From positions 310,001-374,000 of the forward strand of contig NZ_JAUHHC010000003.1 in NCBI RefSeq assembly GCF_030410485.1: a stretch of 64,000 nt of DNA. Direction: 5' to 3'. This document shows, piece by piece, positions 1 to 64,000 of this stretch (position 1 is the stretch's first letter; every line of letters begins with the position of its first letter). The position numbers and the translations under genes are program-made. This DNA comes from Roseateles violae. Lineage in GTDB: Bacteria; Pseudomonadota; Gammaproteobacteria; Burkholderiales; Burkholderiaceae_C. Below the pieces are notes generated by a model. It saw only the letters and a program-made list of their open reading frames with translations. It made no database searches and was not told the origin of the DNA.

Positions 1-20
1 GGTCGAGCCGATCAAATAGC

Positions 21-1234
21 TCAAACGGCGCCAGTGTTCATTGAGGTGATGGCCATCATGACCGACACCATCAGCACGCCGATGACCGCGCCGATCAGCA
101 GGATCGCCACCGGTTCGATCAGCGCCATCGCCTGCTTCTGACGCTGGCGAGCGGCCTCGGTCTGCATGCTGCCCAGCGATATCAGCATCGCATCCAAAGT
201 GCCGGAGCGTTCGCCCACCTTGATCAGATTGAGCCGGGCAGCCGGTATCCAGCGGGAATGCTGGAAGCACTCATAGAGGCTGCGGCCATGCTCGAGCTCG
301 CGAGTCGACGAGTTGATCAAGCGCGCGAAATCGCGCAGACCGACCGCACCATGCGACAGGCGCAACGCCTCCAGCAGGGGCACGCGGTTGCGCAGCATAG
401 TGCCCATCAAGGTAGCCCAGCGCCCGACCTCGGCGTCGCGCAGCCATGGCCCAAGCACAGGCGCTTGCGCCAGGCGGTCCATCAACGTCTGGCGCAAACC
501 CGGGCGCGACAAGGCCACCACCGCACCCATCACCACCGCGGCAGCCAACAGCCCGAGCAGCAGCAGATTGGCCTTCATCGCCACCGCGGTCTCTATCACC
601 CACATCGAGAACTCCGGCACATTGGCCCGCGAGCCTTTCAATAGCGGCGCAAAGCGTGGGATGACGCCGATGAAGATGATCAGCACGGCCGCCATGCCGG
701 CCGTCACCAGCACGGCTGGATAGATCAGGGCGTTGCGCAGTTCCTGGGTGATGCGCAAGCTTTGCTCCAGCTGCTCGGCCGCATCGTTCAGCGCACTGGC
801 AATCTGACCGCTGGCTTCACCAACCCGCACCAGCGTCAGCAGGTGGTCCGGCAGCACCAGGCCGCTATCCAGCACCGCGGCATGCAGGCTTTGACCGGCT
901 CGCACCGCCTTCAAGGTAAGTGACAGCGCACCGCCGAGCGCCGACTCCGCATGGCCGGCAGCCAGCGAGGACAGCGCCTCCTCCAGCGTAACGCCGGCCT
1001 TCAGCAGGGTTCCGAGCTCACGCAAGGCCACCACCTTGTCGGTCGCCGTGATGTTGCGTCGGCCACGCAGCCCGGGCGCCTGCGCAGCCGCATCCCCGTC
1101 CAGTGACTGCAGCTCCAGCGGGCGCAAGCCTTGGCGCATCAACTCACGCGCCGCTTGCGCCTGATCGCGCGCCTCCACCTGCCCGCTGACCTCGCGGCCC
1201 GCGACATCCTGAGCTCGATATTTGTAGCCGCCGC

Positions 1235-1238
<4 letters not shown>
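21..1238 (-). CDS. gspF: Type II secretion inner-membrane platform protein GspF
   Basis: A 405-residue polytopic inner-membrane protein of the GspF/PilC family, which anchors the GspE ATPase and helps assemble the pseudopilus. Two homologous T2SSF halves are visible (about residues 70-195 and 275-400), each with conserved glycines and the typical 'LxxxGxxLxxAL' pattern near the start. Hydrophobic segments lie near 170-195, 220-245 and 375-400. The N-terminal 'YKYRAxDxxGxxxxG' motif is characteristic. The start codon overlaps the gspE stop in an ATGA, so translation is coupled. It is the last gene of the operon seen here; only 20 bases follow it in the window. Confidence 0.96.
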
Positions 1239-2926
<1,688 letters not shown>

Positions 2927-2942
2927 GGGCAGCGAGTCAAGA

Positions 2943-5138
2943 TCACTTGCCCGGCTGCGAAGCTGCACCCGCCGGCACCGGCGCAGCGGGCTCCATCCCC
3001 AGCGGAGGATACAGCCCCGTCGCATCCTGCGGCTTTTGGACATCCAGCGCAGCAGGTCGAGCCGTTTGCGCCCAAGGCCCCAGCATCTTGCGGAACGCGT
3101 CGGTCAGCGACTCGGCATCGTGACTGTCGTTGAGGATGTAGGGCGTGATCAGGACCACCAGTTCACGGCGATTTTCGGCCTTGGTCTTGTTGCTGAACAA
3201 GGCGCCAATGCCAGGTATGTCCTTCAACAACGGTATTCCCGCGTTGCCCTGTGTGCTGTCATTCGATATCAAGCCCCCCATCAGCACGGTCGAACCATTC
3301 TTGAGCGTCAGCTTGGTCTCCAGCTTGCGCGTGCTGAACGTCGGCGAATTGTTCACGCCGGTATTGGTTGAGGCAGCCGCACTCACCTCCTGCTGCACCT
3401 CGAGATCGACTTGATCGCCCGAATGGATCACTGGCTTGACCTTGAGGATCACACCCGTGTTGCGATACTGAATGGTCTGCAGCACCGCCGACTGCGTCGG
3501 CAAGGTCACCGAGCCCGTGGTGGTCTGCTGGCTCGTGATGATGGGCACTTCCTGCCCCACCTGAATCGTTGCCGTCTCGCCATTGCGCGCTTGCACGCGA
3601 GGGCTGGAGAGAATCGTGGCCTGATTGGTCGAGGCCAGCGCATTGATGACTGCTCGAATTTGCCCGACCGTGTCAAACACACGGAAGGTCATACCGCCGG
3701 ATCCGATCGACAAGCCGCCCAATGTGCCGCCTACGATCTGAGCGCCATTGCTCATCGCATGCGTGGCCAGCCATTCGACCCCCAGCTGGGCGTTGTCTCC
3801 CAGGGCCAGTTCGGCCACCGTCACCTCGATCAACGCCGCCTTCGCCGGGCGATCCAGCGTTTGCAGCAAGGAGCCGATTTGCGTGTACTGATCGGCGTCG
3901 GCCTGGAAGATCAGCATATTGGACGACTGATCCACGACCACCGACGTCGCGCTACCGCCAGTCGGTGCAGCATTTGCCGCTGCCGGCGGTGTCGTCGTCG
4001 CGGTGCGGACTCTACCGCCGCTCAGCAACTGATCCAGGGTCTTGGCCAGATCCGCAGCATCCTTGTGCTTGACCTGGTAGGTGAAGTAGTTCTTGCCGAT
4101 CCCACGCTCATTGGGTTTGTCCAATGTCCGCGCCCAATTGGTCACATGCTGGAGAACCTCGTCGCTGGCCGCGAATACGAACACCTGGTTGACGGCCGAT
4201 ACCGGCATCAACACGATCGGATAACGAATACCCCCCTGGTTCAGCTGTCCCACCGGGGCCACGGCATAGCCCTGCGCGGTCATGACCTCAGCGAGCCTGC
4301 GCGCAAGATCATCAGCCGACCAGTAAGCCGGAGCGAGCGCAATGCTCTTGCGGCCGCTCATCAATGGCTGATCAAGAACGCGCAAGGCCTCCAATGCAGA
4401 CTGCAAATTATCCGGCGTACCGCTGAGCAACAGGGCATTGCGCCCGACGTCCTCCTGCACATTGACGCGCGTGCCAAACAGCGTCTTCAGCCAGTTCGCG
4501 ACATCGGTCTGCCGCACCACTTGCAGCTCCACCAGCTGAAACACCGGCCGCAGCGGCAGCGGGGTGTCGGGCGAGGCGGCGCCCCGTCGCAACTCGGGCA
4601 GATTGCCCAGCTGAGCATTGTCGGGCACCACACGCAGCAGGCCGCCCGCGTCGATGGCGGCGACACCATAACTCTTCAAGAGCAATTTGACGGCGTTGTC
4701 CAGTTGCTCAGGTGGCTGTGGCGCCCCGGTGCGAAATGTCACCAGTTCCTTTCGAGCCTGCACCGCCGGATCGATATTGACATTGCGCTTCAGTATTTCT
4801 GCATAGACGATCTGGATGAAAACCGGCAATGGCACTTGCTGCAGATTGATCGTCGCTACTTCCCCCGCCGTCGCCTGCGCAGCAGCGCGCTGCTGATCCG
4901 CCGCTTCGCGACCACGCGCAAAGTTGGAGGGCTGGGCCACCGGCGGCTGCGGTAATGCATTGACCGTCAGATCATTGCGGCGGGACATCTCGTTGCCGCT
5001 GGCCGTATTGCTTTGTGCCGAGACCGGCAACGGCAAACTCGGCGGCAGCCCGGGAGCCACCGGCGCGCAAGCGACAAGCAAGCTTGCACAAGCCAACGGA
5101 ATCAGCAATGGCGAACGCCGGCGCAGGGTTTCAATCAC
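2943..5138 (-). CDS. gspD: Type II secretion outer-membrane secretin GspD
   Basis: Outer-membrane channel protein of the T2SS, 731 residues from the chosen GTG start. It opens with a hydrophobic signal ending in LLVAC, a likely lipobox. Periplasmic N0-N3 ring modules follow (for example NVNIDPAV and the repeated 'NxLLLSGTPDN' and 'NMLIFQADADQY' motifs), then the secretin domain with VPIITSQQ and the 'TVLMGGLI' region. I prefer GTG at 5138 over the upstream ATG at 5174. GTG overlaps the upstream stop by 8 bp and has GGAG nine bases before it; the ATG would overlap the neighbour by 44 bp. Confidence 0.94.
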   Translation of the reverse strand: MIETLRRRSPLLIPLACASLLVACAPVAPGLPPSLPLPVSAQSNTASGNEMSRRNDLTVNALPQPPVAQPSNFARGREAADQQRAAAQATAGEVATINLQQVPLPVFIQIVYAEILKRNVNIDPAVQARKELVTFRTGAPQPPEQLDNAVKLLLKSYGVAAIDAGGLLRVVPDNAQLGNLPELRRGAASPDTPLPLRPVFQLVELQVVRQTDVANWLKTLFGTRVNVQEDVGRNALLLSGTPDNLQSALEALRVLDQPLMSGRKSIALAPAYWSADDLARRLAEVMTAQGYAVAPVGQLNQGGIRYPIVLMPVSAVNQVFVFAASDEVLQHVTNWARTLDKPNERGIGKNYFTYQVKHKDAADLAKTLDQLLSGGRVRTATTTPPAAANAAPTGGSATSVVVDQSSNMLIFQADADQYTQIGSLLQTLDRPAKAALIEVTVAELALGDNAQLGVEWLATHAMSNGAQIVGGTLGGLSIGSGGMTFRVFDTVGQIRAVINALASTNQATILSSPRVQARNGETATIQVGQEVPIITSQQTTTGSVTLPTQSAVLQTIQYRNTGVILKVKPVIHSGDQVDLEVQQEVSAAASTNTGVNNSPTFSTRKLETKLTLKNGSTVLMGGLISNDSTQGNAGIPLLKDIPGIGALFSNKTKAENRRELVVLITPYILNDSHDAESLTDAFRKMLGPWAQTARPAALDVQKPQDATGLYPPLGMEPAAPVPAGAASQPGK

Positions 5139-5577
5139 GAAGTTCAACTCCAAAGCGATAAAGCTTTCTACCAACTCTTATGCACACTTGATTGCCATCG
5201 ACAGCCTCGATCACATGGCCGCTGGGCAGCTTCTCACCCACCTTGAGCCGCTGCGGCGCCTTCTGCACGTCCTCGAACAGCACCAGGGCTCCACCGTGCT
5301 TGCCGGAACCATAGACGCCGGCCAAGCGCCAACGATTGTTCTCGATAGGCGCCTCGCTGGCCGCCTTTATCTCCGGCCCCCAGACGCTGGACGACGCCAC
5401 CTGCACCACCATTGAAGTAGCATCATTCTGACTGGGCAGCGCGGCCAACTCCCAACGGTCGCTGCGGGGCTGGACCATGGCCGGCACCGGCTCTGGCGGC
5501 AGCCTGCCGAACCATCCCGCCAAGCCAGCGGCAGACAGCAGCAGCAGGACATGCTTGGGTCGCAGATCCTGCATCAT
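5131..5577 (-). CDS. gspC: GspC-like type II secretion protein (short, HR domain only)
   Basis: A 148-residue protein with a short cytoplasmic N-terminus, one membrane segment (about residues 9-25) and a periplasmic beta-rich domain. The pattern RWRLAGVYG ... LKVGEKLPSGHVIEAV ... LYRFGVEL matches the homology region of GspC/PulC, which contacts the secretin. It has no room for the C-terminal PDZ or coiled-coil segment of classical GspC. Homologues in related clusters are sometimes labelled GspN, so the symbol is a judgement. It overlaps gspM by 4 bp and gspD by 8 bp. Confidence 0.8.
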   Translation of the reverse strand: MMQDLRPKHVLLLLSAAGLAGWFGRLPPEPVPAMVQPRSDRWELAALPSQNDATSMVVQVASSSVWGPEIKAASEAPIENNRWRLAGVYGSGKHGGALVLFEDVQKAPQRLKVGEKLPSGHVIEAVDGNQVCIRVGRKLYRFGVELRD

Positions 5578-6194
5578 GTCCTGCGTTCCTCGTTGCGGAA
5601 CAGCACCCTGACTTCCAGCTCCGCGCGGGCCGGCTGCGCAACGGGGCGCAAGCGCAGACTCTCGACAACCATGACCTGGGGCGAACGTCCGAGCTCGGCC
5701 AACAAAGCCATCAGGCCAAAGCGGTTCATATCGACCACCAGCCGTGCCCGCAAAGGATAGACGTTAGCACCCACGAGTCCATTCGCACCCGGCGACGCGC
5801 TAACCGTCAACTCACGGACTGGCAACCCAGCCTTCTCGGACCAGGAGCGCAAGGTATCTTGCAACGCTGCTTCGGCCAGTCCTTGGCTCGCAGCGGACCA
5901 CATCATGGACTTCGCCGTCTCCAGATGCTTATGCGCCTCCTCGGCACGCTGCACCCACTGGCCGGCCGACTGCAAGGGCTTGAGCCGCTCCATCTCGACA
6001 CGCGCCTCATCGGCCTCCCCCCGCCAAACCTGGGCCTGATCCTGGAGCAACATCACCAGCCAGATCCATAGCGTAGCGGCGATCAGGAACAGCCCCAAAC
6101 GCAGTCGCACATTGCCACGTAACTCGGCCCGGATCTGGCTCAGGCCTTGACCGATCGCTGTTGAATCGCCGGATGCTTCGACACCCACTGTCAT
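5574..6194 (-). CDS. gspM: Type II secretion protein GspM
   Basis: A 206-residue bitopic protein. One membrane segment (about residues 33-52) is followed by a helical and then a ferredoxin-like periplasmic domain. GspM binds GspL and helps position the assembly platform. Assignment rests on the membrane topology, the 'LQDTLRSWSEKAGLPV' stretch typical of the family and its exact place between gspL and gspC. It overlaps both neighbours by 4 bp (ATGA). Sequence conservation in this family is low. Confidence 0.87.
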   Translation of the reverse strand: MTVGVEASGDSTAIGQGLSQIRAELRGNVRLRLGLFLIAATLWIWLVMLLQDQAQVWRGEADEARVEMERLKPLQSAGQWVQRAEEAHKHLETAKSMMWSAASQGLAEAALQDTLRSWSEKAGLPVRELTVSASPGANGLVGANVYPLRARLVVDMNRFGLMALLAELGRSPQVMVVESLRLRPVAQPARAELEVRVLFRNEERRT

Positions 6195-7384
6195 GACTTT
6201 CCCGCCTGTTGAGGAGCTACCGGCTTGGGCAACTCAGGGTTGACGGGCAGTTCGGCCGCACCACGCTTCAGACCCGAGTCATTGCTGCTCCTGCCAGGTG
6301 GCCGAGCCGCCGATAACTTCATCTCGAAAGTCGCCCAGCTGCGGACCCCGGCATCTTTGACCTCACTGACCTGGGTGAACCAGCCTCCGGACTCCAGATC
6401 ATTGACGACCTTGGCCCGCGACAAGTCGGTCGGCAACTCAAGCCCGACACGCAAGGACTGCGGCCCCAAGTCCAGTTCCTTGACCGTGATGCCCTTGGGC
6501 AGCAATTTGGCCAAATGATCGATCACCTCAAGCGGAAAGGGGGCGGTCAGCTGCTTGATCAAGACCGCGCTCTGATCGGCCGCCGCCAGCGCTTTGTCTC
6601 GCGCTGCCAGCAAGGGTGCGGCATCTTGCTTGACAGCCTCCAGCGCTTGCCGCGCGGCGATGCTCTCCTGCCTTGAATCCCAGGCATCGCGCGCCGCCCA
6701 GGTCGTGAAGGCCAGCAGGGAAAGCACGGTCACACCCATCAGCAAACGCTCATTGCCAAGCGCTGCATACCCCAGCTGATCGGCACGCAATACCGGCCGC
6801 AGCGGTTTGAACCAGGCCAGGCGCTCGAGTTCGGGCAGCACCTCGGCATCCCGGCGAGAAACTCCCATGCGGCTTTGGCGGCCAAAGGCAACCCATTCGT
6901 CCAGCGCCGGCTTTTGCGCCCACCAGCGGCTCGCCAGCAAGACGCCATTAAGCCAAGCCTGACCTTCGCATCCCTCCAAGCATTCAACCAGATGCAAGCC
7001 GTCGGATGCGGGCTCGTGAAGAAGACTTTCTGGCCAAAGCTCCGAGGCTATGCGCTCGTCAAGCTCAAGAGCCCCCCGCTCAAGCGCAAAAACCTGAGCC
7101 TGATCACCGAGCAGATCGACAAGAAAAACACTATCGGGAAACGGCTGCCAAGCGGCCAACTGCGCCTGCAAAGCCCCTGCTCGATCGGCCGGCGGAACCC
7201 CGGCCAGGTTCACACAGCGATAGCGCAACAGCCCGCGCGCCAGCAGCCAGGGCCCGCGCGCCGCCGCGCCAGCGGGCCGAAACAACCCCTCACGGGTCAA
7301 GCGGGCGAGACGATCCGGAGCGAGCGATGGCCTGGCTCGGGACAGGAAATTTCGCAACGGGGTTGGCAACGGCAGAAGTGGCAT
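6191..7384 (-). CDS. gspL: Type II secretion protein GspL
   Basis: A 397-residue inner-membrane protein with a cytoplasmic actin-like half (about 1-215), one membrane segment (about 216-232, LLMGVTVLSLLAFTTWAA), a coiled-coil stretch and a periplasmic ferredoxin-like domain ending near 350. It links GspE to GspM. The tail (about 355-397) is Pro/Ala/Lys-rich and looks disordered. The start at 7384 lies 95 bp inside gspK and has no clear Shine-Dalgarno, so the true start may be further downstream. It overlaps gspM by 4 bp. Confidence 0.88.
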   Translation of the reverse strand: MPLLPLPTPLRNFLSRARPSLAPDRLARLTREGLFRPAGAAARGPWLLARGLLRYRCVNLAGVPPADRAGALQAQLAAWQPFPDSVFLVDLLGDQAQVFALERGALELDERIASELWPESLLHEPASDGLHLVECLEGCEGQAWLNGVLLASRWWAQKPALDEWVAFGRQSRMGVSRRDAEVLPELERLAWFKPLRPVLRADQLGYAALGNERLLMGVTVLSLLAFTTWAARDAWDSRQESIAARQALEAVKQDAAPLLAARDKALAAADQSAVLIKQLTAPFPLEVIDHLAKLLPKGITVKELDLGPQSLRVGLELPTDLSRAKVVNDLESGGWFTQVSEVKDAGVRSWATFEMKLSAARPPGRSSNDSGLKRGAAELPVNPELPKPVAPQQAGKS

Positions 7385-8336
7385 TGTTGGAGTCAGGACG
7401 GTCAGTCTGGCGAACCTCGTGGATCAGCCAAGGCGCTGCGTTACCCGTCGGCAGAATCAAAAGATTGTACTCAAGCGCCTGTGGCAGACCGGGCGCCCAG
7501 ACCTGAAGACGCTGGACATTGCTGGCATGGAAGAGAAGATGCTCACCGCCGAAAGGAATACCGGTTGCCGCGGTAGCGGCGGCAGCATCGAAGAATGGTG
7601 CATTTTTCCGCAGAGTTTCAAACAAATCCCACTGCTCATTTGATACCTTGGGCCAGATACTCTTCAGCAAATTCAGCGGGGCGGTATTCGGATTGAACAA
7701 TTTGTCCCGCCTTATCCCCACCCAGGGCGACAACTTGGCCCGCAGAGCCGGCTCGGACTGCCAGCCGGGCATCGCGGCCAGCTCGTCCACCGACAGCAAC
7801 CAGCCGTTGCGCGGCGGCGGCAAGCCCAGCGCCGAGTAGTCCTGTGCTTCGGCGCCGTTGAGGCGTCGCAGATTGTCGATGTCGGCATAGTCTTCCACCA
7901 CGTCCATCAGCGAAGCCAGTTGATCGGCACGCGCCCCCAAACCGAGCAGGACGTTAGCCAGCCCTTCGCGATCCAGGACGTTGAGGGACAACAATCCGCG
8001 CTCGTCCTGCAACTGCACGATCGCCCCCTCCGCAGTCTGAAGACGACGACCATCCAGGGGCAAGGGTTGCTCATCGACAAATCCAGCCGAGGCCAGGCCG
8101 ATCGGTCGTGTGCTGAGCCAATACAGCACCTGCGCCCTCGCACTGTTCGCCGCCAGTCGCGCATCCGCATACGATTGCAAGGTCCGAGCCTGGTCCCGCA
8201 GAGCGTCTATGCGCAGCGCAAAACGTGCCGCGACAATGGCCACCACCGTCAAGGCCACGGTCACGAACAGCAGCACGTAACCGCGCTCGCCGGATTTGAC
8301 AAGACCCGCCCCTCGCCGGCGCCGATACCTGCTCAA
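7290..8336 (-). CDS. gspK: Type II secretion minor pseudopilin GspK
   Basis: A 348-residue minor pseudopilin that caps the pseudopilus tip with GspI and GspJ. The N-terminal leader ends at RG, followed by YVLLFVTVALTVVAIVAARFA, the hydrophobic pilin helix. As usual for GspK the Glu5 of type IV pilins is absent. A large helical insert (about residues 110-230, 'DEAxRLNLN'-like and 'DxxDxDNLRRLNGAE') is typical. It starts in an ATGA overlap with gspJ. Its 3' end overlaps gspL by 95 bp, which is longer than every other junction in this operon. Confidence 0.92.
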   Translation of the reverse strand: MSRYRRRRGAGLVKSGERGYVLLFVTVALTVVAIVAARFALRIDALRDQARTLQSYADARLAANSARAQVLYWLSTRPIGLASAGFVDEQPLPLDGRRLQTAEGAIVQLQDERGLLSLNVLDREGLANVLLGLGARADQLASLMDVVEDYADIDNLRRLNGAEAQDYSALGLPPPRNGWLLSVDELAAMPGWQSEPALRAKLSPWVGIRRDKLFNPNTAPLNLLKSIWPKVSNEQWDLFETLRKNAPFFDAAAATAATGIPFGGEHLLFHASNVQRLQVWAPGLPQALEYNLLILPTGNAAPWLIHEVRQTDRPDSNNATSAVANPVAKFPVPSQAIARSGSSRPLDP

Positions 8337-8980
8337 GGGAGCGTCTCCGGGTCAATACGCTGCCCCAAGGGCTGGGCAGAGGCCTGCGGCCGCGCGACGA
8401 CCAGCCAGGGCTCGTTCGCACCAGGGTCCAGGGCAATCAGGCGCGGCAAAGCCTGGGGCCTGCCGAAGGCCGGCGGCCACTGCGATTGCCAGTCCCCGGC
8501 ATCATCCAGATAGCGCCATGCGCCACGCTGCCCCGACCAATCCATCAGGACCGCCGGCGGCGAGCCGACTTCCCCTACGCTCAACTGCAGCTCACTGCGC
8601 CCGCGCTGCTCATCAAAGCGGATCTGCAAGCGCATCCGGTTCGGGCCCCTGCTGGCGACCAGAGGCAGCAAGGTGCTGACGCCCGACAGCTGCCGCTCAT
8701 CACCGCGAAAGCGGTCCGCCGTCTCGGCAAACCCCGGCATCAAACCCTCGAGGCATTGCTGGACCCAGATGCGACGCAAGGTCTCCACCTGACCGGCCAG
8801 TTGCTGCCCCTGCAGCAACTGCTCGATGCGCGCCACCTGGAACAGCGCCTGCGACATCAGTCCCGCGACCATGGAAACCAGGACAAGGGTGACGAGCGTC
8901 TCCAGCAAGGTAAAGCCCGCCATCCAGCGCGGCGCCTTCCGCATCGTCGACACAGCGCGCACGCGCGACTCAGGGCTCAT
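8333..8980 (-). CDS. gspJ: Type II secretion minor pseudopilin GspJ
   Basis: A 215-residue minor pseudopilin with a class III prepilin leader cleaved before FTLLETLVTLVLVSMVAG (MAG|FTLLE; Glu at position +5 of the mature protein). The start at 8980 is chosen because GAGG lies seven bases upstream; the internal ATG at 8944 has no such site. It overlaps gspI by 11 bp and gspK by 4 bp. GspI, GspJ and GspK normally form the tip complex that starts pseudopilus growth. Confidence 0.9.
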   Translation of the reverse strand: MSPESRVRAVSTMRKAPRWMAGFTLLETLVTLVLVSMVAGLMSQALFQVARIEQLLQGQQLAGQVETLRRIWVQQCLEGLMPGFAETADRFRGDERQLSGVSTLLPLVASRGPNRMRLQIRFDEQRGRSELQLSVGEVGSPPAVLMDWSGQRGAWRYLDDAGDWQSQWPPAFGRPQALPRLIALDPGANEPWLVVARPQASAQPLGQRIDPETLP

Positions 8981-9419
8981 CGGGCCGCCTCGTCGGAGCC
9001 GCCTGTCCCAGCAGTTCCAGGCCCGGCTGCAGGAATTCGAACCGGGTGCGCGTCGAACCATCTGCATTGCTCGCCGTGACCTGAACCCGATACAGGCCGA
9101 CATTCCAGCGCGGCGGCAAGGTCGCCCGTGTTGGCTGGCTCGGGCGCATCGGGCTCACGAGATCCGCCCGCCAGACCAGCTTCAGCCCGCCCTGGCTGCG
9201 CTCGCCAGCGGGCTCGACAAAGGGATTGAGGTCCGCCAGCAGCCCCTCGGCGAGCAATTGCTGCTCGACCTCGGCCTGACGGGCCTTGAGGCGGGACGCC
9301 ATCTGCATGTTCTGGCCCAGCCAGGCAAACAATGCGGCTCCGCTGGCGGCCAGGATGGTCAGGGCCACCAGGGCTTCGAGCAGGCCGAAGCCGGCAATAT
9401 CTCGATCAGACTTCTTCAT
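8970..9419 (-). CDS. gspI: Type II secretion minor pseudopilin GspI
   Basis: A 149-residue minor pseudopilin. The leader MKKSDRDIAG is followed by FGLLEALVALTILAASGAAL, which contains the prepilin peptidase site and the Glu5 residue. The C-terminal part is a small beta domain with a conserved 'W..D' region and 'VQVTASNADG'. It lies 31 bp after gspH and overlaps gspJ. No prepilin peptidase (gspO/pilD) gene is in the window, so processing must rely on one elsewhere. Confidence 0.9.
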   Translation of the reverse strand: MKKSDRDIAGFGLLEALVALTILAASGAALFAWLGQNMQMASRLKARQAEVEQQLLAEGLLADLNPFVEPAGERSQGGLKLVWRADLVSPMRPSQPTRATLPPRWNVGLYRVQVTASNADGSTRTRFEFLQPGLELLGQAAPTRRPDEP

Positions 9420-9450
9420 AGGGTCAAGCAGGCGGGAGCCAAGCCGGCAA

Positions 9451-9855
9451 TCAGGGGAGAACCCGCCCCGTCACCGCCTCTATCTGCCAAACCTCGGCCC
9501 GCCCCCCTGGCTTGCTGCGCACGCTCAGCCGCCCACCCGAGGCCACGCCCATGGCGCTGTAGCGCAGCGGTTGCTCGAGACTGAATTCCAGTTCCGCGGG
9601 CAAATCAGGTAGCAGTGCACGCAAGGCCGGCGCATCCAGTTCCAATACCGCCCCCTGGCGGAAGGCGGCCACCGGCAAGCCCTGCAGGGCGGCGCGTAAA
9701 TCGTCGCGCCAGCCGCGCTCCTGCACGGCAGCGATCCAGCGCGAGGCGGCTGGCAGAACGAAACCGATGCTCAAGGCCGCGATGGTCAGCACAACCAGCA
9801 GCTCAAGCAGCGTGAAGCCGCGCGAACGCGGCAACGCCTGCCGCCGCAATCTCAT
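9451..9855 (-). CDS. gspH: Type II secretion minor pseudopilin GspH
   Basis: A 134-residue minor pseudopilin. The leader MRLRRQALPRSRG is followed by FTLLELLVVLTIAALSIGFV, a standard prepilin signal and helix. The start at 9855 places this leader at the N-terminus and leaves only one base after the gspG stop (TGA-G-ATG). The open frame continues far upstream, but those residues belong to the gspG shadow. The C-terminal domain ('RYSAMGVASGGRLSV') fits GspH. Confidence 0.9.
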   Translation of the reverse strand: MRLRRQALPRSRGFTLLELLVVLTIAALSIGFVLPAASRWIAAVQERGWRDDLRAALQGLPVAAFRQGAVLELDAPALRALLPDLPAELEFSLEQPLRYSAMGVASGGRLSVRSKPGGRAEVWQIEAVTGRVLP

Positions 9856-9856
9856 C

Positions 9857-10327
9857 TCACTGCGCCGCCGGCAGCACACCCAGGTCCGCAGCATCACCGG
9901 TCCCGCCGCGCTTGCCGTCCGCACCCATCGAGTAAAGCGCAAAAGGCTGGCCATCGGCGCCCGGCACGGCATATTGATAGGGATGTGCCCAGGGATCTTC
10001 CGGCAGCGCCCCATCCAGATAGGGACCGCGCCAACGCGCGGCCACCGCTGCATCGGCCGGGGCCTTGCTCAGCAGGGCAAGCCCTTCCTCCGGCGTGGGG
10101 TAGCGTCCGATATCCAGCCGCAGGCTCTCCACCGCACCCCGCAGCATCTTGACCTGGGTGGTCGCCGCCGTGATCTTGGACTGATCGACCTTGGAGAACA
10201 GGCGCGGACCGACGAGGCCGGCCAGCAGACCGATGATGACCAGCACCACCAGCATTTCCAGCAGCGTGAAACCCAGGCTGCGGCCGGCGCGCTGGCGCGC
10301 CCGGTACGAATCTCGGAAGGAATGCAT
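9857..10327 (-). CDS. gspG: Type II secretion major pseudopilin GspG
   Basis: A 156-residue major pseudopilin and first gene of the operon as read here. The prepilin leader ends in SLG, followed by FTLLEMLVVLVIIGLLAGLV with Glu5. The C-terminal part carries the GspG signature 'RYPTPEEGLxxL' and 'GPYLDGALPEDPWxxPYQY', including the calcium-site loop residues. It is separated from the upstream exported-protein gene by 155 bp containing that gene's terminator, so the operon must have its own promoter; a TACAAT hexamer at 10378-10383 (minus strand) is a weak candidate -10. Confidence 0.96.
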   Translation of the reverse strand: MHSFRDSYRARQRAGRSLGFTLLEMLVVLVIIGLLAGLVGPRLFSKVDQSKITAATTQVKMLRGAVESLRLDIGRYPTPEEGLALLSKAPADAAVAARWRGPYLDGALPEDPWAHPYQYAVPGADGQPFALYSMGADGKRGGTGDAADLGVLPAAQ

Positions 10328-10427
10328 TGCTGTGTTTTCGTGGAGTCAATCAACAAACGGCACATGCCGCAGCCGGCATTGTAGACAGACATGCCGATGG
10401 CGCCGGACGACACCAAACAGACAGGCA

Positions 10428-10456
10428 AGAAAAAAGGGCGCCTTGCGGCGCCCTTT
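10428..10456 (-). terminator. Rho-independent terminator of the exported-protein gene
   Basis: Perfect 10-bp inverted repeat AAAGGGCGCC / GGCGCCCTTT with a 4-nt loop. Read on the minus strand it is followed by a run of T residues (TTTTTTCTT including the last stem bases). It sits 27 bp after the stop codon at 10483 and before gspG, so it separates the two transcripts. Confidence 0.92.
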
Positions 10457-10482
10457 CAAACCTCACACTTTTCAGTGATCGA

Positions 10483-11886
10483 TTAGTTCGTACCCGGACG
10501 GAGCAGCGGGTAGGAGGTCAGCGAGTCGGTCGCGCCGGTCGTGCGGTTGTAGTTCATGTTGTTGAACACACCGGAGATGGTGTTGTTCGGAGCCGCGATG
10601 ACCAGCTTGACAGCCAGACGGGTACCCGTGCTCAGGGCGGGGCAGATCTTGTTCACGTCGATGAACAGCTGCTTGCCAGCCTTGATCACGTAAGCGCCAT
10701 TCACGGCCGGGCAGCTCACGCCGTCCTCCGTGATCACCGAAGCCTCGACCGTTGCATCCGCCGAGTGCTGGCTGGTCAGCACGACGCGCGCCAGATAGTC
10801 GGGGTGGATGGTCGCGAACGGAGCTTGCAGCTCGGTGCCATCACGCGTGATGGAACCGATCGGCGCAGCAGGCACGTCAAGCGAGTTCGCAGCGGTCGCC
10901 GGCGTCAGGTCCAGGGCTGCGTTGATGGTCTGAGCGGCCACGGCGGTGGTGCCGTTAACCACATAGCACAGGTCGCGGCTGTAAGCCGCCGCGCCCGTCA
11001 CCGGCAGTGCGAAGTTTGCGCTGGTCTTCGCAGCATTCAGCGTCAGCGCGGCGCCAACGGTCGCGCAACCGTCGGTGCTGGTGTTCAGCGTGCCGGCAGC
11101 CGAGAAGTCACCGGTGAACACGGCTTGCGTCGTGGCCTGAACCAGGTCTTCCAGTTGGACTTGCGTGCCAGCGGTGTTCAGCACGCCCGGCGCCACCGTG
11201 AACGACAAAGAGCCGACCTTGGAGGTCAGCACGCTGGCCGTCGGCACAGCAGCGCCGGTGGTGGTTGCGGTCGTGAACTTCTTGAAGGAAGACTCCACCG
11301 AAGCCGTGGTCGTATTCGTCGTCAGGCTCCAAGCCAGGCCAGAAGCAAACTTCAGCAGATCGCCGCTGTTCTTGTACAGCGACGTGCCAGCAGCGTTGTT
11401 CACTGCAGCAACAGCGGTTTCGTACAGAGCGTAGGTGGTGCCCACATTGGCGGCATTGCCGTTCGTCACATGCAGCGAAGGCAGCGTGATCACGAGCGCG
11501 TCAGAAGCAGCGTGACCGGCACCGGCAGCGGTGACTTGATAAATAACGTACGTATCACCAACAGCGCCACCCTGCACAACGGTGGAGTTAGCAAAAGCCA
11601 GCGTGCTGTTCACAATATTCGTGCCAGCAGCAACAGTGGCCAGCTTTGCACCGTTCAAGTCAACGCGCACATAGCGGTCTTGACCGCCGCTGACGCCGAA
11701 GCCCAGCTTGGTCGCGATGGTTTGACCAGCAGCAATCGCAACACCCGGCGCCGTCGAGCTGAAGTTCAACTCCTTGGCAAACGTACCGGTCGTCGTGGAC
11801 GTGTCCAGATTAACCGAAGCGAATGCAGCGCTTCCAACCAGCGCACCGATCGCCAGAGCGGTCGCCTTAAACACAAATTTTTTCAT
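10483..11886 (-). CDS. Exported S-layer-like protein of unknown function
   Basis: A 467-residue protein I do not recognise. A clear Sec signal peptide (MKKFVFKATALAIGALVGSA, cleavage after AFA) is followed by a low-complexity mature part rich in Ala, Thr, Val, Ser, Asn and Gly with alternating beta-type pattern. Only one Trp is present and four Cys lie in the C-terminal half, which would suit two disulfides. No catalytic motif, anchor or sorting signal is visible. GGAG lies eight bases before the ATG. It has its own terminator and a candidate promoter, and sits directly upstream of the type II secretion operon. Composition resembles surface-layer proteins; a T2SS-exported surface protein is inference only. 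Confidence 0.85.
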   Translation of the reverse strand: MKKFVFKATALAIGALVGSAAFASVNLDTSTTTGTFAKELNFSSTAPGVAIAAGQTIATKLGFGVSGGQDRYVRVDLNGAKLATVAAGTNIVNSTLAFANSTVVQGGAVGDTYVIYQVTAAGAGHAASDALVITLPSLHVTNGNAANVGTTYALYETAVAAVNNAAGTSLYKNSGDLLKFASGLAWSLTTNTTTASVESSFKKFTTATTTGAAVPTASVLTSKVGSLSFTVAPGVLNTAGTQVQLEDLVQATTQAVFTGDFSAAGTLNTSTDGCATVGAALTLNAAKTSANFALPVTGAAAYSRDLCYVVNGTTAVAAQTINAALDLTPATAANSLDVPAAPIGSITRDGTELQAPFATIHPDYLARVVLTSQHSADATVEASVITEDGVSCPAVNGAYVIKAGKQLFIDVNKICPALSTGTRLAVKLVIAAPNNTISGVFNNMNYNRTTGATDSLTSYPLLRPGTN

Positions 11887-12258
11887 TCGGTGAACTCCAC
11901 TAGGGTTATGGAAAAAAACTCAATCAATGATTCGCGAATCACACGCGCCGATTTGCACGCCCGAGGATTCTAGGGCAACAAATGGCGACGGCGTCAACGG
12001 ATCGGTGCTATTTGCTGGTAAACGCTTAACTTTTTTATGCGCCTCCCGCAACACTGGCGACCGGATATTAATCGCAGCACAACACCCGAACCGAAGGGGA
12101 AAGCCCACATGTGGTCGCCTTGCAACAACCTTCTTCGACAAGAAGTGACTTTTTGCCAGCGCAGAACCCAGCCCCCCCCAACAAAGACCCGAAGCAACAG
12201 CACAGCGTGAGCTCGTCCCAGATGCCAGACACACCACGAACCCCGTCCTGCCGGAGCC
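11887..12258. other. 372-bp intergenic region
   Basis: Region between the end of the polysaccharide operon (12259) and the exported-protein gene (11886), both on the minus strand. It is clearly more AT-rich than the surrounding genes. Its proximal part holds the Shine-Dalgarno and a candidate promoter. A 10-bp palindrome CCACATGTGG lies at 12105-12114. I see no convincing rho-independent terminator for the polysaccharide operon and no supported small gene. Confidence 0.6.
11967..11997 (-). promoter_or_regulatory. Candidate sigma-70 promoter of the exported-protein gene
   Basis: On the minus strand TTGACG (11992-11997) is followed after 19 bases by TAGAAT (11967-11972). Both hexamers are good, but the spacer is longer than the optimal 17, so the call is tentative. 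It would give a leader of about 75 nt ending in the GGAG site before the ATG at 11886. Confidence 0.45.
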
Positions 12259-14154
12259 CTAGGGCCGTGCCGACGCCGCCCGAAACTCCGCAAGCAGTGC
12301 CTGCAGCGAGCGCCGCACGGACTCATCGCCCCGACTTTGAGGATCGCATGCCGCCGACATCAACCAGGGCATCACTTGATGCGCCGCGACCCTGTCGTCG
12401 AGCCTCGCTATTCTCAATACGCTGAAGGCGGTGGGCAGGCTGGTGTCGCTGTCGGCCAGCAACTCTTCATACAGCTTCTCCCCTGGCCGCAAGCCGCTGA
12501 ACTCGATCGCTATCTCATCGAGGCCATGCCCCGAGAGCCGGATCATGTCGCGCGCCAGATCGACGATGCGCACCGGCTCCCCCATATCCAGCACATAGAC
12601 CTGCCCGGTCTCGCCGATGGCGGCCGCCTGAACCACCAGCCGCGCGGCCTCGGGAATGGTCATGAAATAGCGCGTGATCTCCGGATGGGTCACCGTGACA
12701 GGCCCGCCCCTGGCGATCTGCTCCTTGAACTTCGGGATCACGCTTCCACTGGAACCCAGCACATTACCGAAGCGCACCGCCATGAACCTGGTCGCGTGGC
12801 CCTGCGCTGCCATATGGCTGATCACCAGTTCGGCCGCGCGCTTGGTGGCGCCCATCACATTGGTCGGGTTGACCGCCTTGTCGGTGCTGATCAGCACGAA
12901 GCGCTCGGCGCCATGCTCGGCGGCAGCTTGCGCCGCATGATAGGTGCCCAGCGTGTTGTTGCGCAGCGCGGCCCAGGCATTCTCCTCCTCCATCAAGGGC
13001 ACATGCTTGTACGCCGCGGCGTGGAAGACGATCTGCGGTTTGTGTTTGGCGAAAACGTGCCGCATGTGTTCGAGATCCTTGACGTCGCCGATCAGACGCA
13101 CCAGCGGGATGCAAGGAAACTTCTCGTTCAGCTCCTGCTCGATCGTGTAGAGCGCGAACTCGCTCAGCTCGTAGAGCACGATCCCGGCCGGGCCGTAGCG
13201 AGCCACCTGGCGGCACAATTCGCTGCCGATCGAGCCGCCGGCACCGGTGACCAGCACCGTCTTGCCGCACAGGCATTCGCCGATGCCGCCTTCGTCGAGC
13301 TCGACCGGCTCGCGGCCGAGCAGATCCTCGGGCTCGATATCACGCACCTGCTCGACATGGCGGCCGGCCAGCAATTCCTGGCTGCTCGGCACGGTCAGCA
13401 CCGGCAGGCCGGCCTGGCCGGCCAGATCGAGTGCACGGCGGCGCTGGGCCGTCGTCGCCGACGGCATCGCGACAACGAGATGAGTGATGCCGTGCAGTTC
13501 GGCAAAGCGTTGGGCCTCGGCCAGTGCGCCCAGCACAGGCACGCCGGCGACGCGAGCACCCCGTTTCTCATTCGCATCGTCCAGGAAACCGACGACCACC
13601 CAGCCCTGGCTGTGCTGAATGCCCGCCACCAGCAAGCGCCCCGCATCCCCCGCCCCCATCACCAACGCCCGCCGCTGCTCATGCGCGCTGCCGCTGATGC
13701 GGCTGCGCATGTGCTCGTAAAGCATGCGGTAGCCCATGCGCATCATCGCCAGGCCCATCAGCGTGAAGATCGGGTGCAGGGCCAGCACCGCGCGCGGCAC
13801 GGCGGTCAACTGCGCCATCAGCACGAGGGTCGCGCCGACCAGGCCGGCGATCGCGCAGGCGGCGGCCAGGCGCTTCACCTCGCCGAAGCCGGAGAAGCGC
13901 CACATGCCCTTGGGCACGTGCAGCAGCTGCAGCACCAGCGCATAGAGCGCGACGAAGCCCAGCATCACCCAGTGGTCGTAATCGGGCCGGGCCGAGAACC
14001 AGCGCTCGAAGCCGAGGCGGAACAGATAGGTGGCCTGCCAGGTCAGCACCACCATCAGCGCGTCCAGCGCCAGGGCCAGGCGCTCGCGCTGCGGGCGGAT
14101 GCGGGTCAGGAAGGCATCGAGGGACAGCCAGTTCATGTTCTCTTCAATCTTCAT
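12259..14154 (-). CDS. Membrane UDP-HexNAc 4,6-dehydratase (WbpM/PglF/FlaA1 family)
   Basis: A 631-residue polysaccharide-biosynthesis protein with four or so N-terminal membrane segments (about residues 25-150), a CoA-binding-like Rossmann domain and a C-terminal SDR domain. NAD binding shows in VTGAGGSIGSEL. The catalytic region STDKA ... MGATK has Met in place of the usual Tyr, as in the S-M-K triad of WbpM/PglF long-form dehydratases. These make UDP-4-keto-6-deoxy-HexNAc, the precursor of bacillosamine or QuiNAc-type sugars. The start is taken at the ATGA overlap with the transferase; ATG at 14136 with GAAGAG upstream is an alternative. It is the last gene of the locus. Confidence 0.9.
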   Translation of the reverse strand: MKIEENMNWLSLDAFLTRIRPQRERLALALDALMVVLTWQATYLFRLGFERWFSARPDYDHWVMLGFVALYALVLQLLHVPKGMWRFSGFGEVKRLAAACAIAGLVGATLVLMAQLTAVPRAVLALHPIFTLMGLAMMRMGYRMLYEHMRSRISGSAHEQRRALVMGAGDAGRLLVAGIQHSQGWVVVGFLDDANEKRGARVAGVPVLGALAEAQRFAELHGITHLVVAMPSATTAQRRRALDLAGQAGLPVLTVPSSQELLAGRHVEQVRDIEPEDLLGREPVELDEGGIGECLCGKTVLVTGAGGSIGSELCRQVARYGPAGIVLYELSEFALYTIEQELNEKFPCIPLVRLIGDVKDLEHMRHVFAKHKPQIVFHAAAYKHVPLMEEENAWAALRNNTLGTYHAAQAAAEHGAERFVLISTDKAVNPTNVMGATKRAAELVISHMAAQGHATRFMAVRFGNVLGSSGSVIPKFKEQIARGGPVTVTHPEITRYFMTIPEAARLVVQAAAIGETGQVYVLDMGEPVRIVDLARDMIRLSGHGLDEIAIEFSGLRPGEKLYEELLADSDTSLPTAFSVLRIARLDDRVAAHQVMPWLMSAACDPQSRGDESVRRSLQALLAEFRAASARP

Positions 14155-14756
14155 TCGCTGCTGCGCTGGCCCAAGACGCCCAGCGTCGCGACGATCAGCC
14201 GCAGATCGGTCCACAGCCCGGCCTCGCGCACATAGCCGGCCGCCAGCCGCAGCTTGGCCGGCATCACGACTTCCACGTATTCGCGCTCGGGATCGGCGGC
14301 CGCGGCCAGCAGCTCGCTCTCGTTGCGGAACTGCAGCGAGGCCGGATCGGTGATGCCGGGCCGCACGGAGAGCACCAGCTCGCGCAGCTCCGCTGGATAC
14401 ATCGCCACATAGCGCGGCACCTCGGGCCGCGGCCCGACCAGGCTCATCGCGCCGCGCAGCACATCCCACAGCTGCGGCAGCTCGTCGAGCTTGGCTGAGC
14501 GCAGGAAGGCACCGGCGCGCGTGATGCGCGCATCGGCGCCGACGGTGATCTGCGGCCCCAGCGCCGGCGCGTCCATGCGCATCGTGCGGAACTTGTGGAT
14601 CAGAAACGGCCGGCCGAAACGGCCGACGCGCTGCTGACGGAACAGCACCGGGCCCGGCGAGTCGAGATTGACCCACAGCGCCACGGCCAGCAGCAGCGGG
14701 CTCAAGAGCAGCAGGCCCAGGCCGGCGCAGACGATGTCGAACAGGCGCTTGGCCAT
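14151..14756 (-). CDS. Initiating sugar-1-phosphate transferase (PglC/WcaJ type)
   Basis: A 201-residue monotopic polyprenyl-phosphate phosphoglycosyl transferase. It has an N-terminal reentrant hydrophobic helix (about 8-30), the motif DSPGPVLFRQQRVG, KFRTM, the DELPQLWDVLRG motif and SLVGPRPE. Lacking the CoA-binding N-terminal half of WbaP/WcaJ, it matches the minimal PglC-like form that moves a sugar phosphate, often a diNAc-bacillosamine phosphate, onto undecaprenyl phosphate. It sits between the aminotransferase and dehydratase genes, as expected for an initiation module. Confidence 0.92.
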   Translation of the reverse strand: MAKRLFDIVCAGLGLLLLSPLLLAVALWVNLDSPGPVLFRQQRVGRFGRPFLIHKFRTMRMDAPALGPQITVGADARITRAGAFLRSAKLDELPQLWDVLRGAMSLVGPRPEVPRYVAMYPAELRELVLSVRPGITDPASLQFRNESELLAAAADPEREYVEVVMPAKLRLAAGYVREAGLWTDLRLIVATLGVLGQRSSE

Positions 14757-14766
14757 CGAGTCCCCT

Positions 14767-15939
14767 TCAGCCCAGCGCCTGGCGCACGGCCGCGATCACG
14801 CGCGCGACATCGGCATCGCTCATCGCCGTGTAGAGCGGAATGCTCACCGTGGTCTCGTAGACCTTTTGCGAATGCGGAAAGCGCTCGGCCTTCAGCCCGT
14901 AGCGCTCGCGCCAGTACGGATGCTGGTGCAGCGGCACATAGTGGACGCTGCAGCCTATGCCCTGGGCATACATGCGCTCGATGAACTCGTCGCGGGTGAT
15001 GCCGGCGTCATCGGCCAGCCGCAGCACATAAAGATGCCAGGAATGCACATCGCCGTCCGGCGCGCAGGGCGGCAGGATCAGCGGCAGCCCGGCGAAGGCC
15101 TCGTGATAGGCCCGGGCTATCTGCTCGCGCCGGGCCTGGAAGGCCGGCAGGCGCTTCAGCTGGTGCAGGCCCAGGGCGGCGGCGATGTCGGTCAGGTTGT
15201 ACTTGAAGCCCGGCGCGACGATCTCGTAGTACCAGCTGGGCTTCTTGGCGGTGAAGCGGTCGAAGGCGTCGCGGTTGATGCCGTGCAGCCGCATCACGCG
15301 CGCGCGCTGGGCCAGCTCGGCATCGCGCGTCACCAGCATGCCACCCTCGCCGGTGGTCATCGTCTTGTTGGCATAGAAGCTGAACACGGTGGCATTGCTG
15401 CCCAGCGTGCCGATCAGCTCCTTCTCCAGCGTCGTCGGCAGCGCATGGGCCGCGTCCTCGACCACCTTGAGCCCATGCTTGCGCGCAATGTCGAGGATGG
15501 CCAGCATGTCGGCCGCCAGGCCGGCGTAGTGGACCGGGATGATGGCCTTGGTGCGCGGCGTGATCGCCGCCTCGATCTCGTCGATCTTGATATTGAGCGT
15601 GTTCGGGTCGACGTCGACCAGCACGACATCGGCGCCCAGATAGCGCGCCACCTCGGCCGTCGCCGTGAAGGTGTGCGTCGTCGTGATCACCTCGTCGCCC
15701 GGGCCGATACCCAGTGCCTCCAGCGCCAGATGCAGGCCGGCCGTCGCCGAGTTGACGGCGATGCATTCGATCTGCCCGTCACCATATTGGTTGAGGAACT
15801 CCGCAAAGGCCTGCTCGAAGCGCTTGGCCTTGGGCCCGGTCGTGACCCAGCCGCTGCGCAAGGTGTCGACGACCTCGGCAATCTCCTCCTCGCCGATTTC
15901 GGGCAGGGCGAAGGGCAAAAAGGGCAGTTCGGCGCTCAT
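14767..15939 (-). CDS. DegT/DnrJ/EryC1/StrS sugar aminotransferase
   Basis: A 390-residue PLP-dependent nucleotide-sugar aminotransferase. The N-terminal 'LPEIGEEEI' and GWVTTGPK motifs, EDAAHA near 161 and the PLP lysine in [15 protein letters not shown] (Lys192) are typical. Beside a 4,6-dehydratase and a PglC-like transferase it most likely aminates the 4-keto-6-deoxy sugar (PglE role); this is inference. It starts in a 4-bp overlap with the methyltransferase gene. Confidence 0.92.
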
Positions 15940-16640
15940 GCTTTCTCGATGCAGGCCAGCACATGGGTGCGCAGCCAGGGAATGGTGTTGAACAAGGTAT
16001 AGGCGGCCGGATGCGCGCGGCAGACCCAGCGCGCCAGCGGCGGCGCCAGGGTCACACGTTGCCAGCGCAGCCGTCCCTCAGGAAAGAGCTGGCGCAGCCG
16101 CGCCAGCGGCACGCCGCGCACATCGCGGTTGCGTGGATTGTCGACGATGAAGTCGTACCAGAGCACCGCCCCGCCCGGCTTCAGCCAGCGCCACATGGCC
16201 GCGGCCAGGTGCTGCTGCACCGCGTCGTCGAGAATGGAGGAGAACACGGTCGACTGCAGCACCAGGTCCTGGCTGGCCGGCTCCACCTCGGCCTGGGTCG
16301 CGTCGCCCAGGGTCAGGGCCAGGCTCTCGGGCAGCAGCGCGCGTGCTGCGCAAAGGCGCTCGGGCAGCAGTTCGATGCCGCGCAGATGCTCGGGCGCCAG
16401 GCCCAGGCGCAGCATCTCCAGCAGATTGCCACCGGCGCCGCAGCCGACCTCGGTCAGCCGCCAGTCCGCCGGCCGGCCCGGGCGCTGGGCCAGCAGCCGC
16501 AGCAAGGCGCGCTGGCGCTCCTGCAGCATCTGCCAGACCTCGGGCCGCAGCAGGCTGTAGCGCTCGGCCTCCACCGTCTCCGCCCGGCGCGCATAGCGCT
16601 CGGCGATCGCCCGCAGTTCCTGTTGCTGATGTTCGCTCAT
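15936..16640 (-). CDS. Class I SAM-dependent methyltransferase
   Basis: A 234-residue protein with a Rossmann-type methyltransferase fold. Motif I is [16 protein letters not shown]; an acidic loop (GIELLPE) and '[14 protein letters not shown]' follow. The C-terminal end has the hydrophobic '[15 protein letters not shown]' common in polysaccharide-locus methyltransferases. The substrate is unknown. It may methylate a sugar of the repeat unit or cap the chain. It is embedded between a glycosyltransferase and the aminotransferase, with tight spacing on both sides. Confidence 0.82.
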
Positions 16641-16652
16641 GCTCGTCTGGCT

Positions 16653-17867
16653 TCAGCGCAGCGCGTCGATGAAGCGCTGGGCCAGCACCGGATAGGTATG
16701 GTTCGCCAGCACGAAGCGGCGGCCGCGCTCGCCCATCGCGGCGCGCTCCTCGGCGCTCAGCGCGGCCAGGCGCCGCACGCCCTCGGCCACGGCCGCCGCA
16801 TCCTCCGGCGCCACGGTCAGGCCGGCGCCGGCCTCGGCGACCGGGTCGTTGCCGGCCTCCACCGAATGCAGCACCGCGCGGCCGGCCATCATGTAGTCCA
16901 TCAGCTTGTTCGGCGCGATGCCGAAGCGGTAGATGGGCGTGCGCTGCCAGCCGATATAGGCGATGTCGAAGCGTTCCAGCAGGGCCGGGATCTCCAGCTT
17001 GGGGATCGCTGCGAACATGGTGACGTTGTCGATGCCCTCGGCCCGCACGCGCTCGGCCAGCCGCTGCTTCTCGTGCCCGCCGCCCACCATCACGATGGCC
17101 ACCGGCGCGTCCTTCAAGCGCTTGGCCGCATCGAGCAGCACGTCCAGCGCATTCGGCAGCCCATGCGAGCCCGCATAGCCGATCACCACCCGGCCGGCCG
17201 CGCGCTGCGCCGCGATATGGGCGGCGATCTGCGGATCCAGGGCCTGGCCATGGCCGTCCCACTCGTCCAGCGCGATGCCGTTCGGCACGATGTGCAGCTT
17301 GGAAAGATCCAGGCCATGGGCGGCCATATGGCCCTGCACCTTGGGCAGCATCGAGACGACGACATCGGCATCGCGATAGGCATCGTTCTCGGCCTTCTGG
17401 CACAGCAGCGCGAACGGATGCCGCGGCGACATGCCGGACAGCTCGATCGGCGACAAGGGCCAGAGGTCGTGCACCTCGTAGACGAGCTTGGCCTTCGCCT
17501 TGCGCGCGACGCGGCGCGCCACCCAGATGTCCATCGGATAGGTGCTGGACGCGATCACCACGTCGGGCTGGAAGGCGCTGGCCAGCGCATCGGCATCGTT
17601 CCAGACCTGGCGGCAGAAGGACCAGATATTGCGCACGCGGCCCAGGCCGTTGCCCTCATAGGCCGGCGTCGGATACCAGTAGTAGCTGATGCCGTCTATG
17701 GTCTCGCCCAGCTTGTCCGGCTGCGTCGTGCGCACATGCGAATGGGAGGCGGCCAGCACCAGCACCTGGTGGCCCAGGCGCAGCCATTCGCGCGCCAGGT
17801 AGTAGGGCCGGTATTCCATGCCATGCTGCGGCGAGCCGGCATAGTGGTTGATCAACAGGATCTTCAT
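16653..17867 (-). CDS. Glycosyltransferase family 4 (WbuB-like)
   Basis: A 404-residue GT-B glycosyltransferase. The N-terminal half starts MKILLINHYAGSPQHGMEYR, with the glycine-rich loop and 'REWxxxGHxVxVxxAxxSH' pattern seen in WbuB-type enzymes. The C-terminal donor domain has GYAGSHG, a VGGGHEK loop and the E(x)7E-like region around APNKLMDYMMAGRAV. It likely adds one sugar to the lipid-linked repeat unit at the cytoplasmic face. It abuts the next glycosyltransferase without any gap. Confidence 0.9.
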   Translation of the reverse strand: MKILLINHYAGSPQHGMEYRPYYLAREWLRLGHQVLVLAASHSHVRTTQPDKLGETIDGISYYWYPTPAYEGNGLGRVRNIWSFCRQVWNDADALASAFQPDVVIASSTYPMDIWVARRVARKAKAKLVYEVHDLWPLSPIELSGMSPRHPFALLCQKAENDAYRDADVVVSMLPKVQGHMAAHGLDLSKLHIVPNGIALDEWDGHGQALDPQIAAHIAAQRAAGRVVIGYAGSHGLPNALDVLLDAAKRLKDAPVAIVMVGGGHEKQRLAERVRAEGIDNVTMFAAIPKLEIPALLERFDIAYIGWQRTPIYRFGIAPNKLMDYMMAGRAVLHSVEAGNDPVAEAGAGLTVAPEDAAAVAEGVRRLAALSAEERAAMGERGRRFVLANHTYPVLAQRFIDALR

Positions 17868-18923
17868 TCAGGACAGTTCTTGCAAGCGCTTCAGGAAACG
17901 CGCGACCGCCGGCGCGAACAGGCCGTGTTCGGCGACCCAGGCGCGGTTGACGGCGCCGGCGCGCTCGGCATTGATCTCGTTCAGCAGGCGCGGCAGTTGC
18001 TGCGGCTCGGCAAGAATCAGGCCCTGCCCCGCCTGCGGGCCGATCAGCTCGCGATTGGCCGGCAGCTCGGACAAGATGGGCACGCATTCGTGCGCCATGG
18101 CCTCCAGCACCGAGACCGCCACCGAATCGCTCTCGGGCAGGCTCAGATACCAGCGCGCCCTGGCATAGTGGCCGGCCTGCGTCGCGGCCGGCAGGCGGCC
18201 GACGAACTCGACCCGGGCGTCCAGGCCCAGCGACTTCACCTGATTGTGCAGCGCGCCACGCAAGGAGCCCTCGTTGGCGACGACCAGGCGCGCCTCGGGC
18301 CGCTGCGCCGCCACCGCGGCAAAGGCCTCGATGACGCGCTCCGGCCGGTAGATGGGCTCCAGCCCGCGGTTGGCGAAGAACAGCCAGGGCTGCTTCTTCG
18401 CGCCCTGCTTGGGCAGCGCCTCGAGACCGAAGGGAAAGGTCATCACCTCGCGCGCGCCGAGCTCGACCATGCGCTCGCTCATATGGCGCGAATCGGAGCT
18501 CGTGATCGCGCAGGCGGCCAGCACCTGGCGGGTCAGCCAGCGGTAGGCCCAGCCCTGCTCGGGCGTGACGAGGATGTCGCTGCCCCAGGCCGAGCCGGCG
18601 ATCTTGGCCTTCAGTCGCCAGCCCTTCTTGGCCGCCCAGGCCAGCGTGCCATGCGAGGTCAGGTAATGGGCGTGCAGCCAGTCGGCCTGGACCTCGGCCA
18701 GCCAGCGGCCGAGCTTGGGCAGCTGACCCAGCACGGCCAGATTGCCGCCCCCATGCGAGGGCGCCGTGTTCAAGGCCAGGCGCTGCTGCTCGGGCACCAG
18801 AAAGTTGAACTCCGGCGCGAAGCCGCGTGTCGACGCCGCCCACAGATCGACCTGGGGCGCCAGCGCGCGCGCCCATTTCAAGAGATGCGGGCTCTCGCCA
18901 TCGCCGATCAGCACCAGCCTCAT
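17868..18923 (-). CDS. Glycosyltransferase family 4
   Basis: A 351-residue GT-B glycosyltransferase with N-terminal MRLVLIGDGESPHLLKW, a HAHYLTSHG acceptor-side motif and a C-terminal donor domain (RPERVIEAFA, FVGRLP, LPESDSVAVSVLEAMAHECVPI) containing the E-x7-E region. Donor and acceptor cannot be read from the sequence. It overlaps the acyltransferase by 4 bp at its start and is immediately followed by the WbuB-like gene. Confidence 0.9.
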   Translation of the reverse strand: MRLVLIGDGESPHLLKWARALAPQVDLWAASTRGFAPEFNFLVPEQQRLALNTAPSHGGGNLAVLGQLPKLGRWLAEVQADWLHAHYLTSHGTLAWAAKKGWRLKAKIAGSAWGSDILVTPEQGWAYRWLTRQVLAACAITSSDSRHMSERMVELGAREVMTFPFGLEALPKQGAKKQPWLFFANRGLEPIYRPERVIEAFAAVAAQRPEARLVVANEGSLRGALHNQVKSLGLDARVEFVGRLPAATQAGHYARARWYLSLPESDSVAVSVLEAMAHECVPILSELPANRELIGPQAGQGLILAEPQQLPRLLNEINAERAGAVNRAWVAEHGLFAPAVARFLKRLQELS

Positions 18924-19477
18924 TCGAACAATTCCCTGTAGTGCGCGGCCAGCTCCGGGTACTGCTTCAGCAGTTGGGCATCGCGCTCGCGCAAATCGCC
19001 GATCTGCACGGCCGGCTGGCCGGCCATGATGGCGAAATCGGGCACCGCGCCGCGCACCTGCGCATAGGCGCAGATCACGGCGGCCCTGCCGATCACCGCG
19101 CCGGCCTCGATCAGGCTGTGCGGACCGATGAAGCTGTAGGCGCCGATCGCGATCGGCGCCTTCACATAGCCCGGCACCGGCCCACGGTGCGAGGCATAGG
19201 CACGGCCGAGCAGGCGAATCGAGCGATGCGAGCTGTGCGTGACGATGCTGACGAAGTTGGTGATCTGCACGCCCTCGCCGATGGTCAGCCCGGCCGTCGC
19301 GTCGATGAAATTGAACTGGCCGATGAAGACATGGTCGGCCAGTTGCAGACCCGCCTCGCCCTCGATGCAGGTGCTCGGTGCGATGCGTGTATGCGGCAGA
19401 CCGCGCTCGCCAAAGACGATGCGGAAGAACAGCGCGTGCCAGCAGCGCCGGCGCAAACGGTTAAGCCAGCTTCGCAT
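18920..19477 (-). CDS. Left-handed beta-helix (hexapeptide) acyltransferase
   Basis: A 185-residue protein with repeated hexapeptide turns (VFIGQFNFID, LTIGEGVQI, IAIGAYSFIGPHSLIEAGAVIG) of the WcaF/LbH acetyltransferase class. 'THSSHRS' provides the likely catalytic histidines. It probably acetylates a sugar of the surface polysaccharide. It could supply the missing PglD-type N-acetyltransferase for the 4-amino sugar, although the sequence looks closer to O-acetyltransferases. It overlaps the flippase gene by 17 bp. Confidence 0.85.
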   Translation of the reverse strand: MRSWLNRLRRRCWHALFFRIVFGERGLPHTRIAPSTCIEGEAGLQLADHVFIGQFNFIDATAGLTIGEGVQITNFVSIVTHSSHRSIRLLGRAYASHRGPVPGYVKAPIAIGAYSFIGPHSLIEAGAVIGRAAVICAYAQVRGAVPDFAIMAGQPAVQIGDLRERDAQLLKQYPELAAHYRELFE

Positions 19478-20690
19478 CGGAGTGAGTCCAGTTGGCCAGA
19501 GACCAGAAAAAGAAACCGAAATACGCCGCCATCATCAGCGAAACGCCCCAAGCCGCGCCGATCAGGCCGCCGAAATACAGGCCGGCGGCCAGACCGGCGA
19601 TGAACATCACTTGCCCGACCAGGGCCAGCCGCAGTGCCCAGCCCTGCGCGCGCCAGGCCAGGGTGACGACCGACAGCGGCGAGGCGATGAAGTGCAGTGC
19701 GATATAGGGCGCCAGCGCGCGTGCCAGCTCGCCGGCATCGTGCCAGCGCTCGCCGAACACCGTGGCGAACAGCTCGGGGCCCCACAGCAGCAGCACCAGC
19801 ATCAGCGGCAGCGCCAGCGCCATCAGCACGGCGATCGCCTGACGCACCAGGCGCAGCGCCTCGCCGGCGTCGCCGGCCTGGACCAGGCGCGGATACAGGG
19901 TCTGCGACAGCGCACCGCCGATCAGCCCGGCCGGCGCCTTCAGATAGCGCAGCGCCAGCGCCCAGTAGCCGGCCGCCGCATCGCCGCTCCAGGCGGCGAT
20001 CAGCAGGATGGCCAGGCTGTCCTGCAGCGCGCCGGCAAAGGCATGCGGCGTGTTCAAGAGCGGGAAGTCGCGATGGCGCGCCGCAATCTCGCGCAGCCGG
20101 CCCAGCGGCGCCCGCCACAGCAGCGCCCAGCCCCCCTGGGGCGCCGGCCGCGCCAGCAGCAGGGCCGTCGCCAGGCCGGCGACGATGGGGCCCAGCAGCA
20201 GCCCCAGCGTGCCCAGCGCCGCCAGGCCGAACAGCAGCTGCAGCAGCGCACCGCCGCCGTATTGCAACACCCGCGCGGTCGCCAGCAGCTGGAAGCGCTG
20301 CGCGCGACTGGCCCAGAGATTCAGCCACTGCGTCGTGCCACCGGCCAGCACGGCCAGCGGCAACAGCCAGGCCAGCTTCAGCTCCTGCGCCCAGGCCAGC
20401 ACGAGGCCGACCAGGCCTGCCAGCGCCAGCACCAGCAGCAGCACGCGGGCGCACAAGGCCATCAAGAGGCCGGCCTGCTCCTCGTCGCCCTCCAGCGGCA
20501 GCGCGAACTCGTAGCGGGCGCAGCCGACCACGGCAAGATTGGCCGCGACGGTCCAGATAAAGGAGAACTGACCGAACTCGGTCGGCGAATAAAGCCGGGT
20601 CAGCCAGGGCCCCAGCAGCAGCGGCAGCGCCTGGGCCAGCGCGCCGCCGGCCAGCAGGGTCAGCGTCGAGCGCAGCAGGCCACTGTGCAT
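19461..20690 (-). CDS. Wzx-type oligosaccharide flippase
   Basis: A 409-residue polytopic protein of the polysaccharide transport / MOP superfamily with about 12 hydrophobic segments and the N-terminal signature 'LLGPWLTRLYSPTEFGQFSF'. It flips undecaprenyl-linked repeat units to the periplasm. No Wzy polymerase, Wzz or ABC exporter is found in the locus, so the glycan is either finished with genes located elsewhere or transferred as single units. It lies 4 bp after the wbpE-like gene. Confidence 0.88.
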   Translation of the reverse strand: MHSGLLRSTLTLLAGGALAQALPLLLGPWLTRLYSPTEFGQFSFIWTVAANLAVVGCARYEFALPLEGDEEQAGLLMALCARVLLLVLALAGLVGLVLAWAQELKLAWLLPLAVLAGGTTQWLNLWASRAQRFQLLATARVLQYGGGALLQLLFGLAALGTLGLLLGPIVAGLATALLLARPAPQGGWALLWRAPLGRLREIAARHRDFPLLNTPHAFAGALQDSLAILLIAAWSGDAAAGYWALALRYLKAPAGLIGGALSQTLYPRLVQAGDAGEALRLVRQAIAVLMALALPLMLVLLLWGPELFATVFGERWHDAGELARALAPYIALHFIASPLSVVTLAWRAQGWALRLALVGQVMFIAGLAAGLYFGGLIGAAWGVSLMMAAYFGFFFWSLANWTHSDAKLA

Positions 20691-20694
20691 ATCC

Positions 20695-21798
20695 TTAGGC
20701 GAGCGCGCTGCGCAGCGCGGCCACGACGGCGTCCTGCTGCGCTTCGCTCAGGTCCGCGCTCATCGGCAGGCTGATCACCCGCTCGGCCGCGGCCTCCGCA
20801 TGCGGCAGGCTCAGCTCGGGCCTGGCGTAGGCCGGCTGGCGGTGCAGCGGCTTCGGGTAATGGATCGCCGTCGGCACGCCGGCCGCGGTCAGCGCCTGCT
20901 GCACGGCGGCGCGGTTCTCGACCATCACGGTGAACTGCGCCCAGACGCAGTCGCGGTCCTGGCGCACGGTGAGAAGCTGCAGCGGCAGCTCGGCCAGCAG
21001 GCGCTGGTAGCGCGCCCCGATCGCCAGCCGGCGCTCGATCTCCCAGTCGAAGCGCTCCAACTTGCCGAGCACGACCGCGCATTGCAAGGTGTCCATGCGG
21101 CCGCCGACGCCGACCCGCGTGTGCGTGTAGCGCTGGCTCTGGCCATGCACGCGGATCTCGCGCGCGGCCTGGGCCAAGGCGTCATCGTCGGTGAACAGCG
21201 CGCCGCCATCGCCATAGCAGCCCAGCGGCTTGCTGGGAAAGAAGCTGGTCGCGCCCCAGGTCGAGAGGCCGCAGCTCTTCCTGCCTTGATAGCTGGCGCC
21301 GAAGCTCTGCGCCGCGTCCTCGATCACCGGGATATGGCCGTGCCGCGCCGCGACCGCATTGATCTCGGCCATATCGCAGACCTGGCCGTAGAGGCTCACC
21401 GGCATGATGGCCCGGGTTTTCGGCGTGATCAGCGCCTCGATCTTCGAGGCGTCGATATTGCAGGTATTGGGCTCGATGTCCGCATAGACCGGCACGCCGC
21501 CCAGCAGGGCGATCACCTCGACCGTGGCGGCAAAGGTGAAGGGCGTCGTGATCACCTCGTCGCCGGGCTTCAGGCCCAGCGTCATCAGCGCGATCAGCAG
21601 CGCCTCGGTGCCGCTGGCCACCGTCACGCAATGCCTGACCCCGACGTAGGCGGCGAGGTTCTCCTCGAGCTCCTTGACCTCGGGCCCCATGATGTACTGG
21701 CCATGGTCGAGCACTCGCTGGATGCGCGCGTCGATGCTGGTCTTCAGCGCCGCGTACTGGGCCTTCAGGTCGATGAAAGGCAGAGAAGAAGAACTCAC
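20695..21798 (-). CDS. wbpE: UDP-3-keto-GlcNAcA aminotransferase (WbpE-like)
   Basis: A 367-residue PLP aminotransferase of the DegT family. The motif [16 protein letters not shown], with PLP lysine near residue 190, matches WbpE-type enzymes that aminate UDP-2-acetamido-2-deoxy-3-keto-glucuronate using glutamate. A GTG start is chosen because it overlaps the wbpD stop as GTGA and has AAGGA nine bases upstream; the ATGs at 21825 and 21867 lack this support. WbpE normally works coupled with WbpB, recycling NAD through 2-oxoglutarate. Confidence 0.88.
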
Positions 21799-22379
21799 CG
21801 GTTTGCTTCCTTCACGAGCAGGCATTGCTCGCCATCGAGACGGTATTGATCGCCGCTGTGCGGGCAAAGCGCCAGGCCGGCGGCATCGAATTGCAGCTTC
21901 TCGCCATGCCGGCTCATCCAGCCGATGCGCCGCGCCGGCACGCCGACCATCAGCGCGTGAGACGCGACGTCCTTCTGCACCACGGCGCCCGCGCCGACAA
22001 AGGCGTATTCGCCGATGGTCGTGCCGCAGACGATGGTGCAGTTGGCGCCCAGGGTCGCGCCCTTCTTCACCAGGGTGCGGCGGTACTCGTTCTTGCGCAC
22101 GACCGCCGCGCGCGGGTTGTAGACATTGGTGAACACCATCGACGGGCCGCAGAAGACCTCGTCCTCCAGGGTCACCGCGTCGTAGACCGAGACGTTGTTC
22201 TGCACCTTGCAGCCGTCGCCGATCACGACCTCGTTGCCGACATAGACGCCCTGCCCCAGCGAGCAGCGCGCGCCGATGCGGGCGCCGGGGCTCACATGGG
22301 CGAAATGCCAGACCTTGGTCCCCTCGCCCAGCTGCGCGCCCTCGTCGACGATGGCGCTCTCGTGTTTCCAGTAGCTCAT
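21795..22379 (-). CDS. wbpD: UDP-2-acetamido-3-amino-glucuronate N-acetyltransferase (WbpD-like)
   Basis: A 194-residue hexapeptide-repeat acetyltransferase. The N-terminal '[20 protein letters not shown]' and the central [15 protein letters not shown] stretch followed by '[14 protein letters not shown]' are typical of WbpD/WlbB, which acetylate the 3-amino group. The C-terminal extension has [10 protein letters not shown]. The start at 22379 begins the conserved beta-helix; open frame upstream is a shadow of wbpB. It lies 5 bp after wbpB and overlaps wbpE by 4 bp. Confidence 0.88.
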
Positions 22380-22384
22380 TGTTT

Positions 22385-23443
22385 TCAGAACACCAAGGGC
22401 AGGCCGACGCGCTGGCCGTCGCGTGCGCTGCGGTAGGCCGCGATCAGGATCTCCAGCGAGCGCAGGCCCTCGTAGCCGTCGACGGCCGCGTCGGCCTCGC
22501 CGCGCAGGGTCTTGATGACGTTGTCGTAGTACAGCGGGTGGCCGAAGCCGTAGACGCTGCCGGTGTCGTAGCTGGCTGCCTTGACCGCTTCGTCGTCCGC
22601 ATGCGGCTCGGCGAATTGCCAGTGCTCGATCTTGTTGACGGCCGTGCCGCCGATCTTGACCGTGCCCTTCTCCCCGATGATGGTGATCGAACCTTCCAGG
22701 TTCTGCGGCCAGGTCAGCATCGTCACATTGATCGAGGCCAGGCCACCATGGCGCAGGCGCACGCTCATCACGCCGGTGTCCTCGGCCTCGATATCGCGGG
22801 CCAGGGTCGCCGTGTAGGCATGGACGCTGTCGACCGGGCCGACCAGCCAGTCCAGCAGATCGACGTAATGGCTGGCCTGGTTCATGAAGGCGCCGCCGTC
22901 CAGATCCCAGCGGCCGCGCCAGGGCGCCGCGTCGTAATAGCTCTGCGGCCGGGTCCAGAACACATTGACGGTGCTCATATAGATGCGGCCGAAGCGGCCC
23001 TGTTCGATCGCGCGCTTGACCAGTTGCACCGTCGAATTCAGGCGGTTCTGCTTGACGACGAAGAGCTTGACTTGCGCCTCGCGGCAGGCCTTGACCATGG
23101 CCATGCCCTCCTCGAACTTGGTCGCCATCGGCTTTTCGCTCAGCACATGGCGTCCGGCCGCCGCGATCCGGCAAGCCTGCTGCGAATGCAGGCCGCTGGG
23201 CGTGGCCAGCACGACGATGTCGGCATCCGAGCCGGCCAGCAGCGCGTCCAGCGAGGCGAAACCGGCCGCGCCGGTGGCCGCGACCGCGGCGGCCAGCGCG
23301 TCGGGCTTGTTGTCGCAGACGGCCACCAGTTCGGCCCGCCCGCCATGCTTGGCCAGCGCCTCGATATGGTTCTTGGCGATGCGGCCGCAGCCGACCAGGG
23401 CGAATCGTATCGGGCGGTCGACGATGGGCAGAAGCGGGGTCAT
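22385..23443 (-). CDS. wbpB: UDP-GlcNAcA 3-dehydrogenase (WbpB-like, Gfo/Idh/MocA family)
   Basis: A 352-residue NAD-dependent oxidoreductase. The N-terminal Rossmann motif is [13 protein letters not shown]; the catalytic-lysine motif is [12 protein letters not shown], followed by a substrate domain with [14 protein letters not shown]. In the WbpB-WbpE-WbpD order seen here it oxidises C3 of UDP-GlcNAcA. The preceding enzyme, WbpA (UDP-GlcNAc 6-dehydrogenase), is absent from the window. It is the first gene of the polysaccharide operon. A TAGAAT hexamer at 23472-23477 (minus strand) may be the -10 but lacks a clear -35. Confidence 0.88.
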
Positions 23444-23582
23444 GGAGGCCGAGATCAGAGGGAAGCGTGAGATTCTACGAGCCGCCCGTAGCAGGCTGCT
23501 TGGGCGTTCCATCCGGATGTCCACGCAGGGGGAAAAGTACGGATCTTCCAGGCGGAGCGAGTGGAAAGCGCAAGGAGCCAAC

Positions 23583-23588
23583 TAAAAT
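23583..23588 (+). promoter_or_regulatory. Candidate -10 box of lysS
   Basis: TAAAAT within ACTAAAATCGCTGC, 21 bases before the lysS start. The identical 14-mer occurs before ychF (31804-31817). No good -35 hexamer lies 16-18 bases upstream. Confidence 0.4.
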
Positions 23589-23609
23589 CGCTGCAAATTC
23601 AATGAGTTG

Positions 23610-25127
23610 ATGATGACCCAAGCCCACCAGCCCCAGGCTCCCGCAGCCCAAGACGAAAACCAGCTGATCACCGAGCGCCGCGAGAAGCTCGCCGCCATCC
23701 GCGCCAAGACTTCGGTCCCCTTCCCCAACGACTTCAAGCCGCAGCATCGCGCGCTGCCCCTGGCGCAGCGCTATGGCGATCTGCCCAATGAGGAACTGGA
23801 GCCGCAGGCGGTGGCCGTCAGCGTGGCCGGCCGGCTGATGCTCAAGCGCATCATGGGCAAGGCCTCCTTCGGCACCCTGCAGGACGCCACCGGCCGCATC
23901 CAGCTCTTCGTCACCAAGGACGGCATCGGCGAAGAGGCCTATGCCGACTTCAAGCACCTGGACATGGGCGATATCGTCGGCGCCGAGGGCACGCTGTTCC
24001 GCACCAAGACCGGCGAGCTGTCGGTGCGCGTGACGACCTTGCGCCTCTTGACCAAGAGCCTGCGCCCGCTGCCCGACAAGTTCCACGGCATGGCCGACCA
24101 GGAGCAGAAGTACCGCCAGCGCTATGTGGACTTGATCACCGACGAGGCCGCGCGCGCCCGCTTCGTCGCCCGCTCGAAGGCCGTCGCCTCGATCCGCAGC
24201 CATATGGTCGAGCATGGCTTCCTCGAGGTCGAGACGCCGATGCTGCACCCGATTCCCGGCGGCGCCAATGCCAAGCCCTTCGTCACCCACCACAACGCGC
24301 TCGATCAGGAGATGTTCCTGCGCATCGCGCCCGAGCTCTACCTGAAGCGACTGGTCGTGGGCGGCTTCGAGCGCGTGTTCGAGATCAACCGCAACTTCCG
24401 CAACGAAGGCATCTCGGTTCGGCACAACCCCGAATTCACGATGATGGAGTTCTATGCGGCCTACTGGAACCACCACGACGTGATGGACTTCACCGAGGAG
24501 GTGCTGCGCCACGCCGCCCGCGCCGCCACCGGCAGTGCCGCCATCAGCTACGCGGGCAAGCCGGTGGACCTGGACAAGCCCTTCGCCCGCCTGTCGGTGC
24601 GCCAGTCGCTGATCGTCCATGCCGGCCTCAGCGAGGCCGAGGCCGATGACGCCGATGTGCTGCGCGCGCGCATCAAGGCCAAGGGCGAAGAGGTGCATGC
24701 CCACTGGGGCCTGGCCGAGCTGCAATTCGGCCTGTTCGAGGCCGAGGTCGAGGAAAAGCTCTGGCACCCGACCTTCATCATCGACTACCCGGTCGAGGTC
24801 TCGCCGCTGGCCCGCGCCTCGGACGCGAACCCGAAGATCACCGAGCGCTTCGAGCTCTTCATGACCGGCCGCGAATACGCGAACGGCTTCTCCGAGCTGA
24901 ACGACGCCGAGGACCAGGCCGCCCGCTTCCTGGCCCAGGTCGAGAACAAGGACGCCGGCGACGAGGAGGCGATGTTCTACGACGCCGACTTCATCCGCGC
25001 GCTCGAGTACGGCATGCCCCCGACCGGCGGCTGCGGCATCGGCATCGACCGGCTGATGATGCTGATCACCGATTCGCCCTCGATCCGCGACGTGGTGCTG
25101 TTCCCGGCGCTGCGGCGCGAAGGCTGA
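23610..25127 (+). CDS. lysS: Lysyl-tRNA synthetase, class II
   Basis: Class II aminoacyl-tRNA synthetase of 505 residues that charges tRNA-Lys in the cytoplasm. It has an N-terminal OB-fold anticodon-binding domain (about 60-165), motif 2 [20 protein letters not shown] and motif 3 [16 protein letters not shown]. Two ATGs in tandem (23610, 23613) follow a weak ribosome site; the first is used. It is divergent from the polysaccharide operon and convergent with the DUF4148 gene across a shared terminator. Confidence 0.97.
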
Positions 25128-25145
25128 TCGCCGGCAAGCAAAAGA

Positions 25146-25175
25146 AAAGCGGCCCCATCGGGCCGCTTTCTCTTT
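25146..25175. terminator. Bidirectional rho-independent terminator
   Basis: Perfect 10-bp stem AAAGCGGCCC / GGGCCGCTTT with loop CATC. It has T-rich sequence on the plus side (TTTCTCTTT) and A-rich sequence on the other. It lies between the convergent lysS and DUF4148 genes and can serve both. Confidence 0.92.
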
Positions 25176-25192
25176 GGGGCTCGTTCGCTCGC

Positions 25193-25591
25193 TTACTTGC
25201 CGGCCACGATGGGGTCGCCGCTCAGGCGCGCGTTCGTCAGCACCGCGCCGCTGCTCGGGCCGCCCTGCTGCTGCAGCGCCAACAGCTCGCCGCTGGCACG
25301 GGCGCGCTGCAGCTCACCGACGACCTCGCTGCGGCTCTTGCCGGCAGCGGCGGGCGCCGTCTTGGCGGCCGGTGCCTTGGCCGTGGCGGCGGCGGCCGGC
25401 TTGGCGGCGGCGCTCGGGAAGCCGAAGCCCTGCTCGGTGATGGCGGTCGCCTCACCGCTTTCACGTGCCTGCTGCAGTTCGGCGATGACCTGGGCGCGGG
25501 TCTTGGCGGAGCCATTGTCCTGGGCCATTGCGGCGCCGCCGAACAGCAGGGCGGCGGAGATCAGGGAAACAGCGGTCAGCGACTTCTTCAT
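25193..25591 (-). CDS. Secreted DUF4148-type protein with duplicated motif
   Basis: A 132-residue exported protein. The signal peptide is MKKSLTAVSLISAALLFGGA, with cleavage after AMA. The mature part has two copies of a helix motif, KTRAQVIAELQQARESGEA (about 30-48) and KSRSEVVGELQRARASGEL (about 86-104), separated by an Ala/Lys/Pro-rich linker. The motif is that of DUF4148, small periplasmic proteins common in Burkholderiales with unknown function. It is monocistronic, ended by the bidirectional terminator. Confidence 0.88.
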   Translation of the reverse strand: MKKSLTAVSLISAALLFGGAAMAQDNGSAKTRAQVIAELQQARESGEATAITEQGFGFPSAAAKPAAAATAKAPAAKTAPAAAGKSRSEVVGELQRARASGELLALQQQGGPSSGAVLTNARLSGDPIVAGK

Positions 25592-25755
25592 GGTGGATCC
25601 TTTGCTTCAGGCCTTGCCTGGGGTTGGGTTGCTGGATTCGGTCGACTGCTTGACCTTGTCCATGGGCTCAACTGTAGGCAGCGAAACTAGGTAGAAACAC
25701 CAGGAAAAATTGAAGTGACCGTTTGGAAAACGCGAACAATCGCGCGAGGCCGTCC

Positions 25756-26544
25756 TCAGCTGTTCTTGAATTCCGCCTTGCGCTTGGCCAGGAAGGCCTC
25801 CATGCCCTCGCGCTGGTCGTCGCTGCCGAAGAGCGCATGGAAGTAGCGGCGCTCGACCTTGACGCCGTCGCTCAGCGGCCCCTGGAAGGCCAGGTTCACC
25901 AGCTCCTTGATCAGCATCACCGAGGGACCGCTGAAGCCGTTGATCGTCTCGGCCGCGGCCAGCGCTTCCGTCATCAGCTGATCGGCCGGCACGACACGCG
26001 AGACCTGGCCGGCGCGCTCGGCCTCGGCCGCGTCCATCATGCGCGCGGTCAAGAGCATGTCCATCGCCTTGCTCTTGCCCACCGCGCGCGGCAGGCGCTG
26101 GGTGCCGCCGGCGCCGGGGATGATGCCCAGCTTGATCTCGGGCTGGCCGAACTTGGCCGTGTCGGCGGCGATGATGAAGTCGCACATCATCGCCAGCTCG
26201 CAGCCACCGCCCAGCGCAAAACCCGCCACCGCGGCGATCACCGGCTTGCGCACCTGCAGGATGGTCTCCCAGTTCTTCGAGATCAGGCCGCTCTTGAAGG
26301 CACTCATGAAGGTGTGCGGCAGCATGGTCGGGATGTCGGCGCCGGCGGCGAAGGCGCGCTCGGAGCCGGTCAGGACGATGCAGCCGATGCCGTCGTCGGC
26401 ATCGAAGGCCAGGAGCGCCTGGCCCAGCTCGTCCATCAGCTGGTCGTTCAGCGCGTTCAGCTGCTTGGGCCGGTTCAGCGTGATCAGGCCGGTCTTGCGC
26501 GGGCCCTCGCCGCGCAGCTCGGTGAGGATGCATTCGTAAGTCAT
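25756..26544 (-). CDS. Enoyl-CoA hydratase/isomerase
   Basis: A 262-residue crotonase-fold enzyme that hydrates trans-2-enoyl-CoA in fatty-acid beta-oxidation. It shows the oxyanion-hole residues in AFAAGADI and AGFALGGGCELAMMCD, with catalytic Glu in GGCELA, and the second Glu in QPEIKLGIIPGAGGTQRLPR. Both glutamates are present, so hydratase activity is likely. It shares an ATGA overlap with the DUF3108 gene upstream, an unusual partner. The 164 bp after it carries nothing I can identify apart from the upstream region of the DUF4148 gene. Confidence 0.94.
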   Translation of the reverse strand: MTYECILTELRGEGPRKTGLITLNRPKQLNALNDQLMDELGQALLAFDADDGIGCIVLTGSERAFAAGADIPTMLPHTFMSAFKSGLISKNWETILQVRKPVIAAVAGFALGGGCELAMMCDFIIAADTAKFGQPEIKLGIIPGAGGTQRLPRAVGKSKAMDMLLTARMMDAAEAERAGQVSRVVPADQLMTEALAAAETINGFSGPSVMLIKELVNLAFQGPLSDGVKVERRYFHALFGSDDQREGMEAFLAKRKAEFKNS

Positions 26545-27683
26545 GGGGACGTCTCCTTAGCAGATGGCGGAACTATAGATTCCTGCAGCGGCGGCCGGCT
26601 CAGCACCAGGTCCACATGGCTCTCCTCGCCCTGGCGGATCAGCAGCCGCACCGGCAGGTATTGCAGGCTGGGCGCCAGCCAGACCTCGGCGCTCAGGTCG
26701 CCGCCATAGGCGGCGCGCGTCGGCTTCAGATGCCAGGTGGCCAGCGGGCCCAGCGGCGTATCGAGCTGCTGCTCGCCGAGCACTTCGTAGCGCCAGCGGT
26801 ACTGGCGCTTGGGCAGCACCAGCGGCAGCTCGACCACATGGCCGGCGCGCAGCGGCTCGCGCCCGGTCAGGAACAGCCAGGTCAGCTGCACGAACTGGCT
26901 GGCCGCGTCCTGCGCGCCGGCCGGCGCCGGCTCGACCCGGCCATTGGCCAGGGTCAGCTGCTCGCCCTGGAACAGCACGCTGGCCTGGCGGCGCGCGGCA
27001 AACAGCACGCGGGTGTCCTCGTCGTAGCGGCGCGGCGCGATGCCCTGCGGACCCAGCAGGCCGTCGCTGCTCATGCGCCGCGTGATCAGCGGGGCCAGGC
27101 TGGGGCCGATGGCCACCTCGAGATGGACCTGGTAGTGCCGGCCCTGGCGCGCCCATTCGACCTGCGCATCGCCATGCACCGGCCCGCGGTAATTGCCGGT
27201 CAGCCGGTAGTTCAGCTTGGTGGACAGCGGCCATTCCGGGCCCGGCTCGCCGGCCTCCTCGCTGGCGGCAGCCGCCGCACCGGCGGCCGCTTCGGCGGCG
27301 GCCAGCGGCGGCTCGGCGGCCGGCGCGGAAGCGGCCACCGCCGCGGTGAGCTCGGGCTCGCTGGCGGCCGCGGGTTCGGCTTCGGCTTGAGCCTGAACGC
27401 TCTCGGGCGCCGAGGCCGGCCGGGCCGGCGGCGCGGCCGGCTCGGGACGCGACCGGGGCTGCGGCCTCGGCTTGGCCGGCGCCGACGGCGCGCTCGGCCT
27501 CATCTCGCGCAGATAGGCGACCTGCAGCCGCGGCGGGGGCGGTGTCGTGCTGCTAGCATCCTCGGCCAGCTGCATTTGCCGCTGCACCGTCTCGGCCAGC
27601 CAGCCATGGACGAGCAGCACCGGCAGCGCCAGCAGCGCCAGCGCGCCGGCGGGCCTCCGGACCGGGCTCAGCCGCCCAGCCAT
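26541..27683 (-). CDS. DUF3108 domain protein, membrane-anchored
   Basis: A 380-residue protein. One N-terminal membrane segment (about 13-28) leads into a long Pro/Ala/Glu-rich linker (about 45-150, low complexity) and then a C-terminal beta-rich DUF3108 domain (about 155-370; LSTKLNYRLTGNYRGPVHGDA, 'YDEDTRVLFAARRQASVLF', 'GPLATWHLKPTRAAYGGDLSAEVWLAP'). DUF3108 proteins are periplasmic and uncharacterised, with a lipid-binding-like barrel shape suggested for the family. It overlaps the M61 peptidase gene by 16 bp. Confidence 0.88.
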   Translation of the reverse strand: MAGRLSPVRRPAGALALLALPVLLVHGWLAETVQRQMQLAEDASSTTPPPPRLQVAYLREMRPSAPSAPAKPRPQPRSRPEPAAPPARPASAPESVQAQAEAEPAAASEPELTAAVAASAPAAEPPLAAAEAAAGAAAAASEEAGEPGPEWPLSTKLNYRLTGNYRGPVHGDAQVEWARQGRHYQVHLEVAIGPSLAPLITRRMSSDGLLGPQGIAPRRYDEDTRVLFAARRQASVLFQGEQLTLANGRVEPAPAGAQDAASQFVQLTWLFLTGREPLRAGHVVELPLVLPKRQYRWRYEVLGEQQLDTPLGPLATWHLKPTRAAYGGDLSAEVWLAPSLQYLPVRLLIRQGEESHVDLVLSRPPLQESIVPPSAKETSP

Positions 27684-29428
27684 GCGCGGCGCAGGCCCAG
27701 CGCCCGGGCGGGCGGCCTGTCGGCCGGGCCCAGCGCGACCGGCGCCATGCCCGGCCGCACGGACGGCAGCTCGGCATCCAGCTCCAGCAGGCGCTGATCG
27801 CGCGCGAGCAGAAAGCGCAGCCGCCCCGGCGCGGCCGGGTTCAGGCCCAGCAGCGCCTCGTCGAGCCGGCGCAGCCGCCAGCTATTGCAGCCGATGATCT
27901 CGTCGCCGGCGCAGAAGCCGGCCGCCTGCGCGGCCGAGTCGGCCAGCACCTGCTTGATCGCCACGCCGTTGCCGCCTTCGGCGACGCGCAGGCCCAGGCG
28001 CTGGGCCAGATTCGGTTTTTCGTCGCGCCACTGCACGCCGAAGCGCTCCAGCAGCGCCGGCAGCGGCAGGTCCTCGGTGCCATGCACCCAGTCGCGCAGC
28101 TGGCCCGCCAGCGCCGCGCCGCCGAGCGCCTCGACGCCGGCCAGAATGTCGGCCTCCGAGACCGGGCCGCCGCCGCTGCGCTGCCACAGCCGGCGCATCA
28201 GCGCGTCGACGCTGCTGGCGGCTCTGGCGTCTGAGCCGCTGCGCAGGCTGAGGTCCAGCGCGAGCGCCAGCAAGGCGCCCTTGGCGTAGTAGCTGACCGT
28301 GCTGTTGGGCGTGTTCTCGTCCTGGCGGTAGTAGCGCACCCAGGCATCGAAGCTGCTCTGCGCCAGGCTTTGCTGCTTGCGGCCCGGCGCGGCCAGCACG
28401 CTGCTGACATTGGCGGCCAGCAGCTTCAGATAGCGCGGCAGGTCGATCAGGCCGGCGCGCAGCAGCAGCAGTTCGTCGTAATAGGAGGTGAAGCCCTCGA
28501 AGAACCACAGGAGCTCGGTGTAGTTCTCGCGCGTGTAGTCGATCTGCGCGAACTCGGCCGGGCGCAGGCGCTTGACGTTCCAGCTGTGGAAATACTCATG
28601 GCTGATCAGGCTCAAGAGCCTCACATAACCGTCGCCGGCCTCGCCCTGGCCCAGCCGCGGCAGGTCGCGGCGCGGCGCGATCAGCGCGGTGCTGGCGCGG
28701 TGCTCGAGGCCGCCGCCGCCCTCGTCGACGGCGTTCAGCAGAAAGGTGTAGCGCTGAAAGGGCGGCGCCTCGCGATCGCGCCGCCTGCCATGCCAGAACT
28801 CGATCTGCGTCTCGCAGATGCGCCGCGCATCGGCCAGCAGGCGCTCGCCATCGAAGACCGGCAGCGCGCCGGCGACGATGAATTCATGCTCGACGCCGTG
28901 CGCGTCGAAACGGCCGCGCCAGAAGGGACCGAGCTCGAACGGGTGGTCGACCAGCTCGTCGTAGTCGGCCGCGCGGTAGCGGCGCGCGCCGGTCGCCGGC
29001 ATGGCGGTGGCGAGCTGCCAGCCGGTCGGCAGGCGACCCAGCTCCAGTGCCTGCGGCTGGGTCTCGCGGCCGTGCACGCGCAGCAAGAGGCTGCTGCCAT
29101 TGAAGAAGCCGCGCTGCGCGTCCAGATAGGCGGCGCGCACCGAGGTATCGAAGGCATAGACGCGGTAGCGCAGGCGCAGCGCCGCGCGGCCCGCGCAGCG
29201 GATGCGCCATGTGGCCTTGTCGAGCTGCGCGAGCTCGCGCGGCTGCCCGCCCTGGCTGGCGCGCAGATCGTTCAGGTGGCGGGCAAATTCGCGCAGCAGA
29301 TAGCTGCCCGGGATCCAGGCCGGCAGGCTGACGATCTGCTCGGTGTCCGGCGCCGGAATCGTCAGCGTGACGACGAAGCAGTGGCTGCGCGCATCCTCGA
29401 TTTCGACGCGATAGCGGATCTCGGCCAT
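27668..29428 (-). CDS. M61 family metallopeptidase with PDZ domain
   Basis: A 586-residue glycyl-aminopeptidase-like M61 enzyme. An N-terminal beta domain (about 1-170) precedes the peptidase domain with the zinc motif HEYFH (277-281) and downstream Glu311 in FFEGFTSYYDEL. A C-terminal PDZ domain (about 485-560, 'GVAIKQVLADSAAQAAGFCAGDEIIG') probably binds substrates. No signal peptide is seen, so it is probably cytoplasmic. It is grouped with DUF3429 (10 bp upstream) and DUF3108 genes. Confidence 0.93.
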   Translation of the reverse strand: MAEIRYRVEIEDARSHCFVVTLTIPAPDTEQIVSLPAWIPGSYLLREFARHLNDLRASQGGQPRELAQLDKATWRIRCAGRAALRLRYRVYAFDTSVRAAYLDAQRGFFNGSSLLLRVHGRETQPQALELGRLPTGWQLATAMPATGARRYRAADYDELVDHPFELGPFWRGRFDAHGVEHEFIVAGALPVFDGERLLADARRICETQIEFWHGRRRDREAPPFQRYTFLLNAVDEGGGGLEHRASTALIAPRRDLPRLGQGEAGDGYVRLLSLISHEYFHSWNVKRLRPAEFAQIDYTRENYTELLWFFEGFTSYYDELLLLRAGLIDLPRYLKLLAANVSSVLAAPGRKQQSLAQSSFDAWVRYYRQDENTPNSTVSYYAKGALLALALDLSLRSGSDARAASSVDALMRRLWQRSGGGPVSEADILAGVEALGGAALAGQLRDWVHGTEDLPLPALLERFGVQWRDEKPNLAQRLGLRVAEGGNGVAIKQVLADSAAQAAGFCAGDEIIGCNSWRLRRLDEALLGLNPAAPGRLRFLLARDQRLLELDAELPSVRPGMAPVALGPADRPPARALGLRRAWLGG

Positions 29429-29438
29429 GGTGGCTGCT

Positions 29439-29897
29439 TCAGCTGCCCGCGGCAGCCAGGAAGCAGCTCAGCGCCGCGATCGCGCTGAGCCGAAAGCGCA
29501 GGGTCAGCCAGGCCGAGGCGCCCAGGACCGGATAGAGCCGCCGGTCGAGCAGATAGCCCAGCACCAGCAGCGCGCCCTGCAGCGCCAGGCCGGCATAGGC
29601 CGGCATCAGCACGGCGATCCAGGCCAGCAGCAGCGGCGCGATGCCCCAGACGAAGGGCTGCGGCGACGGGATGGTCTGCCGGAAGGCCAGGCCCCAGTGG
29701 ATGCCGCCCAGGAAGGAGATCACCAGCGAGGCATAGGCCGACAGCGCGAAGGTCGCAAAGCCATGGGCGTCCAGATTGCGGTCGCCGATCAGCCAGATCA
29801 GGGCCGCGCCGACGACGAAAGGCGCCAGGCCGGCATGGGCCAGCCGCAGCGCATGCGGATTCAGGGGCAGCGCGGTGGCGCCGACGACGGAGGACAT
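29439..29897 (-). CDS. DUF3429 integral membrane protein
   Basis: A 152-residue polytopic membrane protein with about five hydrophobic helices. The conserved 'YASLVISFLGGIHWGLAF' segment and 'LQGALLVLGYLLDRRLYP' are the hallmark of DUF3429, a family found next to metabolic genes in Proteobacteria and without a known role. It sits between dsbC and the M61 peptidase on the same strand. Confidence 0.87.
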   Translation of the reverse strand: MSSVVGATALPLNPHALRLAHAGLAPFVVGAALIWLIGDRNLDAHGFATFALSAYASLVISFLGGIHWGLAFRQTIPSPQPFVWGIAPLLLAWIAVLMPAYAGLALQGALLVLGYLLDRRLYPVLGASAWLTLRFRLSAIAALSCFLAAAGS

Positions 29898-29927
29898 GCG
29901 GGATTCGGACTTGGTTGCTGGAAAGGG

Positions 29928-30644
29928 TCAGGACTTGATGCCTTGCAGCCGGCGTTCGAGCTGCTCGGCACTGAGCGCGCCGGGCGCGCGCGAGCTGTCC
30001 TCGAAGAGGATGGCCGGCGTGCCGGTGACGTGGATCTTGCGCGACAGCGCCAGATTGCGTTCGAGCACCGCGTCGTCGCAGGCACCCATCGGCTTCACCG
30101 GCGCCTTGCCTTCCAGCATCCAGGCCTGCCAGGCGGCCTGCGGCTCCTTGGCGCACCAGATCGCGCGCGCCTTGTCCGGCGAATCGCCGCCCAGGATCGG
30201 AATCAGGAAGGTGTAGACGGTGATGTCCTTGACGCCCTGCAGGGCCTTCTCGAAGCGCTTGCAGTAGCCGCAGTTCGGATCGGCGAAGACGGCGATGCGG
30301 CGCGTGCCCTTGCCGTTCTTCCAGACGATCGCGTCCTTCAGCGGCAGGGTCGCGAAATCGACGCTGTTGAGCTTCTCGACCCGCTCCTCGGTCAGATTGC
30401 GGCGCGTCTTCAGGTCGATCAGATCGCCCTCGATCAGGTAGTTGCCGGCCGGATCGGTGTAGCGGATCTCGTTGCCGATGCGGATCTCCCACAGGCCCGT
30501 GATCGGCGAGGGTCGCACCTCGTCGATCTTGGGCGCGCCGGCCAGGCGATCGGCCAGATTCTTGCGGATGACCGCCTCGTTCGCCTGGGTGGCCAAGGAG
30601 GCGAGGCCCAGCAACAGGACGGGAAGAGCGCGAAGCGGGTTCAT
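29928..30644 (-). CDS. dsbC: Thiol:disulfide interchange protein DsbC
   Basis: A periplasmic disulfide isomerase of 238 residues. Signal peptide MNPLRALPVLLLGLASLATQ (cleavage near TQA|NEA), an N-terminal dimerisation domain ('GLWEIRIGNEIRYTDPAGNYLIEGDLIDL') and a thioredoxin domain with active site CGYC (Cys125, Cys128), plus cis-Pro in VTGTPAIL. A second Cys pair (IWCAKEP and GACDDA) matches the structural disulfide of DsbC. ATG at 30644 is preferred over the GTG at 30680 because it places the signal peptide at the N-terminus. Confidence 0.94.
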   Translation of the reverse strand: MNPLRALPVLLLGLASLATQANEAVIRKNLADRLAGAPKIDEVRPSPITGLWEIRIGNEIRYTDPAGNYLIEGDLIDLKTRRNLTEERVEKLNSVDFATLPLKDAIVWKNGKGTRRIAVFADPNCGYCKRFEKALQGVKDITVYTFLIPILGGDSPDKARAIWCAKEPQAAWQAWMLEGKAPVKPMGACDDAVLERNLALSRKIHVTGTPAILFEDSSRAPGALSAEQLERRLQGIKS

Positions 30645-30672
30645 GGTGGTAGGTCGGGCAGCAGAGGCTTGT

Positions 30673-31785
30673 TCAGACACCGAGCGCGCGGCCGGTCAGC
30701 CAGCGCTTCAGCGGAGGGAGGGCGTTCAGCAGGCTGAGGCCCTGGTTGCGCAGGCTGCGCAGCGGCGCGGCTTCGCTGGCGAACAGGCGCAGCAGGCCAT
30801 CGGTCAGTTCGCCCATGGCCCAGGTGGCGGCCTGGCGCTCGCGCTGGTAGCGGCGCAGCAGGCGCTCGTCGCCAAGCGGCCGCCAGGCCTCGCGCCGGCG
30901 GAGCACCTCGGCCAGCGCCGCCACATCGGCCAGGCCCAGGTTCAGGCCTTGGCCGGCCAGCGGATGGACGGTGTGCGCGGCGTCGCCCAGCAGCACCCAG
31001 CCCGGGCCCAGCAGCGGCTCGGCGCGCGCGAGGCTCAGCGGCCAGGAGGCGCGGCCGCTGGCCAGGCTCAACCGGCCGGCCGCGCCGCCGCTGGCCTCGT
31101 TCAGCTCGGCCTCGAAGGCCGCGTCGTCGAGCGCCAGCAAATCATTGGCGCGCTGCTCGGGCAGCGACCAGACCAGGCCATAGGCATGTTGCGGCTGCGG
31201 TCGGTCGAAGGGCAGCAGGGCCAGCACGTCGGGCGCGCGGAACCATTGGCGGGCGATGCCGCGGTGCGCTTGATCGGCGACCAGGCGCGCGGCAATCGCG
31301 CGCTGGCCGCGGGCCAGCGGCTCGAAGCGCACGCCCAGCTCGGCGCGCGCCTGCGAGTCGCGCCCTTCGCACAGGGCCACCAGCTCGGCCGGCACCGGCG
31401 CATCGACGCGGTGCACATGGGGGGCGAAGCGCAGGGCGACGGCCAGCTGCTGCTCGAGCTCGGCCGCGTCGACGATGAAGGCCAGCTCGGCCACGCCCTG
31501 CTGCCAGGCCGAGAACTCGAGCAGGGAACCGGCCTCGTCGCCGGCCACCGCCATATCGTGGACCGGCGTGCGCGCATCGGGCGGCAGCGAGTCCCAGACC
31601 TTCAGCTCGCGCAGCAGCGCGACCGAGGCGGCGTTCAAGGCATAGGTGCGCACATCCTCGCGCTGGGCCGCGGTCGGCTGCTCGCTGCCCAGCAGCGCCA
31701 CGCGCAGGCCCTGAGCGCCCAGCGCCAACGCCAGCGCGCGGCCGACGCAGCCGCTGCCGCGGACCAGAACCTGATAGCTTTTCAT
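30673..31785 (-). CDS. UbiH/UbiF/COQ6-family FAD monooxygenase
   Basis: A 370-residue FAD-dependent hydroxylase of the ubiquinone family. The N-terminal dinucleotide motif is VRGSGCVGRALALALG; the FAD ribityl motif is LLGDAAHTVHPLAGQGLNLG (about 270-290). Such enzymes hydroxylate the ubiquinone ring in the membrane-associated Ubi complex; which ring position cannot be told. The region between the two motifs is Ala/Leu-rich and divergent. The start at 31785 begins the conserved beta strand. It is divergent from ychF with 88 bp between. Confidence 0.88.
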   Translation of the reverse strand: MKSYQVLVRGSGCVGRALALALGAQGLRVALLGSEQPTAAQREDVRTYALNAASVALLRELKVWDSLPPDARTPVHDMAVAGDEAGSLLEFSAWQQGVAELAFIVDAAELEQQLAVALRFAPHVHRVDAPVPAELVALCEGRDSQARAELGVRFEPLARGQRAIAARLVADQAHRGIARQWFRAPDVLALLPFDRPQPQHAYGLVWSLPEQRANDLLALDDAAFEAELNEASGGAAGRLSLASGRASWPLSLARAEPLLGPGWVLLGDAAHTVHPLAGQGLNLGLADVAALAEVLRRREAWRPLGDERLLRRYQRERQAATWAMGELTDGLLRLFASEAAPLRSLRNQGLSLLNALPPLKRWLTGRALGV

Positions 31786-31805
31786 GCGGGCATTGTAGGG
31801 GCGAC

Positions 31806-31811
31806 TAAAAT
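31806..31811 (+). promoter_or_regulatory. Candidate -10 box of ychF
   Basis: TAAAAT inside ACTAAAATCGCTGC, identical over 14 bases to the element before lysS. It would give a leader of roughly 55 nt. There is no strong -35. Confidence 0.4.
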
Positions 31812-31873
31812 CGCTGCTTTGGCTGGCGGCCGATGCCGCAAGCCCCTTCCCGCTCCCCAGAAAGTCCTCCTCC

Positions 31874-32965
31874 ATGAGCCTCAAATGCGGCATCGTGGGC
31901 CTGCCCAATGTCGGCAAGTCCACCCTCTTCAATGCGCTGACCAAGGCCGGCATCGCCGCCGAGAACTACCCGTTCTGCACGATCGAGCCGAATGTCGGCG
32001 TGGTCGAACTGCCCGATCCGCGGCTGCAGGCGCTGGCGGACATCGTCAAGCCGGAGCGGGTGATGCCGGCCGTGGTCGAGTTCGTCGACATCGCCGGCCT
32101 GGTGGCCGGCGCCAGCAAGGGTGAAGGCCTGGGCAACCAGTTCCTCTCGCACATCCGCGAGACCGACGCGATCGTCAACGTCGTGCGCTGCTTCGACGAC
32201 CCGAACGTGATCCACGTCAACGGCAAGGTCGACCCGATCGCCGACATCGAGGTGATCCAGACGGAGCTGTGCCTGGCCGACCTCGGCACCGTCGAGAAGA
32301 GCCTGCACCGCTACAACAAGGTGGCGCGCGCCGGTGACAAGGAGGCGATCGCCTTGGTCAAGGTGCTGGAGAAGTGCCAGGCGGCGCTGGACCAGGCCAG
32401 GCCGGTGCGCTCGATCGATTTCAGCAAGGAAGAACTGGCGATCCTGAAGCCGCTGTGCCTGATCACGGCCAAGCCGGCCATGTTCGTCGGCAACGTCGCC
32501 GAGGACGGCTTCGAGAACAACCCCTTCCTCGACCGCCTGAAGGAATACGCCGCCGCCCAGAACGGCCCGGTGGTCGCGATCTGCGCCAAGACCGAGGCCG
32601 AGCTGGCCGACATGGGCGACGAGGACCGTGCGCTGTTCCTGGCCGAGATGGGCCAGGACGAGCCGGGCCTGAACCGCCTGATCCGCGCCGCCTTCAAGCT
32701 CCTGGGCCTGCAGACCTACTTCACCGCCGGCGTCAAGGAAGTGCGCGCCTGGACCATCCATATCGGCGACACCGGTCCGCAGGCGGCGGGCGTGATCCAC
32801 ACCGATTTCGAACGCGGCTACATCCGCGCGCAGACGATTTCCTACGAGGACTTCATCGCCTACAAGGGCGAGCAAGGCGCCAAGGACGCGGGAAAAATGC
32901 GCGCCGAGGGCAAGGACTACGTCGTCAAGGACGGCGACGTGTTGCATTTCCTCTTCAACGTGTAA
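31874..32965 (+). CDS. ychF: Redox-regulated ATPase YchF (Obg family)
   Basis: A 363-residue P-loop NTPase, the standard YchF length. G1 is GLPNVGKST, switch I is [12 protein letters not shown]3 is [20 protein letters not shown], and the NxxE-type G4 (NVAED) explains its ATP preference. A coiled-coil insert follows, and the C-terminal TGS domain (about 280-363, '[15 protein letters not shown]') ends with 'VLHFLFNV'. It associates with ribosomes and oxidative-stress responses in other bacteria. The histidine kinase gene begins 45 bp downstream on the same strand. Confidence 0.97.
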
Positions 32966-33010
32966 AAGCACCGACCGGTCCGGCTCACCAAAGCTGTACG
33001 CTGGGGCGAG

Positions 33011-36000
33011 ATGCTCCCGAAAAGAAAGCTGCTCTGGTATCTGGCCCAAAGCCTGGGCCTGACGCTCGCCTATATCGCCTTCGGCGTGCTGGGCCTGCGG
33101 CTGGCGGTGCCGCCCAGCTATGCCTCGCCGCTTTACCCGGCCGCCGGCCTGGCGCTGGCGGCGCTGCTGAGCCTGGGCCTGCGCTACTTCCCGGCCGTGC
33201 TGCTGGGCTCGCTGGTCGTCAACATGCTGCTCAGCATCGAGCGCGGCCAGCCGGCCTTGCTCGCGCCGGCGCTGATCGGCGTCGGTGCCGCGCTGCAGGC
33301 GCTGTTCGGCGCCTGGGCCGTGCGGCGCTGGGTGTCGCAGCCGCTGCTGCTGACCGAGCCGCGCGACCTGGCCAAGTTCTTCGCGCTGGGCGCCGGCCTG
33401 GCCTGCCTGATCAACCCGACCATCGCCTGCCTGACCCTGCGGGCGACCGGCGCCCTGACGGCCGAGCAGTTCCTCGGCAACTGGCTGTCCTGGTGGCTGG
33501 GCGACGCCATGGGCGTGCTGATCGCGGCGCCAATGGTGCTGACCTTGCTCGGCCGGCCGCGCAAGGCCTGGGCGCCGCGGCGGCTGAGCGTCGGCCTGCC
33601 CATGCTGCTGACCATCGTGTTGATGGCGCTGGGCACGCTGGCGGTGGCCGAATGGGACGCGCAGCGCGCGCGCGCCAATTTCGAGCGCGAGGCGCTCAAT
33701 GCCGGCAACGCGATGGAAGGCCTGCTGCGCGAACCGCTGATGGCGCTGGAGGCCAGCCGCGGCCTGCTGCTGGTCGCGCCGCATCTGAGCCGGAGCGATT
33801 TCGAGCGCGGCACGGCCAGCTATCTGGCGCCGGACAGCGCGCTGCGGGCGATCGGCGTCGCGCGCCGGGTGGCGCGCCAGGCGTTGCCGGCCTTCGATGC
33901 GGCCGCGCGCGCCGAGGGCCTGGCCGACTTCAAAGCCCGCGACCGCCGCCGGCCCGGCGATGTCGAGCCGCCCGCCGGCGAGGACATGCTGGCGATCCGG
34001 CTGATCGAGCCGCTGGCGCGCAATGCCGGCGCGCTGGGCGTGAACATCCGCTCGGTGCCGGTCGCGCGCAGCGCCCTGGCCCAGGCCCTGCAGAACGGCC
34101 GCCCGGCCGCGACGGCCGGCTTCCAGCTGTCGCAGGACAGCGAGGAGGCCACCGGCGTCGTCGTCTACCAGGCCTTCTACGAGGGCCAGCCGCGCGATGC
34201 CGACGAGCGCGCACGCGCGCTGGCCGGCGTCGTCTTCACCACCCTGCGGCCCGATCAGCTGCTGGCCCGGATCGCGCTGCCGGCCGGTCTGCGGCTGTGC
34301 CTGGTCGACCGCGATCCGCTGGCGCAGCGCCCGCGCCTGGCCGGACCGACCGGCTGCGAGCTCGCGACCGCCCAGCCCGGCGACACGCAGCGCCGGCGCC
34401 CGGTGCAGTTCGGCGGCCGCGACTGGGACATCCGCGTCTACGCGAGCAGCGGCCTGCGCATGGACCAGTCGCGCAGCTGGCCCTTCGCGCTGGTGGGCCT
34501 GGTCTGCACCGGCCTGCTGGGCGTGCTGCTGCTGGTCGTCACCGGGCGGGCGCGCCGCATCGAGGACCAGGTGCGCGCCCGCACCGCCGAGCTCAAGCGC
34601 GAGATCGCAGAGCGCGAGCAGGCGGCGCAGGCCCTGCGCGAGAGCGAGCTGCGCTTCCGCAATATCTTCGACAACGCACCGGTCGGCGTGATCTTCACCG
34701 ACGTCTACGGCGGCATCAAAGAGGTCAATCCGCAGTTCTGCCGCCTGATCGGCCTGCCGGCCGAGACCTTGCAGCAGATGCGCACCTTCGACATCACGCA
34801 TCCGGACGACCAAGCCGAGGACACGCGGCTGGCGATGCTGCTGATGCGCGGCCGCATCGGCGTCTACCACCGCCACAAGCGCTACCGCACGCCCGATGGC
34901 CGTGAGCTGCAGGTGCGCGCGGTCGTCTCGCTGCTGCGCGGCAGCGACGGCCGGCCGCACCGGCTGGTCGGCGTCGTCGAGGACATCGCCGACCAGCTGA
35001 AGATGCAGCAGCTGGCGCAGGCGGCCGAGCAGGCCGAGGCGGCCAACCGGGCCAAGAACGAGTTCCTGTCGCGCATGAGCCATGAGCTGCGCACGCCGCT
35101 GAACGCGATGCTGGGCTTCACCCAGCTGCTCGAGATGGACGCCGGCGAACGGCTCAGCCCGCGTCAGCGCAGCCGCACCGCGCAGATCCAGCAGGCCGGC
35201 TGGCATCTGCTGGAGATGATCAACGACACCCTGGACCTGTCGCGCATCGAATCCGGCGCGCTGCGCCTGGAGCCGACCCGGCTGAACCTGGCCGCGCTGC
35301 TGGACGAGGCGGCCGCGCTGATCGAGGGCGATGCGCGCGCGCGCCGGCTGACGCTGACCCGCGCGCTGGGCGGGCAGGCCCGCTTTGCCCATGGCGACGC
35401 GACCCGGGTCAAGCAGGTGCTGACCAATCTGCTCAGCAATGCGGTCAAGTACAACGTCGAGGGCGGCAGCATCACGGTCGAGAGCCACCGCCCGGCCGAC
35501 GCGCCCAACTGCGTGGAGATCAGCGTCAGCGACACCGGCCTCGGCCTCGATGCCGAGCAACTCGGCGCGCTCTTCCAGCCCTTCAACCGGCTCGGCCGCG
35601 AGCACAGCGAGACGGCCGGCACCGGCATCGGCCTGGTGATCAGCAAGCGCCTGGCCGAGCTGATGGGCGGCGAGCTGCGCGCCAGCAGCGTGGCGGGCCG
35701 CGGCTCCAGTTTCGTCCTGCGCCTGCCGGCGGCCGAGGCCGCCGCCGCACCGCAGCCGGTCGCCGCCGCCGACAGCGCGCCGGCCTTTGCCGGCCGGCGC
35801 CGCGTCGTCTACATCGAGGACAACGCGATGAATGCCGAGGTCATGCGTGGCATCCTCGAGCAGCGGCCGCAGATCGAACTGGAAGTTCACACCAGCGGCC
35901 TGGCCGGCCTGCAGGCGGTCCTGGCCGAGCCGCCGGACCTGCTGCTGCTGGACATGCAGCTGCCCGATCTGGACGGGCTGGCGGTGCTGAAGCGGCTGCG

Positions 36001-36172
36001 CGCGGTGCTGTCCGAGGCGGCGCTGCCGGTCGTCGTGGTCTCGGCCAATGCGCTGCCGGACCAGGTGCAGGCCTGCCGGGCCGCCGGCGTGCAGCACTAT
36101 CTGACCAAGCCGGTCGATATGCGCGAGCTGCTGCGCCTGCTGGACCGGCTGCTGGAAGCGCAAGGAGCCTGA
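33011..36172 (+). CDS. MASE1-CHASE-PAS hybrid histidine kinase
   Basis: A 1053-residue hybrid sensor kinase. MASE1 membrane domain about 10-210 (seven or eight helices); extracytoplasmic CHASE-like domain about 220-480; transmembrane helix 492-511; short coiled coil; PAS/PAC about 545-665; HisKA with phospho-His691 in SRMSHELRTPLNAM; HATPase with N box LLSNAVKYN (807-815), DTGLGLD and GTGIGL; receiver domain about 930-1045 with phospho-Asp981 (LLLLDMQLPD) and Lys1033. No DNA-binding or enzymatic output is attached and no response regulator is adjacent, so the phosphate acceptor is unknown. Confidence 0.94.
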   Translation: MLPKRKLLWYLAQSLGLTLAYIAFGVLGLRLAVPPSYASPLYPAAGLALAALLSLGLRYFPAVLLGSLVVNMLLSIERGQPALLAPALIGVGAALQALFGAWAVRRWVSQPLLLTEPRDLAKFFALGAGLACLINPTIACLTLRATGALTAEQFLGNWLSWWLGDAMGVLIAAPMVLTLLGRPRKAWAPRRLSVGLPMLLTIVLMALGTLAVAEWDAQRARANFEREALNAGNAMEGLLREPLMALEASRGLLLVAPHLSRSDFERGTASYLAPDSALRAIGVARRVARQALPAFDAAARAEGLADFKARDRRRPGDVEPPAGEDMLAIRLIEPLARNAGALGVNIRSVPVARSALAQALQNGRPAATAGFQLSQDSEEATGVVVYQAFYEGQPRDADERARALAGVVFTTLRPDQLLARIALPAGLRLCLVDRDPLAQRPRLAGPTGCELATAQPGDTQRRRPVQFGGRDWDIRVYASSGLRMDQSRSWPFALVGLVCTGLLGVLLLVVTGRARRIEDQVRARTAELKREIAEREQAAQALRESELRFRNIFDNAPVGVIFTDVYGGIKEVNPQFCRLIGLPAETLQQMRTFDITHPDDQAEDTRLAMLLMRGRIGVYHRHKRYRTPDGRELQVRAVVSLLRGSDGRPHRLVGVVEDIADQLKMQQLAQAAEQAEAANRAKNEFLSRMSHELRTPLNAMLGFTQLLEMDAGERLSPRQRSRTAQIQQAGWHLLEMINDTLDLSRIESGALRLEPTRLNLAALLDEAAALIEGDARARRLTLTRALGGQARFAHGDATRVKQVLTNLLSNAVKYNVEGGSITVESHRPADAPNCVEISVSDTGLGLDAEQLGALFQPFNRLGREHSETAGTGIGLVISKRLAELMGGELRASSVAGRGSSFVLRLPAAEAAAAPQPVAAADSAPAFAGRRRVVYIEDNAMNAEVMRGILEQRPQIELEVHTSGLAGLQAVLAEPPDLLLLDMQLPDLDGLAVLKRLRAVLSEAALPVVVVSANALPDQVQACRAAGVQHYLTKPVDMRELLRLLDRLLEAQGA

Positions 36173-36259
36173 GCAGCAGCCGGCCCGGCCCAATAAAGTT
36201 AGCAAGCGCTTCTCTCTAAAGCATTACACAGCCTTGCTTCGTCAAATAGCCCTCGGCGC

Positions 36260-36286
36260 TTAGCACTCTTGTCCAGGGAGTGCTAA
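36260..36286. promoter_or_regulatory. CIRCE element (HrcA operator) upstream of rpoH
   Basis: A perfect inverted repeat TTAGCACTC-N9-GAGTGCTAA, identical to the CIRCE consensus bound by the heat-shock repressor HrcA. It lies 50 bp before the rpoH start and overlaps the likely promoter hexamers, a position suited to repression. Seen directly; HrcA binding is inferred from the consensus. Confidence 0.93.
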
Positions 36287-36289
36287 TAT
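36260..36289 (+). promoter_or_regulatory. Candidate rpoH promoter overlapped by CIRCE
   Basis: TTAGCA (36260-36265) as -35 and TAATAT (36284-36289) as -10 with an 18-base spacer. TG one base before the -10 makes it an extended -10. The hexamers fall inside the two arms of the CIRCE repeat. Confidence 0.55.
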
Positions 36290-36300
36290 TCATCTCCATG

Positions 36301-36316
36301 GAACCCGCAAGGGTTC
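36301..36316 (+). promoter_or_regulatory. 5'-UTR hairpin before rpoH
   Basis: GAACCC-GCAA-GGGTTC: a 6-bp perfect stem closed by a GNRA tetraloop, ending 19 bases before the rpoH start codon and just upstream of the purine-rich GAAAGAAAG ribosome-binding region. A role in translation control is possible but unproven. Confidence 0.55.
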
Positions 36317-36335
36317 GGTTCTGCGAAAGAAAGTG

Positions 36336-37256
36336 ATGACGATGTCGACCTCTGCTTCTTTGACGGTACGCGACCCCTGGTCGCTGGTGCCGTCCTTGGG
36401 GAATCTGGACGCCTACATCTCGGCCGTCAATCGCCTGCCGCTGCTCAGCGCCGAGGAAGAGAACGCCTCGGCCCGCAAGCTGCGCGACAGCGGCGATCTG
36501 GAATCGGCCGGAAAGCTGGTGCTCTCGCACCTGCGCCTGGTCGTGTCGATCTCGCGCCAGTACCTCGGCTACGGCCTGCCCCAGGGCGACCTGATCCAGG
36601 AAGGCAATGTCGGCCTGATGAAGGCCGTCAAGCGCTTCGACCCAGACCAGGGCGTGCGCCTGGTCAGCTATGCGATGCACTGGATCAAGGCCGAGATCCA
36701 CGAGTACATCCTGCGCAACTGGCGCATGGTCAAGGTCGCGACGACCAAGGCCCAGCGCAAGCTGTTCTTCAATCTGCGCTCGATGAAGCACAGCATGAAG
36801 GAGGCGGCAAGCGACGACATGACGCACCGCGCCAGCCTGACCGAGGCGCAGCTGGATCATGTGGCGACGACCTTGAACGTCAAGCGCGAGGAGGTGCTCG
36901 AGATGGAGACGCGCCTCTCGGGCGGTGACGTCGCGCTGGAGCCGCAGACCGATGACGACGGCGACAGCTACACGCCGATCGCCTATCTGGCCGACGAGAC
37001 CCAGGAGCCGACCCGCGTGCTCGAATCGCAGGCGCGCGACGCGCTGGCCGGCGACGGCATCCAGCGCGCGCTGGAAGCGCTGGACCCGCGCAGCCGCCGC
37101 ATCGTCGAGGAGCGCTGGCTGAAGGTCAACGACGACAGCTCGGGCGGCATGACCTTGCACGAACTGGCGGCCGAATACGGCGTGTCGGCCGAGCGCATCC
37201 GCCAGATCGAGGTCGCGGCGATGAAGAAGATGAAGAAGGCCCTGACGGCGGACTGA
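36336..37256 (+). CDS. rpoH: RNA polymerase sigma-32 factor RpoH
   Basis: A 306-residue heat-shock sigma factor. The RpoH box QRKLFFNLR (140-148) distinguishes it from other group 3 sigmas. Region 2 shows HLRLVVSISRQYLGYGLPQGDLIQEGNVGLMKAVKRFDP, and region 4 ends with a helix-turn-helix (LHELAAEYGVSAERIRQIE). Several start codons stand in a row (GTG 36333, ATG 36336, ATG 36342); the first ATG is used. Transcription appears to be under HrcA control through the CIRCE site, and a terminator follows. Confidence 0.97.
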   Translation: MTMSTSASLTVRDPWSLVPSLGNLDAYISAVNRLPLLSAEEENASARKLRDSGDLESAGKLVLSHLRLVVSISRQYLGYGLPQGDLIQEGNVGLMKAVKRFDPDQGVRLVSYAMHWIKAEIHEYILRNWRMVKVATTKAQRKLFFNLRSMKHSMKEAASDDMTHRASLTEAQLDHVATTLNVKREEVLEMETRLSGGDVALEPQTDDDGDSYTPIAYLADETQEPTRVLESQARDALAGDGIQRALEALDPRSRRIVEERWLKVNDDSSGGMTLHELAAEYGVSAERIRQIEVAAMKKMKKALTAD

Positions 37257-37280
37257 TCGATCGCTTCGCCTCAAAAGACA

Positions 37281-37304
37281 AACGGCCCCGCGGGGCCGTT
37301 TTTC
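37281..37304. terminator. Bidirectional rho-independent terminator
   Basis: Palindrome AACGGCCCCG CGGGGCCGTT followed by TTTC on the plus strand, with A-rich sequence on the other side. It lies between convergent rpoH and the sco gene and can end both transcripts. Confidence 0.9.
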
Positions 37305-37330
37305 ATGGCCGGAAGGCCAAGGCCCGAGCG

Positions 37331-37933
37331 CTATTCGGCCAGCAGCAGCTTGACGTCGTCGGCCAGCGCCTGGGCGCCCGAGCCGTAGCGGCTGAAGACA
37401 CGCACGCGGCCCTGCTTGTCGAAGATGAAGCTGGCGGCCGTATGGTCCATCGTGTAGGTCCCCTCGGTCTTGCCGGGCACCTTGGCGTAGAAGACCTTGA
37501 ACTCCTTGGCCGCCGCCTTGGTCTGCTCCTCGCTGCCGCGCAGGGCGACGAAGCTCTTGTCGAAGCTGCCCAGATAGGCCTTCAGCAGCGCCGGCGTGTC
37601 GCGCTCGGGATCGATGGTGACGAAGACGCCCTGCACCTGCTCGCCCTCGGCGCCCAGCGAGCGCTTGACCTCGGCCAGCTCGGCCATGGTCGTCGGGCAG
37701 ACGTCCGGGCATTGGGTGTAGCCGAAGAACACGACGAGGACCTTGCCCTTGAAGTCGGCCAGGCTGCGCGCGCGGCCGTCCTGGTCCGTCAGGTTCAGCG
37801 TGCGCGCATAGTCGGCGCCGGTCAGGTCCACGCCCTTGAAGGCCGGTCGCGAGGCGCCGAGCTTGTCGCAGGCGCTGAGGCCAAGACCGAGGCTGGCCGC
37901 GAGGGCGAGAAGGAAAAGGCGTTTTTTCATCAT
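37331..37933 (-). CDS. SCO1/SenC family copper chaperone
   Basis: A 200-residue lipoprotein-type SCO protein that delivers copper to or reduces the CuA site of cytochrome oxidase. Lipobox LSAC (Cys22), thioredoxin fold with the metal ligands CPDVC (Cys75, Cys79) and His164 in YTMDHTA. The start overlaps the ctaB stop (TGATG); a second ATG follows at once. It is the last gene of the cox/heme A cluster and ends at a shared terminator. Confidence 0.94.
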   Translation of the reverse strand: MMKKRLFLLALAASLGLGLSACDKLGASRPAFKGVDLTGADYARTLNLTDQDGRARSLADFKGKVLVVFFGYTQCPDVCPTTMAELAEVKRSLGAEGEQVQGVFVTIDPERDTPALLKAYLGSFDKSFVALRGSEEQTKAAAKEFKVFYAKVPGKTEGTYTMDHTAASFIFDKQGRVRVFSRYGSGAQALADDVKLLLAE

Positions 37934-38841
37934 CAGGCCGGCAGGTAATGGTCAATCAGCAGAGCGGCGAACAAGAGCGACAGATACCAGATCGAGAACC
38001 AGAAGGTCTTGCGCGCGAACTCGTCGCTGTAATGGCGCCAGAGCTTGATCGCATGGGCGCAGAAGGCCAGGCCCAGCACGACGGCGGCGATCAGGTAGAA
38101 CCAGCCGCTCATGCCGGTCAGGAAGGGCAGCAGCGTCGCCGCCAGCAGGATCCAGGTGTAGAGGACGATCTGCAGTTTGGTGTAGTCGGCGCCATGGGTC
38201 ACCGGCAGCATGGGCAGGCCGGCCTTGCGGTAGTCCTCGGTGCGGTACAGGGCCAGCGCCCAGAAATGCGGCGGCGTCCACAGGAAGATGATCAGGCACA
38301 AGAGCATCGCCTCGGGGCCGACCTCGCCACGCAGGGCTGCCCAGCCCAGCACCGGCGGCATCGCGCCGGACGCCCCGCCGATGACGATGTTCTGCGGCGT
38401 CAGCGGCTTCAGGATCACCGTGTAGATCACCGCATAGCCGACGAAGGTGGCGAAGGTCAGCCACATGGTCAGCGGGTTCACGTAGAACCACAGGATGGCC
38501 GAGCCGACCGCGCACAGCGCGACCGAGAAGGAGAGCGTCTGCGCATGGCTGAGCTGCCCCTTGGCGGTGGCGCGCCAGGCGGTGCGCTTCATCTTGGCGT
38601 CGATCTTTTCCTCGACCAGGCAGTTGAAGGCAGCGGCCGCGCCGGCCACCAGCCAGATGCCGGCGGTGGCGGCGACGATCACGCCCCATTGCGCGCCGCT
38701 GGGCAGGCCGGGAATCGCCAGCGCCATGCCGATGACGGCGCAGAACACGATCAGCTGCACGACCCGCGGCTTGGTCAGCTGGTAGAACTGCTGCCAGCGC
38801 GAGGACATGGGCGCATGGGTGGCGGTGGAGGTGGAAGCCAT
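37933..38841 (-). CDS. ctaB: Protoheme IX farnesyltransferase (heme O synthase)
   Basis: A 302-residue UbiA-family membrane prenyltransferase with about nine helices. The first Asp-rich motif reads [18 protein letters not shown], and the second is in '[27 protein letters not shown]'. It converts heme B to heme O, the substrate of CtaA encoded 39 bp upstream. It is translationally coupled to sco by a one-base stop/start overlap. Confidence 0.96.
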
Positions 38842-38880
38842 AGGAACGAAGGGTATCGGTATTCAGGTGCCGGCGCGGGC

Positions 38881-40011
38881 CTATCGCGCACGCGCCAGCA
38901 GAAAGCTCAGGACGGTCAGCAGCATGGCGGCGCCGCCGGTATGGGCCAGCGCGGCAACGATGGGCCAGTCCAGCACGATGTTCGACAGGCCGCTGGCCAG
39001 CTGCCAGCCGGCCACCAGCAGCAGGCGCACGGCCCAGACGCGCGCCTCGGGGCCGGCGCGCCAGAGCCGCCAGCTCAGCAGCGCCAGCGCGCCGAAGACG
39101 ATGGCGGCGCCGACGCGGTGCGTCATATGGATGGCCGTCAGCGCGGCAAAGGGCAGCCAGCCGCCGTCGGCGCCGACACCCAGCGCGCGCCAGATGGTGA
39201 AGCCATGCTCGAAGTCCATCTCGGGCCACCATTGGCCCGCGTGGCACTGCGGGAAGGCATCGCAGGCCAGCACCGCGTAATTGGTGCTGACCCAGCCACC
39301 CAGGGCGATCTGCGCGATCGTCAGCGCGAACAGGCCCCAGGCCCCCGCCCGCAGGCCGGCGCTCAGGCCCAGCGGCCGCGGCTCATAGCCCTGCGCCTGC
39401 CAGGCGAGCAGCACCAAGAGGCCCAGGCCGCAGAGCAGATGCAGGGTGACGATGGCCGGGAACAGCTTCATCGTCACCGTCAAGGCGCCGAAGGCGCCCT
39501 GCAGGCAGACCCAGACCAGGGTGACGGTCGCCCACCAGGGCGAGACGGCCGGCGCCGCGCCCGCCCCCTCGGGGGGCCGCTCGCGTACTCGCGAGCGAGG
39601 GGCCGCATTTCTCCAGCTCATCACGCATAGCACCAGGATCAGGAAGCCGACGCCGCTGGCCAGATAGCGATGCACCATCTCGACCCAGGCCTTGCCATGG
39701 GTGACCGGGCCGGTCGGCATCGCCTGCTGCGCCGCCTCGATATGCGCATGCGCCGCCAGCGGGTTGGACTGCGCATAGCAGCCCGGCCAGTCGGGGCAGC
39801 CCAGGCCCGAGTCGCTCAGGCGCGTGAAGGCGCCGAACAAGATCAGGTCGAAGGTCAGGAACAGGGTCAGCAGGGTCAAGGCGCGCAGCCGGCCCTGCTT
39901 TGTGGCCGCCCGGGAGCGCAGGCGCAGCCATAGCAACGGCCCGGCGCCGAGCAGCGCGCCGAAGCCGAGCAACTGCCAGACGGGCGAAAGATCGTAGGCC
40001 GCGACGGTCAT
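38881..40011 (-). CDS. ctaA: Heme A synthase CtaA with repeat-derived loop
   Basis: A 376-residue COX15/CtaA protein with eight membrane helices in two repeats. Heme-ligand histidines appear in EMVHRYLASG, TLHLLCGL, IHMTHRVGAA and LAHTGGAA; a Cys pair is present at LGCPDWPGCYA. The loop after VLCVMSWR (about residues 135-152, NAAPRSRVRERPPEGAG) is an Arg/Pro-rich insertion encoded by a partial copy of the structured repeat at 39563-39609. Without this loop the protein is a normal family member, and the reading frame is intact. Confidence 0.94.
   Translation of the reverse strand: MTVAAYDLSPVWQLLGFGALLGAGPLLWLRLRSRAATKQGRLRALTLLTLFLTFDLILFGAFTRLSDSGLGCPDWPGCYAQSNPLAAHAHIEAAQQAMPTGPVTHGKAWVEMVHRYLASGVGFLILVLCVMSWRNAAPRSRVRERPPEGAGAAPAVSPWWATVTLVWVCLQGAFGALTVTMKLFPAIVTLHLLCGLGLLVLLAWQAQGYEPRPLGLSAGLRAGAWGLFALTIAQIALGGWVSTNYAVLACDAFPQCHAGQWWPEMDFEHGFTIWRALGVGADGGWLPFAALTAIHMTHRVGAAIVFGALALLSWRLWRAGPEARVWAVRLLLVAGWQLASGLSNIVLDWPIVAALAHTGGAAMLLTVLSFLLARAR
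39563..39609. repeat. Partial copy of structured repeat, inside ctaA
   Basis: Matches 41786-41830 with six differences in 43 aligned bases. The inner hairpin is CTCGCG-TACT-CGCGAG here and CCCGCG-TACC-CGCGGG in the sister copy: a T-A pair replaced by C-G on both arms, which supports a selected stem. It is read in frame as part of ctaA. Confidence 0.85.
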
Positions 40012-40023
40012 CGTCTCTGCGCC

Positions 40024-40731
40024 TCAGCGGCCCGGCCGGTCCCAGCCGGCGTTGGCCTTCAGCAGGCGATCCAGGTCCTTCTTGACCTTGCTGGGGTCCG
40101 GAGCGGCCGGCGAGCGCAGCATCCAGCGGCCCATCGGATCGATCAGATAGAAGTGCTCGGCCAGCGCGTGGCCGGCGCCCGGCTTCAGCCAGGCCTCGAT
40201 CTGCGCGCGCGGCGCGCGCAGCACCGTCACCGGCACGCCCTGGCTGACCGCCTGCTGCAGCTCGGGCCGCAGCGGCGGCGCATCGGGGCCGTCGCTGGGG
40301 ATCAGCCACAGCTTGTCGAGCTTGTCGCGTTCCTTGCCCAGCATCTCGCGCAGCTGGCGCTGCGCATAGAGCTGCTTCTCGCAGCCGGCGTCGCAGCCGG
40401 CCTCCTGCACGACGGTCAAGAGCCACTGGCCCTTCAGCGACTCGGCGGCCACCGGCTGGCCGGCCAGGTCCGTCAGGCTCAGCTGCGCCGGCATGTCGAC
40501 GGTGGGCATGATCAGCTCGCCATAGGCATTGCCCGACAGGCGCAGCACATAGAAGCTGAAGTAGGAGGCAATGACCGGCGCGGCGCAGACGATGATGACC
40601 ATCAGCATGCCCCAGCGGCCGCGGCGCTTCTGCGCCGACAGCGCCGGATCGGGCAGGCTGTGCACGGTCAGCGCCACCGGGCTTTCAAGCGGCGGCGCGG
40701 CGTCGCGGGCGGATGAGTTGGAACCAGACAT
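40024..40731 (-). CDS. Membrane-anchored SCO-like thioredoxin-fold protein
   Basis: A 235-residue protein with a cytoplasmic N-terminus (1-40), one membrane helix (41-62) and a periplasmic domain. The pair CDAGC (Cys113, Cys117) and His193 in 'AEHFYLIDPMG' fall where SCO proteins carry their CxxxC and His copper ligands. It is annotated in relatives only as a hypothetical cytochrome-oxidase-cluster protein. A second copper or thiol chaperone for the oxidase is inferred. Its start lies 47 bp inside the end of surf1. Confidence 0.78.
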   Translation of the reverse strand: MSGSNSSARDAAPPLESPVALTVHSLPDPALSAQKRRGRWGMLMVIIVCAAPVIASYFSFYVLRLSGNAYGELIMPTVDMPAQLSLTDLAGQPVAAESLKGQWLLTVVQEAGCDAGCEKQLYAQRQLREMLGKERDKLDKLWLIPSDGPDAPPLRPELQQAVSQGVPVTVLRAPRAQIEAWLKPGAGHALAEHFYLIDPMGRWMLRSPAAPDPSKVKKDLDRLLKANAGWDRPGR

Positions 40732-41416
40732 AAAGACCCAGAAATAGCGCGCTCAGCGCGAACCATTGAAATGCGTAGCCGTAGTGCTTCTGCAGGCCCA
40801 GATCGGGCGGCTGCCAGTCGCGCAGCAACTGACCATCCTCGCCGCCGGCCGGCCCGGTCTGCAGCACCGTCAGCGGCAGCAGCGGCTGCCCCGTCTCCTG
40901 CGCATAGGCGGCGGCGCCGAGATTTTGCCGGATCGGACCCGAGGCCGACGCTTCGAACTCGTAAAGCCGGGAGGGCGCGGCGATCAGGCGGCCCTCGATC
41001 TCGACCGTGCCGGCCGGCGTCGCCAGCGCGGGAAGCCGACTGCGGTCCTGCGCATTGCGCGGCAGCCAGCCGCGCTGCACCAGGATCGCTTCCGCACGGC
41101 CCTCGAGGCGCAGCGGGGTGACGATGTAGAAGCCGAAACGCCCGTCCATCGGCCGGTTGTCGAGAAAGACGGTCCGCTCGGCCAGCCAATGGCCGCGCAG
41201 CCGCACGCGGCGGTGCAGCTGCGAAGCCTCGGCCGCCGCATCGAGTTCGGTCGCGGCCAGCGGTGCCTGCGCGCCGCGCGCGTCGATGGCCGCCTGCAAG
41301 GCCCGTTTCTGTGCGGCACGGTCGAGCTGCCAGATACCGAGCCGCGCCGTCAGCGCGACGGCCAGCAAGGCGGCCAGCAGCACGATGAGGCCGCGCCTGC
41401 ACGTCACGCCGCTCAT
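40685..41416 (-). CDS. SURF1 family cytochrome oxidase assembly protein
   Basis: A 243-residue SURF1/Shy1 protein with a membrane helix at each end (about 11-28 and 215-232) and a periplasmic domain between. Family marks are 'LGIWQLDRAAQKRAL', 'VFLDNRPMDGRFGFYIVTPLRL', 'ILVQRGWLPRN' and the terminal 'NPHYGYAxQWF'-type motif (LQKHYGYAFQWFALS). It helps insert heme a into subunit I. The start at 41416 gives a normal N-terminal helix; it is divergent from the DUF2909 gene with only 27 bp between. Confidence 0.93.
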   Translation of the reverse strand: MSGVTCRRGLIVLLAALLAVALTARLGIWQLDRAAQKRALQAAIDARGAQAPLAATELDAAAEASQLHRRVRLRGHWLAERTVFLDNRPMDGRFGFYIVTPLRLEGRAEAILVQRGWLPRNAQDRSRLPALATPAGTVEIEGRLIAAPSRLYEFEASASGPIRQNLGAAAYAQETGQPLLPLTVLQTGPAGGEDGQLLRDWQPPDLGLQKHYGYAFQWFALSALFLGLYVWFQLIRPRRRAAA

Positions 41417-41443
41417 GCGGGGCGCGGCGGATAATCGCCGTCC

Positions 41444-41656
41444 ATGAGAATCGTCATCCTGATCGCCATCTTCGTCATCCTCGCGGCACTGGCCGCCGCC
41501 GGCTTCTTCATGCTTAGGAACAAGCGCGGCCCGCGCAATATGGCGCGCGCGCTGACGGTGCGCATCGGCGTGTCGGTGGCGCTGTTCCTGTTCATCCTCT
41601 TGAGCTATTACATGGGCTGGGTCCAGCCGACCGGCTTCAGCGTCCCGCAACGTTAA
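41444..41656 (+). CDS. Twin transmembrane protein, DUF2909
   Basis: A 70-residue protein with two membrane helices (about 3-24 and 43-61) joined by a basic loop RNKRGPRNMARALTVRIG. DUF2909 members are found at this point of Burkholderiales cox clusters but their job is unknown. It is the only cluster gene on the plus strand. GATAAT, 15-20 bases before the ATG, could be its -10 box. A strong terminator follows. Confidence 0.88.
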   Translation: MRIVILIAIFVILAALAAAGFFMLRNKRGPRNMARALTVRIGVSVALFLFILLSYYMGWVQPTGFSVPQR

Positions 41657-41670
41657 TTGAGTTCGAGGAA

Positions 41671-41706
41671 AGCAAAAGCGCCGCTCGATGCGGCGCTTTT
41701 GCTTTG
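41671..41706. terminator. Strong bidirectional terminator
   Basis: Perfect 14-bp inverted repeat AGCAAAAGCGCCGC / GCGGCGCTTTTGCT with a 5-nt loop and a following TTTGT. It lies between the convergent DUF2909 and ctaE genes and next to the structured repeat. Confidence 0.9.
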
Positions 41707-41709
41707 TCC

Positions 41710-41830
41710 CTCAAGTCGCCCGCCGGGCCGCCCCAAGGGCGACTTGAGCCGATGTCATTGGCGGGCAAGCCCGGCAATGATCGGCGTCCCCTCGGGGGAC
41801 CGCCCGCGTACCCGCGGGCGAGGGGCAGCA
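41710..41830. repeat. Structured intergenic repeat, full copy with three hairpins
   Basis: Hairpin 1: arms CTCAAGTCGCC (41710-41720) and GGCGACTTGAG (41738-41748), 11 of 11 paired, around loop CGCCGGGCCGCCCCAAG. Hairpin 2 (41749-41785): CCGAT..CATTG against CAATGATCGG with inner CGGGC-AA-GCCCG. Hairpin 3 (41786-41830): GC-rich stem shared with the copy in ctaA. The right end stops three bases from the ctaE stop codon. The 17-nt loop is identical in the copy at 58021-58037. Confidence 0.88.
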
Positions 41831-41833
41831 TCC

Positions 41834-42730
41834 TTACATCCAGTAGACGACGACGTACAGGCCCAGCCAGACGACGTCGACGAAGTGCCAGTACCAGGCG
41901 GCGCCTTCGAAGCCGAAGTGGCGGTCCTTGGTGAAATGGCCCTTGTGCAGACGCAGGGTGATGAACAGCAGCATCAGCATGCCCACGAAGACGTGGAAGC
42001 CGTGGAAGCCGGTCAGCATGAAGAAGGTCGAGCCGAAGATGCCCGAGCTGAGCTTGAGGTTCAGCTCGGTATAGGCATGGTGGTACTCGATGCCCTGGCA
42101 GACCAGGAAGATGATGCCCAGGATCACGGTGATCCACATGAAGGCGATCGTCTTGCCGCGCTTGCCGTCGAGGATGGCGTGGTGGGCGATCGTCAGCGTC
42201 ACGCCCGAGGTCAGCAGCAGCGCGGTATTGATCGTCGGCAGCGGCCACGGGCCCATGGTCGCGAAGGGCTCGACGATATTGGCCGGCGAGGCGGTCATGC
42301 CAGCGGCGACGCTGGGCCACAGGGCCTTGAAGTCCGGCCACAGGATCGCGTTCTCGAGGCTGCCGAGATTCGGCACCGCGTGCAGGCGGGCCCAGTACAG
42401 CGCGCCGAAGAAGGCGCCGAAGAACATCACCTCGGAGAAGATGAACCAGCCCATGCTCCAGCGGTAGGAGATGTCGATGCGCTCGCTGTACTGGCCGCCT
42501 TCGCTCTCACGGATCGCGTCGCCGAACCACTGCTTCAGCACGAAGGCCCACCACAGCAGGCCGAAGATCAGCGAGTACATGCCCCACTGATGGCCGTTGA
42601 TCCACTGGCCGGCGCCGAGGATCACGAAGAACAGGCCGATGGCGGCCATCACCGGATGCCGCGATGGCCCTGGCACAAAGTAGTAAGGGGCTTTTCCGCC
42701 CGCTGCTTGCGTTGCTGTCGATGCCGACAT
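41834..42730 (-). CDS. ctaE: Cytochrome c oxidase subunit III
   Basis: A 298-residue membrane subunit with seven helices. It has the N-terminal YYFVPGPSRHPVMAAIGLF, 'MGWFIFSEVMFFGAFFGALYWAR' and the terminal 'FEGAAWYWHFVDVVWLGLYVVVYW', all diagnostic. It stabilises the catalytic core and proton uptake. It lies 40 bp after the DUF2970 gene; the structured repeat directly follows its stop. Confidence 0.97.
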   Translation of the reverse strand: MSASTATQAAGGKAPYYFVPGPSRHPVMAAIGLFFVILGAGQWINGHQWGMYSLIFGLLWWAFVLKQWFGDAIRESEGGQYSERIDISYRWSMGWFIFSEVMFFGAFFGALYWARLHAVPNLGSLENAILWPDFKALWPSVAAGMTASPANIVEPFATMGPWPLPTINTALLLTSGVTLTIAHHAILDGKRGKTIAFMWITVILGIIFLVCQGIEYHHAYTELNLKLSSGIFGSTFFMLTGFHGFHVFVGMLMLLFITLRLHKGHFTKDRHFGFEGAAWYWHFVDVVWLGLYVVVYWM

Positions 42731-42770
42731 TTCTCTTCTCCTCGAACCTAAAAACAGTTCTGCCTGACTC

Positions 42771-43019
42771 TCAGCTGCCGGCCACGCCGCTGCCGATCAC
42801 CCATTGGACCAGCAGCACCAGAACCAGCACAAATAAAACGGCCGCGATCACCCCGGCGATGATCACATGCACCGGGTTCAGCTTGGCCACATCCTCTTCA
42901 TATCCGGCGCCGCGGCGCACGCCGAAGAAGGCCCAGGCGATCGCCTTGACCGTCTGCACGAAGGACATCGGCCGCTGGGCCGCGTCCTTCAGATCCTGGC
43001 CGGGCCTGAACTCGCTCAC
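42771..43019 (-). CDS. DUF2970 small membrane protein
   Basis: An 82-residue protein starting with GTG in a GTGA overlap with the ctaG stop and preceded by GGGAG at good spacing. The core MSFVQTVKAIAWAFFGVRRG ... YEEDVAKLNPVHVI is the DUF2970 signature, followed by one membrane helix (about 53-75). Members accompany cytochrome oxidase genes in betaproteobacteria and have no proven function. Confidence 0.88.
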   Translation of the reverse strand: MSEFRPGQDLKDAAQRPMSFVQTVKAIAWAFFGVRRGAGYEEDVAKLNPVHVIIAGVIAAVLFVLVLVLLVQWVIGSGVAGS

Positions 43020-43627
43020 GACTTGTCTCCCGGCTTCGCGCCGACGACGGCGGCCTGCTTGCCGCCCTTGCCCGCCACCTCGAAGAAGGTATAGGACAGG
43101 GTGATCGTCTTGACGTCCTTGGGCAGCTTGGGATCGATCACGAACACCACCGGCCATTGCTTGGCCTCGCCCGGCGCCAGCGTGTACTCGTTGAAGCAGA
43201 AGCATTCCAGCTTGTTGAAATGCGCGGTGGCCTGCTTCGGCGCGTAGCTCGGGATCGCCTGGGCCGACATCCGACGGTCCTGCACATTGCGGAACTCGTA
43301 CATCACCGTCGCCAGCTGGCCCGGGTGCACCGTCATATGGCTGACCGCCGGCTTGAACTCCCAGGGGCCGCGCGCATTGGCGTCGAACTCGATCTCGATG
43401 CTGCGGCTGGTGTCGACCTGGGTGTTCTTGACGTCGTCGGCGCGCAGCGCATGCTGGCGCTCGGACAGCGACAGCACATTGATACCCAGCGCGGTGCAGA
43501 CGGCGTTGTACAGCGGCACCAGCGCATAGCCGAAGCCCGCCATCAGCACGACGACGACGCACAGCTTGCCCGTCAGCAGCAGGTTGTCCCTGCGCAGAGC
43601 GGAGGCCAGCGTGGCGCGGATCTTCAT
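43016..43627 (-). CDS. ctaG: Cytochrome c oxidase assembly protein CtaG (Cox11)
   Basis: A 203-residue Cox11-type copper chaperone for the CuB site. One membrane helix (about 19-38) leads to the periplasmic domain with the copper-binding CFCF motif (Cys142, Cys144) in KLECFCFNEYTL, and 'PVVFVIDPKLPKDVKTITLSYTFF'. The Cys23 near the membrane is also typical. It is the fourth gene after ctaC and overlaps the DUF2970 gene. Confidence 0.96.
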   Translation of the reverse strand: MKIRATLASALRRDNLLLTGKLCVVVVLMAGFGYALVPLYNAVCTALGINVLSLSERQHALRADDVKNTQVDTSRSIEIEFDANARGPWEFKPAVSHMTVHPGQLATVMYEFRNVQDRRMSAQAIPSYAPKQATAHFNKLECFCFNEYTLAPGEAKQWPVVFVIDPKLPKDVKTITLSYTFFEVAGKGGKQAAVVGAKPGDKS

Positions 43628-43650
43628 GGTGGGCGGGCGGCGGCGTTCGC

Positions 43651-43764
43651 TCAGAAACCGTAGAGCGCGATCTTGGTGACGAAGCCCAGGAAAAAGACGA
43701 GGGCGACGCTGACCAGGGCCAGCGCCAGGCGCCGGTTGCTCTTGCGTTGTTCGGGCGTCAACAT
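43651..43764 (-). CDS. Cytochrome oxidase small assembly protein (37 aa)
   Basis: A 37-residue peptide, MLTPEQRKSNRRL followed by one membrane helix ALALVSVALVFFLGFVTKIA and LYGF. AGGAG lies seven bases before the ATG, giving strong support despite the size. Peptides of this type sit between ctaD and ctaG in Burkholderiales and are named small assembly proteins. It is followed 23 bp later by ctaG. Confidence 0.87.
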   Translation of the reverse strand: MLTPEQRKSNRRLALALVSVALVFFLGFVTKIALYGF

Positions 43765-43803
43765 CTCGTCTCTCCTGCTACTGCTTCGCGATCGATCGCT
43801 CGA

Positions 43804-45429
43804 TCAGCCGACGATCTTGGTCGCGGTGCGATCCAGCTTCGGCGGGTTTTCAAAGGTGTGGAAGGGCGCCGGCGACGGCACTTCCCACTCCAGGCCTTCG
43901 GCCGCTTCCCAGGGCTTCTGCGGGGCCTTCTCGCCCTTGCCGCGCATCATCGGGACGACGACGAAGAGGAAGAAGTAGACCTGCATCAGGCCGAAACCGA
44001 AGGCGCCGATCGACGCGATCATGTTGAAGTCGGCGAACTGCAGCGGGTAGTCGGCATAGCGACGCGGCATGCCGGCCAGACCCAGGAAGTGCATCGGGAA
44101 GAAGGTGACGTTGAAGAAAATCAGCGAGCCCCAGAAGTGGATCTTGCCACGCGTCTCCGAGAACATCACGCCGCTCCACTTCGGACCCCAGTAGTAGACG
44201 CCGGCGAACAGCGCGTACAGCGAGCCGGCCACCAGCACGTAGTGGAAGTGGGCGACGACGTAGTAGGTGTCCTGGATCTGGATGTCGACCGGGGCCATCG
44301 CGCAGATCAGGCCGGTGAAGCCGCCCATCGTGAACACGAAGATGAAGCCGACGGCCCACAGCATCGGGACCTCGAAGGTCATCGAACCGCGCCACATCGT
44401 GGCCAGCCAGTTGAAGATCTTCACGCCGGTGGGCACCGCGATCAGCATGGTCGCGTACATGAAGAACAGCTGGCCCGTCACCGGCATGCCGGTGGCGAAC
44501 ATATGGTGGGCCCAGACGATGAAGGACAGGATCGCGATCGAGGCGGTCGCGTAGACCATCGAGGCGTAGCCGAACAGCCGCTTGCGGGCGAAGGCCGGCA
44601 CGATCTGGCTGACGATGCCGAAGGCCGGCAAGATCATGATGTAGACCTCGGGGTGGCCGAAGAACCAGAAGATGTGCTGGTACATCACCGGGTCGCCGCC
44701 GCCGGCCGGGCTGAAGAAGCTGGTGCCGAAGTGACGGTCGGTCAGCGTCATCGTGATGGCGCCGGCGAGCACCGGCATCACGGCGATCAGCAGGTAGGCG
44801 GTGATCAGCCAGGTCCAGGCGAACATCGGCATCTTCATCAGGGTCATGCCCGGCGCGCGCATGTTCAGGATGGTGACGATGATGTTGATCGAACCCATGA
44901 TGGACGAGGCGCCGAGGATGTGCATCGCGAAGATGCCGGCATCCATCGACGGACCCATCTGCAGGGTCAGCGGCGCGTACAGCGTCCAGCCGGCGGCGGG
45001 GGCGCCGCCTGGCATGAAGAAGCTGGCGACCAGCATGATGGCGGCCGGGATCATCAGCCAGAAGCTGAAGTTGTTCATCCGCGCGAAGGCCATGTCGGAG
45101 GCGCCGATCTGCAGCGGCAGCATCCAGTTCGCGAAGCCGACGAAGGCCGGCATGATGGCGCCGAACACCATGATCAGGCCGTGCATCGTCGTGAACTGGT
45201 TGAACAGTTCCGGATTGACGAACTGCAGGCCGGGCTGGAACAGCTCGGCGCGGATCAGCAGCGCGAGGATGCCGCCGATCATCAGCATCGTGAACGAGAA
45301 CAGCAGGTACAGCGTCCCGATGTCCTTGTGGTTGGTGGCGAACACCCAGCGCCGCCAGCCGGTCGGGGCGTGGTGGTCATCGTGGTGGTCATGAACGTCA
45401 TGACCGTGATGGTCAAGCACTGCACTCAT
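43804..45429 (-). CDS. ctaD: Cytochrome c oxidase subunit I
   Basis: The 541-residue catalytic heme-copper subunit with twelve helices. It has 'FATNHKDIGTLYLLFSF', the CuB/Tyr region 'FWFFGHPEVYIMILPAFG' with the His-Tyr crosslink pair, 'MFATGMPV' and paired histidines in 'YYVVAHFHYVL'. The first 22 residues are unusually rich in His and Asp (MSAVLDHHGHDVHDHHDDHH) and could bind metal. It lies 35 bp after ctaC. Confidence 0.97.
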   Translation of the reverse strand: MSAVLDHHGHDVHDHHDDHHAPTGWRRWVFATNHKDIGTLYLLFSFTMLMIGGILALLIRAELFQPGLQFVNPELFNQFTTMHGLIMVFGAIMPAFVGFANWMLPLQIGASDMAFARMNNFSFWLMIPAAIMLVASFFMPGGAPAAGWTLYAPLTLQMGPSMDAGIFAMHILGASSIMGSINIIVTILNMRAPGMTLMKMPMFAWTWLITAYLLIAVMPVLAGAITMTLTDRHFGTSFFSPAGGGDPVMYQHIFWFFGHPEVYIMILPAFGIVSQIVPAFARKRLFGYASMVYATASIAILSFIVWAHHMFATGMPVTGQLFFMYATMLIAVPTGVKIFNWLATMWRGSMTFEVPMLWAVGFIFVFTMGGFTGLICAMAPVDIQIQDTYYVVAHFHYVLVAGSLYALFAGVYYWGPKWSGVMFSETRGKIHFWGSLIFFNVTFFPMHFLGLAGMPRRYADYPLQFADFNMIASIGAFGFGLMQVYFFLFVVVPMMRGKGEKAPQKPWEAAEGLEWEVPSPAPFHTFENPPKLDRTATKIVG

Positions 45430-45464
45430 GTTGATTCCTTATTCCGACGATTCTTGACGTTCGA

Positions 45465-46655
45465 TTACTTGCGCTCGGCCTGGATTTCGGCGGGCTGCAC
45501 CAGCTGGCCGGTCTTGTTGGACCAGCTGTTCTTCGTGTAGGTGATGACGGCGGCGATATCGGTATCGCCCAGCGCCTTCCACGAGGGCATCGCGCCGTTG
45601 TTGGCGCCGTTCAGCACGATGTGGATCTGCTTGCTCTTGTCGTCGGACTGCACGATGGGCGAGCCGTCCAGCGCCTTGATCGGGCCGGCGCCCTTGCCGT
45701 CGGGCTTGTGGCAGACCGCGCAGTTGGCGGCATAGACCTTCTCGCCGCGGGCCATCAGCGGGCTGAGTTCCCAGACCTTGCTCGGATCGTCGGCCTTGGC
45801 GGCCATTTCCTTCTTCTTGCCGTCCACCCACTTGCTGTAGTCCTCGGCGGACACCACCTTCACATGGATGGGCATGTAGGCGTGTTCCTTGCCGCACAAC
45901 TCGGCGCACTGGCCGTAGTAGTCGCCGACCTTCTCGGCCTTGAACCAGGTGTCGCGCACGAAGCCGGGGATCGCATCCTGCTTGACGCCGAAGGCCGGCA
46001 CCATCCAGGCGTGGATCACGTCGTTGGCGGTGGTGATGATGCGCACCTTCTTGTTGACCGGCACGACCAGCGGGTTGTCGACCTTCAGCAGGTAGTTGTC
46101 GGTGTTCAGGTCCGGCTTGCCCGAATCGGACATCTCGCGCTGCGCGGCGTCCAGCGTGGCCAGGAAGCCGATGCCCTCGCCCTCGCCCTTCAGGTAGTCG
46201 TAACCCCACTTCCACTGGTAGCCGGTGGCCTTGATGGTGAGGTCGGCGTTGGTGGTGTCCTTCATCGCGACGACGACCTTGGTGGCCGGCAGGGCCATCA
46301 GGATCACGATCACGAAGGGCACGACGGTCCAGGCGATCTCGACCGCCACGCTTTCGTGGAAGGTCGCCGACACGGCGCCCTTGCTCTTGCGGTGCTTGAA
46401 GATCGAATAGAACATCACGCCGAACACGGCGAAGAAGATGACCAGGCAGATGACCAGCATGAAGTTGTGCAACCACATCTGGCTCGCGGCGATCTGCGTG
46501 ACCGGCGGGTGCAGATTGATCTGGTTGACCGCCGGTCCTCCGGGCAGGTCGTTCACCGCCAGCGCGGCCTGGGCCGACAGCGTGGCAGCGGCTGCCAGCG
46601 CCGCCTGCCCCAGCCGGCGTCCGGCTTGATGCACTCGTGCGTTCATCATCATCAT
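45465..46655 (-). CDS. ctaC: Cytochrome c oxidase subunit II fused to cytochrome c (caa3 type)
   Basis: A 396-residue subunit II. Signal peptide, two membrane helices (about 60-85 and 105-125), then the CuA domain with His215 and C250-AEL-C254-GKE-H258-AY-M261. A C-terminal cytochrome c domain binds heme through CAVCH (312-316). The fusion makes this a caa3-type oxidase. Four ATG codons stand in tandem at the start (46655, 46652, 46649, 46646); the first is used. It is the first gene of the cluster, preceded by a structured leader. Confidence 0.95.
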   Translation of the reverse strand: MMMMNARVHQAGRRLGQAALAAAATLSAQAALAVNDLPGGPAVNQINLHPPVTQIAASQMWLHNFMLVICLVIFFAVFGVMFYSIFKHRKSKGAVSATFHESVAVEIAWTVVPFVIVILMALPATKVVVAMKDTTNADLTIKATGYQWKWGYDYLKGEGEGIGFLATLDAAQREMSDSGKPDLNTDNYLLKVDNPLVVPVNKKVRIITTANDVIHAWMVPAFGVKQDAIPGFVRDTWFKAEKVGDYYGQCAELCGKEHAYMPIHVKVVSAEDYSKWVDGKKKEMAAKADDPSKVWELSPLMARGEKVYAANCAVCHKPDGKGAGPIKALDGSPIVQSDDKSKQIHIVLNGANNGAMPSWKALGDTDIAAVITYTKNSWSNKTGQLVQPAEIQAERK

Positions 46656-46831
46656 GGTCGTCACTTCTGTTTCAAATTCAACCCACGAACAATGCGGCAG
46701 CGAACCCGGTCCGCTGCCGCAGCATTCATCGCATCTCGCCCATCGCCCCCGTCGCACCCGGTCATCCGAGCCGGCGCACGCCTCGTCCGAGAGGCCCTTC
46801 CCGCTCCGTATGAGGCGGGAATTCTGATCGG
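46656..46831 (-). promoter_or_regulatory. Structured leader of the ctaC operon
   Basis: About 176 nt between the putative start site and ctaC. Read on the minus strand it can form, in order: TTCCCGC-N10-GCGGGAA, GCCTC-N6-GAGGC, a CCGG-based hairpin, and GCGGCAGCG-N9-CGCTGCCGC (46694-46720). There is no supported ORF. Its role is unknown; a cis-acting RNA is inferred. Confidence 0.5.
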
Positions 46832-46837
46832 CGGCGG

Positions 46838-46865
46838 ATTTTAGCCCAGGCTCGGCGACTCGCCG
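46838..46865 (-). promoter_or_regulatory. Candidate ctaC promoter with operator-like palindrome
   Basis: TAAAAT on the minus strand (46838-46843) as -10. No consensus -35 exists; instead the palindrome CGGCGA-C-TCGCCG (46853-46865) occupies most of the spacer and reaches the -35 position, which suggests control by a DNA-binding protein. Confidence 0.42.
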
Positions 46866-46907
46866 GTTCAATGTCGTCTTTGAGCGTCGCCGGGTGCCGC
46901 GCGGCGC

Positions 46908-47852
46908 TCAGCGCTTGTGCGGCCGGCGGACCATCTCGCGCATCTGATCGAGCGAAACCTGGGTCTCGGCCTGCAGGCGCGGCTTCGGCGCCGGCTTGAA
47001 GGCATGGCCGTAGACGATCTCCAGGCTCAGGCGCAGGCGGCCATCGGAACCGCGCAGCCGCTCCAGCGCCTGCAAGAGCGCCGCCCGCCAGGTGCGCCCG
47101 CGCAACCCGGCAAAGCGCTGCGGCGCGAGATTGCCGCCCAGCGCACGCAGATCGCGCAGCAGCGCCTCGGGCTCGCCCCAGCTCAGGCTGATGCGCTCCT
47201 GGTCCATCACCGGATCGGCGAAGCCTGCCGCCACCAGCAGGTCGCCGATATCGTGCATATCCCACCAGTCGGGCGCGGGCCGCCCCCAGCCCAGCTGGGC
47301 GTACAGCGGTCGCAGCTCGACAAAGCTGTCCGGCCCGAGGCAGGAGAACATCAGGAAACCATCGACCGCCAGCGCCGCCTGCCACTCGGCCAGCACCGCC
47401 GGCGGATCGACGCAGCCATGCAACGCCATATTGGCCCAGACCAGCTCGACCGGCGCCTCCAGCGCCTCGCCGGCGGCCAGCACGCGCGTGCGCGAGCGCC
47501 CCTGCAAGGTGCGCAGCCAGCTGCGCTTGTGGGTCGCCTGGCTGCGTGCCAGCAGCGCCGGCAGCGGCTCGACGCAGAGCTGCTCGGCCTGCGGATAGGC
47601 GCTGGCCAGCGCGGCGCCGCCGGCGCCGAGAAAGGCCGACCATTGCAGCACCCGGCGCGGCTGCTGCTTGATGATGGCCAGACGCTCGGCCATGCGCTGC
47701 GCGACCTCGGCATGCAGCCAGGGCGGCGTTTCGCTGCGCGCCAGGCGGCTGGCCTGCTGGCGCAGCGCGCGCGGATCGAGCTGCTGCGGACGCGGCGGCG
47801 CAGCGGCCGGGGCGTCGGAAGACTTAGGGGGGATGGCGGCCGGATCGGACAT
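46908..47852 (-). CDS. BioC-like SAM-dependent methyltransferase
   Basis: A 314-residue protein with a Pro/Ala-rich N-terminus (1-30) and a methyltransferase domain whose motif I is degenerate (VLQWSAFLGAGGAALASAYP). 'ELVWANMALHGCVDPPAVLAEW' and 'GFLMFSCLGPDSFVELRPLY' resemble BioC, the malonyl-ACP O-methyltransferase of biotin synthesis. Because motif I is weak and no bio genes are near, a different substrate is possible. Divergent from comF with only 24 bp between the start codons. Confidence 0.72.
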   Translation of the reverse strand: MSDPAAIPPKSSDAPAAAPPRPQQLDPRALRQQASRLARSETPPWLHAEVAQRMAERLAIIKQQPRRVLQWSAFLGAGGAALASAYPQAEQLCVEPLPALLARSQATHKRSWLRTLQGRSRTRVLAAGEALEAPVELVWANMALHGCVDPPAVLAEWQAALAVDGFLMFSCLGPDSFVELRPLYAQLGWGRPAPDWWDMHDIGDLLVAAGFADPVMDQERISLSWGEPEALLRDLRALGGNLAPQRFAGLRGRTWRAALLQALERLRGSDGRLRLSLEIVYGHAFKPAPKPRLQAETQVSLDQMREMVRRPHKR

Positions 47853-47876
47853 GAGGGCGGCAGTATATTGACGCGC

Positions 47877-48629
47877 ATGTCGGCGCGTCCCCTGAGCAGT
47901 TCCAAACCCGCCTTCGTCGAACGGGTGCTGATGCGCTGTCCCGGCCAATGCGCGGTCTGCCGCAGCTGGTCGGAGCAGCATGTGTGCAGCGACTGCCTGA
48001 TGCGCTATGCGCGGCCGGTGCCGCGTTGCTGGACCTGCGCCGCGCGGCTGCCGCTGGAGCGCATCGGCCACCGCCATCCCAAATGCGGCCGCTGCCTGCG
48101 CGAGCCGCCGCCCTTGTCGCGCACGATTGCCGCGCTGGATTACGCCTTCCCCTGGGACGGGCTCTTGCAGCACTACAAATTCCACCAGGCGATCGAGTTG
48201 CGCGAGACCCTGCTCGACCGCCTGCGCCAGGCGCTGCTGGTCGCCGAGGCGCTCAAGCCGGACTGGCTGCTGCCGGTGCCGCTGGCCCTGAAGCGCCAGC
48301 GCGAGCGCGGCTACAACCAGAGCTGGGAGCTGGCACGCAGCCTGGCGCGGCGGCACAAGCTGCGCTGCGAAGCGGATATGCTGCTGCGCGTGCGCGAGAC
48401 CTCGCAGCAGGCGCAGCTGCCGTACGCGGTGCGCGCGGCCAATGTCAAGGGTGCCTTCGCGGTCGACCCGAGCCACGCCGCGCGCCTGCACGGCCGCCGC
48501 GTCGTGCTGCTCGACGATGTGATGACCAGCGGCGCGACCCTGTTCGAACTGGCCCGCGTGCTGCGCCAGGCCGGGGTCGCCGACGTGCAGGCCTGGGTCG
48601 TCGCGCGCACGCCGGAAACCGAAAACTAG
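47877..48629 (+). CDS. ComF family phosphoribosyltransferase-like protein
   Basis: A 250-residue ComF/GntX protein. The N-terminus has cysteine pairs for zinc (CPGQCAVC, CSDC, CWTC, CGRC); the C-terminal phosphoribosyltransferase domain carries the PRPP loop VVLLDDVMTSGATLFE and KRQRERGYNQSWELA. ComF proteins are linked to natural transformation in some bacteria; the biochemical role is unsettled. TATATT at 47864-47869 is close to the ATG. Confidence 0.9.
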   Translation: MSARPLSSSKPAFVERVLMRCPGQCAVCRSWSEQHVCSDCLMRYARPVPRCWTCAARLPLERIGHRHPKCGRCLREPPPLSRTIAALDYAFPWDGLLQHYKFHQAIELRETLLDRLRQALLVAEALKPDWLLPVPLALKRQRERGYNQSWELARSLARRHKLRCEADMLLRVRETSQQAQLPYAVRAANVKGAFAVDPSHAARLHGRRVVLLDDVMTSGATLFELARVLRQAGVADVQAWVVARTPETEN

Positions 48630-48653
48630 CGCCCCTGCCCTTTCCCCTTCTTC

Positions 48654-49124
48654 ATGTTCCACATCGTCCTGGTCCAGCCGGAGATCCCGCCCAACACCGG
48701 CAACATCATCCGCCTGGCCGCCAACACCGGCTGCACCCTGCACCTGATCGAACCGCTGGGCTTCTCGATGGAAGACAAGCTGCTGCAGCGCGCGGGCCTC
48801 GACTATCACGAGTACGCGCCGCTGCAGCGGCATGCGAACTGGGAGGCCTTTCTCGCCAGCGCGCGGCCCGATCCGGCACGCCTGTTCGCCTTCACCACGC
48901 GCGGCAGCCGGCCGCTGGGCGAGATGGCCTGGCGGCCGGGCGACTACCTGGTCTTCGGCTCCGAGACCGCCGGCCTGGCGCCCGAGCTGCGCGAGCGCTT
49001 CCCGGAGGGCCAGCGCGTGCGCCTGCCGATGCGGCCGGGCCAGCGCAGCCTGAATCTCAGCAACAGCGTCGCCGTCGCGGTCTTCGATGCCTGGCGGCAG
49101 AACGGCTACGCCGGCGGCGGCTGA
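48654..49124 (+). CDS. trmL: tRNA (cytidine(34)-2'-O)-methyltransferase TrmL
   Basis: A 156-residue SPOUT methyltransferase that modifies the wobble nucleotide of leucine tRNAs. Typical motifs are VQPEIPPNTGNIIRLAANTG, LVFGSETAGL and 'RLPMRPGQRSLNLSNSVAVAVFD', the trefoil-knot SAM site. It is 24 bp downstream of comF on the same strand. Its stop codon directly abuts the stop of the convergent gene. Confidence 0.95.
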   Translation: MFHIVLVQPEIPPNTGNIIRLAANTGCTLHLIEPLGFSMEDKLLQRAGLDYHEYAPLQRHANWEAFLASARPDPARLFAFTTRGSRPLGEMAWRPGDYLVFGSETAGLAPELRERFPEGQRVRLPMRPGQRSLNLSNSVAVAVFDAWRQNGYAGGG

Positions 49125-50093
49125 TCAATAGTCGGCGCTCACGCCGGCGGCTTTGATCACGGCCGCCCAGCGGCGTCGCTCGCTGCCCATCAGCTGGGCC
49201 AGGCCCTCGGGCGAGGTCGCCGAGGCGCTGAAGTACTGGGCCAGCATCTTGCTGCGCACCTCGTCGCTGCGGATGATTCGCACCAGCTCGGCGGACAGTC
49301 GCTCGACGATGGCCGGCGGCGTCCCCATCGGCGCCAGCACCGCCTGCCAGGAGATCGCCTCGAAGCCGGCAAAGCCCTGCTCGGCCAGGGTCGGCAGTTC
49401 GGGCAGGGCGGCGCTACGGCCCAGACTGGTCACGCCCAGGGCCAGCAGCTTGCCGGCCTTGATCTGGCCGATCGCGATGCCGGGCACCATGAAGCCGGCC
49501 TGCACCTGGCCGGCCAGGATCGCGTTGACGACCTGCGGGAAGCCCTGGTAAGGCACATGGGTCAGCGCGACGCCGGCGCGGGTCTTGAACAGCTCCATCG
49601 CCAGATGCGCGGCGCTGCCGTTGCCGACGCTGCCGTAGTTCAGCGCGCCGCCGCTGGACTTGGCCAGTCGCACGAAATCGGCCAGCGTCTTCACGCCCAG
49701 CCGCGGGTCGACGACCAGCACGTTCGGCGAACTGGCGACCAGGCTGATCGGCTGCAGCTCCTTGGCCGGGTCGTAGGGCAGCTGCTTGTTGAGGAGCGGT
49801 GCCGTCACCAGCGGGCCCTGGATCGTGAACAGCAGCGTGTAGCCGTCGGGCGCCGAATTGGCGACGACGCCGGTGCCGATATTGCCGCCGGCGCCGGGCC
49901 GGTTGTCGATGACGATGGCCTGACCCAGACGCTGCGCCAAGGGTTCGGCGACGGCGCGCGCGATCAGGTCCGGCGAGCTGCCGCCCGGGAAGGGCACGAC
50001 CAGCTTGATCGGCCGCGAGGGCCAGGCCTGGGCCAGCGCCGGCAAGGGCAGCGCCGCGCCGGCAAGCAGCAGTTCGCGGCGCCGCATCCTCAA
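49125..50093 (-). CDS. Tripartite tricarboxylate transporter substrate-binding (Bug) protein
   Basis: A 322-residue periplasmic binding protein. The signal peptide ([23 protein letters not shown]) has basic residues that resemble, but do not clearly form, a Tat motif. The Bug family signature [23 protein letters not shown] and '[10 protein letters not shown]' follow. No TctA/TctB membrane genes are nearby, so it is an orphan receptor, as is common in Burkholderiales. It overlaps gpsA by 4 bp, probably by chance of position. Confidence 0.93.
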
Positions 50094-51124
50094 TGCTCCG
50101 CCCGCGCCTGGCGCCCCATCAGCCGATCGATCGCCGCGACCGCGCTCAGGCGGCCGTCCAGCACCGCGACGACGGCCTCGGTGATCGGCATGTCGACGCC
50201 GCGCTCGCGCGCCCGCGCCAGCACGGTCGGCGCGCTGTAGACGCCCTCGGCCACATGGCCGAGCTCGGCCAGGATCTGCGCCAGCGGCTTGCCTTCGGCC
50301 AGCAGCAGGCCGACACGGCGGTTGCGCGACAGATCGCCGGTGGCGGTCAGCACCAGATCGCCGATGCCCGACAGGCCCATGAAGGTCTCGGCCCGCGCCC
50401 CCAGGCTCAGGCCCAGGCGCAGCATCTCGGCCAGGCCGCGGGTGATCAGCGCGGCACGCGCATTCAGGCCCGGCGCATTGGCGACATCACCGGCAGCCTC
50501 GGCGCGCAGGCGCAGGCCGTCGGCCGTGCCGACGGCGATCGCCAGCACGTTCTTGACCGCGCCGCCGACCTCGACGCCGACCGGATCGGCCGAGGTGTAG
50601 ACGCGCAGCCGCTCGCCGTGGAAGGCCTGGACGGCGGCCTGGGCCAGCGCCTCATCCTCGCTGGCGGCGACCAGGGCCGTCGGCTGGCCGGCCGCGACCT
50701 CCTGCGCGAAGCTGGGGCCCGACAGAATGCCCACGCGCAGCCGCGGCTGCACCTCGCGCGCGATCTCGTGGCCCAAGAGACCGCTGCCGGCCTCGAAGCC
50801 CTTGCAAAGCCACAGCACACGCGCGCCGTCGGGCAGCTGGGCCAGCAGCGCGCGCAGCGCCGCCATCGGCGTGGCGACGATGATCAGGCCCTGGCCGGCA
50901 TCGTCGCCATGCGCGACCGCGGCGGCCAGATCACTGGTTAGCGCCAGCGCGGCGGGCAGCTCGGCCTCGGGCAGGTAATGGGTGTTGCGCCGCGTCGCGG
51001 CCATCGTCGCCGCGGCCTGCGCGTCGCGCGCCCACAGCAGCACGCGATGGCCGGCGGCCGATTGCGCGGCCTGCACCGCCAGCGCCGTGCCCCAGGCGCC
51101 GGCGCCCAATATGCTGATCTTCAT
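50090..51124 (-). CDS. gpsA: NAD(P)-dependent glycerol-3-phosphate dehydrogenase
   Basis: A 344-residue cytoplasmic enzyme making sn-glycerol-3-phosphate for phospholipids. N-terminal dinucleotide motif [14 protein letters not shown], the signature '[17 protein letters not shown]' with the catalytic Lys, and '[16 protein letters not shown]'. It follows secB by 76 bp, a spacing that contains a hairpin. The grxC-secB-gpsA order is shared with enterobacteria. Confidence 0.96.
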
Positions 51125-51140
51125 GCTCGCTCAATGAAGA

Positions 51141-51177
51141 ACGCGCCCCGCCGCAGATCCGCTGCTTCGGGGCGCGT
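51141..51177 (-). other. Hairpin between secB and gpsA
   Basis: Arms ACGCGCCCCG and CGGGGCGCGT, 10 of 10 paired, with an inner GCAG/CTGC pair in the 17-nt loop. No clear T run follows on the minus strand. It could be a weak attenuator or processing site that sets gpsA expression relative to secB. Confidence 0.5.
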
Positions 51178-51200
51178 CATGGCTCGAAGGCCGGTCGCGA

Positions 51201-51665
51201 TCAGTTGACCGTCGCGCTGCCGGCGGCGGCCGCGTCGATCTGCGCCTGGCGCGCCTCGAACATGGCCTGGAAATTGACTTCGCTCAGCAGCACCGGCGGG
51301 AAGCCGGCGCGGGTGCAGACGTCGGAGACCACGGCGCGCAGGTAGGGGTAGACCATCTGCGGGCAGACGATGCCGAGGATGCCCTCCAGCTGCTCCTGCG
51401 GCACATTGCGGATCTCGAAGATGCCGGCCTGCTTGGCCTCGATCAGGAACAGGGTCTTCTCGCCGACCTTGGTCGTCACGGTGGCGGTCACGTTGACCTC
51501 GAACATGCCCTCGGCGATCGGCTCGGCGGCCAGGGCCAGATTGATGTCGACCTGCGGCTGGGTCTGCTCCAGCAGGATCTGCGGCGCGTTCGGCTGCTCC
51601 AGCGACAGGTCCTTCAGGTACATGCGCTGGATCTGGAACACGGGGGTGTTGGTCTCGTCGGACAT
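51201..51665 (-). CDS. secB: Protein-export chaperone SecB
   Basis: A 154-residue tetrameric chaperone that keeps preproteins unfolded for SecA. '[22 protein letters not shown]', '[37 protein letters not shown]' and '[20 protein letters not shown]' are diagnostic. The Ala/Gly-rich tail is short. CATAAT on the minus strand at 51719-51724 may give it its own promoter in addition to read-through from grxC. Confidence 0.97.
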
Positions 51666-51784
51666 GGGGTGCTTTCAAATAGTGAAGCCCGTCAGACCAG
51701 GCTGCGGGCGGCGCGCCGATTATGACGCACAGGCCTTGGCGGGCCTGCTGGGGTCTATCCCCTCTTGAATTCGCAAGGCCCGGA

Positions 51785-52045
51785 TCATGCGCCCTGGAGC
51801 AGGGGCTGCAGGCCGCCGCGCTGGTCGAGCGCGATCAGCTCGTCGCAGCCGCCGACATGGGTGTCGCCGATGAAGATCTGCGGCACCGTGCGGCGCCCGG
51901 TCAGCGCGATCATCGCGTCACGTTCCCCGGGGTTCAGGTCGACGCGCACCTCATCGATCTGCTCGACGCCGCGCTGCTTCAGCAGGCTCTTGGCCCGGAT
52001 GCAGTAGGGGCAGACCAGGGTGGTGTACATCTTCACGCTTCGCAT
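51785..52045 (-). CDS. grxC: Glutaredoxin 3
   Basis: An 86-residue GrxC-type glutaredoxin with the dithiol active site CPYC in MYTTLVCPYCIRAK, and the GSH-binding TVPQIFIGDTHVGGCDEL. The start at 52045 gives the usual short N-terminus and has GAG/TGAG upstream; ATG at 52030 is possible. Placed between the rhodanese and secB genes in the conserved order. Confidence 0.94.
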   Translation of the reverse strand: MRSVKMYTTLVCPYCIRAKSLLKQRGVEQIDEVRVDLNPGERDAMIALTGRRTVPQIFIGDTHVGGCDELIALDQRGGLQPLLQGA

Positions 52046-52081
52046 CGACAACTCACTCTTTGTTCAAACGGCGCGCCGGCC

Positions 52082-52492
52082 TCAGGCGCTCTTCTCGACC
52101 GGCAGATTGGCTTCGCGCCAGGCGGCCAGGCCACCGGCCAGCGGCTGGGCCTTTTCATAGCCCTGCTTGCGCAATATGCCAGCGGCCCGCGCCGCGCGTG
52201 CGCCGCTGGCGCACACCAGCACCAGAGGCAGGGTCTTGTTCGAGGGCAGCGACTTGTGGCCCTCCAGCGATGCTAGCGGGATGTTGCGCGCGCCGGCAAC
52301 ATGGCCGGCGGCGAACTCGGCCGGCTCGCTGACATCGATGAACAGGGCCTTCTCGCGATTGACCAGGCGCACCGCCTCGGCCGTCGTCAGCGCCGCGCCG
52401 CGGCCGCCGCGGGCTAGGCTCGGCCACAGCAGGAAACCACCGGAGGTGATGGCGGCGAGGATCAGGATCCAGTTGTCGAGCAGGAATTTCAA
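52082..52492 (-). CDS. Membrane-anchored rhodanese-like protein
   Basis: A 136-residue protein resembling E. coli YibN. One N-terminal membrane helix (about 6-24) is followed by a single rhodanese domain with the active-site loop [11 protein letters not shown] (Cys present), so sulfurtransferase activity is possible. No ATG fits the domain start; a TTG at 52492, directly before KFLLDNW, is chosen and is somewhat uncertain. First gene of the rhodanese-grxC-secB-gpsA group, divergent from gpmA. Confidence 0.85.
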
Positions 52493-52522
52493 GGCGGGTC
52501 CGTCGGTGGGATGAAACGGCGG

Positions 52523-52549
52523 ATTATAGAAAGGCCTGCCCGATAGAAT
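52523..52549. promoter_or_regulatory. Divergent promoter elements, rhodanese operon and gpmA
   Basis: TATAAT on the minus strand (52523-52528), a perfect -10, faces the rhodanese gene; TAGAAT on the plus strand (52544-52549) faces gpmA, 41 bases before its ATG. Neither has a strong -35. The -10 boxes lie 15 bp apart, so the two transcripts start back to back. Confidence 0.5.
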
Positions 52550-52590
52550 CCGTCGGGCCTGCGTCGTGCGGCCTCCAAACAAGCTCCTTC

Positions 52591-53337
52591 ATGTACAAGC
52601 TCGTCCTCATTCGCCACGGCGAATCGACCTGGAATCTCGAAAACCGTTTCACCGGCTGGACCGATGTCGACCTGACCGCCACCGGCGTCGAGCAGGCCAA
52701 GCAGGCCGGCCGCCTGATCAAGGAAGCCGGCCTGGACTTCGATGTCGCCTACACCTCGGTGCTCAAGCGCGCCGTCTGGACGCTGTGGCACTGCCTGGAC
52801 CAGATGGACCGCACCTGGCTGCCGGTCGTGCACAGCTGGCGCCTGAACGAGCGCCACTACGGCGCGCTGCAGGGCCTGAACAAGGCCGAGACGGCCAAGC
52901 AGTATGGCGACGAGCAGGTGCTGGTCTGGCGCCGCAGCTACGACACGCCGCCGCCGCCGCTGGAATCGAACGATCCCCGCAGCGAGCGCGGCGACATCCG
53001 CTACGCCAAGATGAATCCGGCCGACATCCCGCTGACCGAATGCCTGAAGGACACGGTGGCGCGCGTGCTGCCCTTCTGGAACGACTCGGTCGCGCCGGCG
53101 ATCAAGCTCGGCAAGCGCGTCGTCATCGCCGCCCACGGCAACAGCATCCGCGCCCTGGTCAAGTACCTCGACGGCATCGGCGACGACGAGATCGTCGGCC
53201 TCAACATCCCGAACGGCATCCCGCTGGTCTACGAGCTCGACGCCGACTTGAAGCCGATCAAGAGCTACTACCTCGGCGACGCCGAGGCGGCCGCGAAGGC
53301 CGCTGCCGCGGTGGCCAATCAGGGCAAGAAGGCCTAG
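52591..53337 (+). CDS. gpmA: 2,3-bisphosphoglycerate-dependent phosphoglycerate mutase
   Basis: A 248-residue glycolytic enzyme interconverting 3- and 2-phosphoglycerate. The phospho-His motif is [18 protein letters not shown]; also present are '[15 protein letters not shown]', 'PPPPLE', 'RYA' and the second catalytic His in [17 protein letters not shown]. The Ala/Lys-rich tail is ordinary. The next gene starts 13 bp downstream. Confidence 0.97.
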
Positions 53338-53350
53338 ACGAGAGCGCGCC

Positions 53351-54148
53351 ATGCCTCGATTCGCCGCGAACCTCAGCCTGCTCTATATGGAGCATGCCTT
53401 CGCGGACCGTTTCGAGGCGGCGGCGCGCGACGGCTTCGAGGCCGTCGAGATCCTCTTTCCCTACGAGCATCCGGCGGCCGAAGTCGCCGCGCTGTTGCAG
53501 CGCCATGGCCTGCAGGCGGTGCTGATCAATGCGCCGCCGGGCGATTTTGCGGCCGGCGAGCGCGGCCTGGCCTGCCTGCCCGGCCGCGAGGCCGAATTCC
53601 GCGCCAGCGTCGAGCAGGCGCTGGCCTATGCGCGGGCGATCGCCTGCCCGCGCGTGCACATCATGTCGGGCATCGTCGCGCGCGAGTCCTCGCGCAGCGT
53701 GCTGAAGCCCCTCTGGCTGGACAACCTGCGCTGGGCCGCCGAGGCCGCGGCGCGGATGGACTTGCGGCTGTGCATCGAGCCCATCAACGCGCGCGACATG
53801 CCCGGCTATTTCCTCAACCGGCAGGACCAGGCGCTGGAGCTGCTCGCCGCGCTGGCCGCGCCCAACGTCGGCCTGCAGATGGACTGGTACCACTGCCAGA
53901 TCGTCGAGGGCGATGTGGCCACCAAGCTGCGCCGCGCGATCGCCGCCGGCGTGCTCGAGCATGTGCAGCTGGCCGGCGTGCCCGATCGGCAGGAGCCCGA
54001 CGAGGGCGAGCTGCGCGTCGACTACCTGCTCGATCTGCTGGACCGGCTGGGCTATGCCGGCCATGTCGGCTGCGAGTACCGGCCGCGGGCCGGCACCTCA
54101 GCCGGCCTGGCCTGGCTGCAGCGCTTCATCGACGGCGCGCGCCAGTAG
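53351..54148 (+). CDS. Hydroxypyruvate isomerase family TIM-barrel protein
   Basis: A 265-residue sugar-isomerase-like TIM barrel. 'FAANLSLLYMEHAFADRFEAA', 'HIMSGIV', the metal-ligand glutamates in CIEPINARDMPGYFL and GCEYRPRAGT, and 'LQMDWYHCQIVEGD' match Hyi/OtnI. It would isomerise hydroxypyruvate or a 2-oxo-tetronate. No glyoxylate or tetronate pathway gene is adjacent. The last 51 bp overlap the end of the convergent PRPP-synthetase-like gene. Confidence 0.88.
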   Translation: MPRFAANLSLLYMEHAFADRFEAAARDGFEAVEILFPYEHPAAEVAALLQRHGLQAVLINAPPGDFAAGERGLACLPGREAEFRASVEQALAYARAIACPRVHIMSGIVARESSRSVLKPLWLDNLRWAAEAAARMDLRLCIEPINARDMPGYFLNRQDQALELLAALAAPNVGLQMDWYHCQIVEGDVATKLRRAIAAGVLEHVQLAGVPDRQEPDEGELRVDYLLDLLDRLGYAGHVGCEYRPRAGTSAGLAWLQRFIDGARQ

Positions 54149-54994
54149 CGGCGCGATCGAAACCGCATTGCTGGCATGGGGCACGGTGTTGGCGCTCCAG
54201 ATCGCGCCGACGCCGGCCGCGCGCAGCGCCAGCAGCGCATCGCCATTGAACAGCGCATGGGTGACGGCCACATCGATACTGGCCGCGCCGCGCACCAGCA
54301 GCTGCTCGGCCGCGCCGACCAGGGTGCGGCCGGTCGAGGCCATATCGTCAAGCAGCACGACCGGACGGCCGGCCACCTCCACCTCGGGCAGGGCCAGCTG
54401 CACCTGGTGATCGCCCTGGCGCAGCTTGCGGCCGACCGCATGCGCGAGGCCCGCCGCCGCGGCCGCCTCGGCCACCCACTGGGCCGACTCTTCGTCCGGC
54501 CCGATCAGCAAGGCACCGGGCCGCTGCTGCGCGATCCAGCGCCCCAGCAGCGGCGCCGCCGACAAGGCCCGGCCCTGCCCCGCCGGCATCACCTCGTCGA
54601 GGCTGGCGATGCGGTGAAGATGCGGGTCGACGGTGATCAGCGCATCGAAGTGCTGGCTCAGCAGCCGCGCGATATGGCGCTGGCTGACCGCCTCGCCCGG
54701 CGTGAACTCCATGTCCTGGCGCATATAGGCCAGATAGGGCGTGACCAGCAGCAGGCGCTTGGCGCCGAGCTCGCGCGCGGTCGGTGCGGCGATCATCAGT
54801 TCGACCAGCTTGTCGTTGGGCTGCTGAAGGCCGCGCAAGAGCACCACGTGCTCGGGCAGCGGCTTGGGCAGCACCAGACGCATCTCCCCATCGGGGAAGG
54901 TATGGCGCTGTATCGTGTGCAGCGGGCAGCCCAGTTCGGCGGCCAGCTGCTGCGCCAGCGCCAGTTCGTCGTCGAAGGCCAGCAGCAGGCGCAT
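54098..54994 (-). CDS. Ribose-phosphate pyrophosphokinase-like protein
   Basis: A 298-residue member of the Prs family. The N-terminal domain has 'HTFPDGEMRLVLP' and the ATP-contact region 'LVTPYLAYMRQD'; 'TVDPHLHR' matches the catalytic flexible-loop area; the PRPP loop is VVLLDDMASTGRTL. It is shorter and more divergent than the housekeeping enzyme, so it may be a paralogue of altered role. It is coupled to the acyltransferase gene (one-base stop/start overlap). Confidence 0.85.
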   Translation of the reverse strand: MRLLLAFDDELALAQQLAAELGCPLHTIQRHTFPDGEMRLVLPKPLPEHVVLLRGLQQPNDKLVELMIAAPTARELGAKRLLLVTPYLAYMRQDMEFTPGEAVSQRHIARLLSQHFDALITVDPHLHRIASLDEVMPAGQGRALSAAPLLGRWIAQQRPGALLIGPDEESAQWVAEAAAAAGLAHAVGRKLRQGDHQVQLALPEVEVAGRPVVLLDDMASTGRTLVGAAEQLLVRGAASIDVAVTHALFNGDALLALRAAGVGAIWSANTVPHASNAVSIAPLLARAVDEALQPGQAG

Positions 54995-55734
54995 CAGGCG
55001 GTCTCCAGGGCGGTCGCCAGGCGGCTGCGCAGCGACTCGGCCAGCGCGCGGCGCTCGGCGTCCTGCGTGGCCTGCACCGGCAGCAGTTGCAGTTGAACGG
55101 CCAGGCCGCGCGCGCAGACGATCTGCCACAGGCTTTGCACCAGGGTCGTCTCGCCGATGAATCGCGCGGCCGGACTGAAGCGCGCGCCGGGCTCATGCCA
55201 GCGCAGCATCAGCGGCTGCACCGGCACGCCGGAAGCGATCGCCGCCTGCAGCAGATTGCCATGGAAAGGCAGCAGCTGCGGGCCCGGCCCGGTCGTGCCC
55301 TCGGGAAAGAAGGCGACCGTGTCGCCGGCGCGCAAGGCCTCGGCCGCCTGGTGCACGACCTTCAGCGCATCGCGCTTGCTGCTGCGCTCCAGGTACAAGG
55401 TACCGGCGCCGTCGACCAGGGAGCCGAGCAGGGGCCAGTCCTTGATCGCCGCCTTGGAGACGAAGCGCGCCTCCGGCATCACCGCGTGGACGACGGCGAT
55501 GTCCAGCCAGGACACATGGTTGGCGACCAGCAGCTTGGGGCCGGCCTCCACCCTTCCCTCGCTCTGCAGCTCGATGCCCAGGATGCTCAAGGTACGCGCC
55601 GACCACCAGCGGATATGGCCCTGGCGGCCAGGCCCGTCGAGCGCGCCGAAGCGCAGCTTGACCAGGGCCAGGCCATGCAGCACATGCACGCTCAGGCGCA
55701 GGAGCCGCCCGATGGCGATCAGGCTGCGGCGCAT
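54994..55734 (-). CDS. PlsC-like 1-acylglycerol-3-phosphate acyltransferase
   Basis: A 246-residue membrane-associated acyltransferase. Catalytic HX4D motif NHVSWLD, glycerol-phosphate-binding FFPEGTTG, an N-terminal hydrophobic stretch (about 10-27) and 'VPVQPLMLRW'. It probably converts lysophosphatidic acid to phosphatidic acid or acylates another lipid. The start at 55734 begins the basic/hydrophobic N-terminus. It lies 5 bp after pyrC'. Confidence 0.9.
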   Translation of the reverse strand: MRRSLIAIGRLLRLSVHVLHGLALVKLRFGALDGPGRQGHIRWWSARTLSILGIELQSEGRVEAGPKLLVANHVSWLDIAVVHAVMPEARFVSKAAIKDWPLLGSLVDGAGTLYLERSSKRDALKVVHQAAEALRAGDTVAFFPEGTTGPGPQLLPFHGNLLQAAIASGVPVQPLMLRWHEPGARFSPAARFIGETTLVQSLWQIVCARGLAVQLQLLPVQATQDAERRALAESLRSRLATALETA

Positions 55735-55739
55735 GCGCT

Positions 55740-57050
55740 TCAGTCCGCGCTGGAATGGGCCAGATGTCCGGCCACCAGCGTGTGACGCACGCGCGCCGGC
55801 AGCTCGAAGCCGCTGATCTCGAAGGCGAAGGGCGTGTGCTTGCCCTGGCTGCACAGGCGCTCCGGCGCGACCGCCCAGCTGGACTTGGGATCGAACACGC
55901 AGACATCGGCGACGCCGCCCTCGACCAGGCGGCCGGCGCTGGCCGACAGCGAACCGAGCGCATGGCCCAGCACCTTAACCGGCTCGGCGGTGATCACGGC
56001 CAGCGCGCGCGCCAGCGGCAGCTGCTGGTCCTCGGCCCAGCGCAGCGCCAGGCTCAGGAGCAGCTCCAGGCCGGTGGCGCCGGGCGTCGCCTCGGCGAAG
56101 GGCACGTTCTTCTCGTCGGCGGCGACCGGCATATGGTCGCTGACCAGGGCGTCGATCGTGCCGTCGGCAAGCGCAGCGCGCAAGGCATCCCTGTCGCGCT
56201 GCTGGCGCAGCGGCGGCGTCACCCGCATCGCCGGGTTGAAGTAGCCGATGTCGACATCGGTCAGATGCAGCGAGTTGATCGACACATCGGCCGTCAGCTT
56301 CAGCCCTTCTTTCTTCGCCGCGCGGATCAGCTCGACGCCCGCCGCGCTGGAGATGCGGCACAGGTGCACGCGCGCGCCGGTCGAGCGCATCAGCTCGAAG
56401 ATGGTATGCAGGGCCACCGTCTCGGCCATCACCGGCACGCCGGACAGGCCCAGGCGGGTGGCGACCGCGCCGCTGGCGGCGACGCCGCCGGACAGCCAAG
56501 CGTCCTGCGGGCGCAGCCAGACCGTGTAGTCATAGGTCGCCGCGTACTGCAGCGCGCGCGCCAGCACCAGGGTGTCGCGCACCGGCGCCTCGGCCTGCGA
56601 GAAGCCGACACAGCCGGCCTCGGTCAGCTCGGCCATCTCGGTCAGCGATTCGCCGCCCAGGTTCTTGGTCAGCGCGCCCAGCGGAAAGAGCCGGCACAGG
56701 CTCAGCTTGCGGGCGCGGAACTTCAGCATCTCGACCAGGCCCGGTTCGTCCAGCGCCGGGTCGGTGTCGGGCGGGCAGACGAGGCTGGTGACGCCGCCGG
56801 CCGCGGCCGCGTTCAGCTCGCTTTCCAGCATGCCTTCGTGCTCGTGGCCCGGCTCGCGCAGGCGCGCGGCCAGGTCCACGAGGCCCGGCGCGACGACCAG
56901 GCCCGTGGCATCGATGGTGCGCGCCGGCTCGAAATCGGCCGGCACCTGGCCCAGCGCGACGATGAGGCCGCCGGCGATCGCCAGATCGCCCAGCTTGTCC
57001 AGGCCCGAGGCCGGGTCGATCAGCCGGCCGCCCTTGATCAAGATCTTCAT
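55740..57050 (-). CDS. pyrC': Dihydroorotase-like PyrC' (probably inactive)
   Basis: A 436-residue amidohydrolase-fold protein of the class I dihydroorotase type. In active enzymes the first zinc motif is D-x-H-x-H before LREPG; here it reads [13 protein letters not shown], with Ala61 and Arg63 in the two His positions. '[14 protein letters not shown]' and SDHMPVA remain. It thus resembles the non-catalytic PyrC' (PyrX) of pseudomonads, which is needed to assemble aspartate transcarbamoylase. It overlaps pyrB by 4 bp, supporting the partnership. A functional PyrC should lie elsewhere. Confidence 0.9.
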
Positions 57051-58009
57051 GCTTCGTTTCCTGCGAGGATGCTCATCACCGCCATGCGCACGGCGATGCC
57101 GAAGGTGACCTGGGGCAGGATCACGCTCTGCTTGCCGTCTGCCACGTCGGAGGCGATCTCTACGCCGCGGTTGATCGGGCCCGGGTGCATGACGATCGCA
57201 TCCGGCTTGGCCAGCGCCAGCTTCTCCGGCGTCAGGCCGAAGTTCTTGAAGAACTCGCCGGCGCTGGGCAGCATCGCACCGCTCATGCGCTCGTTCTGCA
57301 GGCGCAGCATGATGATCACGTCGGCGTCGCGGATGCCCTCGGCCATGTCGTGGCAGACCCGCACGCCCATCTCGCGCAAATCGCCCGGCACCAGGGTCTT
57401 GGGACCGACCGCGCGGATCTCGGGCACGCCCAGGATGTTCAGCGCATGGATGTCCGAGCGGGCGACGCGGCTGTGCACGATGTCGCCGACGATGGCCACC
57501 GTCAGATTGCGGAAATCCTTCTTGAAGTGCCGGATCGTGTACATGTCCAGCAGGCCCTGCGTCGGATGCGCATGGCGGCCGTCGCCGGCGTTGACCACAT
57601 GCACATGGGGCGCGCAATGCTGGGCGATCAGATAGGGCGCGCCCGATTCGCTGTGGCGCACGACGAACATGTCCGCATGCATGGCCGACAGATTGGCCAC
57701 CGTGTCCAGCAGGGTCTCGCCCTTGGCCGTCGAGCTGCGCGCGATGTCGAGGTTGATCACATCGGCCGACAGGCGCTTGGCGGCGATCTCGAAGGTCGTG
57801 CGGGTGCGCGTGCTGTTCTCGAAGAACAGATTGAAGACCGACTTGCCGCGCAGCAGCGGCACCTTCTTGACCTCGCGGTCGTTGACCGACAGAAAGGTGC
57901 CGGCGGTGTCCAGGATCTGATGGATCACCGCCTGCGGCAGGCCCTCGATCGACAGCAGGTGGATCAGCTCGCCATGCTTGTTCAGCTGGGGATTGCGTTT
58001 GCTCAGCAT
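57047..58009 (-). CDS. pyrB: Aspartate carbamoyltransferase catalytic subunit
   Basis: A 320-residue enzyme joining carbamoyl phosphate and aspartate. Carbamoyl-phosphate motif [12 protein letters not shown], 'DARHAHPTQ'-type [17 protein letters not shown], and '[13 protein letters not shown]'. The start at 58009 has GGGAG seven bases upstream; that site lies in the arm of a repeat hairpin (58012-58046) and would be base-paired. No pyrI regulatory subunit is present; pyrC' follows with a 4-bp overlap. Confidence 0.96.
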
Positions 58010-58011
58010 GT

Positions 58012-58087
58012 CAGGACTCCCGCCGGGCCGCCCCAAGGGAGGCCTGCGCCCCCGCGGGGGGCAGTGAACGAAGTGAACGGGGGGGCA
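58012..58087. repeat. Structured repeat between pyrR and pyrB
   Basis: Arms CAGGACTCC (58012-58020) and GGAGGCCTG (58038-58046), 8 of 9 paired, enclose the same 17-nt loop as the copy at 41721-41737. A GC-rich second part (CCCCCGCGGGGGG then AGTGAACGAAGTGAAC and a G run) ends at the pyrR stop codon. On the transcribed minus strand the 3' arm contains the pyrB Shine-Dalgarno. Confidence 0.87.
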
Positions 58088-58600
58088 TCACTCCTTGTCT
58101 CCTTTGACGTCGAAGCTGAAACGGCCCGCCTCGTCGCGTGCCAGGCGCAGCTTCTGCTCGGCCGCCAGGGTCACGCGGGCGGCCGAGAAGGCCGGCTCGA
58201 TCGGCAGCTCGCGACCGCCGCGGTCGACCAGCACCGCCAGCTGCACGCTGGCCGGGCGGCCGAAGTCGAACAGCTCGTTGATCACCGCCCGCGTCGTGCG
58301 GCCGGTGTAGAGCACATCGTCGATCAAGAGGATGTGGCGGCCGTTGACCTCGAAGGGCAGCTTCGTATGGTCGGCGCTGGCGCTCATGCCCTTGGAGCCG
58401 AAATCGTCGCGGTGCAGCGAGCTGGAGATCACGCCGGCGGCCAGCTGCAGATCGGCGGCCAGGCGCTCGGCCAGCCAGGCGCCGCCGGACCAGACGCCGA
58501 CCAGGGCGCAGGCATCGGCGGCATGGGGCTGCAGCAGGCGCTGCACGCCGCGGCGCAGGTCGGCATACAGCGCCTCCGCATCGAGAAGCAAGGTACTCAT
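58088..58600 (-). CDS. pyrR: Bifunctional pyr operon regulator / uracil phosphoribosyltransferase PyrR
   Basis: A 170-residue PRT-fold protein. PRPP loop HILLIDDVLYTGRTTRAVINEL, the PyrR-type region 'SSLHRDDFG' and 'AVLVDRGGRELPI'. In Gram-positive bacteria PyrR binds pyr mRNA; in proteobacteria its regulatory role is less clear. It lies upstream of pyrB with only the structured repeat in between and overlaps ruvX by 4 bp. Confidence 0.95.
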   Translation of the reverse strand: MSTLLLDAEALYADLRRGVQRLLQPHAADACALVGVWSGGAWLAERLAADLQLAAGVISSSLHRDDFGSKGMSASADHTKLPFEVNGRHILLIDDVLYTGRTTRAVINELFDFGRPASVQLAVLVDRGGRELPIEPAFSAARVTLAAEQKLRLARDEAGRFSFDVKGDKE

Positions 58601-58974
58601 GAGGTTTCTCTGAAGAATTGTTCGAGGATCAGGGCGGCGGCCGCCGAATCGACATCGCAGGCACCGGCCGCCTCGGCCGCGACGCTGGTGTAGCGCTCGT
58701 CGACCTCGTGGATGGGCAGGCGAAAACGCCCCTTCAACTGCCGGCCGAACTTGCGCGCGCGCAGGGTGATCTCATGCTCGGCGCCGTCCGGATGGAAGGG
58801 CACGCCGATCACCAGCGCCTCCGGCTGCCATTCCCTGATCAGCTTCTCGATCGCGGCAAAGCGCGCCTCGCCGTCGACGGTGATGCTTCTGAGCGCCTGC
58901 GCCGCGCCGGTGAAACGACTGCCGGCGGCCACGCCAACCCGTTTGATTCCGTAGTCGAAGGCCAGCAGGGTCAT
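58597..58974 (-). CDS. ruvX: Holliday-junction resolvase-like protein RuvX/YqgF
   Basis: A 125-residue RNase H-fold nuclease. 'LLAFDYGIKRVGVA' (catalytic Asp), 'ALVIGVPFHPDG', 'VDERYTSVAA' (Glu) and the terminal 'DSAAAALILEQFF' (Asp) are all present. Members act in pre-16S rRNA 5' processing. It overlaps yqgE by 4 bp and pyrR by 4 bp in the conserved yqgE-ruvX order. Confidence 0.95.
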   Translation of the reverse strand: MTLLAFDYGIKRVGVAAGSRFTGAAQALRSITVDGEARFAAIEKLIREWQPEALVIGVPFHPDGAEHEITLRARKFGRQLKGRFRLPIHEVDERYTSVAAEAAGACDVDSAAAALILEQFFRETS

Positions 58975-59549
58975 GCGTGCCCGGCATCCATGCTCAGCAT
59001 GCGCGGATCGACGCCCAGCAGCGCCAGCGCGCGTTCGTAGCGGTCCTCGATCGGCGTGTCGAAGATGATCTCCGGCGTCGCATCGACGGTCAGCCAGCCG
59101 TTGCGGCCGATTTCCTCTTCCAGCTGGCCGGCGGCCCAGCCGCTGTAGCCCAGGGTCACCAGCAGCTTCTTCGGGCCGGCGCCATTGGAGAGCGCCTCCA
59201 GCACGTCGCGGCTGGTCGTCATCTCCAGGCCGCCGGGCACGGCCAGGGTGGCGCTGTAATGGCCGCCCTCGGCGTCCAGCGGCTCGTGCAGCACGAAGCC
59301 GCGCTCGGTCTGCACCGGCCCGCCATAGAACACCGGCGTCGCGGCCAGTTCGTCGTGCGGCAGGCTCAGCTCGACCTTTTCGAACAGATTGCCCAGGGTC
59401 AGCGAGATCGGCTTGTTGATGACCAGGCCCAGCGCGCCCTTGTCGTTGTGCTCGCACATATAGATGACGCTGCCCGCAAAGGCCTCGTCGGCCATGCCGG
59501 GCATCGCTATCAGGAACTGGTTGGTGAGATCGATGCGGTCCTTGGCCAT
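58971..59549 (-). CDS. yqgE: YqgE/AlgH family protein
   Basis: A 192-residue UPF0301 protein. 'LTNQFLIAMPGMADEAFAGSVIYMCEHNDKGALGLVINKP' and 'FYGGPVQTERGFVLH', then 'LVTLGYSGWAAGQLEEEI', cover the family core. The function is unresolved (AlgH was linked to alginate control in Pseudomonas). First gene of the yqgE-ruvX-pyrR-pyrB-pyrC' operon, 33 bp from the divergent photolyase start. Confidence 0.95.
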   Translation of the reverse strand: MAKDRIDLTNQFLIAMPGMADEAFAGSVIYMCEHNDKGALGLVINKPISLTLGNLFEKVELSLPHDELAATPVFYGGPVQTERGFVLHEPLDAEGGHYSATLAVPGGLEMTTSRDVLEALSNGAGPKKLLVTLGYSGWAAGQLEEEIGRNGWLTVDATPEIIFDTPIEDRYERALALLGVDPRMLSMDAGHA

Positions 59550-59582
59550 GCGCTCATTTTATTCATGGGAGACACTGCGGGG

Positions 59583-61014
59583 ATGGAAAAGCCTTTCGAG
59601 CGCGCCCTGGTCTGGTTCCGGCGCGATCTGCGCGTCGACGACCAGGCGGCGCTGTCCCGCGCGCTGAGCGCGGCCCAACAGGTGTTCTGCGTCTTTCTGC
59701 TTGATCGCGACATCCTCGATCCGCTGCCGCGTGCCGACCGCCGCGTTGTCTTCATCCTGCGCTCGCTGGAGGAGCTGCACCGGCAGCTGGCCGCGCTGCG
59801 CCCCGGCGCCGGCCTGATCGTGCGCCATGGCCAGGCCCAAGCCGAGATCGCCGCGCTGGCGGCGCAGCTGGACGTGCAGGCGGTGCTGACGAACCATGAT
59901 GACGAACCGGCGGCGCTGGCCCGCGACGCCACCGTCAGGGACGCACTGGCGGCCCAGGGCCGGCAGTTGCTGAGCTTCAAGGACCATGTCGTGTTCGAGC
60001 GCAGCGAGGTGCTCAGCGCCAGCGGCAGCCCCTACACGGTGTTCACGCCCTACAAGAACGCCTGGCTGCGCCGGCTGACGCCGGCCGACCTGCGCCCGCA
60101 TCCGCTGCAGCCGCAGGCGCTGGCCGCCAGCCCGCTGGCCGGCCGCATCCCCGCGCCGGCCGAGATCGGCTTCGAGCCGGTCGCCCTGCCCGCGCAGCTG
60201 GGGGTCGGCAGCAGCGGCGCCGAGCAGTTGCTGGACGACTTCCTCGAGCGCATGGACCGCTACGACCGGGCGCGCGACTATCCGGCGCTGAAGGGCCCCA
60301 GCTATCTGAGCGTGCATCTGCGCTTCGGCACGATCTCGATCCGGCGCCTGGCGCGGCTGGCGCATGAGCGGATGCTGGGCGGCCTGCGCGGCGCCGAGGT
60401 CTGGCTCGGCGAGCTGATCTGGCGCGAGTTCTACCAGCAGCTGATGCACCACCATCCGCAGGCGATGAGCGCGGCCTTCCGGCCCGCCTACGACGCGATC
60501 GAATGGGAGCGCGGACCCGGCGCCGAGGCGCTGTTCGCTGCCTGGCGCGAGGGCCGCACCGGCTATCCGCTGGTCGACGCGGCGATGCGCCAGCTGCTGG
60601 CCAGCGGCTATATGCACAACCGCCTGCGCATGGTGACGGCCAGCTTCCTGTGCAAGGACCTGGGCCTGGACTGGCGCTGGGGCGAGCGTCATTTCGCCGA
60701 GCAGCTGCTGGACTTCGACCTGGCCGCCAACAACGGCGGCTGGCAATGGGCCTCATCGAGCGGCTGCGATGCCCAGCCCTGGTTCCGCATCTTCAACCCG
60801 GTCACGCAGAGCGAGAAGTTCGACGCCGAGGGCCTGTTCATCAAGCGCTATCTGCCGCAGCTGAGCAAGCTGCCGGCCAAGCTGGTCCATGCGCCCTGGC
60901 GGGCCCGCCCGGAGGAGCTGCAGGCGCTGGGCCTGGTGCTGGGCCGCGACTATCCGCCGCCCCTCGTCGACCATGAGGCGGCGCGGCGCCGCACCTTGGA
61001 GCGCTACGCGGTGG

Positions 61015-61037
<23 letters not shown>
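59583..61037 (+). CDS. Cryptochrome/deoxyribodipyrimidine photolyase
   Basis: A 484-residue class I-like photolyase that repairs UV dimers with light. N-terminal antenna domain 'ALVWFRRDLRVDDQAALS'; FAD-binding domain with 'RYDRARDYPALKGPSYLSVHLRFGTIS', 'WREFYQQLMHHHP', 'GYPLVDAAMRQLLASGYMHNRLRM' and 'DFDLAANNGGWQWASSSGCDAQPWFRIFNP', including Trp residues of the electron chain. ATG at 59583 follows GGGAG; the ATG at 59565 has no site. Its 3' end overlaps the convergent cyclase gene by 23 bp. Confidence 0.95.
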
Positions 61038-62061
<1,024 letters not shown>

Positions 62062-62149
62062 GGCGGCGGCATTGCGGAAGTGAGGCGGCTCGCGCCGGAC
62101 TCCGGGCTCTCAGGTCGGATCGCGCGCGCCGCAGTGTAGCCGCGGCGCC

Positions 62150-62185
62150 GGGCAAAACCGGGCGCCTTCACCCCCGGGTTTGCCC
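62150..62185 (-). terminator. Possible terminator after the CheA-type gene
   Basis: GGGCAAAACC (62150-62159) pairs with GGGTTTGCCC (62176-62185), 9 of 10 positions, around a GC-rich loop, starting 10 bp after the stop at 62195. No T run follows, so the call is weak. Confidence 0.35.
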
Positions 62186-62194
62186 GAGCCCGCT

Positions 62195-64000
62195 TCAAGC
62201 CGCCGCCGTCTCGGCGCCGCTGGAAGTGAAGCGGCCGATCAGCTCGATCAGTTGTTCCTCGTCGTAAGGCTTGCCGAGGTAATGGTCGACGCCCAGCTGC
62301 GCCGCATAGTCGCGGTGCTTCTGCGCGATGCGCGAGGTGATCATGATCACCGGCAGCGCCGCCAGCCGCGCATCGGCGCGCATATTGCGGACCAGGTCGA
62401 AGCCGTCCATGCGCGGCATCTCGATGTCGGACAGCACGACGGCGGGCAGCTCCTCGCCGGCCAGCTTCTCCATCGCATCCATGCCGTCCTTGGCCAACTG
62501 CACGCGATAGCCCTCGCGCTCCAGCAGGCGCTGGGTGACGCGGCGCACCGTCAGCGAGTCGTCGACGACGAGCACCAGCGGCGCCAGCGCCTCCTCGGCC
62601 TGCGCCGTCTGCACCGGCGCGGCAGCCAGCGGCTGCGCGACGCGCTGCTGCGCCGCCACGCCATACCAGCTGGCCAGCGCCACCGGGTTGTAGATCAGCG
62701 CGACCTCGCCCGAGGCCAGCAGGCTGATGCCGGCAAGACCCGGCACCTTGTTCAGCTGCGGGCCGAGGTTCTTGACCACCACTTCCTGGTTGCCCAGCAC
62801 CTCGTCCACATGCAGGGCCAGGCGCTGCTGCGCGCTGCGCACCAGCACCAGCGAGGCGCTCTTGCCATGCAGATGGCCGCGGCCCTGCTGGCCCAGCAGA
62901 CCGCCGAGCCAGTAGAAGGGCTGCGCCTGCCCCTGGTTGACGGTGGGCAGCGCGATGCTGCCGGCCGCATAGGCGGCGTCGATCTGCTCGTTGGGCACCC
63001 GCTGCACCGAGTCCATCAGGCTGGCCGGCACGGCGACGACCTGCTCGCCGCTGCGCAGCAGCACGATCTGGGTCAGCGCCGTGGTCAGCGGCAGGCGCAG
63101 CGCAAAGCGCGCCCCCTGCCCCGGCGTCGAGGCGATCTCGATCGAGCCGCCCAGGGTGTTGACCTCGGCGCGCACGACGTCCATGCCGACGCCGCGGCCC
63201 GAGAGCTCGGTGACCTGGCTGGCCGTCGAGAAGCCCGGCGCGAAGATCAGCTGCACCAGCGCCGCCTCGTCGGGCGTCTCGCCGGCCCGGATCAGGCCCA
63301 GCTGCTCGCCGCGCTCGCGGATGCGCTGCAGGTTCAGGCCGGCGCCATCGTCGCCGAAGTCCAGCAGCACCTCGTTGCCTTCCTGGCGCGCATGCACGCG
63401 CACGGTGCCGCTGGCGTCCTTGCCGGCGGCCTGGCGCTGCTCGGGCGTCTCGATGCCGTGGCTGACGCTGTTGCGCAGCAGGTGCTCGAAGGCGCCGGAC
63501 ATGCGCTCCAGCACGCTGCGGTCCAGCTCGGTCGAGCCGCCGACGATCTCCAGCCGGGCCTGCCGGCCGGCATCGCGCGCCGCCTGGCGCACGACGCGGT
63601 GCATGCGCTCACCCAGGCTGTCGAACTCGACCATGCGGGTGCGCAGCAGATCGTCCTGCAGCTCGCGCGTCAGCCGCGACTGCGCGGCCAGTTCGTCTTC
63701 GCCCAGCTGCACATTGCGCTGCAGGCTGCGCTGCACGGTGGCCACGTCGTTGACCGACTCGGCCAGCATGCGGGTCAGCTCCTGGAAGCGGGTGTAGCGG
63801 TCGAACTCCAACGGATCGAATTCGCCGGCCGCCTGCTGCGCGCGCTCCTGCTGCACGCCCATCTGCGCCTCGGCCTGCAGTTCGAGCTCGCGCAGCTGGC
63901 CGCGCAGGCGGTCCAGGTTGTCGTCGAGGTCGAGCAGCGCGCCCTTCATCTGCGCCAGCTCGGACTCCAGCCGCGCGCGGCGGATGCTGACCTCGCCGGC
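62195..64000 (-). CDS. CheA-type hybrid histidine kinase (PilL/ChpA-like), 3' part
   Basis: C-terminal 600 or so residues of a chemosensory kinase whose 5' end lies beyond the window; the frame stays open to base 64000. Visible parts in order: a dimerisation/coiled-coil region, the HATPase domain with the CheA motifs RNSVSHGIE, DFGDDGAGL, APGFSTA and GRGVGMDVV, a CheW-like domain, and a receiver domain with VLVVDDSLTVRR and phospho-Asp in VVLSDIEMPRMDG. The architecture fits ChpA/PilL of type IV pilus twitching systems. Adjacent pil-chp genes are not in view. Confidence 0.92.
   Translation of the reverse strand, partial: AGEVSIRRARLESELAQMKGALLDLDDNLDRLRGQLRELELQAEAQMGVQQERAQQAAGEFDPLEFDRYTRFQELTRMLAESVNDVATVQRSLQRNVQLGEDELAAQSRLTRELQDDLLRTRMVEFDSLGERMHRVVRQAARDAGRQARLEIVGGSTELDRSVLERMSGAFEHLLRNSVSHGIETPEQRQAAGKDASGTVRVHARQEGNEVLLDFGDDGAGLNLQRIRERGEQLGLIRAGETPDEAALVQLIFAPGFSTASQVTELSGRGVGMDVVRAEVNTLGGSIEIASTPGQGARFALRLPLTTALTQIVLLRSGEQVVAVPASLMDSVQRVPNEQIDAAYAAGSIALPTVNQGQAQPFYWLGGLLGQQGRGHLHGKSASLVLVRSAQQRLALHVDEVLGNQEVVVKNLGPQLNKVPGLAGISLLASGEVALIYNPVALASWYGVAAQQRVAQPLAAAPVQTAQAEEALAPLVLVVDDSLTVRRVTQRLLEREGYRVQLAKDGMDAMEKLAGEELPAVVLSDIEMPRMDGFDLVRNMRADARLAALPVIMITSRIAQKHRDYAAQLGVDHYLGKPYDEEQLIELIGRFTSSGAETAAA

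Follow-up and report, generated by a model that had tools for sequence, protein, structure and literature searches.

A perfect CIRCE operator upstream of rpoH in Roseateles violae overlaps a candidate sigma70 promoter and co-occurs with hrcA among its relatives

Introduction

The textbook picture of heat-shock control in proteobacteria comes from Escherichia coli, which lacks the repressor HrcA and in which rpoH, the gene of the heat-shock sigma factor sigma32, is induced mostly at the level of translation and of protein stability. In the 64,000-nucleotide stretch of the Roseateles violae genome analyzed here (the window), rpoH is directly preceded by a CIRCE, the inverted repeat bound by HrcA. 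This raises the question of whether the sigma factor gene is itself repressed by HrcA, as an earlier note on this DNA had proposed, and which promoters such an operator would cover.

Results

The operator and the rpoH gene

The following features of the locus were delineated.

36260..36286, no strand assigned: CIRCE operator, an inverted repeat matching the HrcA-binding consensus without mismatch, from the sequence and a mismatch search
36260..36265, plus strand: -35-like hexamer TTAGCA of the candidate sigma70 promoter, in the CIRCE left arm, with an 18-bp spacer to the -10
36269..36277, no strand assigned: CIRCE 9-bp spacer TTGTCCAGG, with no matching sigmaE -35 upstream here
36281..36289, plus strand: putative extended -10 TGCTAATAT, with TGC and TAA from the CIRCE right arm and TAT after the arm
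36296..36297, plus strand: predicted sigma70 transcription start, 3' of the operator, from promoter geometry (6-7 nt past the -10)
36336..37256, plus strand: rpoH, sigma32, starting at ATG 36336 (ATG 36342 is also possible)
37282..37303, plus strand: candidate intrinsic terminator of rpoH, ACGGCCCC-GC-GGGGCCGT followed by a T run, read by eye from the sequence

Positions 36260-36286 form the exact CIRCE TTAGCACTC-TTGTCCAGG-GAGTGCTAA, with 0 mismatches to the consensus TTAGCACTC-N9-GAGTGCTAA. The full string, TTAGCACTCTTGTCCAGGGAGTGCTAA, is the sole match at ≤3 mismatches within the window, and 100 dinucleotide shuffles of the window contained no match even at 3 mismatches, which rules out a chance palindrome (0 expected). 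The exact match claimed by the earlier note thus stands, while the end that it had placed at 36289 moves to 36286, the extra TAT belonging to the -10.

The open reading frame downstream of CIRCE encodes RpoH, as established by the curated equivalog model NCBIfam TIGR02392 (391 bits for a cut-off of 323). Its ATG lies 49 bp downstream of CIRCE, in a gap of 163 bp between genes. The preceding gene, which encodes a sensor kinase and ends at 36172, is read in the same direction as rpoH; a divergent target is therefore ruled out and rpoH is the only gene served by this CIRCE. In the corresponding place E. coli carries ftsX (window positions 33011-36335 compared), so that the operator stays with rpoH despite a different neighbor.

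A hairpin with a GNRA-type loop, GAACCC-GCAA-GGGTTC, occupies 36301-36316, just past the predicted transcription start; it has no counterpart among the relatives' leaders that were read. Folding of the rpoH 5' region was no better than that of shuffled sequences (z -0.42 in a crude test). An RNA thermosensor or leader hairpin is thus not indicated.

HrcA and CIRCE in the genome

The 5.2-Mb genome, complete by marker genes, harbors a single hrcA, adjoining nadK. Its product is full length (TIGR00331 equivalog, 310 bits for a cut-off of 197) and related to the solved HrcA structure 1stz. A missing hrcA, with which the earlier note's proposal would have fallen, is therefore ruled out. The genome-wide search for CIRCE (≤3 mismatches) returned two sites, at rpoH and, with 1 mismatch, at groES (locus L002); at this threshold hrcA itself and all other loci in the genome are devoid of CIRCE. 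An operon of the RpoE-rseA-mucD type is also encoded, its RpoE scoring 234 bits for a cut-off of 236 and its neighbors being read from sequence only.

Just 3' of hrcA (L003, 1100-1370, minus strand) lies a tRNA-Ile(CAU)-like gene whose anticodon loop is interrupted by an insert of about 200 nt that looks like a group I intron; this split gene was reported neither by ARAGORN nor by Rfam at the gathering threshold.

A candidate sigma70 promoter within the operator

The hexamers TTAGCA and TGC-TAATAT, separated by 18 bp, would form a weak sigma70 promoter (8/12 matches plus the extended TG), and a consensus scanner called none. The earlier note had located both the -35 and the extended -10 inside the CIRCE arms. 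This holds for TTAGCA and the TG, but the right arm covers only half of the -10 hexamer: the TAT at 36287-36289, which provides the last three bases of TAATAT (36284-36289), directly follows the arm.

Alignment of rpoH sites on their CIRCE showed that NAT after the operator is kept in 227/277, by which the right arm GAGTGCTAA becomes an extended -10, TGCTAA-NAT. In the left arm, TTAGCA or TTGGCA serves as a -35-like hexamer at 18-bp spacing. TTGGCA, nearer to TTGACA, was found in 76/276 rpoH sites versus 0/27 of the groES sites sampled, a contrast that is weak alone, as a few listed groE sites also have TTGG. Unlike those at rpoH, the groES operators are mostly followed by C-A-A, and a sigma32-type promoter, CTTGAAA...CCCTATNA, lies directly upstream of the groES CIRCE. 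As the NAT suffix is conserved at rpoH and not at groES, we infer an extended -10 sigma70 promoter embedded in the rpoH operator and specific to rpoH.

Conservation and loss of the operator with hrcA

Among 80 related rpoH loci gathered by protein similarity, 76 were reported on, and all 76 displayed a CIRCE (≤2 mismatches) at a distance of 28-66 bp upstream of the rpoH match. The survey of rpoH upstream regions in Burkholderiales that the earlier note had suggested covered 150 genomes from 50 GTDB families. CIRCE was present in 134 of these genomes, typically as exactly two copies, and hrcA in 136, including G083, whose hrcA is a fragment interrupted by a stop. Genomes of this sample without intact hrcA have no CIRCE anywhere at ≤2 mismatches. 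With a threshold of ≤4 mismatches, CIRCE was found at rpoH in 132/132 regions from genomes with intact hrcA versus 0/14 regions from those without (Fisher, 8e-20), counts that are not phylogenetically independent; best matches in the 14 hrcA-negative regions were at shuffle level. In the class outside Burkholderiales, the corresponding figures, to which the same dependence applies, were 66/70 with hrcA versus 1/10 without (Fisher, 3e-8), the exceptions being four hrcA genomes without the site and one apparently hrcA-less genome with it. The latter, G230, has a near-perfect CIRCE before rpoH (L344) and no hrcA was found in it, which may reflect an assembly gap or a recent loss. The arrangement, about which the earlier note had asked for close relatives, is hence order- and class-wide.

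The losses of hrcA extend over at least 7 GTDB families and, in some of these, sister genomes keep both the gene and the operator; co-loss therefore happened repeatedly. Several Burkholderiales families contain genomes in which hrcA and both CIRCEs are gone, as for the loci L189 (G018), L217 (G065), L222 (G107), L221 (G140), L228 (G040), L227 (G084), L229 (G039), L230 (G083), L218 (G043), L213 (G124), and L225 (G087).

A sigmaE-type promoter overlapping CIRCE in relatives

A GGAACTT element (≤1 mismatch) was found within 30 bp upstream of CIRCE in 150/277 rpoH sites, versus about 8 expected. Of those 150, 127 have a TCNNA 16 or 17 bp downstream of it, and no other single spacing tested accounts for more than 7. 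In the commonest register (-16/-17), the left arm of CIRCE ends in the TC, and the A falls in the spacer. In the -14 and -12 registers, TCNNA lies entirely within the spacer, with the 16-bp distance kept; the stretch corresponding to TTGTCCAGG thus holds a sigmaE -10 in other lineages. Because the -35 and -10 shift register in lock-step, these elements constitute strong evidence that a sigmaE (ECF02) promoter, GGAACTT-N16-TCNNA, overlaps the operator in most lineages.

The element can outlive the operator. In the hrcA-less G033, CIRCE is degenerate while GGAACTT-N16-TCATA and a TAAAAT -10 are intact, and in G112, also without hrcA, TGAACTT-N16-TCTTA persists after CIRCE decay. Upstream of rpoH in the latter (L175), the former CIRCE seems to have turned into another inverted repeat, GGCACTCTTATTAGAAGTGCC, with the sigmaE element kept. 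Persistence without hrcA was also observed in the wider class (G291, G293, and G295).

In the window, no GGAACTT-N16-TCNNA was found near CIRCE. The best upstream candidate has 3/7 matches, and the best match anywhere, the downstream GGAACCC-N16-GCGAA (7/10), is unremarkable compared with shuffles, so that a sigmaE promoter in the window itself is not supported and the model supported for this genome combines sigma70 and HrcA. The upstream element is missing from most loci of the window's clade, which comprises Roseateles-, Rubrivivax-, and Methylibium-like ones.

In 13 loci of a sister clade, a GGAAC-type -35 lies downstream of CIRCE, at a distance of 32-34 bp counted from the start of the operator, and a TC-type -10 comes about 16 bp later. 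An ATG follows this -10 by 5-7 nt in 12 of the 13 (L005, L007, L009, L011, L013-L016, L021, L025, L040, and L082). Loci with the downstream element mostly have no Shine-Dalgarno core before the first ATG. A leaderless, sigmaE-driven rpoH mRNA escaping HrcA is possible at these loci, which we regard as a lead and not as a result.

Discussion

The near-perfect co-occurrence of operator and repressor, together with their co-loss, supports direct repression of rpoH by HrcA. In our judgment the rpoH CIRCE is very probably a functional HrcA operator that represses the embedded sigma70 promoter and is released on stress. The central proposal of the earlier note, that rpoH is under HrcA control, is thus supported by the presence of hrcA and by these genomic patterns, from which the repression is inferred.

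GroEL keeps HrcA active in other bacteria, and we assume the same for this genome. In the unstressed cell, GroEL-supported HrcA on CIRCE would block access of RNA polymerase to the sigma70 extended -10, and sigma32 would be low. Upon heat or misfolding, GroEL would be occupied or HrcA would unfold, freeing CIRCE and allowing rpoH transcription; RpoH would then drive the heat-shock regulon, including groESL, which would be freed from HrcA as well, until new GroEL restored HrcA and closed the loop. One heat-shock circuit would probably gate the other in this way. The same repressor and operator serve groESL and rpoH in this genome, with a difference of layout: the groES CIRCE follows a sigma32-type promoter and lies near the transcription start, while the rpoH CIRCE appears to enclose its sigma70 promoter. 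Since groESL keeps its own CIRCE, HrcA would act on groE both directly and through RpoH, and the hierarchy announced by the earlier note in place of parallel circuits gives way to a coherent feed-forward loop. In most related lineages, the operator would also cover the sigmaE-type promoter, whose -10 sits in the left arm or the spacer of CIRCE; through this overlap, HrcA would gate the envelope-stress input into rpoH as well.

The reading most worth weighing against functional HrcA control of rpoH accepts that HrcA binds, and holds that it only trims the basal rpoH mRNA, sigma32 output being governed, as in E. coli, by translation and by a stability under chaperone control. The established biology of sigma32 in E. 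coli, whose control is mostly post-transcriptional, implies that transcriptional repression of rpoH may be a minor input, and lineages without hrcA keep rpoH and lose just CIRCE, which marks HrcA control as dispensable. However, retention of the operator in all 132 Burkholderiales rpoH regions with hrcA implies selection, and the shuffle-level fold of the window's rpoH 5' region indicates, in that crude test, no RNA thermosensor. We give this minor role a minority share of the probability, about that of a one-in-four outcome.

The other alternatives fare worse. For rpoH of the window to possess an additional sigmaE promoter moved downstream of CIRCE and escaping HrcA, as in some sister species, would be unlikely: the 13 sister-clade loci, 12 of them with the well-placed ATG, provide the precedent, but the best match here is shuffle-like and the start codon is off the predicted position. 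That the palindrome is kept mainly as promoter elements (sigma70 -35 and -10, sigmaE -10), with HrcA binding incidental, would account for the overlap of such elements with both CIRCE arms. We consider it very improbable, given that hrcA-less genomes have no CIRCE and that loss of hrcA is accompanied by decay of the palindrome, whereas GGAACTT-N16-TCNNA and TAAAAT can persist, as in G033 and G112. Slightly less credible still is a role of the inverted repeat at the RNA level, as a stem-loop of the rpoH leader that affects mRNA stability or acts as a thermosensor. Such a role has been proposed for some transcribed CIRCEs, the palindrome is perfect, and CIRCEs of other genes, such as groES in this genome, sit downstream of the promoter; against this, the predicted start 3' of the palindrome would leave it outside the sigma70 rpoH mRNA, and the leader folds no better than shuffles.

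Parts of this architecture have precedents. A CIRCE upstream of rpoH was predicted in 2004 in Geobacter sulfurreducens (PMC545781), where the same perfect TTAGCACTC-N9-GAGTGCTAA lies at -51 from the rpoH start, with a profile taken from the Permina & Gelfand 2003 survey; in the accessible part of that paper, no overlapping promoter is described at this site. Geobacter differs in its hrcA-grpE-dnaK-dnaJ operon, which has a CIRCE, whereas hrcA of the window genome stands by nadK without one. In Bordetella bronchiseptica, SigE (ECF02) transcribes the fam (rpoH) promoter in vitro (PMC3490749, 2012), so that a sigmaE-type promoter lies directly upstream of a betaproteobacterial rpoH, as in most of the relatives' lineages; HrcA and CIRCE go unmentioned in that paper, and the window lacks the element at its usual position. 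Our sigmaE scoring also recovered the P3 promoter of E. coli rpoH (TGAACTT-N16-TCTGA, score 9), a genome that differs by a negative HrcA family search and by 8 mismatches in its best CIRCE within 250 bp upstream of rpoH. The sigmaE promoter at rpoH is already known in E. coli.

The openly readable literature yielded no paper on CIRCE at betaproteobacterial rpoH and no account of one operator over both promoters or of class-wide co-loss with hrcA; the older survey by Permina & Gelfand (2003; pmid 15153770), subscription papers, and RegPrecise lay outside this search. That survey reportedly covers the HrcA regulon of beta-, gamma-, and epsilon-proteobacteria, and may already list rpoH in betaproteobacteria. 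CIRCE at rpoH (Geobacter) and sigmaE at rpoH (E. coli, Bordetella) are thus known, and their combination is apparently undescribed in the literature searched.

We put at about even the chances of a wider scenario, in which the rpoH region ancestral to the class had one HrcA operator spanning two promoters, sigma70 in the right arm and sigmaE with its -10 in the left arm or spacer, making envelope-stress activation conditional on HrcA release. E. coli P3 would be the remnant after HrcA loss, and a move of the sigmaE promoter to the downstream side of the operator in one sister clade would yield a leaderless rpoH mRNA. Altogether, these genomic patterns, which predict raised rpoH and raised sigmaE-driven rpoH in hrcA mutants and offer an evolutionary reading of the sigmaE promoter at E. 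coli rpoH, suggest that sigma32 itself is under a GroEL-sensing HrcA in most beta- and many gammaproteobacteria, and that in most lineages the input of the envelope-stress sigma factor is laid over the same 40 bp.
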